Part shown: piece after piece, positions 1-64,000 of the stretch
Layout: every line of letters starts with the position of its first letter
How positions within the stretch are numbered: position 1 is the stretch's first letter
Source: Chloroflexota bacterium
GTDB lineage: Bacteria > Chloroflexota > Dehalococcoidia > Tepidiformales > Tepidiformaceae
Reading direction: 5' to 3'
DNA length: 64,000 nt
Assembly: GCA_026705605.1 (NCBI GenBank)
Contig: JAPPAK010000003.1
Coordinates: 124,728-188,727 of the forward strand
Position numbers and translations under genes: made by a program
The notes under the pieces: generated by a model
Told to the model about the DNA's origin: nothing
What the model saw: the letters and a program-made list of their open reading frames with translations, nothing else
The model's database searches: none

Positions 1-2
1 CC

Positions 3-380
3 GAGAACCAGCGGGTGCTGGAGGAGATCGCGCGCGTGCTGCGGCCCGGAGGCCGGTTCCTCATCGACCTGGTGAACCGGGACTCGCTCATGCGCCGGCA
101 CCAGCCACGCATGTGGAGCGAGCGTCACAATGGAGCCTTCCTGCTCCAGGAACACGCCTTCGACAGCGCGACGGGCTATCAGACGACCAACTGGACCGTG
201 GTCAAGGCGAACGGGGAGCGGATCGAGCAAAGCTTCACCCTTCGCGTGTACACGCTCCAGGAGCTGGAAGTCCGGATAGCGCTGGCAGGGCTGACGGTCG
301 AGGATGCCTGGGGCGGGCTCGACGGGGCCGAGCTGACGATGGACAGCCACCGGCTGGTGATCCGGGCTCGCGCGGAGTAG
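3..380 (+). CDS. Class I SAM-dependent methyltransferase, C-terminal part (5' end outside window)
   Basis: The frame is already open at base 3 and closes at TAG 378-380, so this is the last ~125 residues of a gene entering from the left edge. The segment ARVLRPGGRFLIDLVNR is the strand-turn-strand that follows the SAM-binding site in Methyltransf_11/25-type enzymes. The rest (a beta-rich stretch, then the YTLQELE helix and an acidic end) fits their substrate-side C-terminal half. The substrate cannot be told because the SAM-binding GxGxG motif and N-terminus are missing. The gene converges on trmD with a 3-base gap between stop codons. Confidence 0.75.
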   Translation, partial: ENQRVLEEIARVLRPGGRFLIDLVNRDSLMRRHQPRMWSERHNGAFLLQEHAFDSATGYQTTNWTVVKANGERIEQSFTLRVYTLQELEVRIALAGLTVEDAWGGLDGAELTMDSHRLVIRARAE

Positions 381-383
381 CGG

Positions 384-1070
384 CTAGCCTTCGTCCTCCA
401 GCAGGTCGGGCCGTCGCCGGCGGGTGCGTTCGAGGCGCTGCTCCTGCTTCCACTTCTCGATCTCGGCGTGGTGGCCGCTGAGGAGGACCTCGGGGACGGT
501 CCAGCCGCGGTATTCGGCGGGGCGGGTGTACTGGGGGTGCTCGAGCAGGCCCTCCGCGAAGGACTCCTCGCGGGGGGAGGCGTCGTCGCCGAGGGCGCCG
601 GGGAGGGGGCGGGCGACGGCCTCGATGAGCACCATCGCGGGGAGCTCGCCGCCGGTGAGGATGTAGTCGCCGATGGAGACCTCGCGGTCGACGCAGTGCT
701 CGACGAAGCGCTCGTCGACACCCTCGTAGCGACCGGACACGAGCACGAGGCGGGGGTGGCTAGCCAGCTCGCGCACGAGCGCATCGTCGAGGCGCTCGCC
801 CTGAGGCGAGAGGTAGATGACGTAGCCGGGGGGCTCGGCCTCCGCCTGCGCGGCCTGGAGGGCGGTATCGAGCACGTCGACCTTCATGACCATGCCGTGG
901 CCGCCGCCGAAGGGCTGGTCGTCGACGGTGCGGTGGCGGTCGGTGGCATGCTCGCGGATGTCGTGGAGGTGAAGGTCGAGGAGGCCGGCGTCGCGGGCGC
1001 GCTTGATGATGGAGACGTCGAGCGGTCCGGCGAACGCCTCGGGGAAGAGCGTGAGGACGTCGACCCTCAT
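384..1070 (-). CDS. trmD: tRNA (guanine-N1-)-methyltransferase TrmD
   Basis: Methylates G37 at N1 in tRNAs that read CNN codons, preventing +1 frameshifting. The 228-residue product has the expected start ([11 protein letters not shown]), the [13 protein letters not shown] segment (50-62) and the trefoil-knot SAM site: YLSPQG (86-91), [10 protein letters not shown] (113-122) and [11 protein letters not shown] (132-142), followed by the conserved [16 protein letters not shown] (168-183). Length is typical. The frame stays open far upstream, but ATG 1068-1070 is the family start and overlaps the mogA stop as ATGA, so the two genes are translationally coupled. The usual rimM-trmD-rplS neighbours are absent. 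Confidence 0.97.
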
Positions 1071-1552
1071 CCGTCGTGCTCGACAGGGCCCGCGACCAGC
1101 TCGGCGATGTGGGGCACGAGGGGGAGGAGGACGGTGAGGCCATCGGCGACGCCCTTGGGACTGCCCGGCAGGTTCACGATGAGCGTCTTGCCACGGGTGA
1201 CGGCGGCGCCGCGGGAGAGGATGGCGAAGGAGGTGTGCTTCAGCCCCTCCTGGGCGAGAGCGAGGGGGATGCCGGGGACATCGCGCTCGGCGATGTCGCG
1301 GGTGGCCTCGGGGGCGAGGTCGCGGGGGGTGAGGCCGGTGCCGCCGGTGGTCAGGATCAGGTCGGCGACGCCGGCGTCGCACCAGGCGGCGAGCTGGTCC
1401 GCGATGCCCTGCCGGTCGTCGGGGAGGGCGGCAGTCGCGACGACCTCGTGGCCCTCCTCGCGGCAGCGGCGCTCGATGAGGGCGCCGCCCTCGTCGACGC
1501 GGGTTCCGGCGGCGACGCCGTCGGACGCGGTGAGGATCGCGATTCGCGCCAT
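1067..1552 (-). CDS. mogA: Molybdopterin adenylyltransferase, MoaB/MogA family
   Basis: Adenylates molybdopterin before molybdenum insertion in cofactor biosynthesis. The 161-residue protein is a single MoCF-binding domain with the hallmark [11 protein letters not shown] (68-78), a [13 protein letters not shown] segment near 103-115 and NLPGSPKG (127-134), all typical of MoaB/MogA. It overlaps trmD by 4 bases and is probably co-transcribed with it. The ATG lies 6 bases after a TAGACT hexamer with no room for a Shine-Dalgarno, suggesting a leaderless mRNA. The window also encodes a molybdenum hydroxylase large subunit and MoaD (49.1-51.7 kb) that would need this cofactor. MoaB and MogA cannot be separated by eye. 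Confidence 0.9.
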
Positions 1553-1558
1553 CGGAAC

Positions 1559-1564
1559 AGTCTA
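1559..1564 (-). promoter_or_regulatory. -10 element (TAGACT) of a probable leaderless promoter for mogA-trmD
   Basis: On the minus strand TAGACT is followed by GTTCCG and then the mogA ATG (1552). A hexamer 6 bases from the start codon places the +1 at or next to the A of ATG. No clear -35 is visible. Confidence 0.55.
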
Positions 1565-1628
1565 GCGCGACGCCTCGTGGGAGGCGGCGGAGGCCCGGCA
1601 AAGCCCCGCGATTGCAGGCCGATTTCTA

Positions 1629-1657
1629 TTGACACCCTCTGGGGGGGCTCCTATAGT
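1629..1657 (+). promoter_or_regulatory. Sigma70-type promoter of the dcw operon (TTGACA-N17-TATAGT)
   Basis: TTGACA at 1629-1634 and TATAGT at 1652-1657 are separated by exactly 17 bases. This is the closest match to the vegetative consensus in the window. Transcription would begin near 1664, giving an ~80-base leader before mraZ that contains the MraZ-box repeats. Confidence 0.85.
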
Positions 1658-1661
1658 CCGT

Positions 1662-1695
1662 GTGGGGAGAAGTGGGAAGAGATGGGAATCTTCCC
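1662..1695 (+). promoter_or_regulatory. MraZ-box array (three TGGGR repeats at 10-base spacing)
   Basis: TGGGG (1663-1667), TGGGA (1673-1677) and TGGGA (1683-1687) sit exactly 10 bases apart, matching the known MraZ operator pattern of TGGGN direct repeats with 5-base spacers. The last box is part of an inverted repeat GGGAA-TC-TTCCC (1684-1695). A fourth GTGGGGA lies at 1715-1721. The array starts at the predicted +1, so MraZ bound here should repress its own operon. Confidence 0.85.
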
Positions 1696-1743
1696 CAGTT
1701 TTCTTCTGATTTTGGTGGGGACATCCCTGCCCGAGGGGCCATC

Positions 1744-2193
1744 ATGGCGTTCCGTGGGAACTTTGAGTACCAGTTGGACGACCGCAATCGGGTCGCGCTG
1801 CCTCCGAAGTTCCGCGAGGAGTTCGCCAACGGCGCCGTCCTCGTGCCCGGTCTCGATGGCTGCATCGAGGTGTACACGCCGGAAGGGTTCGAGGCCGAGG
1901 CCCGCGTCGTCGAACGCGTGCCCGCCTACTCCGAGGCAGGCCGCCAGCTGAGGCGCGCGTTCTTCGCCTCGTCGTTCGACGTGCAGCGCGACGGCCAGGG
2001 CCGGCTGCTCATCCCCGCCAAGCTCCTCACGCACGCCGAGATCGAGCGCGACGTGGTCGTGCTCGGGAACGACCAGCGACTCGAAATCTGGGACCGGGCG
2101 AAGTGGGAGGAGCAGGAATCGATGCTGCCGAACGCCCGCGCCGATGCCCTCCAGCGGCTTGCCGACGAGTCCGCCGCCGGCGGGGGAGGCTAG
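1744..2193 (+). CDS. mraZ: Transcriptional regulator MraZ
   Basis: DNA-binding protein of the SpoVT-AbrB fold that controls the dcw operon. The 149-residue product carries two copies of the swapped-hairpin motif: DDRNRVALPPKFREEF near the N-terminus and DGQGRLLIPAKLL in the middle, followed by the VVVLGNDQRLEIWDRAKWEE signature. ATG 1744 was chosen over an in-frame ATG at 1660 because it gives the canonical MAFRGNFEYQLD start and follows GAGGGG (1733-1738) by 5 bases. The 1660 start would lie upstream of the predicted +1 and cross the MraZ boxes. It is the first gene of the cluster. Confidence 0.97.
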   Translation: MAFRGNFEYQLDDRNRVALPPKFREEFANGAVLVPGLDGCIEVYTPEGFEAEARVVERVPAYSEAGRQLRRAFFASSFDVQRDGQGRLLIPAKLLTHAEIERDVVVLGNDQRLEIWDRAKWEEQESMLPNARADALQRLADESAAGGGG

Positions 2194-2194
2194 C

Positions 2195-3169
2195 GTGACG
2201 ACCATGACCACGCCGAGCGCTCCACACACGCCCGTCCTCCTCGATGAGGCGATGCGCTACCTCGCCGTGCGCGAAGGGGGCGTCTACATCGACTGCACGG
2301 CAGGGGCGGGGGGGCACAGCGCGGCCATCGCCGAAGCAATGGGGCCGGAGGGGCGGCTGCTCTGCATCGACCAGGACGGCGAGGCGCTGGAGTTCGCGCG
2401 AACGAGGTTGGCTCCGTTTGGGAGGCGGGTCAGTTTCGTTCGCGGGAACTTCCGCGAACTCGATGTCATCGCCGAGGACGAGGGATTCGAGGCGGTCGAC
2501 GGGATCCTGATGGACCTGGGGGTTTCTTCAATCCAGCTGGACACCGCGGAGCGAGGGTTCGCCTTCGCGCACGAGGGGCCGCTGGACATGCGTATGGACC
2601 AGTCGTCGGACGGCTTGACGGCTGCGGACATCGTGAATACGTGGGACGAGCGAGCGCTCGCCACCCTCTTCCGGGAAGAGGGAGAGGTGCGCGGGGCGCG
2701 CCGCATCGCGAGAGCGGTGCTGAGGGCACGGCCGCTTCGCTCGACCTGGGATTTAGCCAAAGCCGTCGAGCAGGCTGCGGGGGGCGCGAGAGACCGAACC
2801 CAACAACACCCCGCCACCAAGGTCTTTCTCGCGCTTCGGATTCGTGTAAATGGCGAACTCGACTCGCTTGGCACGGCATTGCCGCTTGCCCGCAGCCTGC
2901 TCGGCTTTGGATCTTCCCGCGAAGGCGGGAGGCTCGTCACCATCGCCTTCCACTCGCTGGAAGACCGGATCGTGAAACAGTTTCTCGGGCGCGAGTCACG
3001 TGACTGCGTCTGCCCGCCGGTGCTGCCGGTATGCCGCTGCAACCACCAGGCCACACTCAGGCCGCTGACGCGCCGCGCGGTTCGCCCCGGCGACGACGAA
3101 ATCGCCCGCAACCCGCGCGCGCGGAGCGCCGTTCTGCGCGCCGCGCAGCGCAGGGTCGAGGAGCAGTGA
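2195..3169 (+). CDS. rsmH: 16S rRNA (cytosine(1402)-N4)-methyltransferase RsmH
   Basis: Methylates N4 of C1402 in the ribosomal P site. Recognised by HTPVLLDEAM at the N-terminus, the SAM-binding DCTAGAGGHSAAI (about 33-45), GILMDLGVSSIQLD, the FHSLEDRIVK block and the cysteine-bearing DCVCPPVLPVCRC near the end. GTG 2195 gives 324 residues and sits 5-6 bases after GGGGGAGG (2182-2189). ATG 2204 is in frame but its spacing is worse. The start is one base after the mraZ stop, and the stop overlaps the ftsL ATG (TGATG), so the three genes are tightly coupled. Confidence 0.96.
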   Translation: MTTMTTPSAPHTPVLLDEAMRYLAVREGGVYIDCTAGAGGHSAAIAEAMGPEGRLLCIDQDGEALEFARTRLAPFGRRVSFVRGNFRELDVIAEDEGFEAVDGILMDLGVSSIQLDTAERGFAFAHEGPLDMRMDQSSDGLTAADIVNTWDERALATLFREEGEVRGARRIARAVLRARPLRSTWDLAKAVEQAAGGARDRTQQHPATKVFLALRIRVNGELDSLGTALPLARSLLGFGSSREGGRLVTIAFHSLEDRIVKQFLGRESRDCVCPPVLPVCRCNHQATLRPLTRRAVRPGDDEIARNPRARSAVLRAAQRRVEEQ

Positions 3170-3564
3170 TGACGGCCCTCGACCAACCAGCGCCACGAAC
3201 CCACCGGGGTCTCTCGCTTCCGAAGTTGGGAGTGAGCGGCTGGGTGGTCGCGGGCGCGCTCATCGTCTCGGCCAGCGCGATGGCGCCGGTCGTGCAGAAC
3301 AGCCTCATGACCACCCAGGGGCGCAACCTCGAAGCGCTGGAGGGCGAACAGACCGCCCTCCAGGTCGAGATGCGCCAGCTGGAGGCGGAAATCGCCCGCT
3401 TGATCTCGGTGGACCGCATTGCGCGGCGGGCCCTCGAGATCGGCCTCGTGCCGGGGGCGAACGCCATCTTCGTGAGTATCGGGGAAGCCGGACCGGAGCC
3501 CCCGAAGATTCCTGCGGAGCATCTCCCCGAGGCCTCGGAGCCTGGCTCCGGGCCCGCTCCGTAG
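3169..3564 (+). CDS. ftsL: Cell division protein FtsL
   Basis: Small bitopic divisome protein that pairs with FtsB/DivIC-type partners and activates FtsWI. Family identification rests on architecture and position between rsmH and ftsI: a ~20-residue cytoplasmic tail, one transmembrane helix (about 22-40) and a heptad-like coiled coil (about 48-82, ALEGEQTALQVEMRQLEAEI), then a Pro-rich extracellular tail. ATG 3169 overlaps the rsmH stop. The final part, VDRIARRALEIGLVPG, resembles the post-coil segment of FtsL/FtsB proteins. 131 residues. Confidence 0.85.
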   Translation: MTALDQPAPRTHRGLSLPKLGVSGWVVAGALIVSASAMAPVVQNSLMTTQGRNLEALEGEQTALQVEMRQLEAEIARLISVDRIARRALEIGLVPGANAIFVSIGEAGPEPPKIPAEHLPEASEPGSGPAP

Positions 3565-3646
3565 CCGCGGACCACCCATGGAGGCGATGCCGCTGCTGAA
3601 CTGAGATCGCACCGGTCACGGGAGGAGGCCGGCGGGAGGGCGCCCC

Positions 3647-5374
3647 ATGGCGCAGCAGCAAGCGAGGCGCACGGGCCGGGTATGGCTTCCGGCGATCGCG
3701 TTCGCGGTCTTCGCCGCAGTGGTGCTGGCTCGCCTGGTCCAGGTCCAGATCCTCGAGCACGACCGGTACGCCGAAGAGGCGCGCAGCGAGCTCTACGCCA
3801 GCGACACGGTCTTCGCTCGGCGGGGCGCGATCCTCGACCGCAACGGGTTCCTGCTCGCGATGAGCACCGACACCTGGGACCTGTACGTGGCCTCCCGCGT
3901 CTGGAACGACGACGCGACCGCGCGACGGGCCTCGGAAGCGATCGCCGAGGCGACGGGGCACGACAGCACCTACTTGCGCACACTCGTCCTGGAAAGCGGG
4001 CTCGTCGACGTGCTCGTCGCCCGTGACGTTCCCTACGACGCGGGACGGGCACTGCTCGACGCGAACGTGCCGGGGCTGATCGGTCTTCCCAACACCGTGC
4101 GCGTTCACCCGGCCGGCGATCTCGCCTCGTCGGTCATCGGGATCATGGGGGCCGACAACACGGGCCTCACCGGGATCGAGGCGTGGTATGACGCCGAACT
4201 GCTCGGGACGCCGGGACGCGTCATCTTCGAGCGCGACACGACCGGTTCTCCCATCCCCTACGGCGAGACCTTCACGACCGAGGCCGTGCCCGGCCCGGAC
4301 ATCATCCTCACCATCGACCGACGCATGCAGGTGGCCGCCGAGCGCGCCCTGAAGCAGGCGATCGAGGAGAACGAGGCAGTGCGTGGGTCGATCGTGATCA
4401 TGGACCCTCGGACCGGAGAGATCCTGGCGCTGGCAACGCAGCCCCGGCTCTCGTTCGAGGCGCTCGATCTGTCAGACCCGGTGCAGGTGAGGCTGCTGCG
4501 CAACAGCGTCGTGAGCGACCTCTATGAGCCCGGTTCGGTGATGAAGGTGATTACCGCGGCGGCAGCGATCGACGCCGGGTTCGTGACGCCGGAGACCACC
4601 TACGAGGACACGGGCATCGCCTTCGTGTACGGGATACCGATCTTCAACTGGAACAACGGCGTCTACGGCGAGCAGACGATGACGGGGGTGCTCCAGCAGA
4701 GCATCAACACGGGCGCTGTGTTCATGATGGAGGAGCTCGGCGTCGCGCTCTTCCACGAGTACCTGGAAGCATTCGGCTTCGGGAGACCCACCTACATCGA
4801 CCTGAGCGGCGAGGCCGCCGGGCTCGTGCGGCGGCCGACGGACTCCGACTGGTCGCCGGTCGACGCGGCAGCGCAGTCGTTCGGGCAGGCGATCAGCGTC
4901 ACGCCGATCCAGATGGTGACCGCGCTGGCGGCCACCATCAACGGCGGGCGCCTGCTCGAGCCGCGACTGGTGAAGGCGATGGTCGCCCACGACGGCACGC
5001 GTTACGACCTGCCCACGAGAGTGATCGGGCAGCCGATATCGCCGGAGACGAGCGCGACGATGCGGCAGATGCTCGGGTCGGTGATCGACCCGGGCTGGTA
5101 CCACCCGGGGAAGCCGCGCTACTACACCGCCGGCGGCAAGTCCGGCACGGCGAACGTGCCCATCGACGCGAGCTACGACGACACGCAGATCGTGTCGTTC
5201 GCGGGTTTCGCGCCGGTGGACGAGCCGCGAGTCCTCATCCTCGTGAAGCTCGACGAGAACGCCAACCTCGAGACCGGTACGGAGGCGGCAGGACCCGTCT
5301 TCGCCTCGCTCGTCGACGAGGTGCTGGGCTACCTCGGCGTTCCCCCGAACGTCGAGCAGGCGGCGACGAGGTGA
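3647..5374 (+). CDS. ftsI: Division-specific peptidoglycan D,D-transpeptidase FtsI (class B PBP)
   Basis: Cross-links septal peptidoglycan with FtsW. The 575-residue protein has an N-terminal signal-anchor (about 11-31), the RRGAILDRNG start of the PBP dimerisation domain (59-68), and a transpeptidase domain with the catalytic S297-V-M-K tetrad, S352-I-N motif and K498-S-G-T motif (a KSG variant of KTG). No PASTA domains are present. ATG 3647 follows a purine-rich GGGAGG. Its stop overlaps the murF GTG (GTGA). The usual next gene, murE, is missing. Confidence 0.95.
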   Translation: MAQQQARRTGRVWLPAIAFAVFAAVVLARLVQVQILEHDRYAEEARSELYASDTVFARRGAILDRNGFLLAMSTDTWDLYVASRVWNDDATARRASEAIAEATGHDSTYLRTLVLESGLVDVLVARDVPYDAGRALLDANVPGLIGLPNTVRVHPAGDLASSVIGIMGADNTGLTGIEAWYDAELLGTPGRVIFERDTTGSPIPYGETFTTEAVPGPDIILTIDRRMQVAAERALKQAIEENEAVRGSIVIMDPRTGEILALATQPRLSFEALDLSDPVQVRLLRNSVVSDLYEPGSVMKVITAAAAIDAGFVTPETTYEDTGIAFVYGIPIFNWNNGVYGEQTMTGVLQQSINTGAVFMMEELGVALFHEYLEAFGFGRPTYIDLSGEAAGLVRRPTDSDWSPVDAAAQSFGQAISVTPIQMVTALAATINGGRLLEPRLVKAMVAHDGTRYDLPTRVIGQPISPETSATMRQMLGSVIDPGWYHPGKPRYYTAGGKSGTANVPIDASYDDTQIVSFAGFAPVDEPRVLILVKLDENANLETGTEAAGPVFASLVDEVLGYLGVPPNVEQAATR

Positions 5375-6744
5375 CGGGCATGACGACAGCCTTCCTGGCA
5401 GAGTCCATGCGCGCCCGCGGCTACCGCGTGGTCGAGGGCCCGGCCACGCCGATCTCGGGCGGAGCGGCGGACTCGCGCCTGACGCAGCCCGGCGACCTGT
5501 TCGCCGCCTTCCGGGGCGAGCGGCTCGACGGCAACGAATTCGTCGACGAGGCGCTGGAGCGGGGTGCTCCGGCGGCCGTGTGCGAGCGCGCACCGGGGAG
5601 CGACTGGCGCGACCGCACGGTCGCGGTCGTGGGCGACACGCGTACGGCCATGGCCGAGCTCGCGCGCGACTGGCTGCGGACCTGCGACGTTCGCGTGGCA
5701 GGAATCACGGGCACGGTCGGGAAGACGACGGCGAAGGAGCTGACGGCGGCCGCCCTCGGCTCCCGCTTTGCCACGCACCACAGCCCCGGGAACCTGAACT
5801 CTCGCGAGGGGCTCCCCCTCGCCCTGATGAGCCTGCGCCGCGACCACGAGGTCTCGGTGCTGGAGATGGCGATGGACAGCGAAGGCGAGATCGCCGAGCT
5901 GTGCGCCATCGCCGAGCCTTCGGTCGGCGCTGTCCTCAACATCGGCGCCACGCACCTCGAGAAGCTGGGCAGCATGGAGGCGATCGAGCGCGAGAAGCTC
6001 TCGCTGGCACGCTCGCTGCCACGCGAGGGCACGGCGGTCCTGAATGTCGACGACGAGCGCATCGCGCCGGTCGTCAACGAGCTGCAGTGCGAGGTCATCG
6101 GGTTCGGCGCGAGCGAAGCGGCGCGCCTCCGGCGCGGCGATGTGCGCGACCTCGGGCTGGAGGGCTCAGAGTTCCACGTTTCCTACGAGGGCGACGAGGC
6201 GAAGGTCCGGCTGCACGTCCCCGGAGCGCACCTCGCGCAGGGGGCGCTGGCGGCGATCGGCATCCAACTCGCGCTCGGCGTGGAGCTTGCGGAGGCGGCG
6301 GAGGCGGTCGGCGGGGCCGAGATCGACGGGCGGCTGCAGGTGCGACGCAGCGCCGGCGGCGCACGCATCCTCGACGACACCTACAACGCCAGCCCCGCCT
6401 CGGTCGCTGGGGCGCTCGAACTGCTGCGCGGCCTGGGCGGGCGTCGCATCGCCCTGCTGGGCGAGATGGCGGAGCTCGGGGACCGGTCCGAGCCGGAGCA
6501 TCGCCGCATCGGCGCCATCGCGGCCCGGTGCTGCGACGTGCTGGTGGCGGTTGGGGAACCCTGCCGCCTTCTTACCGAGACGGCGCGAGCGAACGGGCTC
6601 GCCGAGAGCCACTGGTTCGAGACGAAGGACAAGGCGGCGGCATTCGCCGCCGGCCTGCTGAACGAGGGCGACCACGTGCTCGTGAAGGCATCGCGGGGGC
6701 AGGCGTTCGAAGAGTTGCTTCCCGTACTGGAGGGCACGGCATGA
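5371..6744 (+). CDS. murF: UDP-N-acetylmuramoyl-tripeptide--D-alanyl-D-alanine ligase MurF
   Basis: Adds D-Ala-D-Ala to the UDP-MurNAc-tripeptide. The 457-residue Mur ligase has the N-terminal DSRLTQPGDLFAA signature of MurE/MurF, ATP-binding GTVGKTT (Lys118, counting from the GTG), the EMAMDSEGEIAELCAIAEP segment typical of MurF, a HLEKLGS segment and the DTYNASPAS motif of the C-terminal domain. MurE normally has a diamino-acid-specific DNPR motif, not seen here. GTG 5371 overlaps the ftsI stop; ATG 5380 is an in-frame alternative. The stop overlaps the mraY ATG (ATGA). Confidence 0.95.
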   Translation: MTGMTTAFLAESMRARGYRVVEGPATPISGGAADSRLTQPGDLFAAFRGERLDGNEFVDEALERGAPAAVCERAPGSDWRDRTVAVVGDTRTAMAELARDWLRTCDVRVAGITGTVGKTTAKELTAAALGSRFATHHSPGNLNSREGLPLALMSLRRDHEVSVLEMAMDSEGEIAELCAIAEPSVGAVLNIGATHLEKLGSMEAIEREKLSLARSLPREGTAVLNVDDERIAPVVNELQCEVIGFGASEAARLRRGDVRDLGLEGSEFHVSYEGDEAKVRLHVPGAHLAQGALAAIGIQLALGVELAEAAEAVGGAEIDGRLQVRRSAGGARILDDTYNASPASVAGALELLRGLGGRRIALLGEMAELGDRSEPEHRRIGAIAARCCDVLVAVGEPCRLLTETARANGLAESHWFETKDKAAAFAAGLLNEGDHVLVKASRGQAFEELLPVLEGTA

Positions 6745-7715
6745 TTCGCGCCCTGCTCTCCGGCGGCATCAGCTTCGCGCTCACGGTCGGGCTCGGCTGG
6801 CCCATCGTCCAGTACCTGCGCGCCCAGCGAGCCGGAAAGGCGATCAGCGAGGACCAACCCGCGTCGCACCAGTCGAAGGCGGGCACGCCTACCTTCGGCG
6901 GCTTCATCATCTGGGTACCGACGCTGATCGTGACGGCCATCGCCATCGACTGGCTCGACCACCGCTCGATCCTGCTCCCCCTCGGCATGATCGCGGCGAC
7001 GGGCGCCATCGGTTTCATCGACGACCTCGGGACGCTCCAGGACCGCGTCGGGTTCCGAGCCGGGCTGCCGTGGCGCCTCAAGATCACGCTGCTCACGCTG
7101 CTGGCCGTCGGCGCGGCCTGGGTGCTCTACGGGGAACTCGACGTCGAGTCGGTGAACGTGCCGTGGGCGGGGAGCTACGCGCTCGGGCCGGCCTACATGG
7201 TCATCGCGGTCATCACGATCGTGGCGACGACGAGCTCGGTCGCGGTAACGGACGGGCTCGACACGCTGGCGGGGGGCACGACGTTGTTCGCGTTCATCGC
7301 CTACGGGGTGATCGCGTTCGTCCAGGGCCAGGATTTCGTCGCGACGTTCTCCTTCATCATCGCGGGCGCCAACCTCGGATTCCTCTGGTACAACGCCCAC
7401 CCCGCGCGGGTGTTCATGGGCGATACGGGCGCGCTCGCGCTGGGCTCCAGCCTCGCGATCGTCGCGCTGATGACGGGCCACTGGCTACTGCTGCCCCTGA
7501 TCGGGCTCGTGTTCGTGGCGAACGCGCTCAGCAACCTCATCCAGATTGGCTACTACCGGCTGAGCGGAGGCAAGCGCATTTTCCGGCGGGCGCCCTTGCA
7601 CCACCACTTCGAGGAGCTGGGCTGGCCCGAGACGCAGATCGTGACCCGTTTCTGGGTCGTCGGCATCGTCGCCGCGATGGTCGGCGTCGCGCTCGCACTG
7701 GCGGTACCGGAGTGA
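6741..7715 (+). CDS. mraY: Phospho-N-acetylmuramoyl-pentapeptide-transferase MraY
   Basis: Transfers phospho-MurNAc-pentapeptide to undecaprenyl phosphate, making lipid I in the inner membrane. The 324-residue, ~10-helix protein shows SHQSKAGTPTFGG (about 35-47), FIDDLG (the DD pair), VTDGLDTLAGG, NAHPARVFMGDTG and the HHHFE motif near residue 292, all diagnostic of MraY. ATG 6741 overlaps the murF stop (ATGA), and the end overlaps the region where murD begins. Order murF-mraY-murD is the standard dcw order. Confidence 0.97.
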   Translation: MIRALLSGGISFALTVGLGWPIVQYLRAQRAGKAISEDQPASHQSKAGTPTFGGFIIWVPTLIVTAIAIDWLDHRSILLPLGMIAATGAIGFIDDLGTLQDRVGFRAGLPWRLKITLLTLLAVGAAWVLYGELDVESVNVPWAGSYALGPAYMVIAVITIVATTSSVAVTDGLDTLAGGTTLFAFIAYGVIAFVQGQDFVATFSFIIAGANLGFLWYNAHPARVFMGDTGALALGSSLAIVALMTGHWLLLPLIGLVFVANALSNLIQIGYYRLSGGKRIFRRAPLHHHFEELGWPETQIVTRFWVVGIVAAMVGVALALAVPE

Positions 7716-7717
7716 CG

Positions 7718-9115
7718 ATGATGGTTGAACGCCGGACCGCAGCCGAACTCCCCGGAATCGCGGGCGCTCGCGCGCTCGTCTACTCGCTCGGAATCGAAGG
7801 GCGCGACCTTGCCCGCTGGCTGCTCGCGCGCGGCGCCTCCGTGACGATGGCGGACACCCGCAGCGCGGAGCAGCTCGAAGCCGCGGGGGCGGAAGCGCCG
7901 GAGGGAGTGGAACGAGTCGTTCGCGGCGAGTTGCTCGACCCGGAGGGCTTCGACCTGCTCGCGGTCTCGCAGTCGGTGCTGCGGGATGACCGAAACGTCG
8001 TGCGCGCGCGGGAGCTCGGCATCCCGGTGGTCTCTCAGTTGGCGTTGGCGTTGCGGCTGTGCCCGGGGCGCGTCATCGGCATCACCGGTTCGAGCGGCAA
8101 GTCGACGACGACCGCGCTCGTCGGCGAGATGGCCGAGTGCGCCGGAATCGAGCACCTCGTCGGGGGGAACCTGGGCGGGTCCCTGCTCGACCGAATCGAA
8201 GACGTGCCGGAAACCGCCAACGTCATCCTCGAGATGAGCCACACGCAGCTCCAGTACACGGATCGGTCACCCCAGATCGCGGCGGTGACGAACGTCACGC
8301 CGAACCACCTCGACCAGTTCAGCTGGCCGGAGTACGTGGATCTGAAGCGCAACATCCTGCGCTACCAGGATGCGGACGGCCTCGCGATCCTGAACGCGGA
8401 CGATGAGACGAGCCGCGCGTTTCGCGCCGACGTGCGCGGGCGACTCGCCGAGGCTTCGCTCGCCGGCCCCGTCGCGGGCGACGGGGCATGGCTGGAAGGC
8501 GAGGCAATCGTGTGGCGCCGGGGAGGCGCGGCCGAGACCGTCGCCGGCACGGCCGACCTGCGCATGCGCGGCCGCCACAACGTGGCGAACGCAGTGCTCG
8601 CGACTGCGATCGCGGGGGCGATGGGACTCCCCAGCGAGGCGGTTGCGACCGCCCTGAGGAGCTTCCCGGGTCTGCCCCACCGCCTGCAGGTTGTCGGGCG
8701 AGCCCACGGCGCGACCTGGATCAACGACAGCATCGCGACATCGCCGGAGCGCACGCTGGCGGCGCTGGAAGCCGTCCCGGAGCCGGCGATCCTGCTGCTG
8801 GGCGGCCGCGAGAAGGCGCTGCCACTCGAGAACCTGCGCGCTGTCGCCGGCGAGCGCTGCCGGGCCGCCATCTGCTTCGGGGAAGCGGCCACGCCGTTCG
8901 CGGAGGCGATGGCGGGGGCTGTGGAGACGGTCGTGCGGGTGGAGACGCTCGAGGAGGCGGTCGCTGCGGCCGCCGCCATCGCACGGGAGGGCGACGCTGT
9001 CCTCCTCTCCCCGGCGGGCACGAGCTTCGATGCCTACCCGCGCTTCGAGGCGCGGGGCGAAGCGTTCGCGGCACTCGTGGCCGCGCTGGAAGGATTCGAG
9101 GAGGCGACGTCATAG
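7718..9115 (+). CDS. murD: UDP-N-acetylmuramoylalanine--D-glutamate ligase MurD
   Basis: Adds D-Glu to UDP-MurNAc-L-Ala. The 465-residue protein has the Rossmann-like N-domain (YSLGIEGRDLARWLL), ATP-binding GITGSSGKSTTT (Lys128), a NVTPNHLDQF block in the central domain and the INDSIATSPE motif opening the C-terminal domain. ATG 7718 was preferred: GGAG 7709-7712 precedes it by 5 bases. GTG 7712 overlaps the mraY stop (GTGA) and ATG 7721 is next in frame. The TAG stop at 9113-9115 overlaps the apparent ATA start of ftsW. Confidence 0.95.
   Translation: MMVERRTAAELPGIAGARALVYSLGIEGRDLARWLLARGASVTMADTRSAEQLEAAGAEAPEGVERVVRGELLDPEGFDLLAVSQSVLRDDRNVVRARELGIPVVSQLALALRLCPGRVIGITGSSGKSTTTALVGEMAECAGIEHLVGGNLGGSLLDRIEDVPETANVILEMSHTQLQYTDRSPQIAAVTNVTPNHLDQFSWPEYVDLKRNILRYQDADGLAILNADDETSRAFRADVRGRLAEASLAGPVAGDGAWLEGEAIVWRRGGAAETVAGTADLRMRGRHNVANAVLATAIAGAMGLPSEAVATALRSFPGLPHRLQVVGRAHGATWINDSIATSPERTLAALEAVPEPAILLLGGREKALPLENLRAVAGERCRAAICFGEAATPFAEAMAGAVETVVRVETLEEAVAAAAAIAREGDAVLLSPAGTSFDAYPRFEARGEAFAALVAALEGFEEATS
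9098..9104 (+). promoter_or_regulatory. Shine-Dalgarno (GAGGAGG) that positions the non-canonical ftsW start
   Basis: GAGGAGG ends 7 bases before ATA 9112-9114. That is ideal spacing and supports initiation at ATA rather than at the first downstream GTG (9181), which lies inside the first membrane helix. Confidence 0.65.
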
Positions 9116-10287
9116 CCATCACCTCGAACCGCCGCTGGCCCGCACGGGGTCCCGACTACACGCTGCTGGCGCTGATCACGGTGCTCACGATCACGGGGCT
9201 CGTGGCGGTCTACAGCGCAAGCTTCGTGATCGGGCTCGCGCAGTTTTCCGACTCGCACCACTTCATCATCAGGCAGGCCATGTGGGCGGTGCTGGGAGCG
9301 GTGCTGCTGCTGGCGGCGATGCGGTTCGACTACCACCTGCTGCGGCGGCTGGCGGTGCCGTTCATGGCGCTCACGCTGATGCTCCTGCTGTTCACGCTCA
9401 TCGTCGGGACGGAGGCGGGGGGAGCGCAGCGGTGGCTCACGTTCGGTGGCCTCAGCCTGCAGCCGGCCGAATTCACGAAGCTCAGCATCATCGTCTACCT
9501 GGCAGCGTGGCTGAACTCGCGGGGCGACAACCTGCGCAGCTTCGAGCAGGGCCTGCTGCCCTTCATCGTCATCATCAGTGCGATCGGGTTGCTGCTCATG
9601 CTCCAGCCCGACCTGGGCACGACCGGCATCATCATCGTGATCACGATCACGATGTTCTGGGCGGCGGGGGCGACGTTCCTGCAGATGAGCGCGCTGTTCC
9701 TGTCGGGGGGCATTGCCGCGGTCTCGCTGACGCTCATCGAGGGGTACCGCCTCGACCGCCTCTCCGCCTTCGTGAACGCCGAGTCCGACCCGCTTGGGAA
9801 CGGCTTCCAGACCCTGCAGGCGATGATCGCGCTGGGGAACGGCGGTCCCACGGGGCTGGGCCTGGGAGCGAGCCGGGGCAAGTTCTTCTACGTGCCCGAA
9901 AGCCACACCGACGGCATCTTCGCCATCCTCGGCGAGGAGCTGGGTCTGGTGGCGACGAGCGCGGTCGTGATCCTGTTCGTCACGCTGATGCTGAAGGGGT
10001 ACCAGATCGCGCGGCGCGCCCCGGACCAGTTCGGGTTCCTGCTGGCGACCGGCATCACGACGTGGATCGCGGCGCAGGCGTTCCTGAACATCGGCGGCAT
10101 CACGCGGGTGATCCCGCTGACGGGCGTGCCGCTGCCCTTCCTCAGCTACGGCGGCAGCGCGCTCGCGGCCGTCCTGCTCGCGGCGGGCGTGCTCGCCAGC
10201 ATTTCGCGCTACACGGAACAACGCGAAGCCGCGCGCGAACGTACCGGAACCGATCGCGAGCCCTCCGAAGGGAGGGACGCGTCGTGA
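9112..10287 (+). CDS. ftsW: Peptidoglycan glycosyltransferase FtsW (apparent ATA start)
   Basis: SEDS-family polymerase that makes septal glycan from lipid II in complex with FtsI. The 391-residue polytopic protein carries the N-terminal GLVAVYSAS helix, GAQRWLTFGGLSLQPAEFTK, LQPDLGTTG, and the late GGITRVIPLTGVPLPFLSYGGS, all diagnostic of FtsW/RodA. Position between murD and murG makes it FtsW. No ATG, GTG or TTG exists in frame between the murD stop and the first helix, nor closely upstream. ATA 9112, overlapping the murD stop as ATAG and 7 bases after GAGGAGG, is the best candidate start. The first GTG (9181) would cut helix 1. A base error is the alternative. Confidence 0.93.
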   Translation: MAITSNRRWPARGPDYTLLALITVLTITGLVAVYSASFVIGLAQFSDSHHFIIRQAMWAVLGAVLLLAAMRFDYHLLRRLAVPFMALTLMLLLFTLIVGTEAGGAQRWLTFGGLSLQPAEFTKLSIIVYLAAWLNSRGDNLRSFEQGLLPFIVIISAIGLLLMLQPDLGTTGIIIVITITMFWAAGATFLQMSALFLSGGIAAVSLTLIEGYRLDRLSAFVNAESDPLGNGFQTLQAMIALGNGGPTGLGLGASRGKFFYVPESHTDGIFAILGEELGLVATSAVVILFVTLMLKGYQIARRAPDQFGFLLATGITTWIAAQAFLNIGGITRVIPLTGVPLPFLSYGGSALAAVLLAAGVLASISRYTEQREAARERTGTDREPSEGRDAS

Positions 10288-11369
10288 AGATCGCGCTGGC
10301 AGCGGGCGGCACAGCGGGCCACATCTTCCCGGCCCTGGCGACACTGGGGGCCCTGCGCGCCGCCGGCGACCCCATCGAGGCGCGCTTCTTCGGGCCCGAC
10401 AACCGGGGCGAACGCGAGCTCGTGCAGGGCCACGACGTGCCCTTCGAGACGGTTCCGGCAGCCCCCCTGCGCGGGCGCTCGCCGCTGGCGCTGGCACGCG
10501 GTCTCGTGCGTACGGCGCTGGGCGTGGCCACGGCGCTGCGGTCGCTGCGGCGTTTCCGGCCCAACGTGATGCTGAGCACCGGCGGTTACGGCAGCTTCCC
10601 GCCCAGCGTGGCCGCGCGATTGCTGCGGCTGCCGCTGGTGGTGTTCCTCCCGGACGTCGAACCGGGGCTGGCCGTGCGGGCGGAAAGCCGCCTCGCGACA
10701 CTGATCGCGGCCGCCACGGAGGCGGCGCTGCCGCGGCTGCCAGCCGAGAAGACGGTCGTGAGCGGCTATCCGGTGCGCGATGCCTTCGCCACGGGGCGCG
10801 ACGACGCACGCGAGGCACTCGGGTGGGGCGGCGACGAGCGCGTGCTGCTCGTCGCGGGGGCGACCCAGGGGGCGCAGGCGATCAACCGTGCGGTCTGGGG
10901 GGCGCTGCCGCGGCTGTGCGAGGCGGCACGCGTCGTGCATGTCACCGGGCCGACGGCCTCGGGCGAGGCTGCGTCGGAGCGGACGGCGTTGCCGGAGGGA
11001 CTGCGCGAACGCTACGAGCCCGCCCCGTTCCGGGAGGACCTGCCGGCGCTCATGGTGGCCGCCGACCTGGCGGTCATGCGCGCGGGCGCGAGCACGCTGG
11101 GCGAGCTGCCGGCGGCCAGGCTTCCGGCCATCCTCGTGCCGGGCACATTCGCGGGCGGGCACCAGCGGGAGAACGCCCGCTGGCTGGCCGGCCATGGGGC
11201 GGCGGTGGTGCTGGAGGAGGCGGACCTCGGACAGCTCGAAGGGAACGTGCTCGACCTGCTGCACGACGACAAGCGGCGGGGGGCGATGGCTGACGCGGCA
11301 CGGGCGGCGGGGCACGCGGACGGGGCGGAGCGACTGGCGGCGATCCTGCGGGAGGTGGCGACGCGATGA
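10284..11369 (+). CDS. murG: Lipid II synthase MurG (UDP-GlcNAc:lipid I GlcNAc transferase)
   Basis: Peripheral membrane GT28 enzyme converting lipid I to lipid II. The 361-residue protein starts VKIALAAGGTAGHIFPALA with the glycine-rich lipid-phosphate loop, has STGGYGSFPPSVAA, and a C-terminal donor-binding half with RAGASTLGELPAARLPAILVP and HQRENARWL. In the usual G-loop GGSxGA region it reads AGATQGAQAIN, a modest divergence. GTG 10284 overlaps the ftsW stop (GTGA) and follows GGAGGG (10271-10276). The stop overlaps murC (ATGA). Confidence 0.95.
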   Translation: MKIALAAGGTAGHIFPALATLGALRAAGDPIEARFFGPDNRGERELVQGHDVPFETVPAAPLRGRSPLALARGLVRTALGVATALRSLRRFRPNVMLSTGGYGSFPPSVAARLLRLPLVVFLPDVEPGLAVRAESRLATLIAAATEAALPRLPAEKTVVSGYPVRDAFATGRDDAREALGWGGDERVLLVAGATQGAQAINRAVWGALPRLCEAARVVHVTGPTASGEAASERTALPEGLRERYEPAPFREDLPALMVAADLAVMRAGASTLGELPAARLPAILVPGTFAGGHQRENARWLAGHGAAVVLEEADLGQLEGNVLDLLHDDKRRGAMADAARAAGHADGAERLAAILREVATR

Positions 11370-12733
11370 CCGAGATTCGCGGACCGGTCCACATCGTCGG
11401 GATCGGCGGGATGCACATGTCGGCCATCGCGCTGCTGCTGCACGAGCGCGGCGAGCGCGTCCAGGGCAGCGACCTCGAGGCGTCGGACCTGACCCGAAAC
11501 CTCGAGGGGATGGGCGTGACGGTGTTTCCCGAGCACACAGCCGAGAACCTTGGCGAGGCGCGGTGCGTCGTCGCGACGGCGGCGGTTGGCGACGACAACC
11601 CGGAGGTGGCGGAGGCGCGGCGGCGGGGTCTGCCGGTGCTGGGGCGGCCCGAGGTCGTGGCCGGGCTGATGGGGGGGAAGCGCGTGATCGCGGTGGCCGG
11701 ATCGCACGGGAAGACTACGACGAGCAGCCTGATCGCGTTCATCCTGAGCCGGGCGGGGCGGCAGCCCATGTACCTGCTCGGGGGCGAAAGCCGCGATCTC
11801 GGGGGGAACGCCTCCTGGGGTGGCGGCGACATCTGCGTGGTGGAGGCGGACGAGTACCAGCGCGCCTTCCACGCCTACGACCCGGACGTGGCCGTCATCA
11901 CGAACGTCGATGCCGACCACCTGGACGTGTACGGAACTCCGGAGGCGTACGAGGAAGCGTTTCGCGTGTTCGCCCGGCGCCTGCGGGAAGGCGGCCGGCT
12001 GCTGGCCGGCGGCGGAAGCGCCGGATCGAGGCGCGTGGCGGAAGCGGTCGCGGAGGAGACCGCGGTCGAGACCTACGGACTCGGCGACGATTGCACCTGG
12101 CGGGCCACCGACATCGCACTCGGCGAGACGGGCGCCACCTTCACCGTGAAGCGCCGGGGCGAAGCCCTTGGCGAGCTGACGATTGCGCTCCCCGGGGAGT
12201 ACGCGGTCGAGAACACCCTGGCGGCGGCGGCGGTCTGCCTCGGGGAGGGCACACCGTTCGCCGCCATCCGCGACGCGGCCGCGTGCTTCCAGGGCGCGAA
12301 GCGCCGCTTCGAGCGCGTGGGCGAGGCCGGCGGCGTGCTCGTCATCGACGAGTACGCCCACCACCCGAGCGAGGTGCGCGCCGTGCACGGCGCGGCGCGC
12401 ACGCGCTTCCCGGGGCGGCGCCTGATCGGCATCCACCAGCCGCACACGTACAGCCGCATCGCCTACCTGTGGGAGGCGTGGCTGGAGTGCTGGGACGGGC
12501 TGGACGAGCTCGTCATTCTCGAGACCTACGCCGCCCGCGAGACGCCCCTGGAGGGGCGCTCGGCGGCGGACCTCGCGCGGAACATCGCGCGGCCTGCAGC
12601 CTCATACGCGCCCGACTTCGCGACGGCGGTCGAGCAAGCGGCGGCGCTGGCGCGGCCGGGCGACGTGGTCATGACGATCGGCGCGGGAAGCGTCACCGAG
12701 GTCGGGCCGCTGCTACTGGAGGCGTTGTCGTGA
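11366..12733 (+). CDS. murC: UDP-N-acetylmuramate--L-alanine ligase MurC
   Basis: First amino-acid ligase of peptidoglycan synthesis, joining L-Ala to UDP-MurNAc. 455 residues with the N-terminal HIVGIGGMHMSAIA (GxGGxxM), ATP-binding AGSHGKTTT (Lys116), EADEYQRAF, TNVDADHLDVYG in the central domain, and DEYAHHPSE plus HQPHTYSR in the C-terminal domain, all typical of MurC. ATG 11366 overlaps murG, and the stop overlaps the murB GTG. Confidence 0.97.
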   Translation: MTEIRGPVHIVGIGGMHMSAIALLLHERGERVQGSDLEASDLTRNLEGMGVTVFPEHTAENLGEARCVVATAAVGDDNPEVAEARRRGLPVLGRPEVVAGLMGGKRVIAVAGSHGKTTTSSLIAFILSRAGRQPMYLLGGESRDLGGNASWGGGDICVVEADEYQRAFHAYDPDVAVITNVDADHLDVYGTPEAYEEAFRVFARRLREGGRLLAGGGSAGSRRVAEAVAEETAVETYGLGDDCTWRATDIALGETGATFTVKRRGEALGELTIALPGEYAVENTLAAAAVCLGEGTPFAAIRDAAACFQGAKRRFERVGEAGGVLVIDEYAHHPSEVRAVHGAARTRFPGRRLIGIHQPHTYSRIAYLWEAWLECWDGLDELVILETYAARETPLEGRSAADLARNIARPAASYAPDFATAVEQAAALARPGDVVMTIGAGSVTEVGPLLLEALS

Positions 12734-13638
12734 CGGCGCTCGACCGGCTGGCGACGAGCCTCCAAACGGTCGGCGAGGTGCGCCGCGACGAGGCCATGTC
12801 GCGCCACACGACTTTCGGGGTCGGCGGGCCGGCCGACATCTACGTGACCGTTCGCAGCGCCGACGCGCTGGCGCAAGCGGCGCGCATGGCGGCGGATGCC
12901 GAGGCGGGGCCGTTCGTGCTCGGCAGCGGGAGCAACATCGTGGTCGCCGACGGAGGCATCCGCGGCGTGGTGATCGACAACCGGGCGCGCGAGGAAGAGC
13001 ACGACGGCCTGCGCGTTCGTGTGGGGAGCGGGGCGAGCTTCGCGGGCTTCGCGCGGAAGATGTGCCGCGCGGGGGTGGCCGGGCTGGCGTGGGCCGTGGG
13101 CATCCCGGGGACGCTGGGCGGGGCTGTGGTCTACAACGCGGGGGCGTACGGTGGCTGCCTGGCCGACGTACTCACGCGCGTGCGGCTCCTGGAACCTTCG
13201 GAGGGTGACGCCTGGCTGACTGCCGCGGAACTGGACCTGACGTACCGCGGCAGCGCCTTCCGGCGCGGGGCGCTCGCGGGGCGCACGGTACTGGAGGCGG
13301 AACTCTCGCTGAGCGAGGGCAACCCGGACGCGCTGCTCGCGGAGGCAGGCGGCTACGACAAGCGCCGGCTGACGGCGCAGCCGCGCGGCCGGAACGCGGG
13401 CTCGGTGTTCACGAATCCGCCCGAGAGCCCGGCCTGGAAGCTGATCGACTCGGTGGGGTTGCGTGGGGAACGGCGGGGAGACGCCGCGATCAGCGACCAG
13501 CACACCAACTTCTTCGTGAATCTCGGGCAGGCGCGGGCAAGCGACGTGCTCTGGCTCGTGGAAGAGGCGGAACGGCGCGTGCTCGAGACGCACGGCATTC
13601 AGCTCCGGCGCGAAGTCGGGTTCGTGGGGGCGTGGTGA
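12730..13638 (+). CDS. murB: UDP-N-acetylenolpyruvoylglucosamine reductase MurB
   Basis: FAD- and NADPH-dependent reduction giving UDP-MurNAc. The 302-residue protein shows SRHTTFGVGGPAD and LGSGSNIVVADGG of the FAD domain, IPGTLGGAVVYNAGAYGG, and RGRNAGSVFTNP with the catalytic serine at about 225. The downstream layout looks like the shorter type II enzyme, but this is a judgement by eye. GTG 12730 overlaps the murC stop (GTGA), and the stop overlaps the ddl start. MurA, the preceding enzyme, is not in the window. Confidence 0.95.
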   Translation: MTALDRLATSLQTVGEVRRDEAMSRHTTFGVGGPADIYVTVRSADALAQAARMAADAEAGPFVLGSGSNIVVADGGIRGVVIDNRAREEEHDGLRVRVGSGASFAGFARKMCRAGVAGLAWAVGIPGTLGGAVVYNAGAYGGCLADVLTRVRLLEPSEGDAWLTAAELDLTYRGSAFRRGALAGRTVLEAELSLSEGNPDALLAEAGGYDKRRLTAQPRGRNAGSVFTNPPESPAWKLIDSVGLRGERRGDAAISDQHTNFFVNLGQARASDVLWLVEEAERRVLETHGIQLRREVGFVGAW

Positions 13639-14690
13639 TGGCGAGGCAGCGCGTGGCGGTCATCTTCGGGGGGCGCTCGGGGGAGCATGAGGTGAGCCTG
13701 CGCAGCGCCCGCAGCGTCATCGACGCCCTCGACGGCGAGCGCTGGGAGGTCGCGCCGATCGGCGTGACCCGCTCGGGGGCGTGGCTGTCGGTCGCGGAGA
13801 CGGAGGCGGCGCTGGCAGGCGGCGTTGAGGCGCTGACCGACGGCGGTACGTCGCTGACGGAGGGTGGGGCGCTGGCCGAACTCGGCGCGTGCGATGTGGC
13901 CTTCCCGCTGGTTCACGGCACCTACGGCGAGGACGGCTGCCTCCAGGGCCTGCTCGAGATGGCCGACATCGCCTACGCGGGCGCGGGGGTGGCAGCGAGC
14001 GGGGTGGGGATGGACAAGGCGCTGCAGAAGGCGCTGTTCGCGGAAGCGGGGATCCCCGTCGCGCGTTATGTCGTACTTCGCCGCTGGGAGATCGAGAGTG
14101 AACCCGAGGAAGCGCGCCGCTTCGTCGAGGACGAAATCGGGTACCCGTGTTTCGCCAAGCCGGCGAACGGCGGGTCGAGCATCGGCATCACGAGAGTCGC
14201 CTCGCGCGAGGACCTGGGGCAGGCATTCGCGGTGGCCCTTCCCCACGACGAGAAGGTGGTGGTGGAGCAGGCGGTGGCGGGGCGCGAGATCGAGTGCTCC
14301 GTGCTCGGCAACGAGTCGCCGGAGGCGGCGGCCGTGGTGGGGGAGATCGAGCCGGACCGCGAGTTCTACGACTACGACAGCAAATACGCCGCCGACTCAG
14401 GGACGGCTCTGCACGTGCCCGCGCGCATCGAACCCGAATCAGCAGGACGGGTGCGTGAGCTCGCCCGGCGGATGTACCTGGCGATGGGCTGTGAGGGATA
14501 CGCGCGCGTCGACTTCTTCGTGGGTGAGGACGGCGAGGTGACCGGCAGCGAGGTGAACACGGTTCCGGGCTTCACCAGCATCAGCATGTTTCCGCGGCTG
14601 TGGGAGGCGAGCGGGCTCGCTTACCCGGACCTGCTCACGCGCATCCTCGACCTCGCCATCGCGCGGGGGGAACGGGGGTCGACGCGATGA
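13638..14690 (+). CDS. ddl: D-alanine--D-alanine ligase
   Basis: ATP-grasp enzyme making the D-Ala-D-Ala dipeptide used by MurF. The 350-residue product has VAVIFGGRSGEHEVSLRSA, the PLVHGTYGEDGCLQG active-site loop, KPANGGSSIGI, the VEQAVAGREIECSVLG strand and the C-terminal GSEVNTVPGFTSISMFPRLW metal/product segment. ATG 13638 overlaps the murB stop as TGATG; in-frame GTGs at 13632 and 13635 are alternatives. The TGA overlaps the ftsQ ATG. Confidence 0.96.
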   Translation: MARQRVAVIFGGRSGEHEVSLRSARSVIDALDGERWEVAPIGVTRSGAWLSVAETEAALAGGVEALTDGGTSLTEGGALAELGACDVAFPLVHGTYGEDGCLQGLLEMADIAYAGAGVAASGVGMDKALQKALFAEAGIPVARYVVLRRWEIESEPEEARRFVEDEIGYPCFAKPANGGSSIGITRVASREDLGQAFAVALPHDEKVVVEQAVAGREIECSVLGNESPEAAAVVGEIEPDREFYDYDSKYAADSGTALHVPARIEPESAGRVRELARRMYLAMGCEGYARVDFFVGEDGEVTGSEVNTVPGFTSISMFPRLWEASGLAYPDLLTRILDLAIARGERGSTR

Positions 14691-15571
14691 TCAGGCGACA
14701 CGACGAGCCGAAGCCCCGGAAGCCGCGGAACCGGATCGTGCGACGGAAGGGCCCCGCGCCCGCGCAACCGCCCACGCGCGCCGTCGAGCGCAAGGAAGGG
14801 CAGGCCGTGGGCCAGCGCAAGCTGCGGGTGGGCGCGCGCGTGGGGACCATTGGCCGGCGCGGCCGCTCGTGGATGCGAGCGCGCTGGCTGCCGATCGCGG
14901 CGGCCGTGCTCTTTCTCGGCGTCGTGGGGGCAGGGGCGTGGGCGTGGCACTCGCCGACCCTGCAGGTGCGAGAGGTCGAGATCGAAGGGGCCGTGGCGAC
15001 GCGGGAGAGCGAGATCCTGGAGCGCGTCGACTTCTGGGGAGAGCGCCTGTTCACCGCCGACCTGGACGGCGCCGCGGACGCAATCGCCGAGCTGCCGCTG
15101 GTCGCCTCGGTCGAGATCACGCGGGAGTGGCCGGGAACGGTGCACATCACCGTGCGCGAACGGGAGCCGTGGGGTTCGTGGGAGCAGGCCGGGCTGCGCT
15201 ACACGATCGACCGCGAGGGCTACGTGCTGGGGCACGGCGCCCCGCCCGCGGGCTCGACGACGATCGTGAGCAACGAGTCGTACTCGCTGCGCGCGGGCGA
15301 CCGCGTGGACTACCACGCCGTGGATGCCACGGCGGAGATCAAGGGCCAGATCGAACAGGCGCTGGGAACACGCGCCATCGAATTCACGTATTCGCCGGGC
15401 GAGGGCATCCGCGTTCGCACGGAGGACGGACAGACGGCGCTGCTCGGGGATTCGAGCGGCATCGCCTACAAACTCGCCGTGTGGGCCCGCGTGGCCGAGG
15501 AAGCGCTGGCGAGAGACATCACCTACTCAACCATCGACCTGCGGTTCGGCGACAGGCCCGTGCTGCGGTGA
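14687..15571 (+). CDS. ftsQ: Cell division protein FtsQ/DivIB (POTRA domain)
   Basis: Bitopic divisome assembly protein. The 294-residue product has a long basic cytoplasmic tail (1-66, rich in Arg/Lys/Pro), one transmembrane helix (about 67-87), a POTRA domain starting LQVREVEIEG (about 92-165, with SVEITREWPGTVHITVRERE) and the FtsQ domain to the end. ATG 14687 overlaps the ddl stop. Length and order (ddl-ftsQ-ftsA) are standard. Confidence 0.93.
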   Translation: MIRRHDEPKPRKPRNRIVRRKGPAPAQPPTRAVERKEGQAVGQRKLRVGARVGTIGRRGRSWMRARWLPIAAAVLFLGVVGAGAWAWHSPTLQVREVEIEGAVATRESEILERVDFWGERLFTADLDGAADAIAELPLVASVEITREWPGTVHITVREREPWGSWEQAGLRYTIDREGYVLGHGAPPAGSTTIVSNESYSLRAGDRVDYHAVDATAEIKGQIEQALGTRAIEFTYSPGEGIRVRTEDGQTALLGDSSGIAYKLAVWARVAEEALARDITYSTIDLRFGDRPVLR

Positions 15572-15592
15572 AAAACGTCAACGAGGGGAACC

Positions 15593-16837
15593 ATGAAGAA
15601 AAGTAACGCCATTGCAGCCATCGACATCGGCTCGACGAAGGTGACCGCGCTCGTCGCCGACGTGAACGAGTACGGGCAAGCGCGCGTGCTCGGCGTCGGC
15701 GTGGCGCCGGCCGCCGGCCTCTCCCGGGGGGTGATCGACAACATCCAGTCGGCCCGCGACGCGGTCGCGACGGCGGTGGAGAAAGCCGAGCAGTCGTGCG
15801 GGATGCGGATCCTGAGCGGCGTGGTCGGGATCGCGGGCGGGCACCTGAACTCGCAGAACAACCGCGGGATCGTCGCCATCGCCGACCGGACGGAGCCGAT
15901 CACAGCCGACGATCGCGCACGGGCCATCGAGGTGGCGGGGCAGATCAGCATCCCCACCAACCGCCAGATCCTGCACGTGATCCCGCGCGGGTACTGGATC
16001 GAGGGCACGGACCCCGTCTCCGACCCGGTGGGGATGTACGGGGCGCGCCTCGACGCGGAGACGCACATCGTGACGGGGGCCGTCTCGGCGGTGCAGAACC
16101 TGACGAAGTGCGTCGAGGACGCGGGCATCCAGGTCGACGAGATCGTGCTTGGCTCGCTCGCGGCGGCGACCGGCTCGCTGACCACGGAAGAGCGCGCGCA
16201 GGGCGTGGCGGCGGTCGATATCGGCGGCAGCACGACATCGATCTGCGTGTACGACGAAGGCTCGGTGGCCCACACGGCGACGTTGTCGCTGGGAGGCGCC
16301 CACCTGACGCAGGACCTCGCGCGCTTGCTGCGGTGCCCCTGGGAGAGCGCGGAACGGCTGAAGTGCGAGCACGGGTCGGCGATGACCACGGACGAGGTCG
16401 GGAGCGTGGACGTCGAGGTTCGCGCCTTCGGCACGAACTCGCGGAAGCGCGTCTCGGCCGGGCACGTGGCCGAGATCCTGCAAGCGCGCACGGAAGAGAT
16501 CCTGGAAATGGTGGCCATTGAGCTGAAGCGCGCGGGCTACCTGGACCGGCTCGCGGCCGGCCTCGTCCTCACGGGAGGCACGAGCCTGCTGCGAGGCATC
16601 GACGAGCTGGCGGAACAACGCCTGGACCTGCCCGCACGCGTGGCTGGGCCGCGTGGCTGCACGGGACTCACGGACCTTATCGCGACCCCCGCCTACACCA
16701 CCGTGGTGGGGCTCGCGAAGCACGCCCTGCGCGGGACCGCTCCAGCGGCGCGTCCCGCCGGAGCCAGAAAAGACGACCCGGAGAGCGGCTTCTTCAGGCG
16801 CATCGCTGCGTTTGGGCGAGCCTTCATCCCCCAGTAA
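15593..16837 (+). CDS. ftsA: Cell division protein FtsA (actin-like)
   Basis: Membrane-tethered actin homologue that anchors FtsZ. The 414-residue protein has the phosphate-1 loop AAIDIGSTKVTALVAD (8-23), a SHS2/1C insertion, phosphate-2 VAAVDIGGSTTSICVY and the adenosine motif LVLTGGTSLLRGI. The last residues, FFRRIAAFGRAFIPQ, form an amphipathic helix like the FtsA membrane-targeting sequence. ATG 15593 follows GAGGGG (15583-15588) by 4 bases. The 21-base gap from ftsQ keeps it in the operon. Confidence 0.96.
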   Translation: MKKSNAIAAIDIGSTKVTALVADVNEYGQARVLGVGVAPAAGLSRGVIDNIQSARDAVATAVEKAEQSCGMRILSGVVGIAGGHLNSQNNRGIVAIADRTEPITADDRARAIEVAGQISIPTNRQILHVIPRGYWIEGTDPVSDPVGMYGARLDAETHIVTGAVSAVQNLTKCVEDAGIQVDEIVLGSLAAATGSLTTEERAQGVAAVDIGGSTTSICVYDEGSVAHTATLSLGGAHLTQDLARLLRCPWESAERLKCEHGSAMTTDEVGSVDVEVRAFGTNSRKRVSAGHVAEILQARTEEILEMVAIELKRAGYLDRLAAGLVLTGGTSLLRGIDELAEQRLDLPARVAGPRGCTGLTDLIATPAYTTVVGLAKHALRGTAPAARPAGARKDDPESGFFRRIAAFGRAFIPQ

Positions 16838-16918
16838 CCGAGACCACCCGCAACCCAGGAGGCCTACCCGAGAAGCTACCCACGAGAACGACAGCCAATC
16901 CGCTCACACCCCACAGAC

Positions 16919-16924
16919 GGAGGA
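16919..16924 (+). promoter_or_regulatory. Shine-Dalgarno (GGAGGA) defining the TTG start of ftsZ
   Basis: GGAGGA ends 6 bases before TTG 16931. It is the strongest ribosome binding site in the ftsA-ftsZ gap (93 bases) and fixes the TTG as the start, since no ATG or GTG is in frame near it. Confidence 0.8.
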
Positions 16925-16930
16925 AGAACG

Positions 16931-18061
16931 TTGAGTTACACAGTGGACAGGGAACTGCTCCCGGACATCAAGGTCATCGGAGTCGGCGGGGGCGGCGGCA
17001 ACGCCGTCAACCGCATGGTTCACGCCAACATCCCGGGCGTGACCTTCGTGGCCGTGAACACCGACGCGCAGGCGCTCGCCAGCTCGGACGCGGAGATGCG
17101 CCTGCGCATCGGCGAGAAGCTGACGAAAGGCCTGGGCGTCGGGGGCGACCCCACGCGCGGCGAGCGCGCCGCCGAGGAGAGCCGGGCCGAGCTCGAGGAG
17201 CTGCTGAACGGCGCCGAGATGGTGTTCGTGGCGGCCGGCATGGGAGGCGGCACCGGCACCGGCGCCGCGCCGGTTGTGGCCGAGGTGGCGCGCGAAGTCG
17301 GCGCGCTCACGATCGGCACGGTCACGACGCCGTTCGCCTGGGAGGGCGCGACGCGCACGCAGGCGGCCCGCGGCGGCATCGACAAGCTTCGGGAGAAGGT
17401 CGACACGCTGATCTCAATCCCGAACTCGCGGCTGCTGGAAAGCTGCCCGGACGACTACACCATGAACGAAGCGTTCGAGATGGCCGACGACGTGCTTCGG
17501 CAGGCGATCCAGGCGATCTCGAACATCATCAGCCAGAACGGCGCGATCAACCTCGACTTCAACGACGTTCGTACGGTGATGAGCGAAGCGGGACCCGCTC
17601 TCCTCGCCATCGGGGACGCGTCGGGCGAGAACCGCGCCGCGGAAGCGGCGAAGAAGGCCACGGCCAGCCCGCTCCTCGATCAGACGATCAACGGGGCGAC
17701 GAACGTGCTCTTCAACGTCACGCACGACGGGAACCTGAAGCTGCGCGAGCTCGACATCGCCGCCCGCGTCATCGCGGAGGTGGTCGACAGCACGGCGAAC
17801 ATCATCTTCGGCACCGTCATCGACCCGTCGGTCGGGGACTCGGTGCACATGACGGTCATCGCGACGGGGTTCTCGGAGACGCAGGCCCCAACGGTTGGCC
17901 TGACCCGGGAGAACGCGGCACGACCCGTACCGCTGGAGCTTCCGGGCATTTCCAACGAGGAGGACGCTGAATTGCCGGCGTTTCTTCGGCGCAACATCCG
18001 CTCAATGAGCGAAGTCAGCGCCAACGGCGATCGAGAAGCGAGGATGGCTGAAAGGAGGTAG
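16931..18061 (+). CDS. ftsZ: Cell division GTPase FtsZ (TTG start)
   Basis: Tubulin homologue that forms the Z-ring. The 376-residue protein has IKVIGVGGGGGNAVNRM, the tubulin signature GGGTGTG (105-111), NxD-type NLDFNDVRTVM (T7 loop), and a short variable linker followed by ELPAFLRRN near the end. The extreme tail (MAERR) lacks an obvious canonical FtsA/ZipA-binding peptide. The start is TTG with a strong Shine-Dalgarno. As last gene of the operon it is followed by a terminator. No sepF, ylm or divIVA gene follows. Confidence 0.97.
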   Translation: MSYTVDRELLPDIKVIGVGGGGGNAVNRMVHANIPGVTFVAVNTDAQALASSDAEMRLRIGEKLTKGLGVGGDPTRGERAAEESRAELEELLNGAEMVFVAAGMGGGTGTGAAPVVAEVAREVGALTIGTVTTPFAWEGATRTQAARGGIDKLREKVDTLISIPNSRLLESCPDDYTMNEAFEMADDVLRQAIQAISNIISQNGAINLDFNDVRTVMSEAGPALLAIGDASGENRAAEAAKKATASPLLDQTINGATNVLFNVTHDGNLKLRELDIAARVIAEVVDSTANIIFGTVIDPSVGDSVHMTVIATGFSETQAPTVGLTRENAARPVPLELPGISNEEDAELPAFLRRNIRSMSEVSANGDREARMAERR

Positions 18062-18114
18062 CCGCCAAAACCGGGCGCACGGTTGAGTCCGGCAGGACTG
18101 CTTCTCGACCAGAC

Positions 18115-18161
18115 GGGCGGGACCTGGAGCCTTGGGAGATGGCGACAGGTCCCGTCCTTTT
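18115..18161 (+). terminator. Rho-independent terminator of the dcw operon
   Basis: GGGCGGGACCTG (18115-18126) pairs with CAGGTCCCGTCC (18146-18157), a 12-bp stem with one G-U and a 19-base loop, followed by TTTTCT. It lies 54 bases after the ftsZ stop and in front of the convergent hydrolase gene. The rest of 18062-18239 holds no gene I can support. Confidence 0.75.
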
Positions 18162-18239
18162 CTGTGAGCTATGCGCCGGCCACCCCGCCGGCGGCACCTC
18201 TCCTTTCAGCCAGATCGTCACGGTATCACGGGGGGTCAA

Positions 18240-18983
18240 CTACTTACCACCGGATTCCGCATCGGCGGGCCACTCGACGGTGCGGCCGCTCTCCATCGCC
18301 TCGCCGAGCAGGCGCGCCTCGATCCAGGGCGCCAACAGGTCGTCGAGGGCCTCCGCCACGGTCCCGAGGGAGTGGCCGGCGTCTCCGTAGATGACAAGGC
18401 GCTTGGGGTCGAGGGCGCGACGGTAGATGTCCTCGCTGGCCTCGGAATCGAGCACCTCGTCGGCGCTGCCGTGCACGAGCAGGAGGGGGCGGTCGAGCTC
18501 CTCGACCTGGCGGGTACCGTAGAGCTGGGGCGAGAGGGAGGCGACCCCGCGCACGAGCGGGTGGAGAGCGCCCGCCTTCACGACGACGGCGCCGCCGAAG
18601 CTGTGCCCCACGAGGACGGCATCGGTGGCGCCAATGCCCTTGAGGAAGGAGCAGCCGGCGAGAATGTCGAGGACGCACTCCTCGAAGACATTGGGCTGGC
18701 GGTAGTCGAGGCGGAGGACGCTCACGTTGCGGGGCATGAGGAGGTCGGGGAGGCGGGCGAAGAGGCCTCCGGCGGGGCCATCGAGGCCGCCCATGGCGCC
18801 ACCCGCGCAGATTGCGGCGCCGGAACCTCCCTGCACCGGATGGAAGATCCCCGGAATCTCCCCACGGCTGGTCTGGAGGACGATGGAGAGGCTCTCGGGC
18901 GTGGGGCCGGGGGCGGCGGTCACGTTGTGGAGGCTCAGCGTCAGATCATCGGGTTCGGGGCCCCGGGGGTCGGGATCGGTCAC
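18240..18983 (-). CDS. Alpha/beta hydrolase, dienelactone hydrolase/esterase-like
   Basis: The 247-residue protein has the nucleophile elbow GHSFGG (Ser near 145), an acid in the HGSADEVLD strand-turn and a histidine in the YGDAGHSL segment. These are in the right order for a Ser-Asp-His triad. The N-terminal AICAGGAMGGLDGPAG loop looks like an oxyanion-hole region, and the overall layout resembles small KANL3/Tex30-like or dienelactone-hydrolase-like enzymes. The substrate is unknown. It has no signal peptide. GTG 18983 sits 6 bases after TATCGT, a probable leaderless start. It stands alone, convergent to ftsZ. Confidence 0.85.
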   Translation of the reverse strand: MTDPDPRGPEPDDLTLSLHNVTAAPGPTPESLSIVLQTSRGEIPGIFHPVQGGSGAAICAGGAMGGLDGPAGGLFARLPDLLMPRNVSVLRLDYRQPNVFEECVLDILAGCSFLKGIGATDAVLVGHSFGGAVVVKAGALHPLVRGVASLSPQLYGTRQVEELDRPLLLVHGSADEVLDSEASEDIYRRALDPKRLVIYGDAGHSLGTVAEALDDLLAPWIEARLLGEAMESGRTVEWPADAESGGK

Positions 18984-18989
18984 GCGCGC

Positions 18990-18995
18990 ACGATA
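18990..18995 (-). promoter_or_regulatory. -10 element (TATCGT), probable leaderless promoter of the hydrolase gene
   Basis: TATCGT, then GCGCGC, then GTG 18983 on the minus strand. The 6-base spacing leaves no room for a ribosome binding site. Confidence 0.5.
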
Positions 18996-19016
18996 CAGCC
19001 CGGCGCTGGCGGCGGG

Positions 19017-19436
19017 TCAGGTGAGCCAGGCGTCCTCGGGAAGGGGGTCGCGGGGCACATCTTCGTGCGCGTTGACCATGTGGTGGGCGAGGGTTTCGAG
19101 CCTCCCCCACATGGCGTCAAATTCGTCCTGGGGGACCTGCTGCGACTCCAGGGCGGCGCGCATGTGCGTCAGCCAGAGCTGGGCGTGGTGCTCGGCGATA
19201 ACGAAGGGGAAGTGGCGGCGGCGGAGGCGGGGATGGCCGTAGCGTTCCGAATAGCGCGCTTCGCCGCCGAGCCACTGCTCGAAGAAGAGGGTCAGCTTCT
19301 CGCGGCTGGGGGTGAGGTCGTCGGGGTAGAGGGCGCGCAGGGGGGCGTCTTCGGCGACGGCATCGTAGAACGCCTCGACAATGGCCTCGACGACCTCGCG
19401 CCCGCCGATGCGTTCGAAGGGGGTCTGGGCGCTCAC
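19017..19436 (-). CDS. Group II truncated hemoglobin (HbO-like)
   Basis: Heme protein that binds O2 or NO. The 139-residue protein shows FYDAVAEDAPLRALYPD (helix B with a B10 Tyr), the LFFEQWLGGEARYSERYGHPRLRRRH block with the proximal histidine in RRRH, and the G-helix WLTHM with Trp at G8, matching trHbO-type globins. GTG 19436 overlaps the stop of the upstream ABC permease (GTGA), and this choice gives the normal globin N-terminus. It is the last gene of an ATPase-permease-globin operon, an unusual partnership. Confidence 0.9.
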   Translation of the reverse strand: MSAQTPFERIGGREVVEAIVEAFYDAVAEDAPLRALYPDDLTPSREKLTLFFEQWLGGEARYSERYGHPRLRRRHFPFVIAEHHAQLWLTHMRAALESQQVPQDEFDAMWGRLETLAHHMVNAHEDVPRDPLPEDAWLT

Positions 19437-20194
19437 GAGGTCCGCCAGCGGAGCGCGAGGAACGTGAGGGTGAAGGAGGCCGCGCCGAAGCCGAGTGTGG
19501 CGGCGGCCCCCCAGAGGATATCGAGGCCGTTCCAGCCTTCGATGATGAGGGAGCGCTGCGCCTCGAGCACATAGGTGATGGGATTGATGGTGGCGAGCAC
19601 CTCGAGCCAGTCGGCGAACACATCCTTGGGGGCGAACGCCGTGGAGAGGAAGATGAGCGGGAAGAGGAGGAGTCCGCCTGCGGCGGCCGCCTGGGGGCTG
19701 CCCGTGCGGAGCGCAATCGCGGCGTTGAAGCCGGAGTAGGCCATCCCGAATCCGAACGACCCCACGAGCAGAACGAGCAGGCCCGGGACACCCGTATCGA
19801 AGCCTGTGCCGAAGATGAGGCCCACCCCGACGATAAAGGCCGTAATGGCGACCGTGCGGACGCCATCGGCGGCGATGCGCCCGAAAACGATCGCGGAGCG
19901 GGGCGCGGGGGTGAGGAGGAGCTTGTCGAAGTAGCCGCGCTGTATGTCGGTAATGGTGCCGAGACCGGCACTCGCGGAGATGCTGGAGGCGGCGGCGAGG
20001 ATGGCGACCGGCACCTGGAAGCCCGTGAAGTTGTCGATGCCGAAGGCGTCGGCCGCGATCGAACCGATGGAGCCGACGGTGACGGCAAAGAAGAACAGGG
20101 GGATGAGGACGTTGCCGGCCTCCTGCGCGGGATTGCGGACGGCCTCCCGGAGGGAGCGCAGGGTGAGGAAGTACACGGTCGCGATGGATTGCAT
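19433..20194 (-). CDS. ABC-2 type transporter permease
   Basis: Six-helix membrane subunit of an ABC exporter (253 residues). The protein begins with a cytosolic elbow helix (TLRSLREAVRNPAQEAGNVL), has the ABC-2 signature loop region (GTITDIQRGYFDKLLLTPAPR) and ends with the LATINPITYVLEAQRSL block typical of DrrB/NodJ-like permeases. ATG 20194 overlaps the ATPase TGA by one base. Substrate unknown; DrrAB relatives export hydrophobic drugs or lipids. Confidence 0.92.
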   Translation of the reverse strand: MQSIATVYFLTLRSLREAVRNPAQEAGNVLIPLFFFAVTVGSIGSIAADAFGIDNFTGFQVPVAILAAASSISASAGLGTITDIQRGYFDKLLLTPAPRSAIVFGRIAADGVRTVAITAFIVGVGLIFGTGFDTGVPGLLVLLVGSFGFGMAYSGFNAAIALRTGSPQAAAAGGLLLFPLIFLSTAFAPKDVFADWLEVLATINPITYVLEAQRSLIIEGWNGLDILWGAAATLGFGAASFTLTFLALRWRTS

Positions 20195-21168
20195 CAAGCG
20201 GCTCCCCCCTCGGCGGGCTGCGGCTCTTCCACCCGGAGGTGGTGTCCGGTCGCCTCGAGAAAGACGTCGTCGAGGCTGGGGCGGGAGATAGCGACGTCCC
20301 CGACCTCGATGCCGGCGTCGTCGAGCGCGAGGACAATACGGGCGACCGCACGGGCACCATCCGGCACGTACACGACGGCGGAGCCGTCGGCGATCTGCAC
20401 GCGCTCGACGCCAGAGACATCGCCTGCGACCTCAGCGGCGCGGTCGAGCGCATCCGCGGCGGGAACCTGGACGGTAACGACATCGGTGCCGATGCGCGCC
20501 TTCATCTCGGCGGGGGAGCCGCGGGAGATGATGCGGCCCTCATCTATGATGGCGAGGTCGTGAGCAAGGCGGTCAGCCTCTTCGAGATACTGGGTGGTGA
20601 GGAAGATCGTGATGCCGTCATCGGTGCTGAGCTGGGTGACGTAGCGCCAGATCGCCTCCCGGCTGATCGGGTCGAGGCCCGTCGTCGGCTCATCCAGGAA
20701 GAGGATGCCGGGACGGTGAACCAGACCGGCGGCGAGATCGAGGCGGCGCTTCATGCCGCCCGAGTAGGTGCCGATCGCACGGTCGGCGGCATCCTCAAGG
20801 TCGACGATGCCGAGCAACTCCTGAACCCGCTGGCGTCCGGCGCTCCCGCCCATGCCGAAGAGCCGCGCCTGGAGCGTCAGCAGCTCACGACCGGTCTGGA
20901 CGTCGTCGAGGCCAGCTTCCTGGAGGGCGACGCCGATGCGGCGGCGCACGGCGCGGGCATCGTCGCGGATGTCGAGGCCGTCGACGCGGGCACTGCCGGC
21001 GGTCGGGCGGAGGAGGGTCGTGAGCATGCGGATGGTCGTGGTCTTGCCGGAACCGTTCTGGCCGAGGAAGCCAAAGATGGTCCCGGGCGCGATGTCGAGG
21101 TCGATGCCGTCGACGGCGCGCACTTCATCGAAGTGCTTGGTCAGACCCTGTGCCCAGATCGCGCTCAC
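20194..21168 (-). CDS. ABC transporter ATP-binding protein, DrrA-like
   Basis: ATPase subunit for the adjacent ABC-2 permease. The 324-residue protein has Walker [11 protein letters not shown], signature [10 protein letters not shown], Walker [14 protein letters not shown] and a [13 protein letters not shown] switch region, followed by a C-terminal DrrA-type extension ending [15 protein letters not shown] 21168 gives the standard N-terminus and lies 7 bases after TACGCT. Longer in-frame starts would add an uncharacteristic leader and cross the promoter. First gene of a three-gene operon with the permease and the globin. Confidence 0.95.
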
Positions 21169-21175
21169 CGAACCG

Positions 21176-21181
21176 AGCGTA
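21176..21181 (-). promoter_or_regulatory. -10 element (TACGCT), probable leaderless promoter of the ABC-globin operon
   Basis: TACGCT is followed by 7 bases and GTG 21168. A TTGCCG-like -35 sits about 16 bases upstream on the minus strand. Confidence 0.5.
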
Positions 21182-21214
21182 GGGCATTGCGTGCGTTCGG
21201 CAAACTTCCGGGCG

Positions 21215-21913
21215 TTATGTCGCGTTTCCGGCAGCCGGTGCGGGGTGGGCCTCGCCGTTGGCGATGACCTGGGCGAGGAGGTCGAGGTTGTCGCTATTGA
21301 CGCCCGCCGCGCCGGCGCCCAGAACACGCTCCAGTTCGGCGGTCGTGTTTACCGGCCAGACGAACGTGGACACGCCACGGCCGGAGAGCTCGCTCATCAG
21401 AGCCGGTTCGACGAGCGTGATGTGCATGGAGAGGGCGTGGAAGCGCTCCCCGAGGGTGGGCATGAGCTCGGCGAGCTCGTGGGGCCAGGCGGCAGAGGGG
21501 ATGAGGCAGACGCCATCCCGCCCCTCGAACGGCTCCAGCAGCCACCACTCGCGGGTCGTGACCGCGTAGGTGCCGGAGATTCGGCGGTCGAAGGCGGCAA
21601 CGATGCCCTCGGAGAGGGCGAGGGTCTCGGACTTCAGGTCGACCATGAGCTGGACATCTGGGCCGGCGGCCTCGATGACGGCGTCCAACTCGAGCCGGGG
21701 ACCCCAGGCCGGGGAGAGCCGCCAGCGCTCGCGGAGGAGGGGCAGGGGTCCGACAGTCCTGGCGTGACGCACCTCGAGGCGGCCGCGGCGGAGCCAAACG
21801 TCGAGCTCCACGAGGTCGGCGCCGATGGACGTGGCATGCTCGAGGCGGGCGAGGTCGTTGCCGGCGCGGTGGGCGATGGCGACGGGGCGGCCTCGGGGCC
21901 GGGGACAGGTCAC
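21215..21913 (-). CDS. Glycerophosphodiester phosphodiesterase family protein
   Basis: Hydrolyses glycerophosphodiesters to glycerol-3-phosphate plus alcohol. The 232-residue TIM-barrel protein has the metal/phosphate loop AIAHRAG, the [13 protein letters not shown] strand with the acidic metal ligands, [16 protein letters not shown] and the C-terminal [25 protein letters not shown] of this family. GTG 21913 overlaps the thioesterase TGA (GTGA). No signal peptide, so probably cytosolic. The catalytic H in VRHA (normally HD) is followed by A, a minor deviation. Confidence 0.88.
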
Positions 21914-22314
21914 GAAGCGGGCCCGCCTCGCTGAAGCAGGTACTGCACGTCGGGTGGAAGGGGGACGCCGCGGCCGCTCACGGTGTCGAGCCAGGCCCAC
22001 GAGTGGACGAAGGTGGCGACGGGCGTCCCGCGGGCGGTGGAACGCACGGAGAACTCCTGCTCGAAGCCCCGGTCGTCTGCGCTGGTGGTGGTGACCTCGA
22101 TGGTCACACCGTCACGCCAGGCGAGGGGGGCGTGGTAGACGGCGCGGGTCTCGCGCTGGACGGCGACGACATGGTCGGGTTTGGAGACGCCGCAGTGCTC
22201 CTCGAAGGCGGCGTAGGCGAGCTCCGTGAGCGCGAGCAGCACACCCGCGTGGACGAAGCCGGTGTCGGTGAAGGTGTCGGTGTGGCGGGTGGGGTAGGAG
22301 ATGGAGAAGGGCAC
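21910..22314 (-). CDS. Acyl-CoA thioesterase, hotdog fold (4HBT family)
   Basis: 134-residue single hotdog domain. The opening [27 protein letters not shown] has the aspartate and the V-H-A-G helix start of 4-hydroxybenzoyl-CoA-type thioesterases. The middle strand [22 protein letters not shown] and the terminal FVHSWAWLD complete the fold. GTG 22314 is the start; a CACGAT hexamer lies 6 bases upstream. It overlaps the phosphodiesterase gene by 4 bases, suggesting a two-gene lipid-turnover operon. Confidence 0.85.
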
Positions 22315-22320
22315 GGCCCG

Positions 22321-22326
22321 ATCGTG
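22321..22326 (-). promoter_or_regulatory. -10-like element (CACGAT) upstream of the thioesterase gene
   Basis: CACGAT-CGGGCC-GTG on the minus strand matches the 6-base spacing seen at other leaderless starts here. The first base deviates from the TAnnnT pattern, so this is a weaker example. Confidence 0.35.
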
Positions 22327-22351
22327 AGAGTCAGGGGCGCGAGAGGCAAGC

Positions 22352-22816
22352 CTAGAAGATGACGGCGTCGACGCCCCAGACCTGGCCGGCGCCGGTCACG
22401 AAGAGGACGACGGCGATCAGGATCATCATCAGGTTCTGGCCCTGCTCGCCCTGATCCTTGAGGCCGGCGAGGAGGAGGTAGTTCAGGTTGAGGAAGGCGG
22501 CCAGCACGAGACCGGCGAAGGTGAGGATGCCGAAGGTGATGCTGACACCGGCGGCGAATTCCCCGAGGACGACCAGCCAGGAGGTGATGACCCAGGTGCG
22601 CTCGTTGCGCAGGGCGGTTGCCTTGAGGATGCCGGCGAAGGCGGGGATGGGGTGATTCTCGACGAGGCCCTCGACCCAGCCGCGGGAGCCGCCGCTGAGG
22701 AAGCCGGGCAGGTCCTTGTGGCGCACGCTCTCGAGCCACCAGAGGCCGAGGCCGATGCGAAGGATCGCGAGCCACTCCTCCTTCGTGAGCCAGTCGAAGA
22801 TGTCCAGCGGTTCCAT
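22352..22816 (-). CDS. DoxX-like membrane protein
   Basis: 154-residue protein with four predicted membrane helices. The N-terminal LRIGLGLWWLESVRHKDLPGFL resembles the DoxX/TQO subunit start, and the segments WVITSWLVVLGEFAAGVSITFGI and LAAFLNLNYLLLAG are typical of that family. The loop EGLVENHPIPAFAGILK between helices 1 and 2 is also typical. Function is unclear: relatives include the thiosulfate:quinone oxidoreductase small subunit and redox-stress proteins. It is divergent from orn, with 50 bases shared between the two promoters. Confidence 0.85.
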   Translation of the reverse strand: MEPLDIFDWLTKEEWLAILRIGLGLWWLESVRHKDLPGFLSGGSRGWVEGLVENHPIPAFAGILKATALRNERTWVITSWLVVLGEFAAGVSITFGILTFAGLVLAAFLNLNYLLLAGLKDQGEQGQNLMMILIAVVLFVTGAGQVWGVDAVIF

Positions 22817-22825
22817 GGGCGAGGG

Positions 22826-22831
22826 ATTCTA
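22826..22831 (-). promoter_or_regulatory. -10 element (TAGAAT) of the DoxX-like gene
   Basis: TAGAAT lies 9 bases before ATG 22816 on the minus strand; the mRNA would have only 2-4 untranslated bases. It is back-to-back with the orn -10 at 22855. Confidence 0.45.
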
Positions 22832-22854
22832 GCGCCCCTGAGGTCGCCTCGCGC

Positions 22855-22860
22855 TACGAT
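22855..22860 (+). promoter_or_regulatory. -10 element (TACGAT), leaderless promoter of orn
   Basis: TACGAT-CGGACG-ATG: exactly 6 bases to the start codon. The same TACGATCGG string recurs at 63858 ahead of the last gene. Confidence 0.6.
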
Positions 22861-22866
22861 CGGACG

Positions 22867-23409
22867 ATGGCAAACGAAACTCGTCCCCCGCTGGTCTGGG
22901 TCGACATGGAGATGACCGGGCTCGATGTGGCGCGTCACCACGTGCTCGAGGTGGCGGCGATCGTGACGGACGGGGACCTGAATGAGGTCGACGACGGGCT
23001 CGACCTGATCGTGCACCAGCCCGAAGAAGTTCTGGCGTTGATGGACGAGTGGTGCGTGAACCAGCACGGCCAGTCGGGGCTGACGGCGGCGGTACGGGCG
23101 TCGCGGGTCGAGCTCGCGGAGGCGGAGGCGCTGCTGCTGGAGTACCTGCGGCGGCACACGTCGGAGGGGCAGTCGCCGCTCTGCGGGAACTCGGTGGGGC
23201 ACGACAAGCGCTTCCTTGAGCGGTGGATGCCGGAGGTGGTTCAGCACCTGCACTACCGGATCATCGACGTGTCGACGGTGAAGGAGCTGGCGCTGCGCTG
23301 GTACCCGAACCTGGAACGCTTCCCCAAGGGCGAGGCGCACCGCGCGCGCGACGACATCCGCGAGTCGATCGCGGAGTTGCGCTACTACCGGGAGCAGCTC
23401 TTCCGCTAG
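22867..23409 (+). CDS. orn: Oligoribonuclease
   Basis: 3'-to-5' exoribonuclease that degrades di- and short oligoribonucleotides. The 180-residue protein has the DEDDh motifs: VDMEMTGLD (Exo I, Asp-x-Glu), CGNSVGHDKRFL (Exo II) and HRARDDIRES (Exo III, His and Asp), plus the RIIDVSTVKEL strand diagnostic of Orn. Length is standard. The Exo II loop reads SVGHD where many Orn proteins have SIGQD. The stop TAG forms a palindromic CTAG (23406-23409) shared with the convergent phosphatase stop. Confidence 0.96.
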   Translation: MANETRPPLVWVDMEMTGLDVARHHVLEVAAIVTDGDLNEVDDGLDLIVHQPEEVLALMDEWCVNQHGQSGLTAAVRASRVELAEAEALLLEYLRRHTSEGQSPLCGNSVGHDKRFLERWMPEVVQHLHYRIIDVSTVKELALRWYPNLERFPKGEAHRARDDIRESIAELRYYREQLFR

Positions 23410-24329
23410 CGGCCTCGCAAGCGTCGGGCGGCGCGCTGGATGATGCCGGGGCGGCGGATGCGTTCGCGCAGCTGGGCCAGGCCCTCGGGGGTCCCGATAA
23501 GGATCGGTCGCGACCAGTCGCGCAGAGTAGGGGTACGGTCCTCCCGGACGCGGGTGGGGGGAACGAAACGCTCGAATGGCTTCCAGGTGTTGCCCTCGCG
23601 GATCAGGGCCTCGCGACCCGCCGCTTCCGCGAGGACAAGGCCGGCGGCGACGTCCCAGACGTGTACCCCCCAGAACTGGGCGGTGGTGAAGACGCCGGTG
23701 GCGACGTAGGCGCACTCGATGGCCGCGGACCCGGTGACGCGGTTGTCCCAGCTTGCGGCACGCCCGGGGGCGCCGCCGGGAGCAGCGCTGAGGCTGCGAC
23801 GGACGCCCTGGTTCTCGACGGCCTCCACGGGCTCGCCCTCGAAACTGAGAGGCCCACCGTGGCGCGCGTGGTAGACGCCCGGCCCAAGGCCGTGGCTGGT
23901 GGAGCACCAGATCGCGCCCGCCACGGGAACGCCCTCGTGGAGGACGCCCACGGAAGCCGCGAAGAGCGGGTAGCGGTTGACGAAGTTGGTGGTGCCGTCG
24001 ACCGGGTCGATGGCCCACAGGTATTCGGCGTCGGGGAGGGGATGGTCGTCCTGTTCCTCGCCGAGGACCGCGTGGCCGGGGAGGCGTTCGGCCAAACGCT
24101 CGCGAATCATCTCCTCGACGGCACGGTCAACCTCAGAGACAGGGTCGGTGGGGGCAGCCTCCTCGGACTTGCCCTTGTCCTTGTAGTCGACGTTGATGGA
24201 GCGTCCGAGGGCGGCGGTGATCTCGGCGCCGGCGGCCTCGGCCAGCTCGCGGGCAGTCGCTTCAAGCTCCGCGAGCAAGGCGGCCCGGGACCGTGGAAGG
24301 TCGTGCTGGGGGCTGGCCTCGTCGGTCAC
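23406..24329 (-). CDS. Inositol monophosphatase family phosphatase
   Basis: Mg2+-dependent sugar-phosphate phosphatase. The 307-residue protein has GEEQDD (90-95), the metal motif WAIDPVDGTTNFVN (105-118) and VWDVAAG, all three metal-binding blocks of the IMPase/FBPase superfamily. Substrate could be inositol-1-phosphate, or fructose-1,6-bisphosphate as in dual-activity enzymes. The transaldolase-PGI/transketolase neighbours favour a sugar phosphate, by inference. GTG 24329 begins 7 bases after the preceding stop. The C-terminal ~45 residues are an Arg-rich extension. Confidence 0.88.
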   Translation of the reverse strand: MTDEASPQHDLPRSRAALLAELEATARELAEAAGAEITAALGRSINVDYKDKGKSEEAAPTDPVSEVDRAVEEMIRERLAERLPGHAVLGEEQDDHPLPDAEYLWAIDPVDGTTNFVNRYPLFAASVGVLHEGVPVAGAIWCSTSHGLGPGVYHARHGGPLSFEGEPVEAVENQGVRRSLSAAPGGAPGRAASWDNRVTGSAAIECAYVATGVFTTAQFWGVHVWDVAAGLVLAEAAGREALIREGNTWKPFERFVPPTRVREDRTPTLRDWSRPILIGTPEGLAQLRERIRRPGIIQRAARRLRGR

Positions 24330-24336
24330 GTGCAGG

Positions 24337-26975
24337 TCACGATCCGGCTTCGGCGGCCAGTTCCTCGAGGGTGACGCGGGCGACACGGCGGCCGCGCGCG
24401 AGCAACGCCTCGAGGTCGCCCTGCGCCTGGGCGGCCTTGAGCTGGGCGAAGGTCCAGGGCTTGCCGGGCACGGGCGCGTCGACGGGGTCTTCACGGACGA
24501 TCTGGACGAAGGCGCCGCTGGGCGGCCCGCCCTTGTGGAGCTGGCCGGTGGAGTGGAGATAGCGCGGCCCGAAGGCGGCGGTGGTGGCCACGCCGTGGCG
24601 ATCGCGAAGGCGGAGGCGCAGGTCCTGCAGCGTGGCGGAGTTCTCCGCGGTGCGGGGCAGGTAGGCGAGGAGGGCGAGGTAGTCGCCCGGCCGGAGGGAG
24701 GCGAGCACTTCGCCGACGGGCGGAGTCTCGGGGGGCGGGGCGGGGGCGGCGAGGACGCGGGCGGTGGCGTCCTTCGCCTCCTGCACGTTGGGCTGGTCGA
24801 AGGGGTGGACGCCGAGGACGTGCCCGGCGACGGCGGTGGCGATCTCCCAGCGCGCGAACTCGGCGGGGAGCTGGGTGGGGTCGGCGTAGGGGAGGCGCAC
24901 GACCGGGTGGCCGGCCGCCTCGATGGCATCGAGCCCGTCGTGCTCGCCGAGGGCGACGAAGATGCGGTCATCGCCGTAGACGTCAGGCAACGCGAGGGGC
25001 TCGCCCTCGATCGGGACGATGCCCTTCCCCTCCTTGCCCAGGGACTCGGCGAGAATCTGCTCGATCCAGATGCCGAGCTCGCCGAGCTCCGCGGGGAGGA
25101 CGAGCGTGAGCTTGTCGCGCCCGGCGAGGGCGGCCTCGCCCAGCACGGCCCCGAGGAGGACGCCGGGATTCTCGGCGGGGACGGTGCGGCGGCAGGCGTC
25201 GAACATCTCCTGGGCGCGCATCGCGAGCTGGCCCACGTCGGCGCCGAAGAGGGCGGCGGGGGCCATGCCGAACGCGGAGAGTGCCGAGTAGCGCCCACCA
25301 ATCTCGGGGTCGCCGTGGAAGACGTGGCGGAACCTATGCTCGCGGGCGAGGGTGTCGAGGGGGGAGCCCGCGTCGGTGATGGCGGCGAAGCGGGAACCGT
25401 CGGGCGCCTTCTCCCAGAACCAGGCGAGCTGGGCGCTCGTCTCGATGGTGGTGCCACTCTTGCTGGCAGCGATAAAGAGCGTGCGGTCGAAGTCCAGGCG
25501 GGATTCGAGGGCGAGCAGCTCCTCCGGATCGGTCGTATCGGGAACGTGCAGGGTGAGCCCACCGTTGGCAATCCCGAGGGCCGTGTGCAGGACGCTCGCG
25601 GTGAGGCTCGACCCGCCCATGCCCATGAGCACGACATCGGTCAGGCCCTCGCCGGCTATTTCGGCGGCGAAGGCGGTCAGCTCGGGAGCGTCTTCCAAAC
25701 TCTGCTCGGCGGCGGTGAGAAAACCGAGCCGGTCGGCAATCTCGGCGGGGTCGGGCTTCCAGACGGTGTGGTCGCGCATCCAGAGGCGGCGTACCACCTC
25801 GTCCTGACGGAGCACGGCGAGGCGCTCCTCCACGGCGGGCGTGAGGTCGCCGAGCGCACGGGATGCGGCCGGCTGGCGGCCGGGGGCCGTCGCGAGACGG
25901 CGGTCGAGCTTTGCCATGAGCGCCTTGTAGCTGTCTTCAAAGGAGCCGAGCCCGTCGACGAGGAGCTTGTCGGTTACGGCGGTCAGATCGATGCCGGCCG
26001 CCTCGGCCTCGGCGAGCAGGCGGCCCGCTTCGTCGAGCCTTTCGGGACCGGCGGGTTCGACGACCAGGTGGTCGAGCACGGCGTCGAGGGTGGCCTGGGG
26101 AAGGGTGTTCACGGTGTGCGGGAAGATGAGGGTCTCGACGTAGAGGGTGTCGGAGTAGGCGGGGTTCTTGGTGCCGGTCGAAGCCCAGAGGGGGCGCTGG
26201 GGGCGGGCTCCGGCGTTCGCGAGGCGTTCCCAGCGCTCGCCCGCAAAGATGGCCTGGAACCGGGCGTAGGCGTGGTGGGCGTTCGCGACGGCGATCTGGC
26301 CGCGCAACGGGGAGTCCTCCGGGAGCTCCGCGTCGACGGCGGTATCGACGCGCGAGACGAAGAAGGAAGCGACGCTGGCGATGGTGTCGAGGGGGTCGCC
26401 GGCTTCGAGCCTCCGTTCGAGGCCAGCGATGTAGGCCTCGGCCACGCGCTCGTAGACGGCGACGCTGAAGAGGAGCGTGACGTTCACGTTTACACCGGCG
26501 GCGATGAGCTCCGTCAGCGCTTCGACGCCGGCGGGCGTGCCGGGCACCTTGATCATGACATTGGGCCGGTCGACGAGGCGGAAGAGGCGCAACGCCTCGG
26601 CGACCGTGGCCTCGCGGTCGTGCTCGATGCCAGGCGGCACCTCGAGGGAGACGTAGCCGTCGACGGCGGCGGTGGACTCGTAGACAGGGCGGAGGGCGTC
26701 TGCGGCGAGCTGGATGTCCTCGGCGGCGAGGGCGACGAAGGCATCGTAGGGGTCGGCTTCGCCCATACGGATGATGGCCTGCAAGGCCTCCTCGTAGTCA
26801 CCGGACTCGGAGATGGCCTTGTCGAAGATGGTGGGGTTGGAGGTCATGCCGGTGATCCAGCCATCGGCGACCATGCGGTCGACCTCGCCTGAGCTGAGCA
26901 GGCCGCGGCGGATGTAGTCGAGCCAGACGCTCTGGCCCTCCTGGATCAGCTGCCGGGTTGCCAGCGGCACGACCA

Positions 26976-26976
<1 letters not shown>
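24337..26976 (-). CDS. tal-pgi: Bifunctional transaldolase / glucose-6-phosphate isomerase
   Basis: 879-residue fusion linking the pentose phosphate pathway and glycolysis. Residues 1-360 are transaldolase: GMTSNPTIFDKAI, the Schiff-base lysine K143 in NVMIKVPGTPAG, and the WASTGTKNPAYSDTLYVE block. Residues ~375-879 are phosphoglucose isomerase: GMGGSS (452-457), SKSGTT (505-510) for the sugar phosphate, and a C-terminal helical part. Such fusions are known in several bacterial phyla. GTG 26976 overlaps the transketolase TAG by one base, so the genes are coupled. No internal stop or frameshift is seen. Confidence 0.95.
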
Positions 26977-29012
<2,036 letters not shown>

Positions 29013-29155
29013 GGGATGGGCGCTCCAGGGCGTCGTTTGGTCTGGCGAAGCCGGCGGGTCGCGGCGGGGGCAACGTCCGGGGGAAGGCTAGCACGTCCGT
29101 TTCTACCCAGACAGAAAAAAGCGTTCAGGAGCGTGCGGGTGCGGGGGTGAGGGTC

Positions 29156-29161
29156 TACGAT
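29156..29161 (+). promoter_or_regulatory. -10 element (TACGAT) of the fumarase operon
   Basis: TACGAT lies about 50 bases before the fumarase ATG 29213, whose own Shine-Dalgarno is GGAAGGA (29201-29207). The surrounding 29013-29212 gap separates divergent tkt and fumarase; apart from this and an A-tract (29113-29119) I see no further element in it. Confidence 0.45.
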
Positions 29162-29212
29162 CCGGAGAGCGGGAAGGCGGCAGCCTGCCCGCGAAAGCCC
29201 GGAAGGAACGCG

Positions 29213-30058
29213 ATGCGAGAGATCGAGGCGGCGGCCATCACGGAGACCGTCGCCAGACTCGCCGTGGAGTCGACGCACTTCCTGCCCGAGGACGTGGAGG
29301 GCGCCATCCGCGACGCACGCGAGACGGAGCGCTCGCCGCTGGGCGTGCAGATCATCGACGAGATCCTGGAGAACGCGGAAATCGCGCGGGAACGGATGCT
29401 GCCCCTCTGCCAGGACACGGGCACGTCGGTCGTTCACGTGGAGCTGGGGCAGGACGTGCACGTGTCGGGGGGCTACCTCATCGACGCCATCAACGCGGGC
29501 ATCGAACAGGGGTACGGGGAGGGCTACCTGCGCAAGTCGATCGTCGAGAACCCCTTTGGCGCGCGGACGAACACGGGCACGAACGCGCCGGGCGTGATCC
29601 ACACCGAGATCGTGCCGGGCGAGGAGCTTCACATCGGCTTCATGCCCAAGGGGGGCGGCTGCGAGAACATGTCGCGCTACCAGAACTTCCTGCCGGGGGA
29701 CGGGCGCGAGGCGGTTGTCGATTTCGTCTGCGAGACCGTCGACCTGTCGGGCGGGAACCCGTGCCCGCCGCTCATCATCGGCGTGGGCGTGGGGGGCACG
29801 GCCGAGAAGGCGATGACGATCGCGAAGCACTCGCTGTTCCGGAAGGTCGGCGAGCGGAACCCCGACCCAGAGGTGGCAGGACTCGAAGGCGAACTGCTGG
29901 AGGCAGTGAACGCGCTCGGCGTGGGGCCACAGGCCGTGGGGGGCTCGACGACGGCGCTCGACGTGTTCGTCGAGACATACCCGACGCACATCGCGGCGCT
30001 GCCGGTGGCGGTCAACATCCAGTGCCACAGCGCGCGCACGAAGCACGCGGTGCTGTAG
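29213..30058 (+). CDS. Class I (Fe-S) fumarate hydratase, alpha subunit
   Basis: Reversible hydration of fumarate to malate in the TCA cycle; the alpha subunit carries the 4Fe-4S cluster. The 281-residue protein has the three cluster cysteines in LCQDTG (C66), GGNPCPP (C184) and IQCHSAR (C271), plus NPFGARTNTGTNAPGVIH. ATG 29213 follows GGAAGGA. The beta subunit starts 11 bases downstream. The two-subunit layout is shared with L-tartrate dehydratase, so the substrate is assigned by likelihood. Oxygen sensitivity is expected for this class. Confidence 0.9.
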   Translation: MREIEAAAITETVARLAVESTHFLPEDVEGAIRDARETERSPLGVQIIDEILENAEIARERMLPLCQDTGTSVVHVELGQDVHVSGGYLIDAINAGIEQGYGEGYLRKSIVENPFGARTNTGTNAPGVIHTEIVPGEELHIGFMPKGGGCENMSRYQNFLPGDGREAVVDFVCETVDLSGGNPCPPLIIGVGVGGTAEKAMTIAKHSLFRKVGERNPDPEVAGLEGELLEAVNALGVGPQAVGGSTTALDVFVETYPTHIAALPVAVNIQCHSARTKHAVL

Positions 30059-30069
30059 GGAGGCGGGGG

Positions 30070-30660
30070 ATGGGGGAGAGCAAGGCGATCACGTTGCCCC
30101 TCACGGACGAGGTCATCGAGGGCCTGCGCATCGGCGACCATGTGGAGTTCAGCGGCGTCATCCACACAGCGCGCGACGCCGCCCACAAGCGCATCGTCGC
30201 GATGGCGAACGCGGGCGAGGCGCTTCCGCTCGACCTGCGCGGGCAAGTCATCTACTACGTGGGACCGACGCCGGCCCGGCCAGGACAGCCGATCGGCTCG
30301 GCGGGACCGACGACCGCGATGCGGCTCGATCCGTACACGCCGCGCATGCTGGAGCTGGGGGTGAAGGGAATGATCGGCAAGGGCGGACGGGGCCGTGCCG
30401 TGCGCGAGGCTATCAAGGAGAGCCACGCCGTCTACTGCATTGCGGTGGGGGGCACGGGCGCACTCCTGAACCGGCACATCACGAGCACCGAGGTTGTAGC
30501 GTTCGAGGACCTGGGGACGGAGGCCATCCGGCGGCTGGAGGTCGAGCGCTTCCCGGCGATCGTCGTGAACGACGCGTTCGGGGGCGACCTGCTGGAGGCG
30601 GGGAGGCGGCAGTACCGCACGAGCTCGCGGCCGGTTCCCATCGGGGGCGGTGGCGCTTGA
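30070..30660 (+). CDS. Class I fumarate hydratase, beta subunit
   Basis: The 196-residue C-terminal domain of the two-subunit enzyme. Characteristic blocks are LRIGDHVEFSGVIHTARDAAHKRI split across the N-terminal part, YYVGPTPARPGQPIGSAGPTTAMR and MIGKGGRG, followed by AVYCIAVGGTGALL and VNDAFGGDLLE. ATG 30070 follows GGAGG (30059-30063). Its TGA overlaps the TTG start of the hemA-like gene (TTGA), linking the three genes in one transcript. Confidence 0.9.
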   Translation: MGESKAITLPLTDEVIEGLRIGDHVEFSGVIHTARDAAHKRIVAMANAGEALPLDLRGQVIYYVGPTPARPGQPIGSAGPTTAMRLDPYTPRMLELGVKGMIGKGGRGRAVREAIKESHAVYCIAVGGTGALLNRHITSTEVVAFEDLGTEAIRRLEVERFPAIVVNDAFGGDLLEAGRRQYRTSSRPVPIGGGGA

Positions 30661-31754
30661 CGACGCAGGAGAGGGAAACCGCACAGGTACCGGCACTGAC
30701 GGCGTGCTGCTGGGAGGCGGTGGCACTCGACCGCGAAGGGGTCGCCGCCGTCGAGCGCCTCGCGGTCGAGACGCATCCCGAGGCGGCAATCATCCGGACG
30801 TGCCAGCGGATCGAGGCGTACACGCTGGCGTCGTGCGACTGCCCGGCGCCGACCCACCGGGAGGGGCTGGATGCGCTGCGCCACCTGACCGAAGTGGCGG
30901 CGGGACTGCACTCGGCGGTGCTGGGCGAGGCGCAGATCCTCGGGCAGAGCCGGCGCGCGTTCGACGACGCCGACGGCGCACTGCTCGGCCTCGGCCGCAC
31001 GGCAGTCGCGGCGGCGCGGGCACTGCGGGCGGAGACGGAGTTCGACAGCCATGCGGGGCACCTGCTCGACCGGGGACTCTCGCTCTCAGGGATCACGCCG
31101 AGCGGGCGGCTGCTGGTGCTGGGCACGGGCGTGATGGCGCGACTGGTGGCCGAGCGTGGCGAAGCGATCGGCTTCGACGAGGTGCTGGTGGCGGGCCGTC
31201 GCCCGCCACGGCAGCCGATGCCGGGCGCCTACCTGCCATTGGGCGGCATCGGCCGGACGGGACCCGTCACGGTGGTGGCGGGATGCCTCGGGTCGGCGGC
31301 AAACGTGATCGCGCTGGAGGCGCTACCGCCGGCGGAACTGGTGCTGGACCTCGGAACGCCCCGGAACTTCGCAGGGGCGGCGGAGGCGCGGGTGGTCACG
31401 ATCGCGGACCTGCTCTCTGACGAGGCGGGGCGGCCGCATTCGGTGGCGCGACGGGGGGCGCTGCGCGAACGGCTGCACACGCTGCTCGACCGCGAACTGG
31501 CGTCGCGGCGGGAGACGGCATCGACGCCGGTGGGGGCGCTGCGGGCGTCGGTCGAGCGGGCGCGCCGGCGGGAGCTGGCGCGCATCGCCGAGCGTCACCC
31601 GGAGATCGCGCCGGAGACGCTCGACGCGCTCACGCGGTCGCTGGTGAACCGCATCCTGCACGAGCCCACGGAGCGCCTGCGGGCAATGGGGGAGGGGTCG
31701 GATCTGGCACGGGAGCTGGCGGCGCTGTTTGAGGAGGGCACCAACGACTCTTAA
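30657..31754 (+). CDS. Glutamyl-tRNA reductase-like protein (divergent HemA)
   Basis: 365 residues, shorter than the usual 415-450. The catalytic-cysteine motif appears as RTCQRIEAY (Cys49) instead of STCNRTE-Y. The second hallmark, GLHSAVLGEAQILGQ, closely matches GLxSxVxGExQILGQ. A Rossmann segment (RLLVLGTGVMARLVAE) would bind NADPH, and the C-terminal helical domain resembles the dimerisation helix. The start is TTG 30657, overlapping the fumarase stop. No hemL, hemB or hemC is adjacent. It may be the genuine HemA of a divergent lineage or a paralogue; the Cys is kept, so activity is plausible. Confidence 0.75.
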   Translation: MTTQERETAQVPALTACCWEAVALDREGVAAVERLAVETHPEAAIIRTCQRIEAYTLASCDCPAPTHREGLDALRHLTEVAAGLHSAVLGEAQILGQSRRAFDDADGALLGLGRTAVAAARALRAETEFDSHAGHLLDRGLSLSGITPSGRLLVLGTGVMARLVAERGEAIGFDEVLVAGRRPPRQPMPGAYLPLGGIGRTGPVTVVAGCLGSAANVIALEALPPAELVLDLGTPRNFAGAAEARVVTIADLLSDEAGRPHSVARRGALRERLHTLLDRELASRRETASTPVGALRASVERARRRELARIAERHPEIAPETLDALTRSLVNRILHEPTERLRAMGEGSDLARELAALFEEGTNDS

Positions 31755-31813
31755 CAATTGCCTGTGGCACCAATAGTACGGTTGAGGTAAGCTACCCCTG
31801 CCGGAGGACGGAG

Positions 31814-31996
31814 ATGGCGCTGGCAGACCACACGCACCCCGAAACAGCGACGAGGGTCGAGGTCTCCGACAAGTTCGGGGAACTCAAGGCCGAGATTGCG
31901 GAGTTGCGGGGGCGTGTCGACCTGTTGACGTGGATCGTGGGGATGGGGTTTACCGCGCTTATGGCAATGTTGGCGGTGTTCCGGTACGTGGGGTAG
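31814..31996 (+). CDS. Small coiled-coil membrane protein
   Basis: 60-residue protein. Residues 15-37 (EVSDKFGELKAEIAELRGR) form a heptad coiled coil, and 38-58 one transmembrane helix (LLTWIVGMGFTALMAMLAVF). This layout resembles DUF1640/CCDC90-like or holin-accessory small proteins, but the match is architectural only. ATG 31814 has a clear GGAGG (31803-31807) 6 bases upstream. The 59-base gap from the hemA-like gene contains TAAGCT, a possible -10. Function unknown. Confidence 0.65.
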   Translation: MALADHTHPETATRVEVSDKFGELKAEIAELRGRVDLLTWIVGMGFTALMAMLAVFRYVG

Positions 31997-31999
31997 GGC

Positions 32000-32383
32000 C
32001 TATTCGCCTTCGTCGGCCATGATGGCGAGGAAACCGAGGCGGCGCTGGCCATCGTCTTCCTCGGGGTGGACCTCGACGCGGAAGATGGTGGTGTAGGGGA
32101 GGAAGACCTGGACGTCGTGCTCGTGGTCCTCGCGCTGGGTGTGGAGCGCGACCCAGGTGTCGGAGACGCCGGAGATGGCCTTCACGAAATGCTTGGCGCC
32201 GTCGACGGTGTAGAGCTCGACGATGGGGGACTCGCAAACGACCTGCGTGCAGAACGACTTGATCGCCTGGGGCAGGGTCTGCTCAAAGAAGTCGCGGTCG
32301 AAGGGCGGGCCACCGGCAGGGGCGGCGGCCTGGGCGGGCGGAACGACGCCGGGGGGCAGGAAGAGTGCGGTCTCAGGAGGCAT
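32000..32383 (-). CDS. Uncharacterised protein with a possible Sm-like beta-barrel
   Basis: 127 residues: a Pro/Ala-rich N-terminus (1-25), a helix (DRDFFEQTLPQAIKSF, about 29-44) and then alternating hydrophobic strands (VELYTVDGAKHFVKAISGV, TWVALHTQ, VQVFLPYTTIFRVEV) ending in acidic residues. The strand pattern with a conserved glycine and a final short strand resembles Sm/Hfq or DUF6812-type barrels. That is an inference from pattern, not a recognised family. Convergent with the small coiled-coil gene, 3 bases between stops. No clear ribosome binding site; TACCCT lies 9 bases upstream of the ATG. Confidence 0.6.
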   Translation of the reverse strand: MPPETALFLPPGVVPPAQAAAPAGGPPFDRDFFEQTLPQAIKSFCTQVVCESPIVELYTVDGAKHFVKAISGVSDTWVALHTQREDHEHDVQVFLPYTTIFRVEVHPEEDDGQRRLGFLAIMADEGE

Positions 32384-32456
32384 GGCGCCTGCAGGGTACG
32401 CGCGCGGAGGCGGGATCGCCAGATGCCGGGTGGTCCGCTGTGAGGCGGGGGTTCGC

Positions 32457-32462
32457 TACACT
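32457..32462 (+). promoter_or_regulatory. -10 element (TACACT) upstream of the methylmalonyl-CoA mutase gene
   Basis: TACACT ends 23 bases before ATG 32486, with GGGGAGG (32473-32479) between them, so this is a conventional short leader rather than a leaderless start. Confidence 0.45.
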
Positions 32463-32485
32463 TGTCGCCGCAGGGGAGGCTCCGC

Positions 32486-34201
32486 ATGACGGACACCAGG
32501 GAATCGGACGCGACGCAGCCCAGCCTGTTTTCGGATGAGGCGCTGGCGGAGCTGTCGCGGGTGGTGCACGGCTGGGAGGAAGGGCCGCTGGCGAAGGCGC
32601 TGCAGCGATCGCCGGAGCGGTCGGACGGGTTCGCGACGAGCAGCCTCGACGTGCACCGGCTCTACACGCCCCTCGACATCGCCGACCTTGACTACGAGCG
32701 CGACCTCGGCTTCCCCGGCGAGTATCCGTTCACGCGCGGCGTTCAGCCGACGATGTACCGCGGGCGCCTCTGGACGATGCGCCAGTACGCAGGGTTCGGC
32801 ACGGCGGAAGAGTCGAACCAGAAGTTCCGCTACCTGCTGAGCCAGGGGCAGACGGGCCTCTCCGTCGCGTTCGACCTCCCCAGCCAGCTCGGCTACGACT
32901 CCGACGACCCGATGGCGATCGCGGAGGTCGGCCAGGTAGGCGTCGCGATCGACTCGCTGTACGACATGGAGACGCTGTTCGCGGAGATCCCGCTGGATAA
33001 GGTCTCGACGAGCATGACGATCAACGCGCCGGCGGCCGTGATGCTGGCCATGTACGTGGCGGCGGGGGAGAAGCAAGGCGTGCCGGCGGAGAAGCTGCGA
33101 GGCACGGTCCAGAACGACGTGCTGAAGGAGTACGTGGCGCGCGGGACGTACATCTTCCCGCCGGGGCCGAGCGTGCGGCTGGCGGCGGACGTGATGGCGT
33201 TCTGCGCGAAGGACGTGCCGCTCTGGAACACGATCAGCGTGAGCGGCTACCACATCCGCGACGCGGGCTCGACGGCGGCGCAGGAGATCGGGTTCACCTT
33301 CGCGAACGCCTGCGCGTACATCGAGGCGGCGCTGGCGCGGGGGCTCGAGATCGACGAGTTCGCGCCGCGCATCAGCTGGATCTTCAACACGCACAACCAC
33401 TTCTTCGAGGAAGTGGCGAAGTACCGGGCGCTGCGGCGCCTGTGGGCGCGGCTGCTGAAGGAGCGGTACGGGGCGAAGAACCCGCGCTCGATGATGCTGC
33501 GTACGCACACGCAGACGGGCGGCAGCACGCTGATGGCGCAGCAGCCGGAGAACAACATCGTGCGGGCCGCCGTGCAGACGCTGGCGGCAGTGACGGGCGG
33601 GGTGCAGAGCATCGCGCTGAGCTGCTTCGACGAGGCGCTGGCGCTGCCCACAGACGAGGCGCAGCGGATCGCGCTGCGGACGCAGCAAATCATCGCGCAC
33701 GAGACGGGCGCAGCGGACACGGTCGACCCGTTCGCGGGGAGCTACTACGTCGAGCACCTCACGAACGACCTGGAGCGGCAGGCGGTGGCGATCATGGGCG
33801 AGGTGGAGTCGATGGGCGGGTCGGTGCCCGCGATCGAGAGCGGCTGGATGCAGAACCAGATCGCGGAGGCGAGTTGGAAGTACCAGCAGCGCGTCGACGA
33901 TGGCGATGAGGTGGTCGTGGGGGTAAACGACTTCCAGGAGGGCGGCGACCAGCCGCAGACCATCTTCAGCGTGGACCGGCGGCTCGTGGACGAGCAGCTC
34001 TCGCGGCTGGAGCACCACCGCCGCGAGCGCGACCCAGAGGCGGTCGCGACCACGATCGCGGGGCTGAAGGCAGCCTGCGAGGGGGACGCGAATCTGCTGC
34101 CGCCCATCCTCGACGCGGTGCGCGCCTACGCCACGCTGGGCGAGATCTGCGGGGCGATGCGCGAGGTGTTCGGGGAGTACCGGCCACCGACGGTCATCTA
34201 G
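32486..34201 (+). CDS. Methylmalonyl-CoA mutase, large (alpha) subunit without cobalamin-binding domain
   Basis: Carbon-skeleton isomerisation of methylmalonyl-CoA and succinyl-CoA. 571 residues cover the TIM-barrel: PFTRGVQPTMYRGRLWTMRQYAG, GTAEESNQKFRYLL, VAFDLPSQLGYDSD, SISGYH-like SVSGYHIRDAGS, and RTHTQTGGSTLMAQQPENN. These match true mutases rather than isobutyryl-CoA mutases by eye. The B12-binding DxHxxG domain is absent, so a separate small subunit is required; none is in this window, nor is a MeaB GTPase. ATG 32486 with GGGGAGG is preferred over TTG 32462. Confidence 0.92.
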   Translation: MTDTRESDATQPSLFSDEALAELSRVVHGWEEGPLAKALQRSPERSDGFATSSLDVHRLYTPLDIADLDYERDLGFPGEYPFTRGVQPTMYRGRLWTMRQYAGFGTAEESNQKFRYLLSQGQTGLSVAFDLPSQLGYDSDDPMAIAEVGQVGVAIDSLYDMETLFAEIPLDKVSTSMTINAPAAVMLAMYVAAGEKQGVPAEKLRGTVQNDVLKEYVARGTYIFPPGPSVRLAADVMAFCAKDVPLWNTISVSGYHIRDAGSTAAQEIGFTFANACAYIEAALARGLEIDEFAPRISWIFNTHNHFFEEVAKYRALRRLWARLLKERYGAKNPRSMMLRTHTQTGGSTLMAQQPENNIVRAAVQTLAAVTGGVQSIALSCFDEALALPTDEAQRIALRTQQIIAHETGAADTVDPFAGSYYVEHLTNDLERQAVAIMGEVESMGGSVPAIESGWMQNQIAEASWKYQQRVDDGDEVVVGVNDFQEGGDQPQTIFSVDRRLVDEQLSRLEHHRRERDPEAVATTIAGLKAACEGDANLLPPILDAVRAYATLGEICGAMREVFGEYRPPTVI

Positions 34202-34210
34202 CCCCTCCGG

Positions 34211-34216
34211 TACGCT
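34211..34216 (+). promoter_or_regulatory. -10 element (TACGCT) upstream of the aminotransferase gene
   Basis: TACGCTGG lies 32 bases before ATG 34249. The same TACGCTG string is found at 35570 and 62362, also just upstream of genes. Confidence 0.45.
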
Positions 34217-34248
34217 GGCCCCAGCCAGACAGGCGACGGGGGGCGGTC

Positions 34249-35547
34249 ATGAGCGACTCCGAGCGGGACCTCCTTGAGGCTGCGCGACGGTTCAGCTTCG
34301 GCGGGCGGATGGACGCTTCGAATTCGGGTCCGATCTTCCTGCGCGGCGCGGGCTCCGAAGTCGAGGACATCAACGGGAAACGCTATCTCGACTTCAACTC
34401 CGGGCAGATGTGCGCCTGGCTGGGACACAACCACCCGGCCATCGTCGAGGCAGTGGCGGAAGCCTGCGAGAGGCTGATCCACGCGCACAGCAGCTACTAC
34501 AACGACCAGGAAATTCGGCTGGCGGAACGGCTCGCGCGGCTGCTCCCGGAGCCCCTGCGCAAGAGCCTGTTCCTGCAGTCGGGCGCGGACGCCAACGAGG
34601 CGGCGATCAACATCGCGCGGAAGTACACAGGCGGGTTCGAGGTGGCCAGCCCCCACGTGTCCTTCCACGGCATGTCGGACACGACGCGGGGGCTCACGTT
34701 CGCGGGATGGCATCGCGGGTACGGTCCGCCGCAGCCGGGGCTGATGGCGATGCTCGCGCCCTACTGCTACCGCTGTCCCATCGGGCTCAAGCCCGATTCC
34801 TGCGACATCGCCTGCCTCGACGCGTCGTTCGAGCTGATCGATGCCCAGACCACGTCGCGTCCGGCGGCTGTGCTGACGGAGCCGATTTTCTCCGCCGGGG
34901 GTGTCATCGAGCCGCCTCCGGGCTGGCTACGCGAGCTCAAGGCGCGATGCGAAGAGCGGGGCATGCTGCTCATCCTCGACGAGGAGCAGACGGGCCTGGG
35001 CAAGACGGGCGACACCTTCGCGTTCGAGCAGGAAAGCGTCGTACCCGACATCCTCATCCTGGCGAAGCATTTCGGCGGCGGCATCACGCTGTCCTCCGTC
35101 AGTACGTCGGCGGAGATCGAGGAGCGCGTGGTTGAGGAGGAGTTCATCGTCACGCACTCGCACTCGAACGACCCGCTGGCCTGCGCGGCCGGCCGGGCGA
35201 CCCTGGACACGCTGGAAGGCGAGGGACTGGCGGGCGTCGCGAGACGGCTGGGAGGCCGGCTGAAGTCGAAGCTGCAGGCGCTGGCGGAGCGTTTCGAGAT
35301 CGTGGGCGACGTTCGGGGACGGGGGTTGCTGCTGGGCATCGAGCTGGTGCGCGATCGTGAATCGAGAGAGCCGGCCACGACCGAGGGCCGCGCCATTGCC
35401 CAGCGCTGCCTCGAGAACGGGCTCATCTTCAGCGTCAGGCGGGAGGGTTCCGTCCTGCGGTTCGTGCCCCCGGCGAGCACGACGGAGGAGCAGATCGACG
35501 AGGCAGTGGCCCTCCTTGAGGACGCTTTCGCGGAGGCCTGCCGGTAG
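34249..35547 (+). CDS. Class III aminotransferase, 2,2-dialkylglycine decarboxylase-like
   Basis: PLP enzyme of 432 residues. It follows dialkylglycine decarboxylase closely: NSGQMCAWLGHNHPAI (the Gln equivalent to the decarboxylase glutamine), SGADANEAAINIARKYTGG, the PYCYRCPIGL loop with cysteines, SAGGVIEPPPGWL, LDEEQTGLGKTG (PLP-ring aspartate) and the Schiff-base lysine K273 in LAKHFGGGI. That enzyme decarboxylates 2,2-dialkylglycines and transaminates pyruvate. Substrate here is inferred. Stand-alone gene with its own promoter. Confidence 0.85.
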   Translation: MSDSERDLLEAARRFSFGGRMDASNSGPIFLRGAGSEVEDINGKRYLDFNSGQMCAWLGHNHPAIVEAVAEACERLIHAHSSYYNDQEIRLAERLARLLPEPLRKSLFLQSGADANEAAINIARKYTGGFEVASPHVSFHGMSDTTRGLTFAGWHRGYGPPQPGLMAMLAPYCYRCPIGLKPDSCDIACLDASFELIDAQTTSRPAAVLTEPIFSAGGVIEPPPGWLRELKARCEERGMLLILDEEQTGLGKTGDTFAFEQESVVPDILILAKHFGGGITLSSVSTSAEIEERVVEEEFIVTHSHSNDPLACAAGRATLDTLEGEGLAGVARRLGGRLKSKLQALAERFEIVGDVRGRGLLLGIELVRDRESREPATTEGRAIAQRCLENGLIFSVRREGSVLRFVPPASTTEEQIDEAVALLEDAFAEACR

Positions 35548-35569
35548 ATCGGGCGCCCCGGTCGTCGGG

Positions 35570-35575
35570 TACGCT
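35570..35575 (+). promoter_or_regulatory. -10 element (TACGCT) of the zinc-ribbon gene
   Basis: TACGCT lies 33 bases before ATG 35609. The leader includes GGGAGG (35598-35603) as ribosome binding site. Confidence 0.45.
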
Positions 35576-35608
35576 GGATCCTGCGCAATTCAGCGCAGGG
35601 AGGCCGGC

Positions 35609-35824
35609 ATGTCGGCAGAACCGATCAGCTACATGTGCACGAGGTGCTCCAACCCGTCGTTCACGACGGAAGACCTCTTCTTCGCGGGGAAATGGGGACG
35701 CTTCTTCGACATGCAGAGCAAGAAGTTCACGGCTGTCATGTGCGAGAACTGCGGGTACACGGAGTTCTACCGTCAGCAGGGCAGCAGGGCAGGGAACATC
35801 CTCGACCTGCTTGCGAGCGGCTAG
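35609..35824 (+). CDS. Small zinc-ribbon protein
   Basis: 71 residues with two CxxC knuckles, C10-T-R-C13 and C45-E-N-C48, and the signature FFDMQSKKFTAVMCENCGYTEFY. This matches the zinc-ribbon-containing domain family (PF09855-type), whose members carry the same KKF-x5-C-x2-CGYTEFY block. Function in that family is unknown; a nucleic-acid or protein-contact role is a guess. ATG 35609 follows GGGAGG. Convergent with the CoA-transferase gene (3-base gap). Confidence 0.85.
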   Translation: MSAEPISYMCTRCSNPSFTTEDLFFAGKWGRFFDMQSKKFTAVMCENCGYTEFYRQQGSRAGNILDLLASG

Positions 35825-35827
35825 GGC

Positions 35828-37012
35828 TCAGATAACGGCGGCCTCGCGGAACGACTCGATCTCGTCCCAGGAGTAGCCGAGCTCGGTCAGGTAGCGCTCG
35901 GTCGAATCGCCGAGCTCGGGGGGCGGGGCGACCTCGGTCTGGGGCTCGCGGCCGAACTGGATGGGGCTGCCGACGACGAGCGCCTCGCCAAAGGAGGCGT
36001 GGGGCATGGCGGCGATGTAGCCGTTCGCGCGTGCCTGGGGATCGGCGAGGATGTCGGCGTAGGTCTGGACGGGACCGCAGAAGATGTCGCGGGCGCGGAA
36101 GCGGGCGACCCACTCGTCCGTCGTTCCCTTGCGGATGGCTGCCTCCAAGTGGGGATGGATGTCGGCCATTCCGGCGGCGCGGGAGCGGTCGTCGGGGTAC
36201 TGCTCGGCGAGGTCGTTCAGGCCTAGCTCGTCGCAAAGTGACGCGAATTTGTCGGTTGTCGCGCCGCCGATGACAAGCCAGCCGTCGGCGGTCTGGTAGG
36301 AGCGCCAGACGGAGCGGGAAGTGAGGAGGGGATGGCCGAGGCCAGCTCTCGGCGCGGTGTCGCCGGAGAAGGACTCGGTGTTGATCTCCCAGGACTGAAG
36401 GGCGATCTGGGAGCCGTAGAGGGAGACGTCGACCTGCTCGCCTTCGCCGGTGCGTTCACGCTTCACGAGGGCGGCGAGGATGCCCGAGCAGAGGATCATG
36501 GCGCCGACCTGGTCGGCGATGGCGGCACCGGTGGGGGTGGGAGGGCCGTCTTCGGGGCCACTGCGGAGCATGATGCCGCCGGAGGCCTGGCCGATGATGT
36601 CGTTCCCGGGAACGGGCGTGCGGTCGCCGTGGGGGCCGAAGGCGGAGGCGCAGGCGTAGACGATGCGGGGGTTGAGAGCGGAGAAGGTCTCGTAGTCGAA
36701 GCCGAGGCGGTCCATGGCGCCGGGGCGCATGTTGCTGACGACGACATCGACCTGCTTGACGAAGCGTTGGACGATCTCGCGGGCCTCGGGGCGGCGCACG
36801 TCGAGGGTGATGCTGTGCTTGCCGCGGTTGTGGGCGACGAAATAGGAGGTGGGGGCGCTGCGGCGGCCACCGACGCCACGCCCGCGCTCCCCTTCCCGGT
36901 GTTCGACCTTGATGACCTCGGCACCCATGTCGGCCAGCAGGGTCGTGGCGTAGGGGCCCTGCTGGGCCCAGGTGAAATCGAGCACGCGGATGCCTTCGAG
37001 CGGACGTCCCAT
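35828..37012 (-). CDS. CaiB/BaiF family CoA-transferase (class III)
   Basis: Transfers CoA between acyl-CoA and a free acid through an aspartyl-CoA anhydride. The 394-residue protein has GIRVLDFTWAQQGPYATTLLADMGAEVIKVE split over its N-terminus, the RGKHSITLDVRRPEAREI block, NMRPGAMDRLG and the Asp-bearing NDIIGQASGG, all typical of class III transferases. ATG 37012 (MGRPLEGIR) is preceded by GGAGGG on the minus strand. It resembles the gene at 61083-62264 along its whole length, including a YSW-D/E-I-E-x-F ending. Substrate unknown. Confidence 0.93.
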   Translation of the reverse strand: MGRPLEGIRVLDFTWAQQGPYATTLLADMGAEVIKVEHREGERGRGVGGRRSAPTSYFVAHNRGKHSITLDVRRPEAREIVQRFVKQVDVVVSNMRPGAMDRLGFDYETFSALNPRIVYACASAFGPHGDRTPVPGNDIIGQASGGIMLRSGPEDGPPTPTGAAIADQVGAMILCSGILAALVKRERTGEGEQVDVSLYGSQIALQSWEINTESFSGDTAPRAGLGHPLLTSRSVWRSYQTADGWLVIGGATTDKFASLCDELGLNDLAEQYPDDRSRAAGMADIHPHLEAAIRKGTTDEWVARFRARDIFCGPVQTYADILADPQARANGYIAAMPHASFGEALVVGSPIQFGREPQTEVAPPPELGDSTERYLTELGYSWDEIESFREAAVI

Positions 37013-37066
37013 GTCTTCCCTCCGCAGTCGTGGGGAGCATGGCACAGGGGCGGGCGAAGGCGCGAG

Positions 37067-38206
37067 TCAGGCGCGCAGGGGCTGGAGGCTGCGGTAGGTG
37101 GCGCAGCGCCAGACCCACTCGAAGGGGCCGTATCGGAACCGCTCCAGCCACGGCTGGGACCAGGCAAGCTGCACGGCCCAGACGGCGACGATGAAGAGGA
37201 GAATCCAGCTGCGGTTCAGGTCATCCGGCTCGAAGAGGGTGCGGAGGACGATGACGCCGATGATCGTCTGCGTGAGGTAGTTGGTGAGAGCCATGCGCCC
37301 GACAGCGTGGATGCGCCGGTGGAGGGCGCCCTCGCCGCGGAGGTTCCAGAGCGCGACCAGGCTGAGGTAGGCCAGCGCAAGCGGGAGGGTGGCAAGGGTG
37401 TTGGGGATGGCGCCCACGATAGCGACATCGGCGGAGAAGTCGGTGGCGGCCATCCAGGCGAAGCCGCCAATCGAGAGGGGCAGTCCGATGCCGAATCCCC
37501 AGACCGCGAGGCGAAGGTAGAAGTCCGGGGAACGGGCACCGGTGATCACACCGGTGCGGTAGAGGGCGACGCCGATCAGCATCATGCCCAGGGCGCGGAG
37601 GAAGGAGTCGCCGAGGAACCACGCGAGGACGGCGCCGGACAACTCGCCGGACTGCCAGAATCCATCCAGATCGGACCCGCCAGTATCGATTGCCACCTGG
37701 GCGGCGATGGCCAGCGCCATGGCGCCGAGCATGGCCAGCCCGCCAAGTGCGAACAACGCACGTGCGTCGAGCTTGTGCAGGGCGATGAGGAAGACCGAGC
37801 AGATGGCGTAGAGGATGAGCACATCGCCGTCCCAGAGGACCACGTGGAGGATGCCGATGCCCAGCAGGAGCAGGTTGCGCCAGAAACTGAGCCAGCCGGC
37901 GCGCCGTCCCTTGTCACGGGCGCGTTCGAAGAAGAGGACGATGCCGGCGCCGAACAGCATCGAGAAGAGACCCATGAACTTCTGGTCAACGAAGATCTCG
38001 CCGGCGCCGCCGATGACCCAGTCGAACCAGGTGTCGACGCCACCCGCGCCGATATTCCAGTAGGCAGCGGGCTCCAGCCCAAAGGAGACGGCGTTCATCA
38101 CGAGGATGCCGAGCACGGCGACGCCGCGGATGGCATCAAGCGTGGTGATCCGCTCCCCCGCTCCCGTGGGCGCGAGGCGTTCGGGCGTGGCCGGCTCGGC
38201 CGTTAT
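37067..38206 (-). CDS. DUF418 family multi-pass membrane protein (apparent ATA start)
   Basis: About 379 residues with roughly nine membrane helices. The opening RITTLDAIRGVAVLGILVMN is the DUF418/acyltransferase-3-like signature, followed by FMGLFSMLFGAGIVLFFERA and the terminal RMALTNYLTQTIIG block of DUF418. Role unknown; relatives are proposed membrane acyltransferases. No ATG, GTG or TTG is in frame between the upstream gene stop and this signature. ATA 38206, overlapping the alcohol dehydrogenase TAA (ATAA), is the only near-cognate start in the right place. The upstream AGG is a weak ribosome site. If the first GTG were used, part of helix 1 would be lost. Confidence 0.82.
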   Translation of the reverse strand: MTAEPATPERLAPTGAGERITTLDAIRGVAVLGILVMNAVSFGLEPAAYWNIGAGGVDTWFDWVIGGAGEIFVDQKFMGLFSMLFGAGIVLFFERARDKGRRAGWLSFWRNLLLLGIGILHVVLWDGDVLILYAICSVFLIALHKLDARALFALGGLAMLGAMALAIAAQVAIDTGGSDLDGFWQSGELSGAVLAWFLGDSFLRALGMMLIGVALYRTGVITGARSPDFYLRLAVWGFGIGLPLSIGGFAWMAATDFSADVAIVGAIPNTLATLPLALAYLSLVALWNLRGEGALHRRIHAVGRMALTNYLTQTIIGVIVLRTLFEPDDLNRSWILLFIVAVWAVQLAWSQPWLERFRYGPFEWVWRCATYRSLQPLRA

Positions 38207-39219
38207 GGGAGCAACCTGACCTTGATGGAGCCGGACGACTTGTCGTCGGCGGTGTGGAAGGCCTCGGGGGCGCGGTTGAGGGGGAAGTTGTGGGTGACGA
38301 GGGGCCGGAGGGGCTCGATAAGCTCGTCGAGGAGGTCGGTGGCGAGCCCGAATTCGGTGCGGGGACCGGGCCTTCCGTAGCAGACCGCGCCGACGAGGCG
38401 CACCTCCTTGAGGAGGAGGGGGGTCGCGGGCAGAGAGACCTCGCTGCCGAAGGCGCCGAGCATGACGACGGTGCCACGGTTGCGGACCAGGGCGATGCCC
38501 TCGTCGATGGTGGGGGCGCTGCCCCCGACCGTCTCGATAACGGCATCGACGGGGAGGCCCTTCAACTCCCGGCGAGCCGTCTGCCCGTCCGGGAAGACAG
38601 CGGTCGCGCCGAGGGCCTGCGCCATCTCGGCCTGGAAGGGGTGGCGAGCGGTGATGTAGACCTCGGTGGCGCCGGCACGGCGGGCGACAAGCAGGTTCAC
38701 GAGGCCAACCGTGCCCGCACCGAGGATGACCGCGCGAGTGCCGAGGCGGATGCCCGCCTCGCTGACGCCGTGCACGGCGACGGCGACGGGCTCGGCAAGG
38801 GAGCCGTCCTCGGGGGCGACCCGATCGGGAAGGGGATAGACGGAGGTGGCGGGGGCGAGCATGGCCTCGGCCATGCCGCCGGCGCCATCGCCGCCGAGGA
38901 AGACGCGGTTCTGGCAGTGCCAGGTCTGGCCGGTGAGGCATTCGTAGCAGCGGAAACAAACGGCGACAGGCTCGACAGAGACGTTGGCGCCCGTCTCAAG
39001 CTCCACGCCTTCGCCCACGGCCTCAATCACACCGCCGACCTCGTGGCCGGGGGTGTTCACGGCGGGACCGCCCCGACGGTAGCTGTGCAGGTCGCTGCCA
39101 CAGATGCCGGCTCCGACGACGCGCAGGCGCACCCAGCCGGGGGGCGGGTCGGTCAGCTCGCGCTCAATGACCTCGACGGCGCGGGGGCCGGCCCAGGAGA
39201 CCGCCTGCATGGTGCTCAC
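38203..39219 (-). CDS. Zinc-dependent medium-chain alcohol/sorbitol dehydrogenase
   Basis: NAD(P)-dependent oxidation of an alcohol or polyol. 338 residues: VVGAGICGSDLHSY (catalytic-zinc Cys), TPGHEVGGVIEAVG, a structural-zinc-like C-x2-C-x5-C-x7-C arrangement around CFRCYECLTGQTWHC, LAEPVAVAVHG, and the Rossmann AVILGAGTVGLVN. Substrate unknown. GTG 39219 is 7 bases after TATCAT. ATG 39228 lies inside that hexamer-to-start gap and ATG 39210 is a further alternative. It is followed by the DUF418 gene in the same transcript. Confidence 0.92.
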   Translation of the reverse strand: MSTMQAVSWAGPRAVEVIERELTDPPPGWVRLRVVGAGICGSDLHSYRRGGPAVNTPGHEVGGVIEAVGEGVELETGANVSVEPVAVCFRCYECLTGQTWHCQNRVFLGGDGAGGMAEAMLAPATSVYPLPDRVAPEDGSLAEPVAVAVHGVSEAGIRLGTRAVILGAGTVGLVNLLVARRAGATEVYITARHPFQAEMAQALGATAVFPDGQTARRELKGLPVDAVIETVGGSAPTIDEGIALVRNRGTVVMLGAFGSEVSLPATPLLLKEVRLVGAVCYGRPGPRTEFGLATDLLDELIEPLRPLVTHNFPLNRAPEAFHTADDKSSGSIKVRLLP

Positions 39220-39226
39220 GACGGGC

Positions 39227-39232
39227 ATGATA
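39227..39232 (-). promoter_or_regulatory. -10 element (TATCAT), probable leaderless promoter of the alcohol dehydrogenase gene
   Basis: TATCAT is followed by GCCCGTC and GTG 39219 on the minus strand. This argues for GTG as the start over the ATG at 39228, which overlaps the hexamer. Confidence 0.5.
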
Positions 39233-39302
39233 CCTGCCAGTGGGAGCGGCGCTCCCAACGCGCGCGCTGTGTGGCTTACATCCGGACATCGGCGGGGGCG
39301 GG

Positions 39303-39308
39303 TATGCT
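39303..39308 (+). promoter_or_regulatory. -10 element (TATGCT) of the small membrane protein gene
   Basis: TATGCT ends 31 bases before GTG 39340. GGGAG (39330-39334) lies between. The 39220-39339 interval is a divergent promoter region with the alcohol dehydrogenase gene. Confidence 0.45.
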
Positions 39309-39339
39309 GAGGCGCTGGGATTACCCCCCGGGAGCGGCT

Positions 39340-39666
39340 GTGACGTCAGAGCAGGACCGGGGTCTCCTTGGGTTCGTCGCAGGCCGGATCAGGGGCGTTC
39401 CCGCATTCTCGTGGTGGATCGGGCTGTCCTACTGGGTGGGGCTCGCGATCGTGGTGGCGGCGGCACTGGGCGTGCTCGTGATGTTCGCCATCCTGGTGAA
39501 TCCCCTGACCGCTGTGCTGGCAGGCGTGATTGTGGTGGCGCTGGGCGTGGCGCTCACGGGAGGCGTCACGCGACGCCGGCGCCTTCCACCCGAGACGCTG
39601 TTCTATGCGGCGCTGGCGCTGATCCCCCTGTTCATCGCCCTGGCGCTCATCGCGATCATCACCTGA
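39340..39666 (+). CDS. Small multi-pass membrane protein of unknown function
   Basis: 108 residues with three hydrophobic segments: WIGLSYWVGLAIVVAAALG and VLVMFAILVNPLTAVLAGVI, which may be two or three helices, and FYAALALIPLFIALALIAII at the C-terminus. A basic loop (TRRRRLPPE) precedes the last helix. GTG 39340 was chosen because GGGAG precedes it at good spacing. An in-frame ATG 39304 falls inside the -10 hexamer and cannot be transcribed from it. No family recognised. Confidence 0.7.
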   Translation: MTSEQDRGLLGFVAGRIRGVPAFSWWIGLSYWVGLAIVVAAALGVLVMFAILVNPLTAVLAGVIVVALGVALTGGVTRRRRLPPETLFYAALALIPLFIALALIAIIT

Positions 39667-39725
39667 GCCGTACGCGCTTCCCCTGCGTAGACTCCGCGCG
39701 CGGCCTGGGCCGCGGGAGGTTGAAG

Positions 39726-40091
39726 ATGGCGCGAGAGTACATCGACGTTCTCCGGCTTCCGGAGAGCATGCCGTGGCATTACAGCCAAGCGGTAAAGGTG
39801 GGCGATACCGTCTACGTGGCGGGGCAGGTGGGGGCCGGCGAAGGCAGCATCGAGGCGCAGACGCAGAAGGCCTACGAGAGCGTCGTGGACGTGCTGGCGA
39901 AGGCAGGCGCGACGATGGACCACGTCGTGCGCGAAACCGTCTACCTGGCGGACCGAACGAAATTGCCGGAGGTGGCGAAAGTCCGGGAGACGTTCTACGG
40001 CGACCGCTTTCCGGCGAGCACGGCCGTCTTCAGTGGTTCGGGCGACGGCTACGACATCGAGGTCGAGGTGACGGCGGTTATCGACGACTAG
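39726..40091 (+). CDS. RidA/YjgF/UK114 family protein lacking the catalytic arginine
   Basis: 121 residues of the Rid fold: YSQAVKVGDTVYVAGQVG, TQKAYESVVDVLAKAGATMDHVV and FYGDRFPASTAV. RidA deaminates reactive enamines/imines using an Arg in the PAR(S/T) motif. Here that position reads PAST (Ser98), so the canonical imine-deaminase residue is absent and the protein likely belongs to another Rid subgroup. ATG 39726 follows GGGAGG. Its end overlaps the convergent cytidylyltransferase-like gene by 14 bases. Confidence 0.88.
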   Translation: MAREYIDVLRLPESMPWHYSQAVKVGDTVYVAGQVGAGEGSIEAQTQKAYESVVDVLAKAGATMDHVVRETVYLADRTKLPEVAKVRETFYGDRFPASTAVFSGSGDGYDIEVEVTAVIDD

Positions 40092-40815
40092 CAGCGCCGG
40101 CAGCGCTGGCCGCGAAGAGGCGCTCGGCCTCGCGCAGGTCGGCTGCGGTGTCGATGTCGTACCAGAAGTGACCGCTGATATCGACGGTTCCGAGGCGCCG
40201 GTCCCGCACGAGCATCGCGAAGATATCGCTGAGGCCGCAGTCGTCGGGGGCCTCAGCGACGGCGTCCCAGATGGCCGGGGAGCAGACGAAGGCGCCCGCA
40301 TCGAGCGCGTCCCAGCCGGCCACGGATTTGCCGATGGCGGTCACGAACCCGGAGGCGTCGGTAGTGAGCTTGGTGGCTTCGTCGGCGTAGGCGTCGGTGC
40401 GGGGCGAGCGGTCGGCGGCGACGCGGCAGGTGTCGCCGAGGGGGTCGGCGGCGGCGGAGTCGAGGAGGGCCTGGAGGAGCTGGGGGGAGAAGGCGTGGTC
40501 GCACATGACGAGGAGGAAGGGTTCTTCGCGGCAGAAGTCGTGGGCGGCGGCGAGGGAGTAGGACGCGCCCTGGTGGAAGCGGGGGTTGGCGACGAACTCC
40601 AGAGGAAGGCGAGCCCACTCCTGGGCGCCCTGGCGGACGGCGCGCTCGCCGTGGCCGGTGACGACGAGGGCCCGCTCGACGCCCGCTTCGGCAAGGGCGC
40701 TGAGGGTATGGCCGACGAGGGGTTTGCCCGCGAGGGGGACGAGGGGCTTGGGGAGGCTGGGACCGGTCTCGCTGAGGCGCTGACCACGGCCCGCCGCAAG
40801 GACGACTGCCTTCAT
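40078..40815 (-). CDS. Nucleotidyltransferase, sugar-/inositol-phosphate cytidylyltransferase-like
   Basis: NTP-transferase fold, 245 residues. KAVVLAAGRGQRL and PKPLVPLAGKPLVGHTL bind the NTP. SYSLAAAHDF and FLLVMCDHAFSPQLLQALL resemble the GxSV and GDH/ADH-x-(F/Y)-x motifs of inositol-1-phosphate cytidylyltransferases, and WYDIDTAADLREAERLF is a common C-terminal block of this family. No CDP-alcohol phosphotransferase domain follows. The product would be a CDP-activated polyol for phospholipid or solute synthesis; this is inference. ATG 40815 has GGAG upstream. Confidence 0.8.
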   Translation of the reverse strand: MKAVVLAAGRGQRLSETGPSLPKPLVPLAGKPLVGHTLSALAEAGVERALVVTGHGERAVRQGAQEWARLPLEFVANPRFHQGASYSLAAAHDFCREEPFLLVMCDHAFSPQLLQALLDSAAADPLGDTCRVAADRSPRTDAYADEATKLTTDASGFVTAIGKSVAGWDALDAGAFVCSPAIWDAVAEAPDDCGLSDIFAMLVRDRRLGTVDISGHFWYDIDTAADLREAERLFAASAAGAASRR

Positions 40816-40882
40816 GCACGCTCCGGCGGGCGTGAGCCCGGAACTCGGAGGCAATCGTAGCCGATTTCCGCCACGGGGCGAC

Positions 40883-40911
40883 TTGATAGGAACGCCTATC
40901 TGCGATACTTT
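40883..40911 (+). promoter_or_regulatory. Promoter (TTGATA-N17-TACTTT) overlapped by a 16-bp palindromic operator
   Basis: TTGATA (40883-40888) and TACTTT (40906-40911) are 17 bases apart. GATAGG-AACG-CCTATC (40885-40900) is a perfect inverted repeat that starts within the -35 and fills most of the spacer. This is a position where a bound repressor would exclude RNA polymerase. It drives the iron-type ABC genes, so a metal-dependent DtxR/IdeR-like repressor is the natural suspect (inference). The remainder of 40816-40981 holds the start of the divergent gene and a TACGAT at 40854-40859 on the minus strand. Confidence 0.65.
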
Positions 40912-40981
40912 GCCGTGGCTAACCCCGAGGCAGAGGCCGAATTTGAGCGCTTTCGCACTGCTGACGCGCGCACGACTGGGG

Positions 40982-42022
40982 ATGGACCCCCGTCCTTCGG
41001 ACGGGGCTGCCGGTGACCTCGTCACGAACGGCCTGTCGTTCTCCTACGGGGACGTGCGGGCAGTCGACGACGTCTCGGTCACGGTACCGGCGGGGACAGT
41101 CACGGCGCTCCTCGGCCCGAGCGGCTGCGGCAAGACCACGCTGCTGCGGCTCATTGCCGGGCTCGAACGCCCGGACAAGGGGGCCATCCACACGGGCGGC
41201 GAAACGTTGAGCACGCCCGATCGCGTGACGCCTCCGGAGAAGCGTCGCATCGGGATGGTGTTCCAGGAGGGGGCGCTCTTCCCCCACCTGAGCGTGGCGG
41301 AGAACGTGGCCTTCGGCCTGCCACGCGGACCGGAACGGGAACGCGACGTCGAGCAAGCGCTGGAACTCGTCGGTTTGGCGGGCATGGGGAAGCGCTCGCC
41401 GACCTCGCTCTCGGGTGGCCAGCGGCAGCGGGTCGCGCTGGCGCGGGCGCTGGCTCCGGGTCCGGATGTGCTGCTGCTGGACGAGCCGTTCGCGAACCTC
41501 GATCCGGCCCTGCGCGTCGAGCTGCGGACGGAGGTGGCCTCGCTGCTGCGGGCGCTCGGGATCACGAGCGTGTTCGTGACGCACGACCAGGAAGAGGCGT
41601 TCGTTATGGGCGCCCAGGTGATCGTGATGCGGGACGGACGGGTCCTGCAGAGCGCCCCGCCGAGCGAGCTGTACAGCCGCCCCACGAACCGCTGGGTGGC
41701 GAGCTTCGTGGGCGAGGCGAACGTGGTGCCCGGGCAGGGGGGCGCGGAGGCGGCGGAGACGATCGTGGGCTCGGTGCCGCTGGTGGAGGCAGGGCCGAAG
41801 ACGTGCGAGGTGCTGCTGCGGCCGGAGCACCTGGCGCTGGATGCGGGGGAGTCGTGGGAGGTGGAGGAGCTTGAGTTCTACGGGCACGACACGCTCTACG
41901 TGCTCAAGGGCGAGCACGGAGAGAAGCTGATGGTGCGCGCGAGCGGCGCACCACGGTTCGTCAACGGCGATCGCACGTCGGTGCGGTACGACGGCCCGCC
42001 GACAGTCGCCTTCGAAGCGTAG
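40982..42022 (+). CDS. ABC transporter ATP-binding protein, ferric iron/thiamine-type importer (FbpC-like)
   Basis: ATPase of a type I importer, 346 residues. Walker A GPSGCGKTTL, Q-loop FQEGALFPHLSV, signature LSGGQRQR, Walker B VLLLDEPFANLD and the VTHDQEEA switch are intact. The C-terminal ~110 residues form a TOBE-like regulatory domain (VLLRPEHLALDAGE). ATG 40982 begins just before the conserved GLSFSYGD. In-frame TTG and longer starts exist upstream, but no strong ribosome site decides. The permease starts 5 bases after the stop. Confidence 0.9.
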   Translation: MDPRPSDGAAGDLVTNGLSFSYGDVRAVDDVSVTVPAGTVTALLGPSGCGKTTLLRLIAGLERPDKGAIHTGGETLSTPDRVTPPEKRRIGMVFQEGALFPHLSVAENVAFGLPRGPERERDVEQALELVGLAGMGKRSPTSLSGGQRQRVALARALAPGPDVLLLDEPFANLDPALRVELRTEVASLLRALGITSVFVTHDQEEAFVMGAQVIVMRDGRVLQSAPPSELYSRPTNRWVASFVGEANVVPGQGGAEAAETIVGSVPLVEAGPKTCEVLLRPEHLALDAGESWEVEELEFYGHDTLYVLKGEHGEKLMVRASGAPRFVNGDRTSVRYDGPPTVAFEA

Positions 42023-42027
42023 GGGTC

Positions 42028-43659
42028 GTGCTGCGCGCGCCAGCCGTGATCGGCGCCACCAAGCGAGTGGCGGGCATCCGCGGGCCGCTCTGGCTGTGGG
42101 TCGTGGCGCTCATCATCGCGGCACTCTTCGCGGTCCCGGTCGGATACCTGGTCGTCCGCAACATCACCGAGGGGAGCGCCACGCTCGACGTCCTCTTCTC
42201 GCGTGAAATAGCCGCTCCCCTCGTGAACACCCTTGTGCTGGCGGTGGCTGTTTCGGCCGCGACGGCGGCCGTCGGAACCCTGCTGGCGTGGCTGACGATG
42301 CGGACGGACCTGCCGCTGCGCGGCGCCTGGCGTGTGATCTGTCCGCTGCCGCTCGTGCTGCCCTCGTTCGTGGCGGGAGCCGCGTTGCTGGCGGCCATCT
42401 CGCCCGGCGGGCTCGCGGAGGAGGTGCTGAACCCGCTGGGGTTTGGCGTACCGGCGCGCATCGAGGGGTTCTGGGGCTCGTTCGCGGTGCTGGTCGCGGT
42501 CTCCTACCCGTATGTGTACCTGCCGGCGGCGGCCCGCATCGGCGGATTGCCTCCCTCGCTGGAAGAGGCCTCGAGGATGCTGGGCGAGGGGGGCCTGGGG
42601 ACGTTCCGCCGAATCGTGTGGCCGCAGGTCCGAAGCGCCGTCCAGGCGGGCACGCTGCTCGTGTTCCTGTACGTGGTGAGCGAATTCGGCGTGGTGAAGC
42701 TGATGGGCTACGAGACGCTCTCCACCAACGTGTTCGTGAACCGCCTCTACAACGCACCGCTGGCCTTCGCGCTGGGGCTGATCCTGGCAGTGGTGGCGCT
42801 GGCGGTGGCAGGGCTGGAGCGGACGTCGGCAAGTCGCTCGCTGGCGCAGCTTGCGCCGGGCGGGACGCGGGGGCGGCGCGTTGCGCTGGGACCGTGGAAG
42901 GCGCCGGCGACGCTGGCGGCGGTCATCGCAGTCGGGTCGGGGCTGTTGGCTCCCGTCCTGGTCCTGGCGTGGTGGGGCTTCCGGGGCCTGGCGGGAGAGG
43001 GCAGCGGATTCGACCGGACGAGCGTGGACGTGAGCGCACTCGGGGGGCCGGTGCTGAACACGGTGATCGCGGCCGTTGTGACGGCCGCAGTGGCGGTGGT
43101 GGTGGTCCTGCCCCTCGCCTACCTGACGACTCGCTACGGGGGACGGGCGGCGGGGGCCGTGCACACGGTGGTAGCGGGCAGCTTCGCGGTACCGGGTCTG
43201 CTCATCGCACTGGCAGTGGTGTTCATGGCGCTCAAGGTTCCCGGACTCGGGTTCCTCTACCTTTCGCTTCCCCTGCTGGTCTTCGCCTACGTGGTTCACT
43301 TCGGCGTGCAGGCGCTTCGCAGCGCCGAGGTGGGGGTAGCGACGGTCGACCGGCGGCTGGAGGAGGCGGCGCAGATGCTGGGAGCGGGGAGATTGCGGCG
43401 GTTGCTGCGCATCGAGGCGCCGCTGATGGCTCCAGCGCTGGCGGCAGGCGGGGGGCTCGTGCTGCTCTCGACGATGAAGGAGCTTCCGGCGACGCTGCTG
43501 GCCGCGCCCGTCGGCTTCGAGACGCTGGCGACGCGCATCTGGAACGCGGAAGAGGACGGTTTCCTCGCGGACATGGGGATGGCGAGCGTGATCCTGGTGG
43601 CGGTCTCGGCGGTGCTGACGTGGCTGCTCGTGATCCGCAACGCGGAGCACCTGCGCTAG
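42028..43659 (+). CDS. ABC importer permease, duplicated ferric-iron type (FbpB-like)
   Basis: 543 residues with about twelve helices in two homologous halves, as in FbpB/SfuB. Each half carries the EAA loop that docks on the ATPase: EEASRMLGEGGLGTFRRIVWP in the first half and EEAAQMLGAGRLRRLLRIEAP in the second (both slightly over 20 residues in full). GTG 42028 starts 5 bases after the ATPase stop. No periplasmic/lipoprotein substrate-binding protein is adjacent or elsewhere in the window. The stop TAG forms a CTAG palindrome shared with the convergent oxidoreductase stop. Confidence 0.9.
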   Translation: MLRAPAVIGATKRVAGIRGPLWLWVVALIIAALFAVPVGYLVVRNITEGSATLDVLFSREIAAPLVNTLVLAVAVSAATAAVGTLLAWLTMRTDLPLRGAWRVICPLPLVLPSFVAGAALLAAISPGGLAEEVLNPLGFGVPARIEGFWGSFAVLVAVSYPYVYLPAAARIGGLPPSLEEASRMLGEGGLGTFRRIVWPQVRSAVQAGTLLVFLYVVSEFGVVKLMGYETLSTNVFVNRLYNAPLAFALGLILAVVALAVAGLERTSASRSLAQLAPGGTRGRRVALGPWKAPATLAAVIAVGSGLLAPVLVLAWWGFRGLAGEGSGFDRTSVDVSALGGPVLNTVIAAVVTAAVAVVVVLPLAYLTTRYGGRAAGAVHTVVAGSFAVPGLLIALAVVFMALKVPGLGFLYLSLPLLVFAYVVHFGVQALRSAEVGVATVDRRLEEAAQMLGAGRLRRLLRIEAPLMAPALAAGGGLVLLSTMKELPATLLAAPVGFETLATRIWNAEEDGFLADMGMASVILVAVSAVLTWLLVIRNAEHLR

Positions 43660-44564
43660 GAGCTGCGGGCGATCACGTTCTCGGCGAACCAGGCGATGTC
43701 GTCGAAGTCCGAAGAGGAGATGGCGACCTCCTCGACGCCAACCTCGGCGAAGCCGGCGACCTGCTCGAGCATGTTGTCGCCATCGCCGAAGAGGACGCCG
43801 TTGTGGTCCCACTGCGTGACCTTCACGGATCGGCCCCAGCCACGCGCCATCTGGGCGATGCCGCCGGCGATCTGGTCGGCGGCTTCCCGGGTCTGGCCGC
43901 GGGCGAGGATGACGTCGGAGGTGATGGCGAGGGTGGCGGGGTCGCGACCGATCTCCTCGCAGGCGGCGCGGGCGTGCTCGGCGAACTCAGCAACCTGGGC
44001 AGGACCGAGCTGCCAGGTGTTGACGGCGTCGGCCTGGCGCGCGGCAAGGCGGAGGAGAGCGCCACGGCGGTTGAGTCCGACCATGATGGGCGGGTGGGGC
44101 TGCTGCACCGGCTTCGGCGCGAAGGTGGCGCCCCCTTCGAGGCGGTAGTGCTTACCCTCGAACTCGGTCGTTTCCTGGGTCCAGAAGGACTTCAGGAGCT
44201 GGATGCCCTCCTCGAGCTGTTCGACTCGGTCGAGGAAGTCGAGCATCTCGAAGCCGTAGGGCTCGAAGTCGGCGTGCTCGTAGGCGGTGCCTATGCCCAG
44301 CAAAGCGCGCCCGTTCGAGAGGGTGTCGACCGTGACAACCTGCTTGGCGAGCTGGAAGGGCGGGCGGAACGGCATGCCCGTGACGTGCGTGCCGAGCCGC
44401 ATGTGCTGGGTCTGTCCCGCCACCCACGCAAGGTAGGTCCAGGCATCGGGCTGGTCGAAGGAGGGGTGGTCGACAGCGTTGAACGTCTCGAAGCCGAACT
44501 CATCGACCTCGCCGATCTGGTCGTTCAGGGCCCCTCCACCCGTGGCGACGAGGCCGAACTTCAC
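43656..44564 (-). CDS. LLM class oxidoreductase (bacterial luciferase-like, probably F420-dependent)
   Basis: 302-residue TIM-barrel of the luciferase-like monooxygenase family. Recognised by the N-terminal KFGLVATGGGA, a FETFNAVDHPSF strand, LGTHVTGMPFRPPFQLAKQVVTVDTLSNGRALLGIG (split motif; the SNGR-x-x-x-GIG loop is diagnostic) and HPPIMVGLNRRGALLRLAARQADAVN. F420 versus FMN cannot be read with certainty. GTG 44564 overlaps the stop of the acetoacetate decarboxylase-like gene. Last gene of a four-gene operon with a SnoaL-like protein, an SDR and the decarboxylase-like protein. Confidence 0.9.
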   Translation of the reverse strand: MKFGLVATGGGALNDQIGEVDEFGFETFNAVDHPSFDQPDAWTYLAWVAGQTQHMRLGTHVTGMPFRPPFQLAKQVVTVDTLSNGRALLGIGTAYEHADFEPYGFEMLDFLDRVEQLEEGIQLLKSFWTQETTEFEGKHYRLEGGATFAPKPVQQPHPPIMVGLNRRGALLRLAARQADAVNTWQLGPAQVAEFAEHARAACEEIGRDPATLAITSDVILARGQTREAADQIAGGIAQMARGWGRSVKVTQWDHNGVLFGDGDNMLEQVAGFAEVGVEEVAISSSDFDDIAWFAENVIARSS

Positions 44565-45376
44565 GGCGAAGAGGTTCCCGCCGAGGAGTTACCCGGAGCC
44601 TGTGTCGCGAGCAGCTCGAGGTCGTCGACCTTGCCGAACATGTAGGGCAGGAACGACTCACCGGGGACGCGCGTGAGGATCTCGCCGTGGGTGTAGGTAT
44701 CGCCTTCGCTGTAGCTCACGCCGAGCAGCTCACGGATGGGGATGTCGGCGACCGGGTCGTGGGGCGACTCGCGCAGCAGCACCTCGCCCTCAAGCTGCTC
44801 AATGAACCGGGTGCGGCCGGTGTGGCGCACCCGCACGAGAACGGGGTCGTTGTCGAAGCCGCGTCCGTCGGGGGCGGGCATGAACTTGAAGTAGAAACGC
44901 GAGCTCTCGGGCGATTCGCGCCCTTCCAGGCGTTCGACGACGCGCCCGCGCACTTCGATGTACACCTGCCCGTAGCGCTCGATGGTCCCCGTGATCTCAT
45001 CGCCATCGCGGCGAACGTGGATGTTGGCGACCTTCTTGGGCTCGCCGTAGAGCTCGCGCCCGAAGATGACGGCGCTGTCCGTCGACATGGGCATGGTGAT
45101 GGGGTAGTCGCCGACGATGCCCTCGTACTGGCAGCGGACGTTGAGCCCGCCCGCCCCGAACGGCTGGAGCGTGTTGCTGACGCCGATGTGGGAGACGCTG
45201 ACGGACGCGACAGGCTCGTCGGCCGGCTCCAGGGGCGGGGGGAGGATAGCCGCGATGACGTCCGGGTCGGTGCGGAAGCTGGCGGCGATGCCGCGGAACG
45301 ACTCGAACTCGGGGGTGGCGTAGAGCTTCTGGAGGCGGCGGACCTCCTCAAGGGTCTTCACGTAGCGGAGCTGCAT
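44561..45376 (-). CDS. Acetoacetate decarboxylase family protein
   Basis: 271 residues. The active-site lysine region GRELYGEPKKVANI contains K114/K115, aligning with the Schiff-base lysine of acetoacetate decarboxylase in E-x-G-x-PK context. The N-terminal RGIAASFRTDPDVIAAILPPPLEP and the beta-cone strands fit the family. Not all members decarboxylate acetoacetate; some are lyases or aldolase-dehydratases, so the substrate is open. ATG 45376 has GGAGG upstream on the minus strand. Coupled to the LLM oxidoreductase by a GTGA overlap. Confidence 0.88.
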   Translation of the reverse strand: MQLRYVKTLEEVRRLQKLYATPEFESFRGIAASFRTDPDVIAAILPPPLEPADEPVASVSVSHIGVSNTLQPFGAGGLNVRCQYEGIVGDYPITMPMSTDSAVIFGRELYGEPKKVANIHVRRDGDEITGTIERYGQVYIEVRGRVVERLEGRESPESSRFYFKFMPAPDGRGFDNDPVLVRVRHTGRTRFIEQLEGEVLLRESPHDPVADIPIRELLGVSYSEGDTYTHGEILTRVPGESFLPYMFGKVDDLELLATQAPGNSSAGTSSP

Positions 45377-45418
45377 GCTGGCCTCCTGCGGGGCTGGGGT
45401 AGGGATCGCGGGTCGCGA

Positions 45419-46255
45419 TCAGTCCATGCGGCTACCGCCGTCGACGTTCAGCGCCTGGCCCGTCATGTAGGACGAGTCGTCGGAGGCGAGGAAGGCGACG
45501 ACGGCGGCCTGCTCCTCGACGGTGGCCTGACGGCCCATGAGGAGCGCGCGGCGGATGGCGGCCTTGGAGGTGCCCGGCTCGGCGCCGGCAACCTCGTCGT
45601 AGCGGCCGAAGGTGCCGTCCATCATGTCGGTGTCGGTGGAGCCGGGGCAGACGATGTTGACGCGGATGTTGTCCTTGGCGAGCTCGAGGGCGAGCTGCTG
45701 GGTGAGGCCGTGCATCGCCCACTTGGTGGCGCAGTAGGCGCCGTAGTTGGGGATACCGATGCGCCCGGCGGTGGAGGAGATGTTGATGATGCTTCCGCCG
45801 CCGCCCTTCACCATCTCGCGGCCGACGGCGCGGATGGTGTGGTAGAGGCCATGGAGGTTGACGTCAACAGTCTCGTACCAGTTCTCGTCGGTCATCTCGA
45901 GGATGGGGGCGGCGCCGGCCTCACTGGGGAGGGCGGCGTTGTTGACGAGGATGTGGATGCCGCCCAGCTCGGCGACGGCCGCGTCGACGGTGCGCTGGAG
46001 GTCGTCCTTGTCGGTCACGTCGCAGTCGATAGCGAGGGCGCGGCGGCCCATGCCGCGCACCTCCTCGGCGACGCTCTCGATGCCGTTCCAGCCCATCTCC
46101 TGCTCATGCGGGGGGAAGGTGGAGGGGTCACGCTGGCGCGCGGTCACAACGATGTCGGCGCCCTCCTCAGCGAGGCGCAGCACGATGGCGCGCCCGATGC
46201 CGCGGTAGCGTCCGGCGCCGGTAACGAGGGCGACCCGGCCGGCGAGCCTAGTCAT
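45419..46255 (-). CDS. Short-chain dehydrogenase/reductase
   Basis: 278-residue classical SDR. TGAGRYRGIGRA (12-23) binds the cofactor. LVNNAALPSE is the NNAG-equivalent, the catalytic Ser is in NISSTAGRIG and Tyr-Lys in YCATK. The C-terminal PGSTDTDMM and MTGQALNVDGG complete the family pattern. Compared with the typical TGxxxGIG, the glycine motif has two extra residues (GAGRYRGIG). ATG 46255 overlaps the end of the SnoaL-like gene by 8 bases. Likely oxidises or reduces a hydroxy/keto group of the pathway substrate. Confidence 0.93.
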   Translation of the reverse strand: MTRLAGRVALVTGAGRYRGIGRAIVLRLAEEGADIVVTARQRDPSTFPPHEQEMGWNGIESVAEEVRGMGRRALAIDCDVTDKDDLQRTVDAAVAELGGIHILVNNAALPSEAGAAPILEMTDENWYETVDVNLHGLYHTIRAVGREMVKGGGGSIINISSTAGRIGIPNYGAYCATKWAMHGLTQQLALELAKDNIRVNIVCPGSTDTDMMDGTFGRYDEVAGAEPGTSKAAIRRALLMGRQATVEEQAAVVAFLASDDSSYMTGQALNVDGGSRMD

Positions 46256-46739
46256 CGAAGGGTCCGCCGGTGATGGCGCCGAGGTCCTCCCACTTCATGG
46301 CGCGGCGCCGGTTCCAGTGCTCGACCCAGCTATCGACGTAGCCCTGCCCGCCGTGGTGGTAGTCGACCTCGAGGGTGACCTCACCCTCGTCGTTGAACTC
46401 GAGGCGGGACACGCCCTCGAAGGAGCGCCACTTGCCGTAGTTCTCGTCGTTCTCGTCCATCACCTGGGAATAGGCCATCCAGAGGATGCAGATGCCGCGG
46501 TGATTCTCAGCGACATAGACCTCCTCGACGGGGACGCGAAGGGTGATGCCAACCTGGCGGCTTGCCCAGAACTGGCGAATCTCTTCCTTGCCGTTCAGGG
46601 CCTCGGCGTGGCTGACGATGTCGCGCATGACGGCGTCATCGGAGAACCACTGGTCGGGGCCGTAGGGGTCGCCGCTGCTCCAGCCGCCCTCCTCGAAGAG
46701 CTTGCGTCCGGTCTCGATGTCATTGGGTCCGACGGGCAT
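46248..46739 (-). CDS. SnoaL/NTF2-like protein, copy 1
   Basis: 163 residues. The cone-shaped NTF2-like fold is suggested by an N-terminal helix (NDIETGRKLFEEGG), WFSDDAVMRDIVSHAEALNGKEEIRQFWAS (helix-strand unit, split motif) and long antiparallel strands (VPVEEVYVAENHRG, GEVTLEVDYHH). Such proteins serve as small-molecule isomerases, hydratases or hydrolases. It is nearly identical in length and layout to copy 2 at 47389-47880. Promoter: TATGAT 46769-46774 and an AAGGAGG ribosome site. First gene of the SnoaL-SDR-ADC-LLM operon. Confidence 0.85.
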   Translation of the reverse strand: MPVGPNDIETGRKLFEEGGWSSGDPYGPDQWFSDDAVMRDIVSHAEALNGKEEIRQFWASRQVGITLRVPVEEVYVAENHRGICILWMAYSQVMDENDENYGKWRSFEGVSRLEFNDEGEVTLEVDYHHGGQGYVDSWVEHWNRRRAMKWEDLGAITGGPFDD

Positions 46740-46768
46740 GGGTGCGCCTCCTTGGTCGTGCGGCGCGA

Positions 46769-46774
46769 ATCATA
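46769..46774 (-). promoter_or_regulatory. -10 element (TATGAT) of the SnoaL-SDR-decarboxylase-LLM operon
   Basis: TATGAT on the minus strand, 29 bases before ATG 46739, with AAGGAGG in the short leader. Confidence 0.5.
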
Positions 46775-46804
46775 CCGAGGGCGGAGGAGGGTGCGGGGTT
46801 GAGC

Positions 46805-47095
46805 CTAATCGCCTGGGATGGGCTGGAGCCGATCACCTGCAGGGAGGAGGCTCAGGAGCCTCTCCCGGTAGTCCACTTCGCCGAGGTCAGCTTCGGCGAA
46901 CTCCGTCGCGCACTGTTCCAACGCTCCAAGCATTTCCCTGATAGCCTGTGAAGCGCGCTCCTGGTTGCTCCAGTCAACACTTGCAAGGAAGTCTTCCAGC
47001 GATCCCGGAGTAAGCGGTCCACGGAGCGTCTGGCGCACAGCGTCGACAACAGCCTCAAGAGCAAGCGTGTCAATCGGGACGGCAGCACTCTTCAT
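46805..47095 (-). CDS. Small acidic protein of unknown function (cassette between the SnoaL copies)
   Basis: 96 residues, acidic and mostly helical: VDAVRQTLRGPLTPGSLEDFLASVDWSNQERA and MLGALEQCATEFAEADLGEVDYRERLLSLLP (listed as two blocks). No family recognised. The composition suits an antitoxin or immunity-type partner, but that is speculation. ATG 47095 has GGAGGG 12-13 bases upstream, rather far. The same bases CAT/ATG (47093-47096) also form the first start of the plus-strand gene, so the two reading frames diverge from one point. Local G+C (57-62% in lines counted) is lower than that of the flanking genes. Confidence 0.5.
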   Translation of the reverse strand: MKSAAVPIDTLALEAVVDAVRQTLRGPLTPGSLEDFLASVDWSNQERASQAIREMLGALEQCATEFAEADLGEVDYRERLLSLLPAGDRLQPIPGD

Positions 47096-47372
47096 GGAAG
47101 TCACAACCCTCCAGGACCTTGAGCGCATCTGCACGCTCGAAGGCGTGCAGGAAAAGCGCGCTGCAGGCGTTCTGACTGACATCATCGCCTACTCGGCTCC
47201 AGCCCGAAACCCTGCGTACGCCGGGGGTGAATCGCTCATACTCAAAATCCTCACTCCGCGTGGGCAGCACATCGCAACCTGGCACGAGATCAGAATGCCG
47301 GACGGTTCGATCCCCCATAGCCACCCGAAGGACTACACGAGGCGGGATTGCTCCCGTGTGCGGGCGGGCTAA
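47094..47372 (+). CDS. Small basic protein with an HPKDYTRRDC motif, unknown function
   Basis: 92 residues from ATG 47094, or 75 from GTG 47145, which would avoid the overlap with the divergent gene. The C-terminal half (LILKILTPRGQHIATWHE, then a PDGSIPHSHPKDYTRRDCSRV block) looks like a folded beta domain with a His/Cys/Arg-rich motif that could be an active or binding site. No family recognised. No Shine-Dalgarno is clear at ATG 47094. It points toward the end of SnoaL copy 2 with 16 bases between stops. With its divergent partner it forms a compact low-GC cassette. Confidence 0.5.
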   Translation: MEVTTLQDLERICTLEGVQEKRAAGVLTDIIAYSAPARNPAYAGGESLILKILTPRGQHIATWHEIRMPDGSIPHSHPKDYTRRDCSRVRAG

Positions 47373-47388
47373 ATCCTGCTCACAACTC

Positions 47389-47880
47389 TCAGGCGCCGGT
47401 GATGGCGCCGAGCTCATCCCACTTCATAGCGCGACGGGCGTTCCAGTGCTCGACCCAGCTATCGCACATCCCCTGGACGCCGTGGTGGTAGTCGACCTCG
47501 AGGGTGACCTTGCCTTCGTCGTTGAACTCGAGGCGGGACATGCCCTCGAAGCAGCGCCACTTGCCGAAGTTCTCATCGTTCTCGTCGACGACCTGGGAGT
47601 AGGCCATCCACATGACAGCGACGCCGCGGTGGTTCTCGGCGACGTAGATCTCCTCGGCGGGGACGCGGACGGCCATACCGTACTTGCGGTTGCGCCAGAA
47701 GCTGCCCCAGAAGGAGCGAATCTCGTCCTTGCCGCGCATGGCGCCGTCGTAGTTGACGATGTCACGCATGACGGCGTCGTCGGCGAACCACTGGTCGGGG
47801 CCGTAGAGGTCGCCGCTCCCCCACCCCTCATCCCCAAAGAGCTTGCGGGCGGTCTCGATATCGTTGGGTCCTACGGGCAT
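47389..47880 (-). CDS. SnoaL/NTF2-like protein, copy 2
   Basis: 163 residues, the same length as copy 1 and matching at about three of four positions by eye (MPVGPNDIET-RKLF start, WFADDAVMRDIVN, ENDENFGKWR, WVEHWNARRAMKW ending). The main difference is a four-residue shift around FWGSFWRNRKYGMAVRVP. ATG 47880 has GGAGG and a TATCAT (47902-47907). It stands alone, separated from copy 1 by the small divergent cassette. Function as for copy 1 is unknown. Confidence 0.85.
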   Translation of the reverse strand: MPVGPNDIETARKLFGDEGWGSGDLYGPDQWFADDAVMRDIVNYDGAMRGKDEIRSFWGSFWRNRKYGMAVRVPAEEIYVAENHRGVAVMWMAYSQVVDENDENFGKWRCFEGMSRLEFNDEGKVTLEVDYHHGVQGMCDSWVEHWNARRAMKWDELGAITGA

Positions 47881-47901
47881 CGGGGCCTCCTGTGGGGGCG
47901 G

Positions 47902-47907
47902 ATGATA
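47902..47907 (-). promoter_or_regulatory. -10 element (TATCAT) of SnoaL-like copy 2
   Basis: TATCAT on the minus strand, 21 bases before ATG 47880, with AGGAGG between. Confidence 0.45.
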
Positions 47908-47967
47908 GCGAGGGATTGGAGGGGACGGGCTGCGATCCAACGGCTATCGGTGACCGTCGTGATCGTG

Positions 47968-49095
47968 CTACTGCTGGTTCTCGGGATCGCCCGCGGTCTC
48001 AATCAACCCCTTGATGTGGTTGCTGAAGTGGCTCCCGTCGTCGATGAGTTCCAGGGCCTCTAGCTGCCTCTCAAGGCAGATAACCTCGGCGGCCGTTCGA
48101 TAAGAGTCTTCCCCCTGAGTGTAGAGATTGCTGTGACAGGCATTGTGCACCATGGCGCCCGCCAACCAGATCACTTGGTCTCGCCGGCTGTAACCCGGAG
48201 CAAAGGCCGTTCCTTCCTCCACGAGGTAAGTCTTCGAAGACAGGTTCATCCCGGAGCCCGAAGAAACCAACCGAATGGTTGCGATCCCTTGCTCGACCCT
48301 GACGAGGGCCTCCGGCGCCCGTTCCGACAGGAGTTGAAGCGCTGCCTCGACCTGCTCCACAAACTCATTCGACCCCTCGACTCGGATCCCGCCGGCGGTA
48401 GCCGTCGCAGCCGGGGCGCCGGTGGAATCGCCGTCACTCTCAGAGACATCCTGGATCAACCCCCGGACGTGGTCGCCGAAGAGATCGCGCTTGTCTATCA
48501 GCTCCAGGATGGCGAGTTGTTCCTCGAGGCAGGAGATCGTCGCAGTGGCGCTGGAGTAGTCCCATCCAGCGCGGTAGAGGTCGATGAGACACGCGTCGTA
48601 GACGAGCTCCGCGGCCAGCCAGATAACCTGGTCGGAAGGAGCGAAGCCAGGGACGAACGCCTGGTTCTCGGCGACCCGCACGACACCATCGATCAAGTCC
48701 TGCGCCGTGCCTGTTGGGAAGGGCACCGAGAAGATCGCCTCAATCCTTTCCTCGACCCAGAGGAGTGTCCCGGGAGCCCACTCCTGGAGGAGAGAGAGCG
48801 CGGCTCCAACCTGGGCGACGAAGTCGTCGGGGCCCACGATCCTGATAGGCGTTGAGATGGTTGCTGCGGCAACGGAGGCAGCCGAGGTGGCCGTGGCAGT
48901 CGTGGTCGGGGTGGCCGCGACCGATGGGGTCGGAGAGATTGCGGCGGTCGCGGTCGGGGAGGTTGCGGCAGGTTGGGTCTCCGCCGGAGACGCCGGTGGG
49001 GCGGGGTCGCCACCGCCGCAGGCTACGAGGGACGCCATGAGAAGGGTTACGAACCCGACGCCAACGGCAAGGCGAGTCATGCGGCGAGGCCTCAT
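47968..49095 (-). CDS. Lipoprotein with a duplicated zincin-like domain (probably catalytically dead)
   Basis: 375 residues. Signal peptide with lipobox LVAC (Cys26), a Thr/Pro/Ala-rich linker (30-83), then two homologous domains (84-222 and 237-370). Each has the series DF/EFV-QV-AAL-LL, DQVIWLA, a DAC/NAC motif and CLE-QL-(A/E)-LELID, with paired cysteines (169/189; 320/340). VHNACH (316-321) plus E337 in the second domain looks like an HExxH...E zinc site with Glu changed to Asn. The first domain reads VYDACL and has lost both His. Anchored on the outer face of the membrane. ATG 49095 is 6 bases after TAGCAT. Confidence 0.8.
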   Translation of the reverse strand: MRPRRMTRLAVGVGFVTLLMASLVACGGGDPAPPASPAETQPAATSPTATAAISPTPSVAATPTTTATATSAASVAAATISTPIRIVGPDDFVAQVGAALSLLQEWAPGTLLWVEERIEAIFSVPFPTGTAQDLIDGVVRVAENQAFVPGFAPSDQVIWLAAELVYDACLIDLYRAGWDYSSATATISCLEEQLAILELIDKRDLFGDHVRGLIQDVSESDGDSTGAPAATATAGGIRVEGSNEFVEQVEAALQLLSERAPEALVRVEQGIATIRLVSSGSGMNLSSKTYLVEEGTAFAPGYSRRDQVIWLAGAMVHNACHSNLYTQGEDSYRTAAEVICLERQLEALELIDDGSHFSNHIKGLIETAGDPENQQ

Positions 49096-49101
49096 GTGCT
49101 G

Positions 49102-49107
49102 ATGCTA
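49102..49107 (-). promoter_or_regulatory. -10 element (TAGCAT), probable leaderless promoter of the lipoprotein gene
   Basis: TAGCAT-CAGCAC-ATG on the minus strand, 6-base spacing. Confidence 0.5.
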
Positions 49108-49157
49108 GTGCCTCCACCAGGGACTGGAAGCCCCGCGCTGGTCATGTAGTGAGCGCG

Positions 49158-49424
49158 TCAGCCGCCGCCAATGGCGGGGACGAACTGGATCTCGGTGGTC
49201 TCTGTGACGGGCTGGAGGAGGCCGAGGTGGTTCGTCTCGCCGTCGATGGCGGCCATGATTTCGGGGATGAGGGCGCCGTCCTCGTCGAGGAGGCGCTCCT
49301 TCATGCCGGGGTAGCGCTCGTCGAGGGCGTTGATCACCTGGCGCAGGTTGCGACCGGATACCTCGACGGTGCGAGCGCCGCCGGTAAGGCCCTCGAGCAG
49401 CGAGGGGATGAAGACGGTGGCCAC
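49158..49424 (-). CDS. MoaD/ThiS family sulfur-carrier protein
   Basis: 88-residue ubiquitin-fold protein ending in the Gly-Gly motif (VPAIGGG, here three glycines) that is adenylated and thiocarboxylated. The ARTVEVSGRNLRQVINALDERYPGMKERL segment (strand-helix) and TEIQFVPAIGGG ending are typical of MoaD-like carriers. It lies 10 bases after the molybdenum hydroxylase large subunit, so a role in molybdopterin synthesis is likely; archaeal-type SAMPs are an alternative. GTG 49424 is the start. One extra C-terminal glycine is unusual but seen in relatives. Confidence 0.87.
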   Translation of the reverse strand: MATVFIPSLLEGLTGGARTVEVSGRNLRQVINALDERYPGMKERLLDEDGALIPEIMAAIDGETNHLGLLQPVTETTEIQFVPAIGGG

Positions 49425-49434
49425 GAGCCCCTCG

Positions 49435-51735
49435 CTAGTCCTCCGGCTCGACCGCTCCCAGGGCCTCGAGCACGTTGCCCGGCGACATCGGCAGGTGCGT
49501 CATGCGCACGCCGGTGGCGTCGTGGATGGCGTTGGCGATGGCGGCCATCGGCGGGACGATGGGCACCTCGCCGACCCCACGGATGCCGTAGGGATGGCCG
49601 GGGTTCGGCACCTCGATGATCTCGGTGTCGATCATGGGGAGGTCGAGGCTGGTGGGCATGCGGTAGTCGAGGAAGCTGGCGTTCGACATGGCGCCGTCCT
49701 CCTGCCAGACGTACTCCTCGCTGAGCGCCCAGCCGATGCCCTGGACGGCGCCGCCCTGCATCTGCCCCTCGACGTAGCTCGGGTGGATGGCGGTACCGGC
49801 GTCCTGGATAGCGGTGAAGCGGAGGATGTCGACCTTGCCCGTCTCGGGGTCGACCTCGACGTCGACGATGTTGCCGGCGAAGGCGGGGCCGACGCGCGTG
49901 GGGTTGGAGCTGGCGGAGGCGCTGATGGGGCCGCCGGTGCGGAGCTGCTTGCCAGCGACTTCCTTCCAGGTGATCTGCTTGTCGCCCGCCGAGAAGACCC
50001 CGTCCTCGAAGGAGACGGCGTCGGGGTCCTCGGCTTCGAGGAGGATGGCGGCGCGCTCGGTCATCTGGCGCTTCACGTCCTCGGAGGCGGTGATGGTGGC
50101 GATGCCGGTCGAGAAGGCGGTGCGGCTGCCGCCGGTCACGCCCGTCCAGCCGATGGAGTCGGTATCGCCGACGGTGGGCTGGACCTCATCGACGGAGAGG
50201 CCGAGCGTCTCGGCGGCCTGCATGGCGAGCACGGCGCGCATCCCGCCGATATCGACGGAGCCGGTGACGAGCGCGATGGTGCCGTCGGCGTTGACGGTGA
50301 CGGTGGCGGAGGACTGGTTGCCACCGTTGAACCAGAAGCCCATGGCGACGCCGCGTCCGCGGTTCGGACCCTCGATGGGGGCGGAGAAGTGCGGGTGATT
50401 GACGATGGCGTTCTCGACCTCGACACAGCCAACGGTGGGGAAGGGCATGCCGTTGGGCATGCGGTCGCCTTCCTTCGTCGCGTTCTTGAGGCGGAAGTCC
50501 ATGGGCTCCATGCCGATCTTCTCGGCGAGCTCGTCCATGACGCTCTCGACGGCGAAGGCGGCCTGCGGGGAGCCGGGGGCGCGGTAGGCGCCGACCTTGG
50601 GCTTGTTGACGACGACATCGTAGCCATCGACGACGAGGTGCTCGATGTCGTAGGGGGCGAGGGCGGTGGAGGCGCCGGCGCCGACGGGGGAGCCGGGGAA
50701 GGCGCCGGCCTCGTACGCCATCCAGAGCTCGGCGGCGGTGATGTCGCCCTCGCTGGTCGTGCCGATTTTGGCGCGGATGGTGGTGGCGGACGTGGGGCCG
50801 GACGCCTCGAAGACCTCGGTGCGGCTCATGGTGACCTTCACCGGTGCGCCGCTCTTCTTCGAGAGGAGGGCGGCCACGGGGTCGACGTGGACGTAGGTCT
50901 TGGCGCCGAAGCCGCCGCCGATCTCCATGGGAATGACGGTGACCTTGCCCTCGGGGACGCCGAGGATGGCGGCGGCCTGGCCGCGGATGCCGAAGGCGCC
51001 CTGCGTGCTCGTCCAGATGGTGACGTGGCCATCGGGGTCCCAGCGGGCTGTGGAGGTGTGGGGCTCGATGTAGCCCTGGTGGACGGTGCTGGTGGTGAAC
51101 TCGCGCTCGACGATGACGTCGGCCTTCGCGAAGCCCTCGTCGAGGTCCCCGCGCTTGAACTGGAGGTGGCTGGCGACGTTGCTGTGGACGCCCGTGTCGT
51201 CGCCGCGGGTGAAACGCTCGGCGATGGAGCGAGTGGTCATGGCGTCGTGGAGCAGGGGGGCGTCGTCACGCATGGCATCGAGGGCGTTGAGGATGACGGG
51301 GAGGGGTTCGTAGACGACCTCGATGAGGTCCAGGGCTTCCTCGGCCACGTGCGGGTTGGAGGCGGCGACAGCGGCAACGGCGTGGCCCTTGTAGAGCGTC
51401 TTCTCCTGGGCGAGACAGTTCTCGGCGAGGAGGCGGGCGTTCCCCATGGTCTCGCCGAAGTCGATCATCATGTCCTGCACGATGGGAACATCGGCGCCGG
51501 TGACGACGGCCTTCACGTCGGGGAGGGCCTCGGCCTTGCTCGTGTCGATGGAGACGATGCGGGCGTGGCCGTGGGGGCTGCGCAGGATCTTGCCGTGCAG
51601 CGTGCCGGGCAGGTTGATGTCGGCGCCGTACTGGGCGCGTCCGGTCACCTTGTCGACGCCGTCGTGGCGGATGGGACGGCTGCCGACGACCTTGTAGCCG
51701 GCCTTGGGGGTGCTGCGTTCCTCAATCGTAGTCAT
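49435..51735 (-). CDS. Xanthine dehydrogenase/aldehyde oxidase-type molybdopterin large subunit
   Basis: 766-residue molybdenum hydroxylase subunit. Hammerhead domain: GRAQYGADINLPGTLHGKILRSPHGHARI (split). Mo-binding region: GGGFGAKT, the GAYRAPG-like RAPG loop, and the catalytic glutamate in GIRGVGEVP near the end. The AYRAPGSPQAAFAVE motif is closer to generic aldehyde/xanthine oxidases than to the CO dehydrogenase VAYRCSFR signature. The FAD (CoxM) and 2Fe-2S (CoxS) subunits normally encoded next to it are absent; only moaD follows. Substrate unknown. ATG 51735. Confidence 0.92.
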   Translation of the reverse strand: MTTIEERSTPKAGYKVVGSRPIRHDGVDKVTGRAQYGADINLPGTLHGKILRSPHGHARIVSIDTSKAEALPDVKAVVTGADVPIVQDMMIDFGETMGNARLLAENCLAQEKTLYKGHAVAAVAASNPHVAEEALDLIEVVYEPLPVILNALDAMRDDAPLLHDAMTTRSIAERFTRGDDTGVHSNVASHLQFKRGDLDEGFAKADVIVEREFTTSTVHQGYIEPHTSTARWDPDGHVTIWTSTQGAFGIRGQAAAILGVPEGKVTVIPMEIGGGFGAKTYVHVDPVAALLSKKSGAPVKVTMSRTEVFEASGPTSATTIRAKIGTTSEGDITAAELWMAYEAGAFPGSPVGAGASTALAPYDIEHLVVDGYDVVVNKPKVGAYRAPGSPQAAFAVESVMDELAEKIGMEPMDFRLKNATKEGDRMPNGMPFPTVGCVEVENAIVNHPHFSAPIEGPNRGRGVAMGFWFNGGNQSSATVTVNADGTIALVTGSVDIGGMRAVLAMQAAETLGLSVDEVQPTVGDTDSIGWTGVTGGSRTAFSTGIATITASEDVKRQMTERAAILLEAEDPDAVSFEDGVFSAGDKQITWKEVAGKQLRTGGPISASASSNPTRVGPAFAGNIVDVEVDPETGKVDILRFTAIQDAGTAIHPSYVEGQMQGGAVQGIGWALSEEYVWQEDGAMSNASFLDYRMPTSLDLPMIDTEIIEVPNPGHPYGIRGVGEVPIVPPMAAIANAIHDATGVRMTHLPMSPGNVLEALGAVEPED

Positions 51736-51845
51736 GCGAATGCCTCCCTCGGGGTTCCAGGACGTAGCCTACCGGATGGCAGTGCGATCGCGGGAGAGCG
51801 ACGATGGGTGACGAACGGCCCCGAACACGGCACAATGCCGCCGCG

Positions 51846-52592
51846 ATGCGGGTAAAGAGACGGGCAAGGTTCTGGGGGTGGGCGGCGGTCGCGGTTGCGT
51901 GCGTGGCGCTGGTCGCCTGCGGGGGCGGTGACGGGGACGACGATGGCGGTGGGGAAGGCGGACCGCCGGACGTCGCGGAACTCCTGGACTCGGCGGTGGG
52001 CCAGTTCCTGGAGATGCAGAGTTTCCACTTCGCACTCGACTTCGACGGCGAGACATCCCCGATGGAACAGCTCTCGGTCGACATGGAGACGATCGAGGGT
52101 GACGTCATCCTTCCCGACCAGCTGGACGCGAAGGTGAAGGCGAAGGCGCGGCAGTTCGGCGGCATCAACGTCAACGTCAGCCTGGTCGGGGTCGGCGAAG
52201 ACGCCTGGGTGACGAACCCGTTCGACCAGACGATGTGGCTCCCACTGGAGGGCGGCAATCCCCTGAACGGGCTCTTCAATCCGTCGGAAGGGGTGGCGGC
52301 GGTGATCCGCGGGGCGGCGAATCCGACGTTGACGGGGGAGGAAGAGGTCGACGGGGTGCTGACGTGGGTGGTCGAGGGGACGATCGACTCGGGCGACCTG
52401 ACGGCGTTTCTCGACTCCGCCGTGCCGGGGTATGACGTGAAGGGCACGATCTGGATCGGGAAGGACGACAACGTCATCTACCGCATCCATCTGCTTGGGC
52501 AGCTGACCGCCGAGGAGCCGGTGGACATCTTGCGGCGCTTGAGCTTCTCGAGCTTCAACGACGTGGAGCCCATCGAGCCGCCACTGCCGTGA
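51846..52592 (+). CDS. LppX/LprAFG-family lipoprotein (LprG-like)
   Basis: 248 residues. Signal peptide ends in lipobox LVAC (Cys25), followed by a Gly/Asp linker. The remainder (DVAELLDSAVGQFLEMQSFHFALDF, GDVILPDQLDAKVKAKA, VNVSLVGVGEDAWVTNPF, GTIDSGDLTAFLDSAVPG, VKGTIWIGKDDNVIYRIHLLGQL; each a separate block) follows the LppX_LprAFG half-barrel, which binds a lipid in a hydrophobic pocket. ATG 51846 gives the signal peptide; an in-frame ATG 51804 is longer. CACAAT (51831-51836) is a possible -10. The stop overlaps the MFS GTG (GTGA), like the mycobacterial lprG-P55 pair. Confidence 0.85.
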   Translation: MRVKRRARFWGWAAVAVACVALVACGGGDGDDDGGGEGGPPDVAELLDSAVGQFLEMQSFHFALDFDGETSPMEQLSVDMETIEGDVILPDQLDAKVKAKARQFGGINVNVSLVGVGEDAWVTNPFDQTMWLPLEGGNPLNGLFNPSEGVAAVIRGAANPTLTGEEEVDGVLTWVVEGTIDSGDLTAFLDSAVPGYDVKGTIWIGKDDNVIYRIHLLGQLTAEEPVDILRRLSFSSFNDVEPIEPPLP

Positions 52593-54094
52593 CGGCCGCC
52601 CAGGGGGCAGCGGTCGGGGCTCGATCAGCCTGGCCGGTGGTCATCGCGCTCGGGCTCGGAGTCTTCATCGGGGGCTTCGACCAGACCTTCGTGGTTCCGG
52701 TCCTGACGGAGATGCTCGGGGACCTGGGCGTAGCGGTGAACGAGCTCGAACAGGCCTCGTGGATCCTGAACGGCTACCTGCTCGGCTACACGGTCGCCCT
52801 GCCCCTGATGGGGCGGTTCGCAGACGTGCACGGGCACTACCGCATCTTCGTGATCGGGATGCTCATCTTTATGGGCGGCTCCGTCTTCGTCGCCTTCGCG
52901 CCGAACATCACGATCCTCACGATCGCGAGGGCGGTCACGGCGCTGGGGGGTGGGGCGCTGGTGCCGGTGGGCCTGGCGATTGCCGCCCACGCGCTGCCCG
53001 CCTCGCAGCGCACGATCGGGCTGGGGTCGATCTCGACCCTGGACGACGCCTCGAGCCTGGCGGGGCCGCTGTGGGGCACGCTCATCGGCGTGTGGATCGG
53101 TTGGCGGGGACTGTTCTGGATGAACATCGTGCTGGCCCTGCCGATCCTCATCCTAGTGCTGTGGCTGGCGCGCCGCGCCTCCGCCCCACCGCGCGCCAAC
53201 GAGCAGGTCGACTGGCAGGGGGGACTGCTGCTCGCACTGGCCCTGGGGGCGCTGACGTTCGCGATCGCGGGGGCGGGGGAGAGCCTGCGCGAGCTGTGGC
53301 AGATCCTGGTGCTCTACGGCGCGGCCGCGGTGTTCATGGCGTTCTTCGTGCGGCGCCAGCTTCGCGTGGAGTCACCGCTGATCGACATGCGGATGTTCCG
53401 GATCCGGCGTGTCGCCTTAGCAAACGTGGTCTTCCTGCTGGAAGGCATGGCGCTCATCACGGCCTTGGTGAACGTGCCTCTGCTGGCGCAAGTCGTATGG
53501 GGCATGGAGGGCGCAGGCCCGGGTTTGATGCTGGGCCGGATGGTGCTGTTCATGGCCGTCGGGGGGATTGCCGGAGGTGCGCTGGCGACAATCGCCGGGT
53601 ACCGCCTGACGACCGTCGTGAGTTTCGTGATCGCCGCGGCAGGCCTGTTTGCGATGTCCGGCTGGGCGTCCGAACCGAGCCAGATCGCGCTGTGGACAGC
53701 GCTGGGGCTGGCGGGACTAGGCTTCACGCTGGCGGACGCATCCCTCTACGCGACCATCATGGAGAGCGTCGAGGCGGGGCGGCGCGCCTCGGCCACGGCC
53801 GTGCTGCAGGTCTCGCAGACGCTGGGCATGGTCATCGGCATGGCGCTGCTGGGGTCGGAGGGGCTGGGCCGCTTCGACCAGCGCGCCGGCAGCCTCTTCG
53901 CCCAGGAACTGTTCGAGATTACGGAGGACCAACTGATTGACGTCGTCCGGCAGACCATGGACGAGACGTTCTTCGTGGCGGCGGTCCTGATGGCGGCGGC
54001 GGCGGTGCTCTCGCTCGGGCTTGGAGGGGGCCGCCTCTGGAGACGGCGGGGGAGCGGCGGGCCTGCTGCGTCCCCCGCTACCGGCGACCCGTGA
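52589..54094 (+). CDS. MFS transporter, DHA2/14-TM type (P55-like partner of the lipoprotein)
   Basis: 501-residue transporter with about 14 helices. Motif A-like GRFADVHGHYRIFVIG, motif C-like DDASSLAGPLWG and the FDQTFVVPVL helix 1 are typical of DHA2 multidrug/lipid exporters. GTG 52589 overlaps the lipoprotein stop, so the two are coupled. In mycobacteria the LprG lipoprotein and the P55 MFS transporter form such an operon and export triacylglycerol-type lipids. By analogy this pair may move lipids across the membrane (inference). A SnoaL-like gene follows 25 bases downstream. Confidence 0.88.
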   Translation: MTAAQGAAVGARSAWPVVIALGLGVFIGGFDQTFVVPVLTEMLGDLGVAVNELEQASWILNGYLLGYTVALPLMGRFADVHGHYRIFVIGMLIFMGGSVFVAFAPNITILTIARAVTALGGGALVPVGLAIAAHALPASQRTIGLGSISTLDDASSLAGPLWGTLIGVWIGWRGLFWMNIVLALPILILVLWLARRASAPPRANEQVDWQGGLLLALALGALTFAIAGAGESLRELWQILVLYGAAAVFMAFFVRRQLRVESPLIDMRMFRIRRVALANVVFLLEGMALITALVNVPLLAQVVWGMEGAGPGLMLGRMVLFMAVGGIAGGALATIAGYRLTTVVSFVIAAAGLFAMSGWASEPSQIALWTALGLAGLGFTLADASLYATIMESVEAGRRASATAVLQVSQTLGMVIGMALLGSEGLGRFDQRAGSLFAQELFEITEDQLIDVVRQTMDETFFVAAVLMAAAAVLSLGLGGGRLWRRRGSGGPAASPATGDP

Positions 54095-54119
54095 CGGTGA
54101 ACACCCGAGGAGGCACTCC

Positions 54120-54554
54120 ATGACGGAAACGGTGCGCGAGCAGAACGACCGGATCGCGATCGTCGACGTGATCAACCGGTACGGCACGACGATCGACGCT
54201 GGCGACTACGAGGGGCTGGCAGACTGCTTCGCGTCCGACACCGTCGTTCGATACGGCGGGGACCGGGAGTTCCACAGCGGCGAGGAAGTGGCCGAGTTCG
54301 TGAAAGGCATGACGGTCGACTTCGTGGCCCAGCAGCACCTGCTGGGGAATCACGAGGTCGTGCTCGAAGGCAACCGGGCGACGGCGACGACCTACCTGCA
54401 CGCGACGCAGGTCGAGCGAGAGGAGGCGGGAGGGGGCGTGGTCGTGACCGGCGGGATCTACCGGGACGTGCTGGTCCGCACGGAATCCGGCTGGCGCATC
54501 GCCGAGCGCGAGCTGGAGGGGCTGTGGCGCGAGCGGCGGGAGCTCGGCTCCTGA
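54120..54554 (+). CDS. SnoaL-like/NTF2-like protein
   Basis: 144 residues with the NTF2-like opening RIAIVDVINRYGTTIDAGDYEGLADCFASDTVVRYGG, seen here as helix-helix-strand, followed by a VAQQHLLGNHEVVLEGNRATATTYLHATQ strand series. This layout is common in SnoaL_4-type proteins (polyketide cyclase-like or ring-hydroxylating dioxygenase beta-like folds). Not closely similar to the SnoaL pair at 46-48 kb. ATG 54120 follows GAGGAGG. Third gene of the lipoprotein-MFS operon by spacing; role there unknown. Confidence 0.85.
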   Translation: MTETVREQNDRIAIVDVINRYGTTIDAGDYEGLADCFASDTVVRYGGDREFHSGEEVAEFVKGMTVDFVAQQHLLGNHEVVLEGNRATATTYLHATQVEREEAGGGVVVTGGIYRDVLVRTESGWRIAERELEGLWRERRELGS

Positions 54555-54584
54555 ACCGTCGCCAGGCAGTAGCGGCGGGCGCTC

Positions 54585-54590
54585 TATGAT
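54585..54590 (+). promoter_or_regulatory. -10 element (TATGAT), leaderless promoter of the first MFS copy
   Basis: TATGAT-GCGCGG-ATG 54597, 6-base spacing and no Shine-Dalgarno. Confidence 0.55.
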
Positions 54591-54596
54591 GCGCGG

Positions 54597-55883
54597 ATGA
54601 GCGGACAGGCTCAGAGCGCCGCGGCGCGCCCCGGCGCCCGCCCCTCTCTCCCCACGATCGAGACGTTCTCGGCGTTTAGGTCGCGCCCGTTCACCTACCT
54701 CTGGATCAACACCCTGAGCTTCGCGCTCGTGCAGGCGATGCAGCGTTTCGCGTTCGTCTGGCTCGTCATTGAGGCGGTCGACGTGGGTGGGCTGGGAAGG
54801 GGACCCGGGTGGTCGGGGGCGGTGTTCTTCGCGCTGGGCATCCCGGTGCTGTTCTTCACCATTCCCGCGGGCGTCCTCGCCGACCGCATCAACCGGCGCA
54901 CGCTCGTGCTCGCCAGCCAGATCGTCGCGGTGGCGGTGACCGTGGCGGCGGGCGTGATCATCGTGGCGGGGGCGATGACGACGGTGCTGGCGTTACTGCT
55001 GGCGGCGGGCGTAGGCGCGACCATCGCCGTGGGCCTGCCGGTCCGCAACGCGATCGTGCCGACCGTGGTCGACCGGGAAACCCTCCTGAAAGCGATCGTG
55101 ATGATGAGCATGGCGATGAACATCTCCCAGCTCGTTGGGGCGGGACTGGGGGGACTGCTCATCGCAGGGTGGGGAATCGGCGGGGCGTTCATCGCGCAGG
55201 GGGTGCTGCTATTCGTCGGGACGCTGGCGCTGATCCCGCTTCGAGTCCCGACGGTCCGATCTGCGGAGCAGCACCGGCAACCGGTCCAGGAGCTGCGGGA
55301 GGGGATGGGGTTCGTGTGGGACCACCAGGGCATCCGCACGCTCATCATCCTGCTCGGCATCGCCGGCATCTTCCTCATCGGCCCGTTCGGCACCCTCCTT
55401 CCGCAGATTGCGAAGGAGGAGCTGGGGCGCGATGCCCTTGAGGCGAGCCTGTTGTTCACCTTCATGGGCATTGGCACCGTGATCAGCTCGCTCGCAATCG
55501 CTTCGGTGCCGGAGCTGAAGAACAAGGGGGGCTGGGTCATCGGCACGCTGATCTCGGCGGGCATCGTGGTGCCCCTTCTGGGAGTCTCGCCCTGGTACCC
55601 GGTGACGGCCGCCGTGATGTTCTGCGGTGGCGTGGCCGCGGGAATCTTCATGAACCTGAACCAGACGCTGGTGCAGGCGAACACGCCGCCCGAAATCATG
55701 GGGCGGGTGGTGAGTATTCACACGCTGGCGTTCCAGGGAGTGGGGCCGTTCGGCGGGATGCTGGCGGGATTCATGGCGGTCTGGCTCGGGGCCCCCGCCT
55801 GGATGGTGATCAGCGGGGCGATCCTGTTCGTGCTCACGACAGGGGCGTTCGTCACGCAACCCGCCCTTCGGCGAATGTCATAG
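54597..55883 (+). CDS. MFS transporter, DHA3/EntS-like, copy 1
   Basis: 428-residue transporter with about 12 helices. FAVAGVLADRINRRTLVL-type motif A appears as PAGVLADRINRRTLVLAS. A large repeat of that loop in the second half is reduced. The sequence LPTIETFSAFRSRPFTYLWINTL opens helix 1. Substrate unknown; EntS/LmrA-like members export siderophores, lipids or drugs. About four of five residues match copy 2 (56800-58095) by eye, so this is a recent tandem duplication. The copies are separated by an SDR gene on the opposite strand. Confidence 0.9.
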   Translation: MSGQAQSAAARPGARPSLPTIETFSAFRSRPFTYLWINTLSFALVQAMQRFAFVWLVIEAVDVGGLGRGPGWSGAVFFALGIPVLFFTIPAGVLADRINRRTLVLASQIVAVAVTVAAGVIIVAGAMTTVLALLLAAGVGATIAVGLPVRNAIVPTVVDRETLLKAIVMMSMAMNISQLVGAGLGGLLIAGWGIGGAFIAQGVLLFVGTLALIPLRVPTVRSAEQHRQPVQELREGMGFVWDHQGIRTLIILLGIAGIFLIGPFGTLLPQIAKEELGRDALEASLLFTFMGIGTVISSLAIASVPELKNKGGWVIGTLISAGIVVPLLGVSPWYPVTAAVMFCGGVAAGIFMNLNQTLVQANTPPEIMGRVVSIHTLAFQGVGPFGGMLAGFMAVWLGAPAWMVISGAILFVLTTGAFVTQPALRRMS

Positions 55884-55907
55884 GCGCACCGGAACGAGGT
55901 CTGCCTC

Positions 55908-56711
55908 CTAGTCGGTGAAGACGCCTCCGTGGGGGTGGAGCAGGGCGCCCGTGTAGAAGCTGGAGTCGTCGCAGGCGAGGAAGAGAGCGGTCCTGGCGAC
56001 CTCCTCGGGGACGCCCATGCGCTTCATAGGGGTGAGGCCCATGGACCAGCTTGCGCCCACCTCGCTCTCGCTCAGGCCCGCGGTCATCGGGGTCTCGATG
56101 AAGCCGGGGCCGATGGCGTTGACGCGGATGTTGTGGAACGCGAGCTCCATGGCCAGCACCTTCGTCAGCATCCAGACGCCCGCCTTGGAGACGCAGTAGG
56201 GACCGACGCCGACCTGGGGAACCTTCGCCATGATCGAGGCGATGTTGATGATGGCGCCGCCGTTGTCCGCCTCGACCATCCGGCGGGCGACGGCGCGGTC
56301 GGAAAGCAGCACGCCAGTGAGGTTCACGTCGAGCACCTTCTGGAAGGCCTCGACGGGGGCGTGCAGGAGGAAGGAGTCGTTGACGCCCACCGAGCTGATC
56401 TGCACGGGCTCGGGGTCCATGTAACGCCAGTTGCTGATGCCGGCGGCGGCGAGGAGGACATCGATGGCGCCGAAGGCCTCGACGGCAGCCTCGGCCATGG
56501 CTTCGCAGGAGGCCTCATCGCTTGTGTCGGTGCTGACGTAGATGGCCTCGCGGCCGCGCGCCTGTACGGCGGCGACGGCATCGGCGCCGTCCTGAAGGTC
56601 GGCGATGACGACGTTGGCGCCCTCGTCGGCGTAGAGCTCGGCGGTGGCGCGGCCGATGCCGCTGGCTCCGCCGGTGATGACCGCCACCTTGCCTTCGAGC
56701 TTGCCTGCCAT
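55908..56711 (-). CDS. Short-chain dehydrogenase/reductase
   Basis: 267-residue classical SDR: TGGASGIGRA (13-22) cofactor loop, LLAAAGISN replacing NNAG, NIASIMAKVPQ with the catalytic Ser and YCVSK with Tyr-Lys, then a GPGFIETPMTAGL segment. Residues about 85-125 contain an insertion (RYMDPEPVQISSVGVNDSFLL) between the NAG-like strand and helix 4. The ending HPHGGVFTD replaces the usual DGG. ATG 56711 has GAGGAGGT upstream and a TATAGT -10. It lies between and opposite to the two MFS copies. Confidence 0.92.
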   Translation of the reverse strand: MAGKLEGKVAVITGGASGIGRATAELYADEGANVVIADLQDGADAVAAVQARGREAIYVSTDTSDEASCEAMAEAAVEAFGAIDVLLAAAGISNWRYMDPEPVQISSVGVNDSFLLHAPVEAFQKVLDVNLTGVLLSDRAVARRMVEADNGGAIINIASIMAKVPQVGVGPYCVSKAGVWMLTKVLAMELAFHNIRVNAIGPGFIETPMTAGLSESEVGASWSMGLTPMKRMGVPEEVARTALFLACDDSSFYTGALLHPHGGVFTD

Positions 56712-56739
56712 CTGGTACCTCCTCGCACGCGGTGGCGGG

Positions 56740-56745
56740 ACTATA
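56740..56745 (-). promoter_or_regulatory. -10 element (TATAGT) of the SDR gene
   Basis: TATAGT on the minus strand, 28 bases before ATG 56711, with a strong GAGGAGGT ribosome site in the leader. Confidence 0.5.
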
Positions 56746-56786
56746 GCGGAGCAGACGGTGGGGGACGCACGGGCAGGGCCGCCCTG

Positions 56787-56792
56787 TAGGAT
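56787..56792 (+). promoter_or_regulatory. -10 element (TAGGAT), leaderless promoter of the second MFS copy
   Basis: TAGGAT-GCGACGG-GTG 56800, 7-base spacing. The element and spacing are conserved with copy 1 even though the bases differ. Confidence 0.5.
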
Positions 56793-56799
56793 GCGACGG

Positions 56800-58095
56800 G
56801 TGACCGAACAGGCTCAGAGCGCCCGGGCGGCTCCGGCACGTCCCGCCACGCGCCCCTCCCTCCCCACCATCGAGACATTCTCGGCGTTCAAGTCGCGGCC
56901 TTTCACCTACCTGTGGATCAACACCCTGAGCTTCGCCCTCGTGCAGGCGATGCAACGCTTCGCCTTCGTCTGGCTGGTGATCGAGGCGGTTGAGGACGGC
57001 GGGCTGGGGAGAGGCCCGGGGTGGTCCGGGACGGTGTTCTTCGCGCTGGGCATCCCCGTGCTGTTCATGACGATTCCCGCGGGGGTGCTGGCGGACCGCA
57101 TCAACCGGCGCTCGCTCGTGCTCGGGAGCCAGCTCGTCGCCGTGGCGGTCACGATGACGGCGGGCGTGATCATCATCGCGGGAGCGATGACGACGGTGCT
57201 GGCGCTGGTGCTGGCAGTGGGGGTGGGGGCGACCATCGCGGTGGGGCTCCCGGTACGGAACGCGATCGTGCCCACGGTCGTCGACCGGGACACGCTCCTG
57301 AAGGCGATCGTGATGATGAGCATGGCCATGAACATCTCGCAGATCGTGGGGGTCGGGATGGGAGGCGCGCTGATCGCGGCATGGGGGATCGGCGGAGCGT
57401 TCATCGGTCAGGGGGTGTTGCTCTTCGTCGGGACGCTGGCGCTGATCCCGCTGCGGGTGCCAGACGCGCGCCGGCCGGACCAACGCCAGGATCCTCTCAC
57501 GGACCTGAAAGAGGGGACGCGCTTCGTCTGGGACCACCAGGGAATCCGCTCGCTGATCCTCCTGCTGGGGATCACCGGCATCTTCATGATGGGGCCGTTC
57601 GGCACGCTACTCCCGCAGGTGGCGAAGGAAGAGCTCGGGCGGGAGGCGTTCGAGGCGAGCCTGCTCTTCACCTTCATGGGCCTTGGGATGGTGATCAGCT
57701 CGCTCGCGATCGCCTCGGTGCCGCACCTCAAGAACAAGGGGGGCTGGTTCATCGGTTCCCTCATGATGGCGGGGTTCATACTGCCCGCCCTGGGCCTCTC
57801 GAACTGGTATCCGGTGACGGCCGCGGTCATCTTCATCGGGGGCATGGGCGGGGGCATCTTCATGAACCTGAACCAGTCGCTCGTGCAGGCGAACACCCCT
57901 CCGGAGATGATGGGGCGGGTGGTCGGAATCCATACCCTTGCCTTCCAGGGGATCGGACCGTTCGGCGGGTTGCTCGCGGGGCTCATGGCGACCTGGGTGG
58001 GCGCCCCGATCTGGATGGCGATCAGCGGCGGCATCCTGCTCGCGCTGACCACGCTGGCGTTCACCACGCAGCCGGCCTTGCGGAAGATGGAGTGA
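56800..58095 (+). CDS. MFS transporter, DHA3/EntS-like, copy 2
   Basis: 431 residues, aligned end to end with copy 1: same LPTIETFSAF-SRPFTYLWINTL opening, PAGVLADRINRRSLVLGS motif A, VGLPVRNAIVPTVVDR-TLLKAIVMMSMAMNISQ helix region (split) and the PFGGLLAGLMATW ending. GTG 56800 matches the position of ATG 54597 in copy 1; in-frame ATG 56791 overlaps the -10. Differences concentrate at the N-terminus and the central loop after VPDARRPDQRQDPL, which may tune substrate or partner choice. Confidence 0.9.
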   Translation: MTEQAQSARAAPARPATRPSLPTIETFSAFKSRPFTYLWINTLSFALVQAMQRFAFVWLVIEAVEDGGLGRGPGWSGTVFFALGIPVLFMTIPAGVLADRINRRSLVLGSQLVAVAVTMTAGVIIIAGAMTTVLALVLAVGVGATIAVGLPVRNAIVPTVVDRDTLLKAIVMMSMAMNISQIVGVGMGGALIAAWGIGGAFIGQGVLLFVGTLALIPLRVPDARRPDQRQDPLTDLKEGTRFVWDHQGIRSLILLLGITGIFMMGPFGTLLPQVAKEELGREAFEASLLFTFMGLGMVISSLAIASVPHLKNKGGWFIGSLMMAGFILPALGLSNWYPVTAAVIFIGGMGGGIFMNLNQSLVQANTPPEMMGRVVGIHTLAFQGIGPFGGLLAGLMATWVGAPIWMAISGGILLALTTLAFTTQPALRKME

Positions 58096-58142
58096 GGCAC
58101 CCCATGCGCATGGTGCTAGTGTGGACCCAGGGGAGGGGGCTT

Positions 58143-58346
58143 GTGGGCAACCTCCGGCAGTTTCTGAATTCGCGAGTATCCGGTGCACTTGCTGGCATCC
58201 TCTCGTGGGCCTACGACTGGATCGGAAAGGACTACGAGAGCCGTCCCTATCGAGGTCAGCGGGACCGGCTGTTGTCGACTGTCACAGTCGCCCTGCTGCT
58301 GCTCGTAGTTGCCGTGCTGGCAGGACTAACAATGGCTCCTCCTTGA
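58143..58346 (+). CDS. Small single-pass membrane protein, unknown function
   Basis: 67 residues from GTG 58143, chosen because GGGGAGGGGG (58131-58140) gives a strong ribosome site. In-frame ATG 58104 would add 13 residues upstream of that site. A basic, possibly amphipathic N-terminus (QFLNSRVSGALAGILSWAYDW) precedes one clear helix (LLSTVTVALLLLVVAVLAGL) at the C-terminus. It follows MFS copy 2 by about 48 bases. No family recognised. Confidence 0.55.
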   Translation: MGNLRQFLNSRVSGALAGILSWAYDWIGKDYESRPYRGQRDRLLSTVTVALLLLVVAVLAGLTMAPP

Positions 58347-58406
58347 TGTGGGGCAGTACCCGCTACCAAGGCTCGGGAATCGAATCAATGACCTTGGTGC
58401 GGACCG

Positions 58407-58435
58407 TTTACGGCCTCTGGGGGGTCTGGTAGCGT
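58407..58435 (+). promoter_or_regulatory. Candidate promoter (TTTACG-N17-TAGCGT) of the acyl-CoA dehydrogenase gene
   Basis: TTTACG 58407-58412 and TAGCGT 58430-58435, 17 bases apart, upstream of ATG 58470. The leader contains a small hairpin (CGCCCC-N5-GGGGCG) and a GGAGAG ribosome site. The rest of 58347-58469 shows nothing else. Confidence 0.4.
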
Positions 58436-58469
58436 TCGGGCCGCCCCTGGACGGGGCGCGGAGAGACCC

Positions 58470-59651
58470 ATGGACTTCCAGGACACCCCGGAGCAGGCCG
58501 CCTTCCGCGAAGAGGTGCGCACCTTCATCGAGAACGAGCGCCCGCGGGAGTACGACCCCGACAAGGGCATGCAGGGCGGGGAGGAGCGGGCCCCGCGGGA
58601 CGCTCCCTGGTACAAGCGCTGGCAGGGGAAGCTCTCGGAGCGGGGCTGGATCGCGCCGGCGTGGCCGAAGGAGTACGGCGGCGCGAGCCTGGGCGTGATG
58701 GAGCAGTTCATCATGAACGAAGAGTTCGCCGAGGCGCGGGTTCCACCGAGCAGCATCGGGAACGGCGTGTCCATGCTGGGGCCGACGATCATCGCGCACG
58801 GCTCTGAGGCGCAGCAGGAAGAACACCTGGGCCGCATGCTCCGCGGCGAGGTGATCTGGTGCCAGGGCTACAGCGAGCCCGGCTCGGGATCGGACCTGGC
58901 GTCGCTGCAGACGCGCGCCATCCGAGACGGCGACGACTACGTGATCAACGGTCAGAAGATCTGGACCTCGGGGGCGCACTACTCGGACTGGATCTTCATG
59001 CTGGCGCGGACGGATCCGGATGCGCCCAAGCATCGGGGCATCAGCTACTTCCTGCTCGACATGAAGACACCCGGGATCACCGTGCGGCCGCTCGTGAACA
59101 TGGCGAGCCTGCACAACTTCAACGAGGTGTTCTTCGAGGACGTGCGCGTCCCGGCGGAGAACATCGTGGGCGAGGTGAACCGGGGCTGGTACGTGGGCGC
59201 GACGACGCTCGACTTCGAGCGCAGCTCGATCGGGAGCGCGGTGGCGCACCGGCAGACCCTCGAGCGCTACCTGGACTACTGGCGCGAGAACGCCGATGGG
59301 GTCTCGAACCCCGAGGGCGTGCGCGAGGCGCTCGCGGAGCGCTGGATCGAGGCGGCGACGGCAAAGATGCTGAGCTACCGAGTGATCGGCATGCAGGCGG
59401 CGGGCGAGATCCCGAACGCGGAAGCCTCGATCGCGAAGATGTTCAGCACCGAACTCTCGCAGCGCATCGCGGGCACGGCGATCAAGATGCTGGGCACGGC
59501 GGGCATTCTGAACGGCGGCGAGAAGGCCCCGTTCGAGGGCCGCCTGGGGGCGGCGTACGTGGCGTCGGTGTCGGCGACGATCGCGGGCGGGACGAGCGAG
59601 ATCCAGCGCAACATCATCGCCACGCGCGGGCTGGGTCTGCCGCGGGCCTGA
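58470..59651 (+). CDS. Acyl-CoA dehydrogenase
   Basis: FAD enzyme that introduces an alpha-beta double bond into acyl-CoA. 393 residues: N-terminal helical domain (WIAPAWPKEYGG), FAD-binding YSEPGSGSDLASLQT and IWTSGAHYSDW, the NEVFFEDVRVP strand, and the C-terminal helical domain ending AGGTSEIQRNIIATRGLGLPR. The longer internal helix region (LERYLDYWRENADGVSN) resembles FadE-like members acting on branched, aromatic or steroid-side-chain acyl-CoAs; that is family-level inference. Stand-alone gene with its own promoter. Confidence 0.94.
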   Translation: MDFQDTPEQAAFREEVRTFIENERPREYDPDKGMQGGEERAPRDAPWYKRWQGKLSERGWIAPAWPKEYGGASLGVMEQFIMNEEFAEARVPPSSIGNGVSMLGPTIIAHGSEAQQEEHLGRMLRGEVIWCQGYSEPGSGSDLASLQTRAIRDGDDYVINGQKIWTSGAHYSDWIFMLARTDPDAPKHRGISYFLLDMKTPGITVRPLVNMASLHNFNEVFFEDVRVPAENIVGEVNRGWYVGATTLDFERSSIGSAVAHRQTLERYLDYWRENADGVSNPEGVREALAERWIEAATAKMLSYRVIGMQAAGEIPNAEASIAKMFSTELSQRIAGTAIKMLGTAGILNGGEKAPFEGRLGAAYVASVSATIAGGTSEIQRNIIATRGLGLPRA

Positions 59652-59667
59652 CGGCCCGGGGCCCGGG

Positions 59668-60186
59668 ATGGCCCTTCCGGAAGGGCGCTACTGTCCTTAC
59701 TGTGGCGAGGAGCTGCGTCGCGAGCCTGTAGATGGCCGGGACCTACCCAGAGAGGCATTGAAGCCCGCCTGCCCGAGCTGCGGCTACGTTCACTTGGAGG
59801 CGCCCACCCCCGTGGCGGGGGCGCTCGTCGAACGCGAGGGCGAGGTATTGCTGGTGAGGCCGCACGGCGCCGAGGAGTTCGCGCTGGTGGGGGGCTACCC
59901 CGAACCGTACGAGACGATCGAGGAGGCGGCGGTGCGGGAGGTGCGGGAGGAGACGGGGCTGGAGGTTGAGGTGGAGAGCATCCTGGGAAGCTACTCCTGC
60001 GACCCGATGGGCCGGAACCTCGTACTTGTCGTGTGCGTGGCGCGGGTGGTGGGCGGTGACTTTCGATTGCAGGAAGAGGAACTGGCCGAGGGAGGGTGGT
60101 TCCCGCTCGATGAGTTGCCGGCCTGGCCAGAGGGATGGCCGCTGCAGGACGTGTTCTCCGACCACGGTTGGGAAGGGAACCGTTAA
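59668..60186 (+). CDS. NUDIX hydrolase with N-terminal zinc ribbon
   Basis: 172 residues. Zinc ribbon C9-x2-C12...C35-x2-C38, then a Nudix domain whose box G76-x5-E82-x7-R90-E-V-R-E-E-T-G-L98 fits the consensus exactly. The zinc ribbon plus Nudix layout resembles NudC-like NADH pyrophosphatases, but the SQPWPFPxS motif that marks true NudC is absent. Substrate is therefore open (a nucleotide sugar or dinucleotide, perhaps). ATG 59668 lies between two GC palindromes (59654-59667 and 59671-59686). Confidence 0.9.
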   Translation: MALPEGRYCPYCGEELRREPVDGRDLPREALKPACPSCGYVHLEAPTPVAGALVEREGEVLLVRPHGAEEFALVGGYPEPYETIEEAAVREVREETGLEVEVESILGSYSCDPMGRNLVLVVCVARVVGGDFRLQEEELAEGGWFPLDELPAWPEGWPLQDVFSDHGWEGNR

Positions 60187-60237
60187 GGGTTAGGACTTTC
60201 TTAATGTAAGGGGGTAGCGCTCAACCTGCCGATCGCC

Positions 60238-60243
60238 TATACT
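60238..60243 (+). promoter_or_regulatory. -10 element (TATACT) of the coiled-coil/winged-helix regulator gene
   Basis: TATACT lies 35 bases before ATG 60279. The leader has an AGGGG site. The upstream AT-rich stretch (60187-60215) is unusual for this genome and may be a control region. Confidence 0.55.
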
Positions 60244-60278
60244 TGTGTGTAGCAACCGTTGAATAGGGGTTATCGGGC

Positions 60279-61070
60279 ATGACCTCGTCTGCAGCCGACG
60301 AACTCAGCGAGGCGCTGACACGCCTCCAGGGCGAGCGCGAGACCATCCTCGGCGAGATCGCGACGATTGAGCGCGACCTCGGAGAGAAGCACGAGTCGCT
60401 CTCCGACGTGAACGAGAAGATCGAAGCATTGCGGAAGACACTCGCGGTCTTGCGCCCGGACCTGGTGCGCGACCTGGAGCGGCCGGCAGTTCCGGAGGAC
60501 GAGGGCGAGCTGGCAGAGCAAACGCCGGTCGAGTCACCCACAGCGGCAGACTTCTCAGAACTGCCCCGCCAGACGGCCGTGCTGGGAATCCTCGCGGGGG
60601 CCACTGAAGCCATGCACTACCAGGAGATCGCGGAGATCGCGGGCGCGCCGGCAAGCAGCGTCTCTCCCAACCTCTCGCACCTGAAGTACCGGGACCTGGT
60701 GGAAACGACCGACCCGGGCACGTACCGGCTGGCCCCCGTGCTGGCGCTTGAAGGCGAGCAGGAGGCCAACGAGGCGCTGCGCGCCGTGGCGACGGCGATC
60801 GTCGACGACCGGCAGTGGGACATTCTCGAGGCGGTCTTCGAGATGGACGAGCGCCTGCCGTTCGTCGGATTCGAGCACTTCCGGCGGAACCGGCTGCCCC
60901 ACGTCACGGGCGTTCGCTGGGCGAACGACCGCCTGACCCACGCCCTGATGAAGGAGCTGTTGAGCCGGGAGCTGATCGAGGTCTACCACACGGACAACCC
61001 CCGCAATCCGGAATTCCCGACAGCGGCGATTCGCCTGACGGCCGAAGGGCTGGACGAGATCGAGGAATAG
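60279..61070 (+). CDS. Putative transcriptional regulator: coiled coil plus winged helix
   Basis: 263 residues. Residues 6-60 form a long coiled coil (ELSEALTRLQGERETILGEI and on, heptad-like). After an acidic linker, residues about 94-150 fit a winged helix (LGILAGATEAMHYQEIAEIA, then SSVSPNLSHLKYRDLVETTD and a TYRLAP wing). A second helical domain, about 165-263, includes a further RLTAEGLDEIEE. It could be a MarR/ArsR-like or ScpB-like regulator, but no named family is recognised. Monocistronic, with a clear -10. Confidence 0.75.
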   Translation: MTSSAADELSEALTRLQGERETILGEIATIERDLGEKHESLSDVNEKIEALRKTLAVLRPDLVRDLERPAVPEDEGELAEQTPVESPTAADFSELPRQTAVLGILAGATEAMHYQEIAEIAGAPASSVSPNLSHLKYRDLVETTDPGTYRLAPVLALEGEQEANEALRAVATAIVDDRQWDILEAVFEMDERLPFVGFEHFRRNRLPHVTGVRWANDRLTHALMKELLSRELIEVYHTDNPRNPEFPTAAIRLTAEGLDEIEE

Positions 61071-61082
61071 CCGGACCGCGCG

Positions 61083-62264
61083 CTAGATGACCTTGCTGTC
61101 CTTGAAGCGCTCGATGTCCTCCCAGCTGTAGCCGAACTCCAGCAGGATCTCCTCGGTGTGCTGGCCGAGGTCGGGCGCCGTCGATTTGGGGCCGGCGGGC
61201 GTCTCGCTCATCTGGATGGGGGTGCCGACGACGCCAACCTCCCCGAGGTTAGGGTCGTCGAGCGTGGTCAGGTACTCGTTGGCGATGACCTGCGGCTCCT
61301 TCGCAACGGCGGCGTAGTCGTTGACAGGACCGCAGGGGAGGTTCGCGCCCTTGAGGATGGCGAGCCACTCATCGCGGGGCTTCCTGGCGAAGGTGAGGTT
61401 CAACTCCTCGATGAGCTCCTCGCGGTTGCCGATACGGCCGGCGGGTTCAGCGAAGCGCTCGTCCACCATGAGGTCCTCCCGTTCCAGAACCTCGCAAAAG
61501 GCCGGCCACCACTTCGGATCGAGCAGGCCGAGGCTGAGGTAGCGCCCATCGGCGCAGGGATACCAGGTGAAGAGCGGGTTCCAGCGAGTGCCACCGGACC
61601 GCTGCTCCTTCTGACGGAGGAAGCCCGTAAGCCCCAGCCCCTGGAGGGCAAGCTGGGAACCCAGCAAGGAGGTATCGACGTGCTGACCGACTCCGTGCAG
61701 CTCGCGGGCGGCAATGGCGGAGGCGATGCCGAGGGCAAAAATCATCGCGCCGACCTGGTCGGCCATGCCACCGATGACCACGGCCGGCTCGGCGCCGGGC
61801 CCACCTCCCTGAGCGATGGCGATGCCGCCCATGGCCTGGCCGATGGAATCGAACGAGGGCTCGTGCGCCTGCGGCCCCTTCGGACCGAAGCCGGTGGCGC
61901 TGGCGGTGATGATGCGAGGGTTAATGGCGCTGAGGGACTCGTGGTCGAGCCCGAAGCGCTCCATCGTGCCGGGGCGGAAGTTATCGGTGACGACGTCGGT
62001 CTCGGGGATGAGCCGGTAGATGATCTCGCGGCCTTCGGGTGTGCGCGTATCGATGGTAAGGGAGCGCTTGTTGCGGTTGAGCGCCTGGAAATAGGCGCAC
62101 CAGCCGTCCGGCTGCAGGCCCAGGCTGCGGCCGAGGTCGCCATGCGTCGGTTCCTCGACCTTGATGACATCGGCGCCGAGGTCGGAGAGCAGGACCGTGG
62201 CGAAGGGCCCCTGCTGGTACCGGGTGAAGTCGAGGATGCGGACTCCTGCGAGCGCTCCTGGCAT
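61083..62264 (-). CDS. CaiB/BaiF family CoA-transferase (second copy)
   Basis: 393 residues of the class III CoA-transferase family. VRILDFTRYQQGPFATVLLSDLGADVIKVEEP (split over the N-terminus), RNKRSLTIDTRTPEGREI, NFRPGTMERFG and the catalytic-Asp region SFDSIGQAMGG are present. It aligns along its length with the protein at 35828-37012, including the final EFGYSWEDIERFKD. ATG 62264 follows AGGAG on the minus strand; longer in-frame starts cross the divergent promoter. Substrate unknown, but the neighbouring acyl-CoA dehydrogenase suggests acyl-CoA catabolism. Confidence 0.93.
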   Translation of the reverse strand: MPGALAGVRILDFTRYQQGPFATVLLSDLGADVIKVEEPTHGDLGRSLGLQPDGWCAYFQALNRNKRSLTIDTRTPEGREIIYRLIPETDVVTDNFRPGTMERFGLDHESLSAINPRIITASATGFGPKGPQAHEPSFDSIGQAMGGIAIAQGGGPGAEPAVVIGGMADQVGAMIFALGIASAIAARELHGVGQHVDTSLLGSQLALQGLGLTGFLRQKEQRSGGTRWNPLFTWYPCADGRYLSLGLLDPKWWPAFCEVLEREDLMVDERFAEPAGRIGNREELIEELNLTFARKPRDEWLAILKGANLPCGPVNDYAAVAKEPQVIANEYLTTLDDPNLGEVGVVGTPIQMSETPAGPKSTAPDLGQHTEEILLEFGYSWEDIERFKDSKVI

Positions 62265-62361
62265 GGGTTTCTCCTGAGACGGGTTCGCGTCCGCATGGTA
62301 CGCAACTCGCCGTGGCATTGCCCTCGCCGGGGGGCAGCGTTTCCGTAGCGGGGGACTGCGA

Positions 62362-62367
62362 TACGCT
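62362..62367 (+). promoter_or_regulatory. -10 element (TACGCT) of the glycosyltransferase gene
   Basis: TACGCT lies 30 bases before ATG 62398, third occurrence of this element on the plus strand in the window. The 62265-62397 gap separates divergent genes. Confidence 0.45.
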
Positions 62368-62397
62368 GCCGCCAACCTCCCCGAGACGCGAGCCGCC

Positions 62398-63834
62398 ATG
62401 TCCCCACTCAGCCAGGTCGACCTCCGCACCTACTCCCTCGATCGTTTCCGCGAGGTCGTAGAACCAGCGGCCTACGAACGGGCCGTAGCGGTGCTCGAAC
62501 GGAGCAGGGAGCTACTCGGCGAGCGCACGGTCTGGCACCTGAACTCGACCGCGGAGGGCGGGGGCGTGGCGGAGATGCTGCCCTCGCTGCTGGCCTACGC
62601 ACGGGGGGCGGGCATCGACGCGCGCTGGGCGGTAATCGAGGGCGAACCGGAGTTCTTCCGGATCACGAAGCGGCTGCACCACGCGCTGCACGGCTCGACG
62701 GGGGACGGTTCGCCGCTGGGGGCACAGGCCTCGCGCGTTTATGGAGAAGTGCTCAGGCCGAACATCGAGGCGTTCCTCGAGGAGTTGCGTCCCGGGGACG
62801 CCGTCTTCCTGCACGACCCACAGACGGCAGGCATGGCCCCGGCCCTGATGGCGCACGGGGCAACAGTGATCTGGCGCTGTCACATCGGCACGGAGGACCT
62901 GACACCCGAGGCCGAGGGAGGCTGGGGCTTCCTGGCGCCGCACGTGCGCGAAGTGCCCCTGCGGGTGTTCTCGCGACAGGCATACGTCCCTCCAGTCCTC
63001 GACGACGGACGAAGCGCGGTCGTGCAGCCCTCGATCGATGCGTTCTCGGCGAAGAACGAGGAGCAGGACGAGGACGTGACGCGGGCAATCCTGGCGCAGA
63101 GCGGGCTTATCTCCGGGCTGGCCGGCAGTGGTCCGCGCAGCTTCACGCGCGAGGACGGCACAACGGGATCGGTCGAGCGCCAGGCAAGCGTGCTTCGGGA
63201 GGGCGACGCGCCGGGTTGGGGCGACCCGCTCATCGTGCAGGTCTCTCGCTGGGACCCGCTCAAGGACCACGGCGGCGTGATGCGCGGCTTCGCCTCGTTC
63301 GTCGAACGCTGCGATGGGGACGGGCGGTCGCAGCTCGTGCTGGCCGGGCCCGACGTTTCGGGGGTCACGGACGACCCCGAGGGCGGCATCGTGCTGGAGG
63401 AGCTGAAGGCGGAGTGGGCGGCCTTCCCCGAGCACCTGCGATCACGCATGCACCTGGCGACGCTACCCATGGACGACGTCGGGGAGAACGCGGCCATGGT
63501 GAACGCGCTGCAGCGACACGCGAGCGTGGTCGTGCAGAAGAGCCTGCGCGAAGGGTTCGGGCTGACGCTGACGGAGGCGATGTGGAAGAGCCGTCCGGTG
63601 ATCGCGAGTCGCGTGGGCGGCCTGCAGGATCAGGTCACCCACGGCGAGGAGGGCCTGTTGCTGGACGACCCCACGGACGTGGAGGCGCTGGGCGACGCGC
63701 TCTGCCGGGTGATGGACGACGAGGAGCTGGCAGCGGAGCTGGGGGCGAACGCACGGGAGCGGGTTCGCGCGGACTTTCTCGGGATCCGGCACCTGGCGCA
63801 GTACCACGACCTGCTGAACGGTCTGCTGGCCTGA
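62398..63834 (+). CDS. GT4 glycosyltransferase, trehalose synthase TreT-like
   Basis: 478 residues of a two-domain GT-B fold. The opening VWHLNSTAEGGGVAEML closely matches the TreT/trehalose glycosyltransferring synthase start (WHVNSTA-GGGVAE). FLHDPQTAGMAPAL, WRCHIGT and, in the second half, VSRWDPLKDHGGVM and the donor motif KSLREGFGLTLTEAMWKSRPVIAS are typical. TreT makes trehalose from NDP-glucose and glucose. An ~20-residue insertion around SGPRSFTREDGTTGSVERQ precedes the second domain. A compatible-solute or storage role is inferred. Confidence 0.87.
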   Translation: MSPLSQVDLRTYSLDRFREVVEPAAYERAVAVLERSRELLGERTVWHLNSTAEGGGVAEMLPSLLAYARGAGIDARWAVIEGEPEFFRITKRLHHALHGSTGDGSPLGAQASRVYGEVLRPNIEAFLEELRPGDAVFLHDPQTAGMAPALMAHGATVIWRCHIGTEDLTPEAEGGWGFLAPHVREVPLRVFSRQAYVPPVLDDGRSAVVQPSIDAFSAKNEEQDEDVTRAILAQSGLISGLAGSGPRSFTREDGTTGSVERQASVLREGDAPGWGDPLIVQVSRWDPLKDHGGVMRGFASFVERCDGDGRSQLVLAGPDVSGVTDDPEGGIVLEELKAEWAAFPEHLRSRMHLATLPMDDVGENAAMVNALQRHASVVVQKSLREGFGLTLTEAMWKSRPVIASRVGGLQDQVTHGEEGLLLDDPTDVEALGDALCRVMDDEELAAELGANARERVRADFLGIRHLAQYHDLLNGLLA

Positions 63835-63857
63835 CGGGCGGCGCTTTCGCCATCCCG

Positions 63858-63863
63858 TACGAT
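63858..63863 (+). promoter_or_regulatory. -10 element (TACGAT), probable leaderless promoter of the last gene
   Basis: TACGAT-CGGTC-GTG 63869 (5 bases) or 8 bases to ATG 63872. The same TACGATCGG string precedes orn. Confidence 0.45.
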
Positions 63864-63868
63864 CGGTC

Positions 63869-64000
63869 GTGATGCGCGACACGGTAATCCTGGCTGTGGC
63901 GCTGGCGGCGGGGGCGGCTGTCGCGTTCGGACTCCGCGAGGCCTTCGACACAACGGGCGTGGCCCTGGCCGCGGGCATCGTGGTGGCGTGGATCGTGTGG
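63869..64000 (+). CDS. Membrane protein, N-terminal part only (runs off the window)
   Basis: 44 residues visible, open to the right edge. Two hydrophobic stretches (VILAVALAAGAAVAFGL and GVALAAGIVVAWIVW) with a polar REAFDTT loop between suggest a small or multi-pass membrane protein. Start GTG 63869 or ATG 63872; a TACGAT element just upstream supports a real gene. Too short to assign a family. Confidence 0.55.
   Translation, partial: MMRDTVILAVALAAGAAVAFGLREAFDTTGVALAAGIVVAWIVW

Follow-up and report, generated by a model that had tools for sequence, protein, structure and literature searches.

A conserved palindrome over the promoter of a ferric-type ABC importer in a Dehalococcoidia genus: a candidate single-dimer operator for a DtxR/IdeR-family metalloregulator

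The window, a stretch of 64,000 nucleotides from a Chloroflexota bacterium (genome G000 below), contains a pair of genes coding for the ATPase and the fused permease of an ABC transporter, which are preceded by a divergently transcribed nucleotidyltransferase gene. A short palindrome lies in the intergenic region and overlaps the putative promoter of the transporter genes. The locus comprises the following features:

40078-40815, minus strand: MobA-like nucleotidyltransferase gene, divergent, its start 70 bp from the palindrome
40883-40888, plus strand: putative -35 hexamer TTGATA, sharing GATA with the left arm of the palindrome, invariant in the nine genomes of the genus
40885-40900, no strand: candidate operator GATAGG-AACG-CCTATC, proposed site for one DtxR-family dimer, core ATAGG-N4-CCTAT at 40886-40899
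40906-40911, plus strand: putative -10 hexamer TACTTT, 17 bp from the -35 hexamer, TAATTT in G004, five of six columns invariant
40917-40919, plus strand: probable transcription start region, placed from the position of the -10 hexamer, near the start of a GGCTAA that is invariant in the genus promoters
40933-40936, plus strand: likely Shine-Dalgarno sequence GAGG, its AGG invariant in nine of nine genomes
40943-42022, plus strand: ABC ATPase gene, best solved relative 9j4r_B (8e-76, query 40994-42022)
42028-43659, plus strand: fused two-domain permease gene (PF00528), best solved relative 9j4r_A, "Iron ABC transporter permease" (1.1e-54)

A direct read of the letters agrees in coordinates, spacer and loop with the first-pass annotation, which had described a perfect inverted repeat inside a TTGATA-N17-TACTTT promoter. 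The arms GATAGG (40885-40890) and CCTATC (40895-40900) are separated by a 4-nt loop, and the palindrome shares GATA with the -35 hexamer and occupies the first 12 of the 17 spacer bases before TACTTT. The promoter itself is a putative one, assigned from conservation; a sigma-70 scan called no promoter at TTGATA-N17-TACTTT, and TACTTT agrees with TATAAT at three of six positions only. The ATPase gene probably starts at TTG 40943 rather than at ATG 40982, since four genus genomes out of nine read AAG at the latter, while the in-frame TTG is retained in eight (G004 is shifted by one base there).

The best solved relatives of both transporter subunits belong to an iron ABC transporter, in keeping with the importer type proposed in the first pass, and the curated NCBIfam cut-offs were reached by neither the ATPase, the permease nor the substrate-binding protein (SBP). 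No SBP gene adjoins the ATPase-permease pair. At a separate locus, each of the nine genus genomes codes for exactly one PF13343 (SBP_bac_6) protein, which in G000 is nearest to ferric-binding proteins (7w3w, 4.7e-63), and SBP, permease and ATPase together are, judged by their sequences, an importer of the FbpABC/FutABC type. The permease shares mostly 47-56% identity with relatives from Acidimicrobiia and other Actinomycetota, versus 35-40% with importers of its own family, and this closer actinobacterial relationship hints at a horizontal acquisition of the permease gene (42028-43659).

Symmetry alone is weak evidence for an operator, because the 192-bp region around the palindrome harbours seven inverted pairs of at least 6 nt. 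A search of the window with up to two mismatches returned two places, of which only the operator is exact, while shuffled sequences average 1.17 at that tolerance. Only one exact copy of the 16-mer exists in the 2,787,484 bases of the G000 genome; up to two mismatches yield 30 places versus 18 for the pattern read backwards, and loose matches in G000 are thus near chance. The exact 16-mer was accordingly dropped as a regulon marker on its own, given its one place in the genome. The relaxed pattern GATAGNNNNNNCTATC was set aside as well: beyond the importer site, its matches are not common to the genomes, except for GATAGCGGGGTCTATC in G000 and G006. The latter sequence is found at L066 1501-1516 (G000:C4:668929-668944) and is identical at G006:C2:112139.

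What raises the palindrome above chance is conservation and location, not symmetry. An alignment of nine orthologous promoters has 20 invariant columns among the 29 that run from the -35 to the -10 hexamer, whereas the flanks are less well kept (11 of 50 columns upstream, 3 of 18 in 40925-40942). Within the same promoters the palindrome arms are invariant in 10 of 12 columns, compared to one of four in the N4 loop; imperfect right arms are found in G005 (GCTATC) and G004 (GCTGTC). The extended promoter pattern occurs at exactly one place in each of the nine genomes, in G004 with three mismatches. Two expectations raised earlier, that relatives would keep the block and that its position would be that of a repressor site, are thus borne out as far as the overlap with the -35 hexamer and spacer and the retention in nine of nine genomes are concerned, and binding itself is predicted.

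The SBP gene carries a partner site. Its upstream region retains TTAGG-N4-(A/C)CT(A/T)A in all nine genus genomes, with perfect forms in G005 (GATTAGG-N4-CCTAATC) and G004 (TTAGG-N4-CCTAA). The genome scan suggested in the first pass was productive in part: the exact 16-mer has no second copy, but the broader WTAGG-N5-CTAW (WTAGGNNNNNCTAW) occurs at three places in G000, namely the importer promoter, the SBP promoter and a 23S rRNA gene, the last recognised by eye from its sequence. As WTAGGNNNNNCTAW was broadened after the SBP sites had been seen, this test is biased, and the family survey described below comes closer to an unbiased one. Across 18 genus sites (nine importer and nine SBP sites, picked by orthology with no genome dropped) C2 and T3 of the quintets are always retained, and changes fall at positions 1 and 4; the 18 importer quintets all have T at position 5. 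The earlier proposal of a new variant of a metal-repressor motif can be stated more precisely as a CCTAT form of a half-site that is conserved in the genus. Behind the SBP gene lie bacterioferritin and BFD genes (L070 610-1352, minus strand) in just two of the nine genomes, G000 and G006, and G001 has a fragment; given this narrow occurrence, they were rejected as a conserved iron operon beside the SBP gene and do not count as general evidence.

The family was surveyed in a sample of 38 genomes; 15 of its members outside the genus encode a relative of the SBP with an E-value no higher than 1e-30. A TTAGG-N4-CCTAA-type pattern is found within 350 bp upstream of 11 of these 15 ferric SBP loci, where dinucleotide shuffles lead one to expect 0.02, and at none of 21 control ATPase loci of the same or related families, anywhere in the locus. 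The four SBP loci without the strict pattern in that range are L208, where it is present 662 bp upstream, L213, for which only 166 bp of upstream DNA were at hand, and L204 and L203, where degenerate forms (TAAGG-TTGT-CCTAA and TTAGT-CTAA-CCTTA, respectively) were picked out by eye and post hoc. Within the genus, the strict pattern fails at one SBP site out of nine (ACTTA in G008) and likewise at a single importer site out of nine (in G004). In the g13 genomes the SBP site lies between TTGACA and TAATCT, spaced 17 bp apart, and these promoters appear, by their sequence, to follow the same logic as the importer promoter of the window. The invariance of C2 and T3 in the family sites is partly a matter of construction, as the search pattern itself fixed these bases.

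Counted over genomes the motif is not enriched: in the search of the 38 genomes, WTAGGNNNNCCTAW was found at 44 places in the 29 non-genus genomes, versus 63 for the backward control (summed counts), so that only the location of the sites is informative. Perfect TTAGG-N4-CCTAA makes up 24 of the 44 sites. Nine of these precede a ferric SBP gene (one of them 662 bp off), two an FTR1 permease gene, one the gene of a FepB-type SBP and four that of a cupredoxin-like lipoprotein, and eight are without a recognised iron gene or partner. One further site, with a single A/T exchange (L266), lies between divergent genes for a FepB-type SBP and a siderophore-interacting protein (SIP). At the level of the family, the motif hence does precede metal genes, as had been anticipated. 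Apart from this mixed A/T site, the CCTAT form was seen before no iron gene outside the genus, and ATAGG-N4-CCTAT matches in other genera, which fall mostly within long ORFs, were discarded. Among the relatives of the permease in Actinobacteria (41 loci read, four without an SBP in reach), a site precedes the SBP gene in 5 of 37 readable cases, with 0.56 expected.

The cupredoxin-like lipoprotein (L265 997-1500, minus strand; L267, L221, L218) has a half-site at its start in G015, G035, G033 and G023, matches PF13473 at or slightly under the cut-off, and is possibly a metal-uptake component not recognised so far. Perfect half-sites are also found in G060, G028 and G032 (L270, L272 and L237, around position 1500); L272 and L237 have similar downstream DNA, with no clear gene or Rfam match there.

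A candidate reader of these sites is encoded once per genome. PF02742 marks a single gene in each of the nine genus genomes, and likewise one gene per genome in 35 of the 38 family genomes; the DtxR-family protein (L079 1222-1911, minus strand) matches PF01325, PF02742 and PF04023 over cut-off, i.e., the helix-turn-helix, dimerisation and FeoA/SH3 domains, and the best solved relative of the G000 protein is Mycobacterium tuberculosis IdeR (MtIdeR; 1.4e-27). Of 35 orthologues found, 30 were aligned, and every one of them has TPPSVAGM as its recognition helix; the CCTAT variant thus has no counterpart change in the reading head. In the same 30 orthologues, Met10, Cys102 and His98 of MtIdeR are replaced by Asp, His and Tyr throughout. 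The primary metal site hence differs from that of iron-type IdeR (Met10 and Cys102), and it also departs from that of MntR, for which a passage of PMC10317159 gives Asp or Asn in place of Met10 and Glu in place of Cys102: Asp is present, His stands instead of Glu. The position of Gln43 is occupied by Gly; according to PMC8464063, a Q43A variant of Saccharopolyspora erythraea IdeR still recognised its target. A search with GATAGGNNNNCCTATC at up to two mismatches gave no match at any of the 27 regulator loci of the genus (9 DtxR, 18 FUR).

Four rival explanations were weighed. That the symmetry merely accompanies promoter conservation or arose by chance, with no protein using it, is quite improbable: it would sit well with the frequency of 6-bp repeats in the region, the overlap of the left arm with the -35 hexamer and the decay of the right arm in G004 and G005, but quintets of the same spacing recur at the SBP gene in nine of nine genomes and at SBP promoters of the family, and the arms are kept far better than the loop. 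An RNA hairpin, acting as attenuator or riboswitch in a leader made from an upstream start, is extremely unlikely. The palindrome lies upstream of the predicted transcription start, no relevant Rfam match was obtained over 40000-44800, and the motif recurs as DNA between the -35 and -10 hexamers of other promoters, which together outweigh the fact that the change of CTATC to CTGTC in G004 would retain a G-U pair.

Binding by a Fur-family protein in place of DtxR seems improbable, even though the nine genus genomes carry two FUR-domain genes each and the GATA and TATC ends resemble those of a Fur box. The spacing of GATA-N8-TATC is even, unlike that of the odd-centred Fur palindromes, and the sister sites at the SBP genes (TTAGG-N4-CTAA) mostly lack GATA; the part common to all is TAGG-N4-CTA, a DtxR quintet pair. 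More deserving of consideration, though still unlikely, is a DtxR protein that senses manganese, or both manganese and iron, with an importer tuned to Mn or to both metals. The Asp in place of Met10 points this way under the ligand rule of PMC10317159 (as given in that passage), as does the NCBIfam score of the Thermus MntR model, 118.2 versus 116.4 bits for the actinobacterial DtxR model, both far under their cut-offs. On the other hand, the Cys102 position holds His and not the Glu of MntR, and the genes behind the sites are of ferric SBP, FTR1, SIP and FepB types.

The palindrome is thus most probably an operator for the single DtxR/IdeR-family metalloregulator of the genome, of a compact half-site type. 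This reading builds on the sequence, its conservation, its location over the putative promoter, the motif at both loci and the presence of the regulator gene, all of which are observed; from these we infer binding, repression, the identity of the metal and the stoichiometry of one dimer. Of iron versus manganese sensing we are less sure than of the operator; the Asp/His site does not by itself single out one metal. In a metal-replete, presumably iron-replete, cell a metal-loaded DtxR dimer would occupy 40885-40900, cover the -35 hexamer and spacer, keep off RNA polymerase and thereby silence the ATPase-permease pair, while the sister site would silence the gene of the ferric-binding protein in parallel. 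Upon a fall in iron the dimer would lose its metal and leave, and the two parts of the split FbpABC/FutABC-type importer would then both be synthesised. For this family of Dehalococcoidia as a whole, it is reasonably likely that single-dimer half-sites are the normal operator of iron uptake, that they are read by an Asp/His DtxR protein, and that two sites, one of them a CCTAT variant, co-ordinate the split importer.

The operator can be set beside several known systems. The Fur box, defined by an odd-centred array of GATAAT hexamers, differs on inspection from the GATA-N8-TATC found here. The Escherichia coli MntR box AACATAGCAAAGGCTATGTT has an ATAG-N6-CTAT skeleton with GC as inner bases; skeleton and spacing recur in the window, where the inner bases are GG and CC (compared by eye, without a tool). 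With the FbpABC and FutABC ferric importers (9j4r, 7w3w) the system shares all three components, since SBP, fused permease and ATPase match iron-importer chains best, but the SBP gene of this genus lies apart from the ATPase-permease pair, and two operators are therefore needed.

The DtxR/IdeR likeness noted in the first pass holds for the TAGG-N4-CCTA core with its CCTAT halves, but not for the classical box. According to a passage of PMC10317159, the classical iron-sensor box spans 19 bp and offers four CCTAA repeats to two DtxR-family dimers. Quintets, their spacing within the footprint of one dimer and the overlap with a promoter are common to this box (TTAGGTTAGSCTAACCTAA) and the operator, which has one quintet pair only. 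Among the sites listed for the 38 genomes there is no full 19-bp box and no TTAGGTTAGCCTAA, which a perfect full box carries on one of its strands; the N9 form is in none of the loci scanned, and a second quintet pair for a second dimer is absent from all 30 sites examined (nine importer, nine genus SBP and 12 family sites), even under a minimal rule.

The closest counterpart is the 14-bp half-site of S. erythraea, of which GATAGG-N4-CCTATC is, by its sequence, a CCTAT form. As reported in parts of PMC8464063, one IdeR dimer binds this two-quintet site, with repeats 4 bp apart, at an apparent KD of 78 nM, and TTAGGNNNNCCTAA was proposed in 2021 as the redefined consensus from work on this one actinobacterium; binding was lost upon a change of T3, or of C1 and C2 together. 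Bare minimal sequences failed to bind in the same work, and the quintet-pair rule is therefore necessary, not sufficient. Both systems (C23S1/nuo in S. erythraea) have two inverted CCTAN quintets, a 4-bp spacer, no second quintet pair and a DtxR protein in the genome; at 40886-40899 T replaces A at position 5, the site overlaps a putative iron-uptake promoter, and the motif recurs at other iron genes of the genome and its relatives. Passages of PMC8464063 and PMC10317159 (2021, 2023) pose it as an open question if further species possess half-sites and which function these serve. Half-sites before genes of ferric importers, FTR1 and siderophore uptake, with no full box seen, offer a testable answer, and the nine genus promoters are natural variants whose tolerated changes can be set against the mutants already assayed in vitro. 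Relative to the S. erythraea sites, the importer quintet here is CCTAT with an outer G/C, the phylum is Chloroflexota, and the half-site is a recurrent element of iron-uptake genes rather than a lone nuo site.

What the first reader, a model, noticed from the sequence alone, without database searches (positions are those of the whole stretch)
46805..47372. Low-GC cassette of two divergent small genes between duplicated SnoaL genes
Two small frames diverge from the same CAT/ATG at 47093-47096 (minus: 96 acidic residues; plus: 92 basic residues with HPKDYTRRDC). Neither belongs to a family I know, and local G+C (57-62% in lines counted) is below that of neighbours. Acidic-basic pairing in a small acquired unit is reminiscent of toxin-antitoxin or effector-immunity pairs. 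The HPKDY...DC motif could be a catalytic site. This is the best candidate here for an undescribed two-gene unit.
Basis: inference. Interest (0 to 1): 0.6.

Follow-up and report, generated by a model that had tools for sequence, protein, structure and literature searches.

The report
Head-to-head toxin-antidote-like gene pair
Two tiny genes that start from the same four bases and run in opposite directions form a real, mobile, co-evolving pair found widely in the bacterial phylum Chloroflexota; they have no described family and look like a poison-and-antidote unit with an unusual gene layout, though toxicity has not been tested.

Summary
A (minus, 46805-47095, 96 aa, pI 4.3) and B (plus, 47094-47372, 92 aa, pI 7.9) share start bases CATG (47093-47096). 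Neither matches Pfam, NCBIfam, PADLOC, PHROGs or a solved fold. Relatives occur across Chloroflexota. In 49 of 49 scorable loci A and B lie head-to-head, and about 33 have the same 4-nt start overlap. Both frames are under purifying selection and their distances co-vary (Mantel r 0.68). A's Shine-Dalgarno is embedded antisense in B's first codons. Six same-genus genomes have the empty site, so a ~0.58-kb piece holding only A and B was inserted between old tandem SnoaL genes. Loss is one-sided: 13 loci keep A with B broken or absent, none keeps intact B without A. This points to B as the harmful member and A as antidote. In 20 loci a third gene (DUF6941) gives the order C> <A B>; the window lacks it. 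Toxicity and neutralisation are inferred, not shown; B's target is unknown. Best reading: an undescribed toxin-antitoxin-like module with nested ribosome-binding sites.

The parts
46805..47095 (-). Gene A: 96-aa acidic, predicted four-helix protein (antidote candidate); TAG stop at 46805-46807
   Evidence: ORF; relatives in head-to-head position; dN/dS below 1; AlphaFold pLDDT 88
47094..47372 (+). Gene B: 92-aa protein, predicted two helices plus antiparallel sheet (toxin candidate); TAA stop at 47370-47372
   Evidence: ORF; relatives across the phylum; dN/dS below 1; AlphaFold pLDDT 94
47093..47096 (.). CATG: overlapping start codons of A and B
   Evidence: Sequence; the same 4-nt overlap in 34 loci including the window
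47107..47112 (-). Shine-Dalgarno-like GGAGGG of gene A, lying antisense inside codons 5-7 of B
   Evidence: at least 5 nt of the consensus in 18 of 31 loci, against 0-2 at nearly all control positions
46803..47390 (.). Approximate extent of the inserted segment (absent from six same-genus genomes); boundaries uncertain by a few bases
   Evidence: Empty-site alignment
46248..46739 (-). Flanking SnoaL-like gene 1 (context, not part of the unit)
   Evidence: Pfam SnoaL_2; tandem arrangement kept in the genus
47389..47880 (-). Flanking SnoaL-like gene 2 (context, not part of the unit)
   Evidence: 75% identical to gene 1; 81% identity at DNA level

Best explanation
A and B form a compact mobile two-protein module of toxin-antitoxin type: B is the growth-inhibiting member and A its acidic, faster-evolving protein antidote. 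Shown here: the pair is real, co-inherited, head-to-head, co-evolving, acquired at this site, and loses B while keeping A but not the reverse. Inferred: B inhibits a cytosolic target and A binds and blocks it. Also inferred: because the start codons overlap and A's (in some loci also B's) ribosome-binding site lies inside the partner's coding sequence, the two mRNAs must be complementary over their 5' ends, so each transcript can mask the other's start region and keep B low while A is made. In the window A also points the same way as the SnoaL genes, so read-through could supply extra A while running antisense to B (inference).
For: Head-to-head co-occurrence in 49 of 49 loci; 21 of 22 B-bearing genomes in the phylum sample also bear A; conserved 4-nt overlap and nested SD; purifying selection on both; co-varying distances, r 0.675; patchy distribution and empty site; one-sided decay, 13 versus 0, e.g. 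B truncated at 28 codons beside intact A in L009 and absent beside A in L007; A acidic in 94% and B basic in most relatives; one relative lies beside a FitA/PIN toxin-antitoxin pair (L011).
Against: No toxicity or binding data. No known toxin family or fold. Head-to-head layout is not that of classical type II systems. No copy found on plasmids or in viral contigs, although those searches used single sequences. A third gene (DUF6941) in 20 loci suggests the full system may be more than a pair. Some broken B copies may be assembly errors.
Confidence: 0.5

Rival explanations
1. A three-part defence or stress module (DUF6941 protein C, A, B): B is an effector held by A and C senses a trigger; the window copy is a reduced A-B form.
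For: C> <A B> order in 20 distinct loci; C matches Pfam DUF6941; a solo A lies downstream of a gene with a sub-threshold TIR match in L007.
Against: More than half of the loci, including the window, have no C within about 1.5 kb; no PADLOC match; no trigger known.
Confidence: 0.2
2. A non-toxic regulated pair: A is a regulator or chaperone of B, which has an ordinary metabolic or binding role.
For: Divergent neighbours are often regulator and target (general knowledge); no toxin fold found.
Against: No intergenic space for an operator; no DNA-binding family in A; one-sided loss of B and patchy distribution fit a costly B better.
Confidence: 0.2
3. An effector-immunity pair: B is a toxin domain related to polymorphic toxin tips and A its immunity protein, used between cells.
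For: Profile comparison links B's hairpin to the C-terminal tip of an RHS protein in G664 (hhalign probability 93%, 39 columns; E 1.2e-4).
Against: B is free-standing, with no delivery domain fused; the match covers only a beta-hairpin, other unrelated proteins show a similar hairpin, and no A-like gene was detected near the RHS gene in L062.
Confidence: 0.06
4. One or both frames are chance open frames in G+C-rich DNA.
For: High G+C gives many spurious open frames.
Against: The coding bodies overlap by only 4 nt; both proteins are conserved across a phylum with dN/dS below 1.
Confidence: 0.01

Closest known systems
Type II toxin-antitoxin modules (RelBE, VapBC and the like)
   Same: Two small adjacent co-inherited proteins, acidic antidote candidate and mostly basic partner, mobile, patchy, antidote retained when partner decays
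   Different: Head-to-head instead of co-directional; no known toxin or antitoxin family; no DNA-binding domain recognised; sometimes a third gene
Type I toxin-antitoxin with divergently overlapping antisense RNA (symE/symR type; named in the reference list of PMC5812544)
   Same: Opposite transcripts would overlap at the 5' end of the toxin candidate gene (inferred)
   Different: Here the opposite strand encodes a selected protein, not only an RNA
Polymorphic toxin / immunity pairs (RHS tips)
   Same: Weak similarity of B's hairpin to one RHS C-terminal tip
   Different: No delivery module on B; no A-like gene detected near that RHS gene
DUF6941 (PF22091)
   Same: Neighbour gene in 20 related loci
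   Different: Function unknown; no paper found; absent beside the pair in the window

Membership tests
Type II toxin-antitoxin | Two adjacent, co-inherited small protein genes | tested here: met
Type II toxin-antitoxin | Co-directional operon | tested here: not met
   All 49 scorable loci are head-to-head
Type II toxin-antitoxin | Toxin of a recognised family or fold | tested here: not met
Type II toxin-antitoxin | DNA-binding antitoxin acting on a shared operator | tested here: inconclusive
   No DNA-binding family in A and no intergenic space in most loci, but a fold-level or binding test was not possible
Type II toxin-antitoxin | Toxin lost or broken while antitoxin is kept, not the reverse | tested here: met
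   13 versus 0 loci
Type II toxin-antitoxin | Toxin inhibits growth and antitoxin protein neutralises it by binding | not testable with these tools
   Needs expression and binding assays
Type I toxin-antitoxin | Antitoxin is a non-coding antisense RNA | tested here: not met
   A encodes a conserved protein with dN/dS below 1; an additional antisense effect is not excluded
Type I toxin-antitoxin | Small hydrophobic membrane toxin | tested here: not met
   B is predicted as a soluble alpha/beta domain
Polymorphic toxin effector-immunity | Toxin domain at the end of a secreted multidomain protein | tested here: not met
   B is free-standing in all loci except one short match in an RHS tip
Divergent regulator-target pair | Intergenic promoter/operator region and a DNA-binding regulator | tested here: not met
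   Starts overlap; no DNA-binding family found

The most novel reading that the evidence does not exclude
A new class of toxin-antitoxin in which both partners are proteins encoded head-to-head with overlapping start codons and nested ribosome-binding sites, so that the two mRNAs act as mutual antisense controls on top of protein neutralisation; B would be a new toxin fold.
Probability: 0.25. Interest if true: 0.8.

Novelty: new variant of a known kind. Interest (0 to 1): 0.6.

Why it matters
It adds two undescribed protein families and a gene layout that surveys based on co-directed neighbours (such as PMC2701414) would miss. The 4-nt start overlap is kept although the proteins average only about 20-28% identity, which suggests that regulation depends on the overlap itself and makes mutual antisense control of a protein pair directly testable. 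It also gives a first genomic context for DUF6941.

Tried and rejected
Pfam, NCBIfam, PADLOC and PHROGs with the window proteins, and the first three with distant members, gave nothing significant. PDB sequence searches gave nothing. From the helix-helix-sheet order I suspected a RelE/barnase-like fold, but Foldseek did not return one among the hits listed; SnoaL/NTF2-like hits are weak (TM at most 0.46) and their agreement with the SnoaL neighbours looks coincidental. Plasmid hits H1 and H2 were on the wrong strand of unrelated genes. The RHS-tip link could not be strengthened. Consensus promoters and terminators: none found in the cassette, which is uninformative for this phylum. Literature searches found no description of such a pair.

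Full report
What is there. Gene A (minus strand, 46805-47095) and gene B (plus strand, 47094-47372) start from the same four bases, CATG at 47093-47096. G+C of the cassette is 61.3%, three standard deviations below the window mean. A is acidic (pI 4.3); B is weakly basic here (pI 7.9) but basic in most relatives (median 9.1).

It is a real two-gene unit. Within the same family, G011 and G006 hold both genes side by side and divergent, and a named Chloroflexi MAG (L011) has the same pair. A profile of B found relatives in 34 of 393 genomes of the class and 22 of 400 of the phylum; a profile of A found 26 of 400. Of the 22 B genomes, 21 have A; the exception is a partial match in an RHS protein. 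In all 49 scorable loci outside the window A lies on the opposite strand, head-to-head with B. In 34 loci including the window the start codons overlap as CATG; one of these, L003, relies on internal ATGs. Close relatives L015 and L017 keep the same register with a non-ATG codon for B, and L002, L003 and L011 may start B slightly upstream. Some loci are near-duplicates from sister genomes.

Both frames are genes. In the three closest pairs of relatives dN/dS (NG86) is 0.07-0.22 for B and 0.08-0.36 for A. Distances of A and B among 39 loci correlate (Mantel r 0.675; best of 2000 permutations 0.16), and B is the more conserved partner in 87% of comparisons.

Translation signals are nested. The A signal explains the proline pair near the N terminus of many B proteins (CCTCC read antisense is GGAGG). 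If these signals are used, the mRNAs carry leaders and must be complementary at their 5' ends. That is an inference; start sites were not mapped.

The unit was inserted here. Six of the eight other genomes of the genus have the same two SnoaL genes with about 70 bp between them instead of about 650, and the alignment leaves essentially only A and B as the insert. No integrase, transposase or obvious target duplication was seen. Four same-genus genomes carry distant B relatives at other places.

Direction of dependence. Among loci away from contig ends, 40 have A and B complete, 13 have A complete with B broken or missing, and none has B complete without A (examples). Thirteen against zero is p = 0.0002 by a two-sided sign test (own arithmetic). 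Some broken B copies may be assembly errors in draft genomes, and the A profile was trained on A genes found next to B, so the figure is indicative.

Structure. AlphaFold gives B as two helices and a five-strand antiparallel sheet (pLDDT 94, pTM 0.81; antiparallel is inferred from strand order) and A as four helices (pLDDT 88). Neither has a significant match among solved structures, and B has none among viral models.

A third gene. In 20 distinct related loci a ~150-aa protein lies beyond A, tail-to-tail with it and on B's strand: C> <A B>; the eight examples scanned match Pfam DUF6941, one of them below its cut-off. The window has no C beside the pair; its genome has two DUF6941 genes elsewhere without A or B nearby. 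The role of C is unknown and no paper names the family.

Interpretation. The genomic behaviour is that of a poison-antidote pair, B being the poison. It does not satisfy the usual definition of a type II toxin-antitoxin (co-directional operon, known toxin fold) nor of type I (RNA antitoxin), so I do not file it as a member of either; I give about 0.5 that it works like one. The main rivals are a three-part DUF6941-A-B defence or stress module (0.2) and a non-toxic regulated pair (0.2). A published survey of type II systems collected only co-directed neighbours (PMC2701414), which may be why pairs like this are not on record; type I modules with divergently overlapping antisense RNAs are the nearest precedent for the layout (reference list of PMC5812544).

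Limits. Only Chloroflexota genomes could be searched by profile; plasmid and viral searches used single sequences. Nothing here shows toxicity, binding or transcription.

Noticed in passing
L002, L017, L020, L022, L027-L031, L033, L034, L036, L040, L042, L046, L049, L059, L065, L069, L107: A DUF6941-type gene lies tail-to-tail with A and on B's strand, giving the order C> <A B>; not present beside the pair in the window.
   Followed up: partly
L062 (also L071, L100), C-terminal end of a 2252-aa RHS protein: The last ~40 residues resemble B's beta-hairpin (hhalign probability 93%; RHS_repeat by Pfam). Possible link to polymorphic toxin tips, weak.
   Followed up: partly
L007 30-1505 and 1513-1830: A without B directly downstream of a gene with a sub-threshold TIR_2 match (E 6.6e-4, below cut-off).
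   Followed up: partly
L020 1134-1484 (-), 1480-1818 (+), 2046-2303 (+): One B gene is flanked by two different A genes, one head-to-head and one downstream.
   Followed up: no
window 47968-49095 (-): A 375-aa protein with a lipoprotein-like N terminus and two similar halves, no Pfam match, in a stretch as low in G+C as the cassette; possibly also acquired.
   Followed up: no
window 46248-46739 and 47389-47880; genus-wide: Tandem SnoaL-like paralogues; most genomes of the genus carry five copies in all.
   Followed up: partly
L011 3407-4692: A FitA/PIN toxin-antitoxin pair and an NTP_transf_6 nucleotidyltransferase lie directly beside the A-B pair.
   Followed up: no
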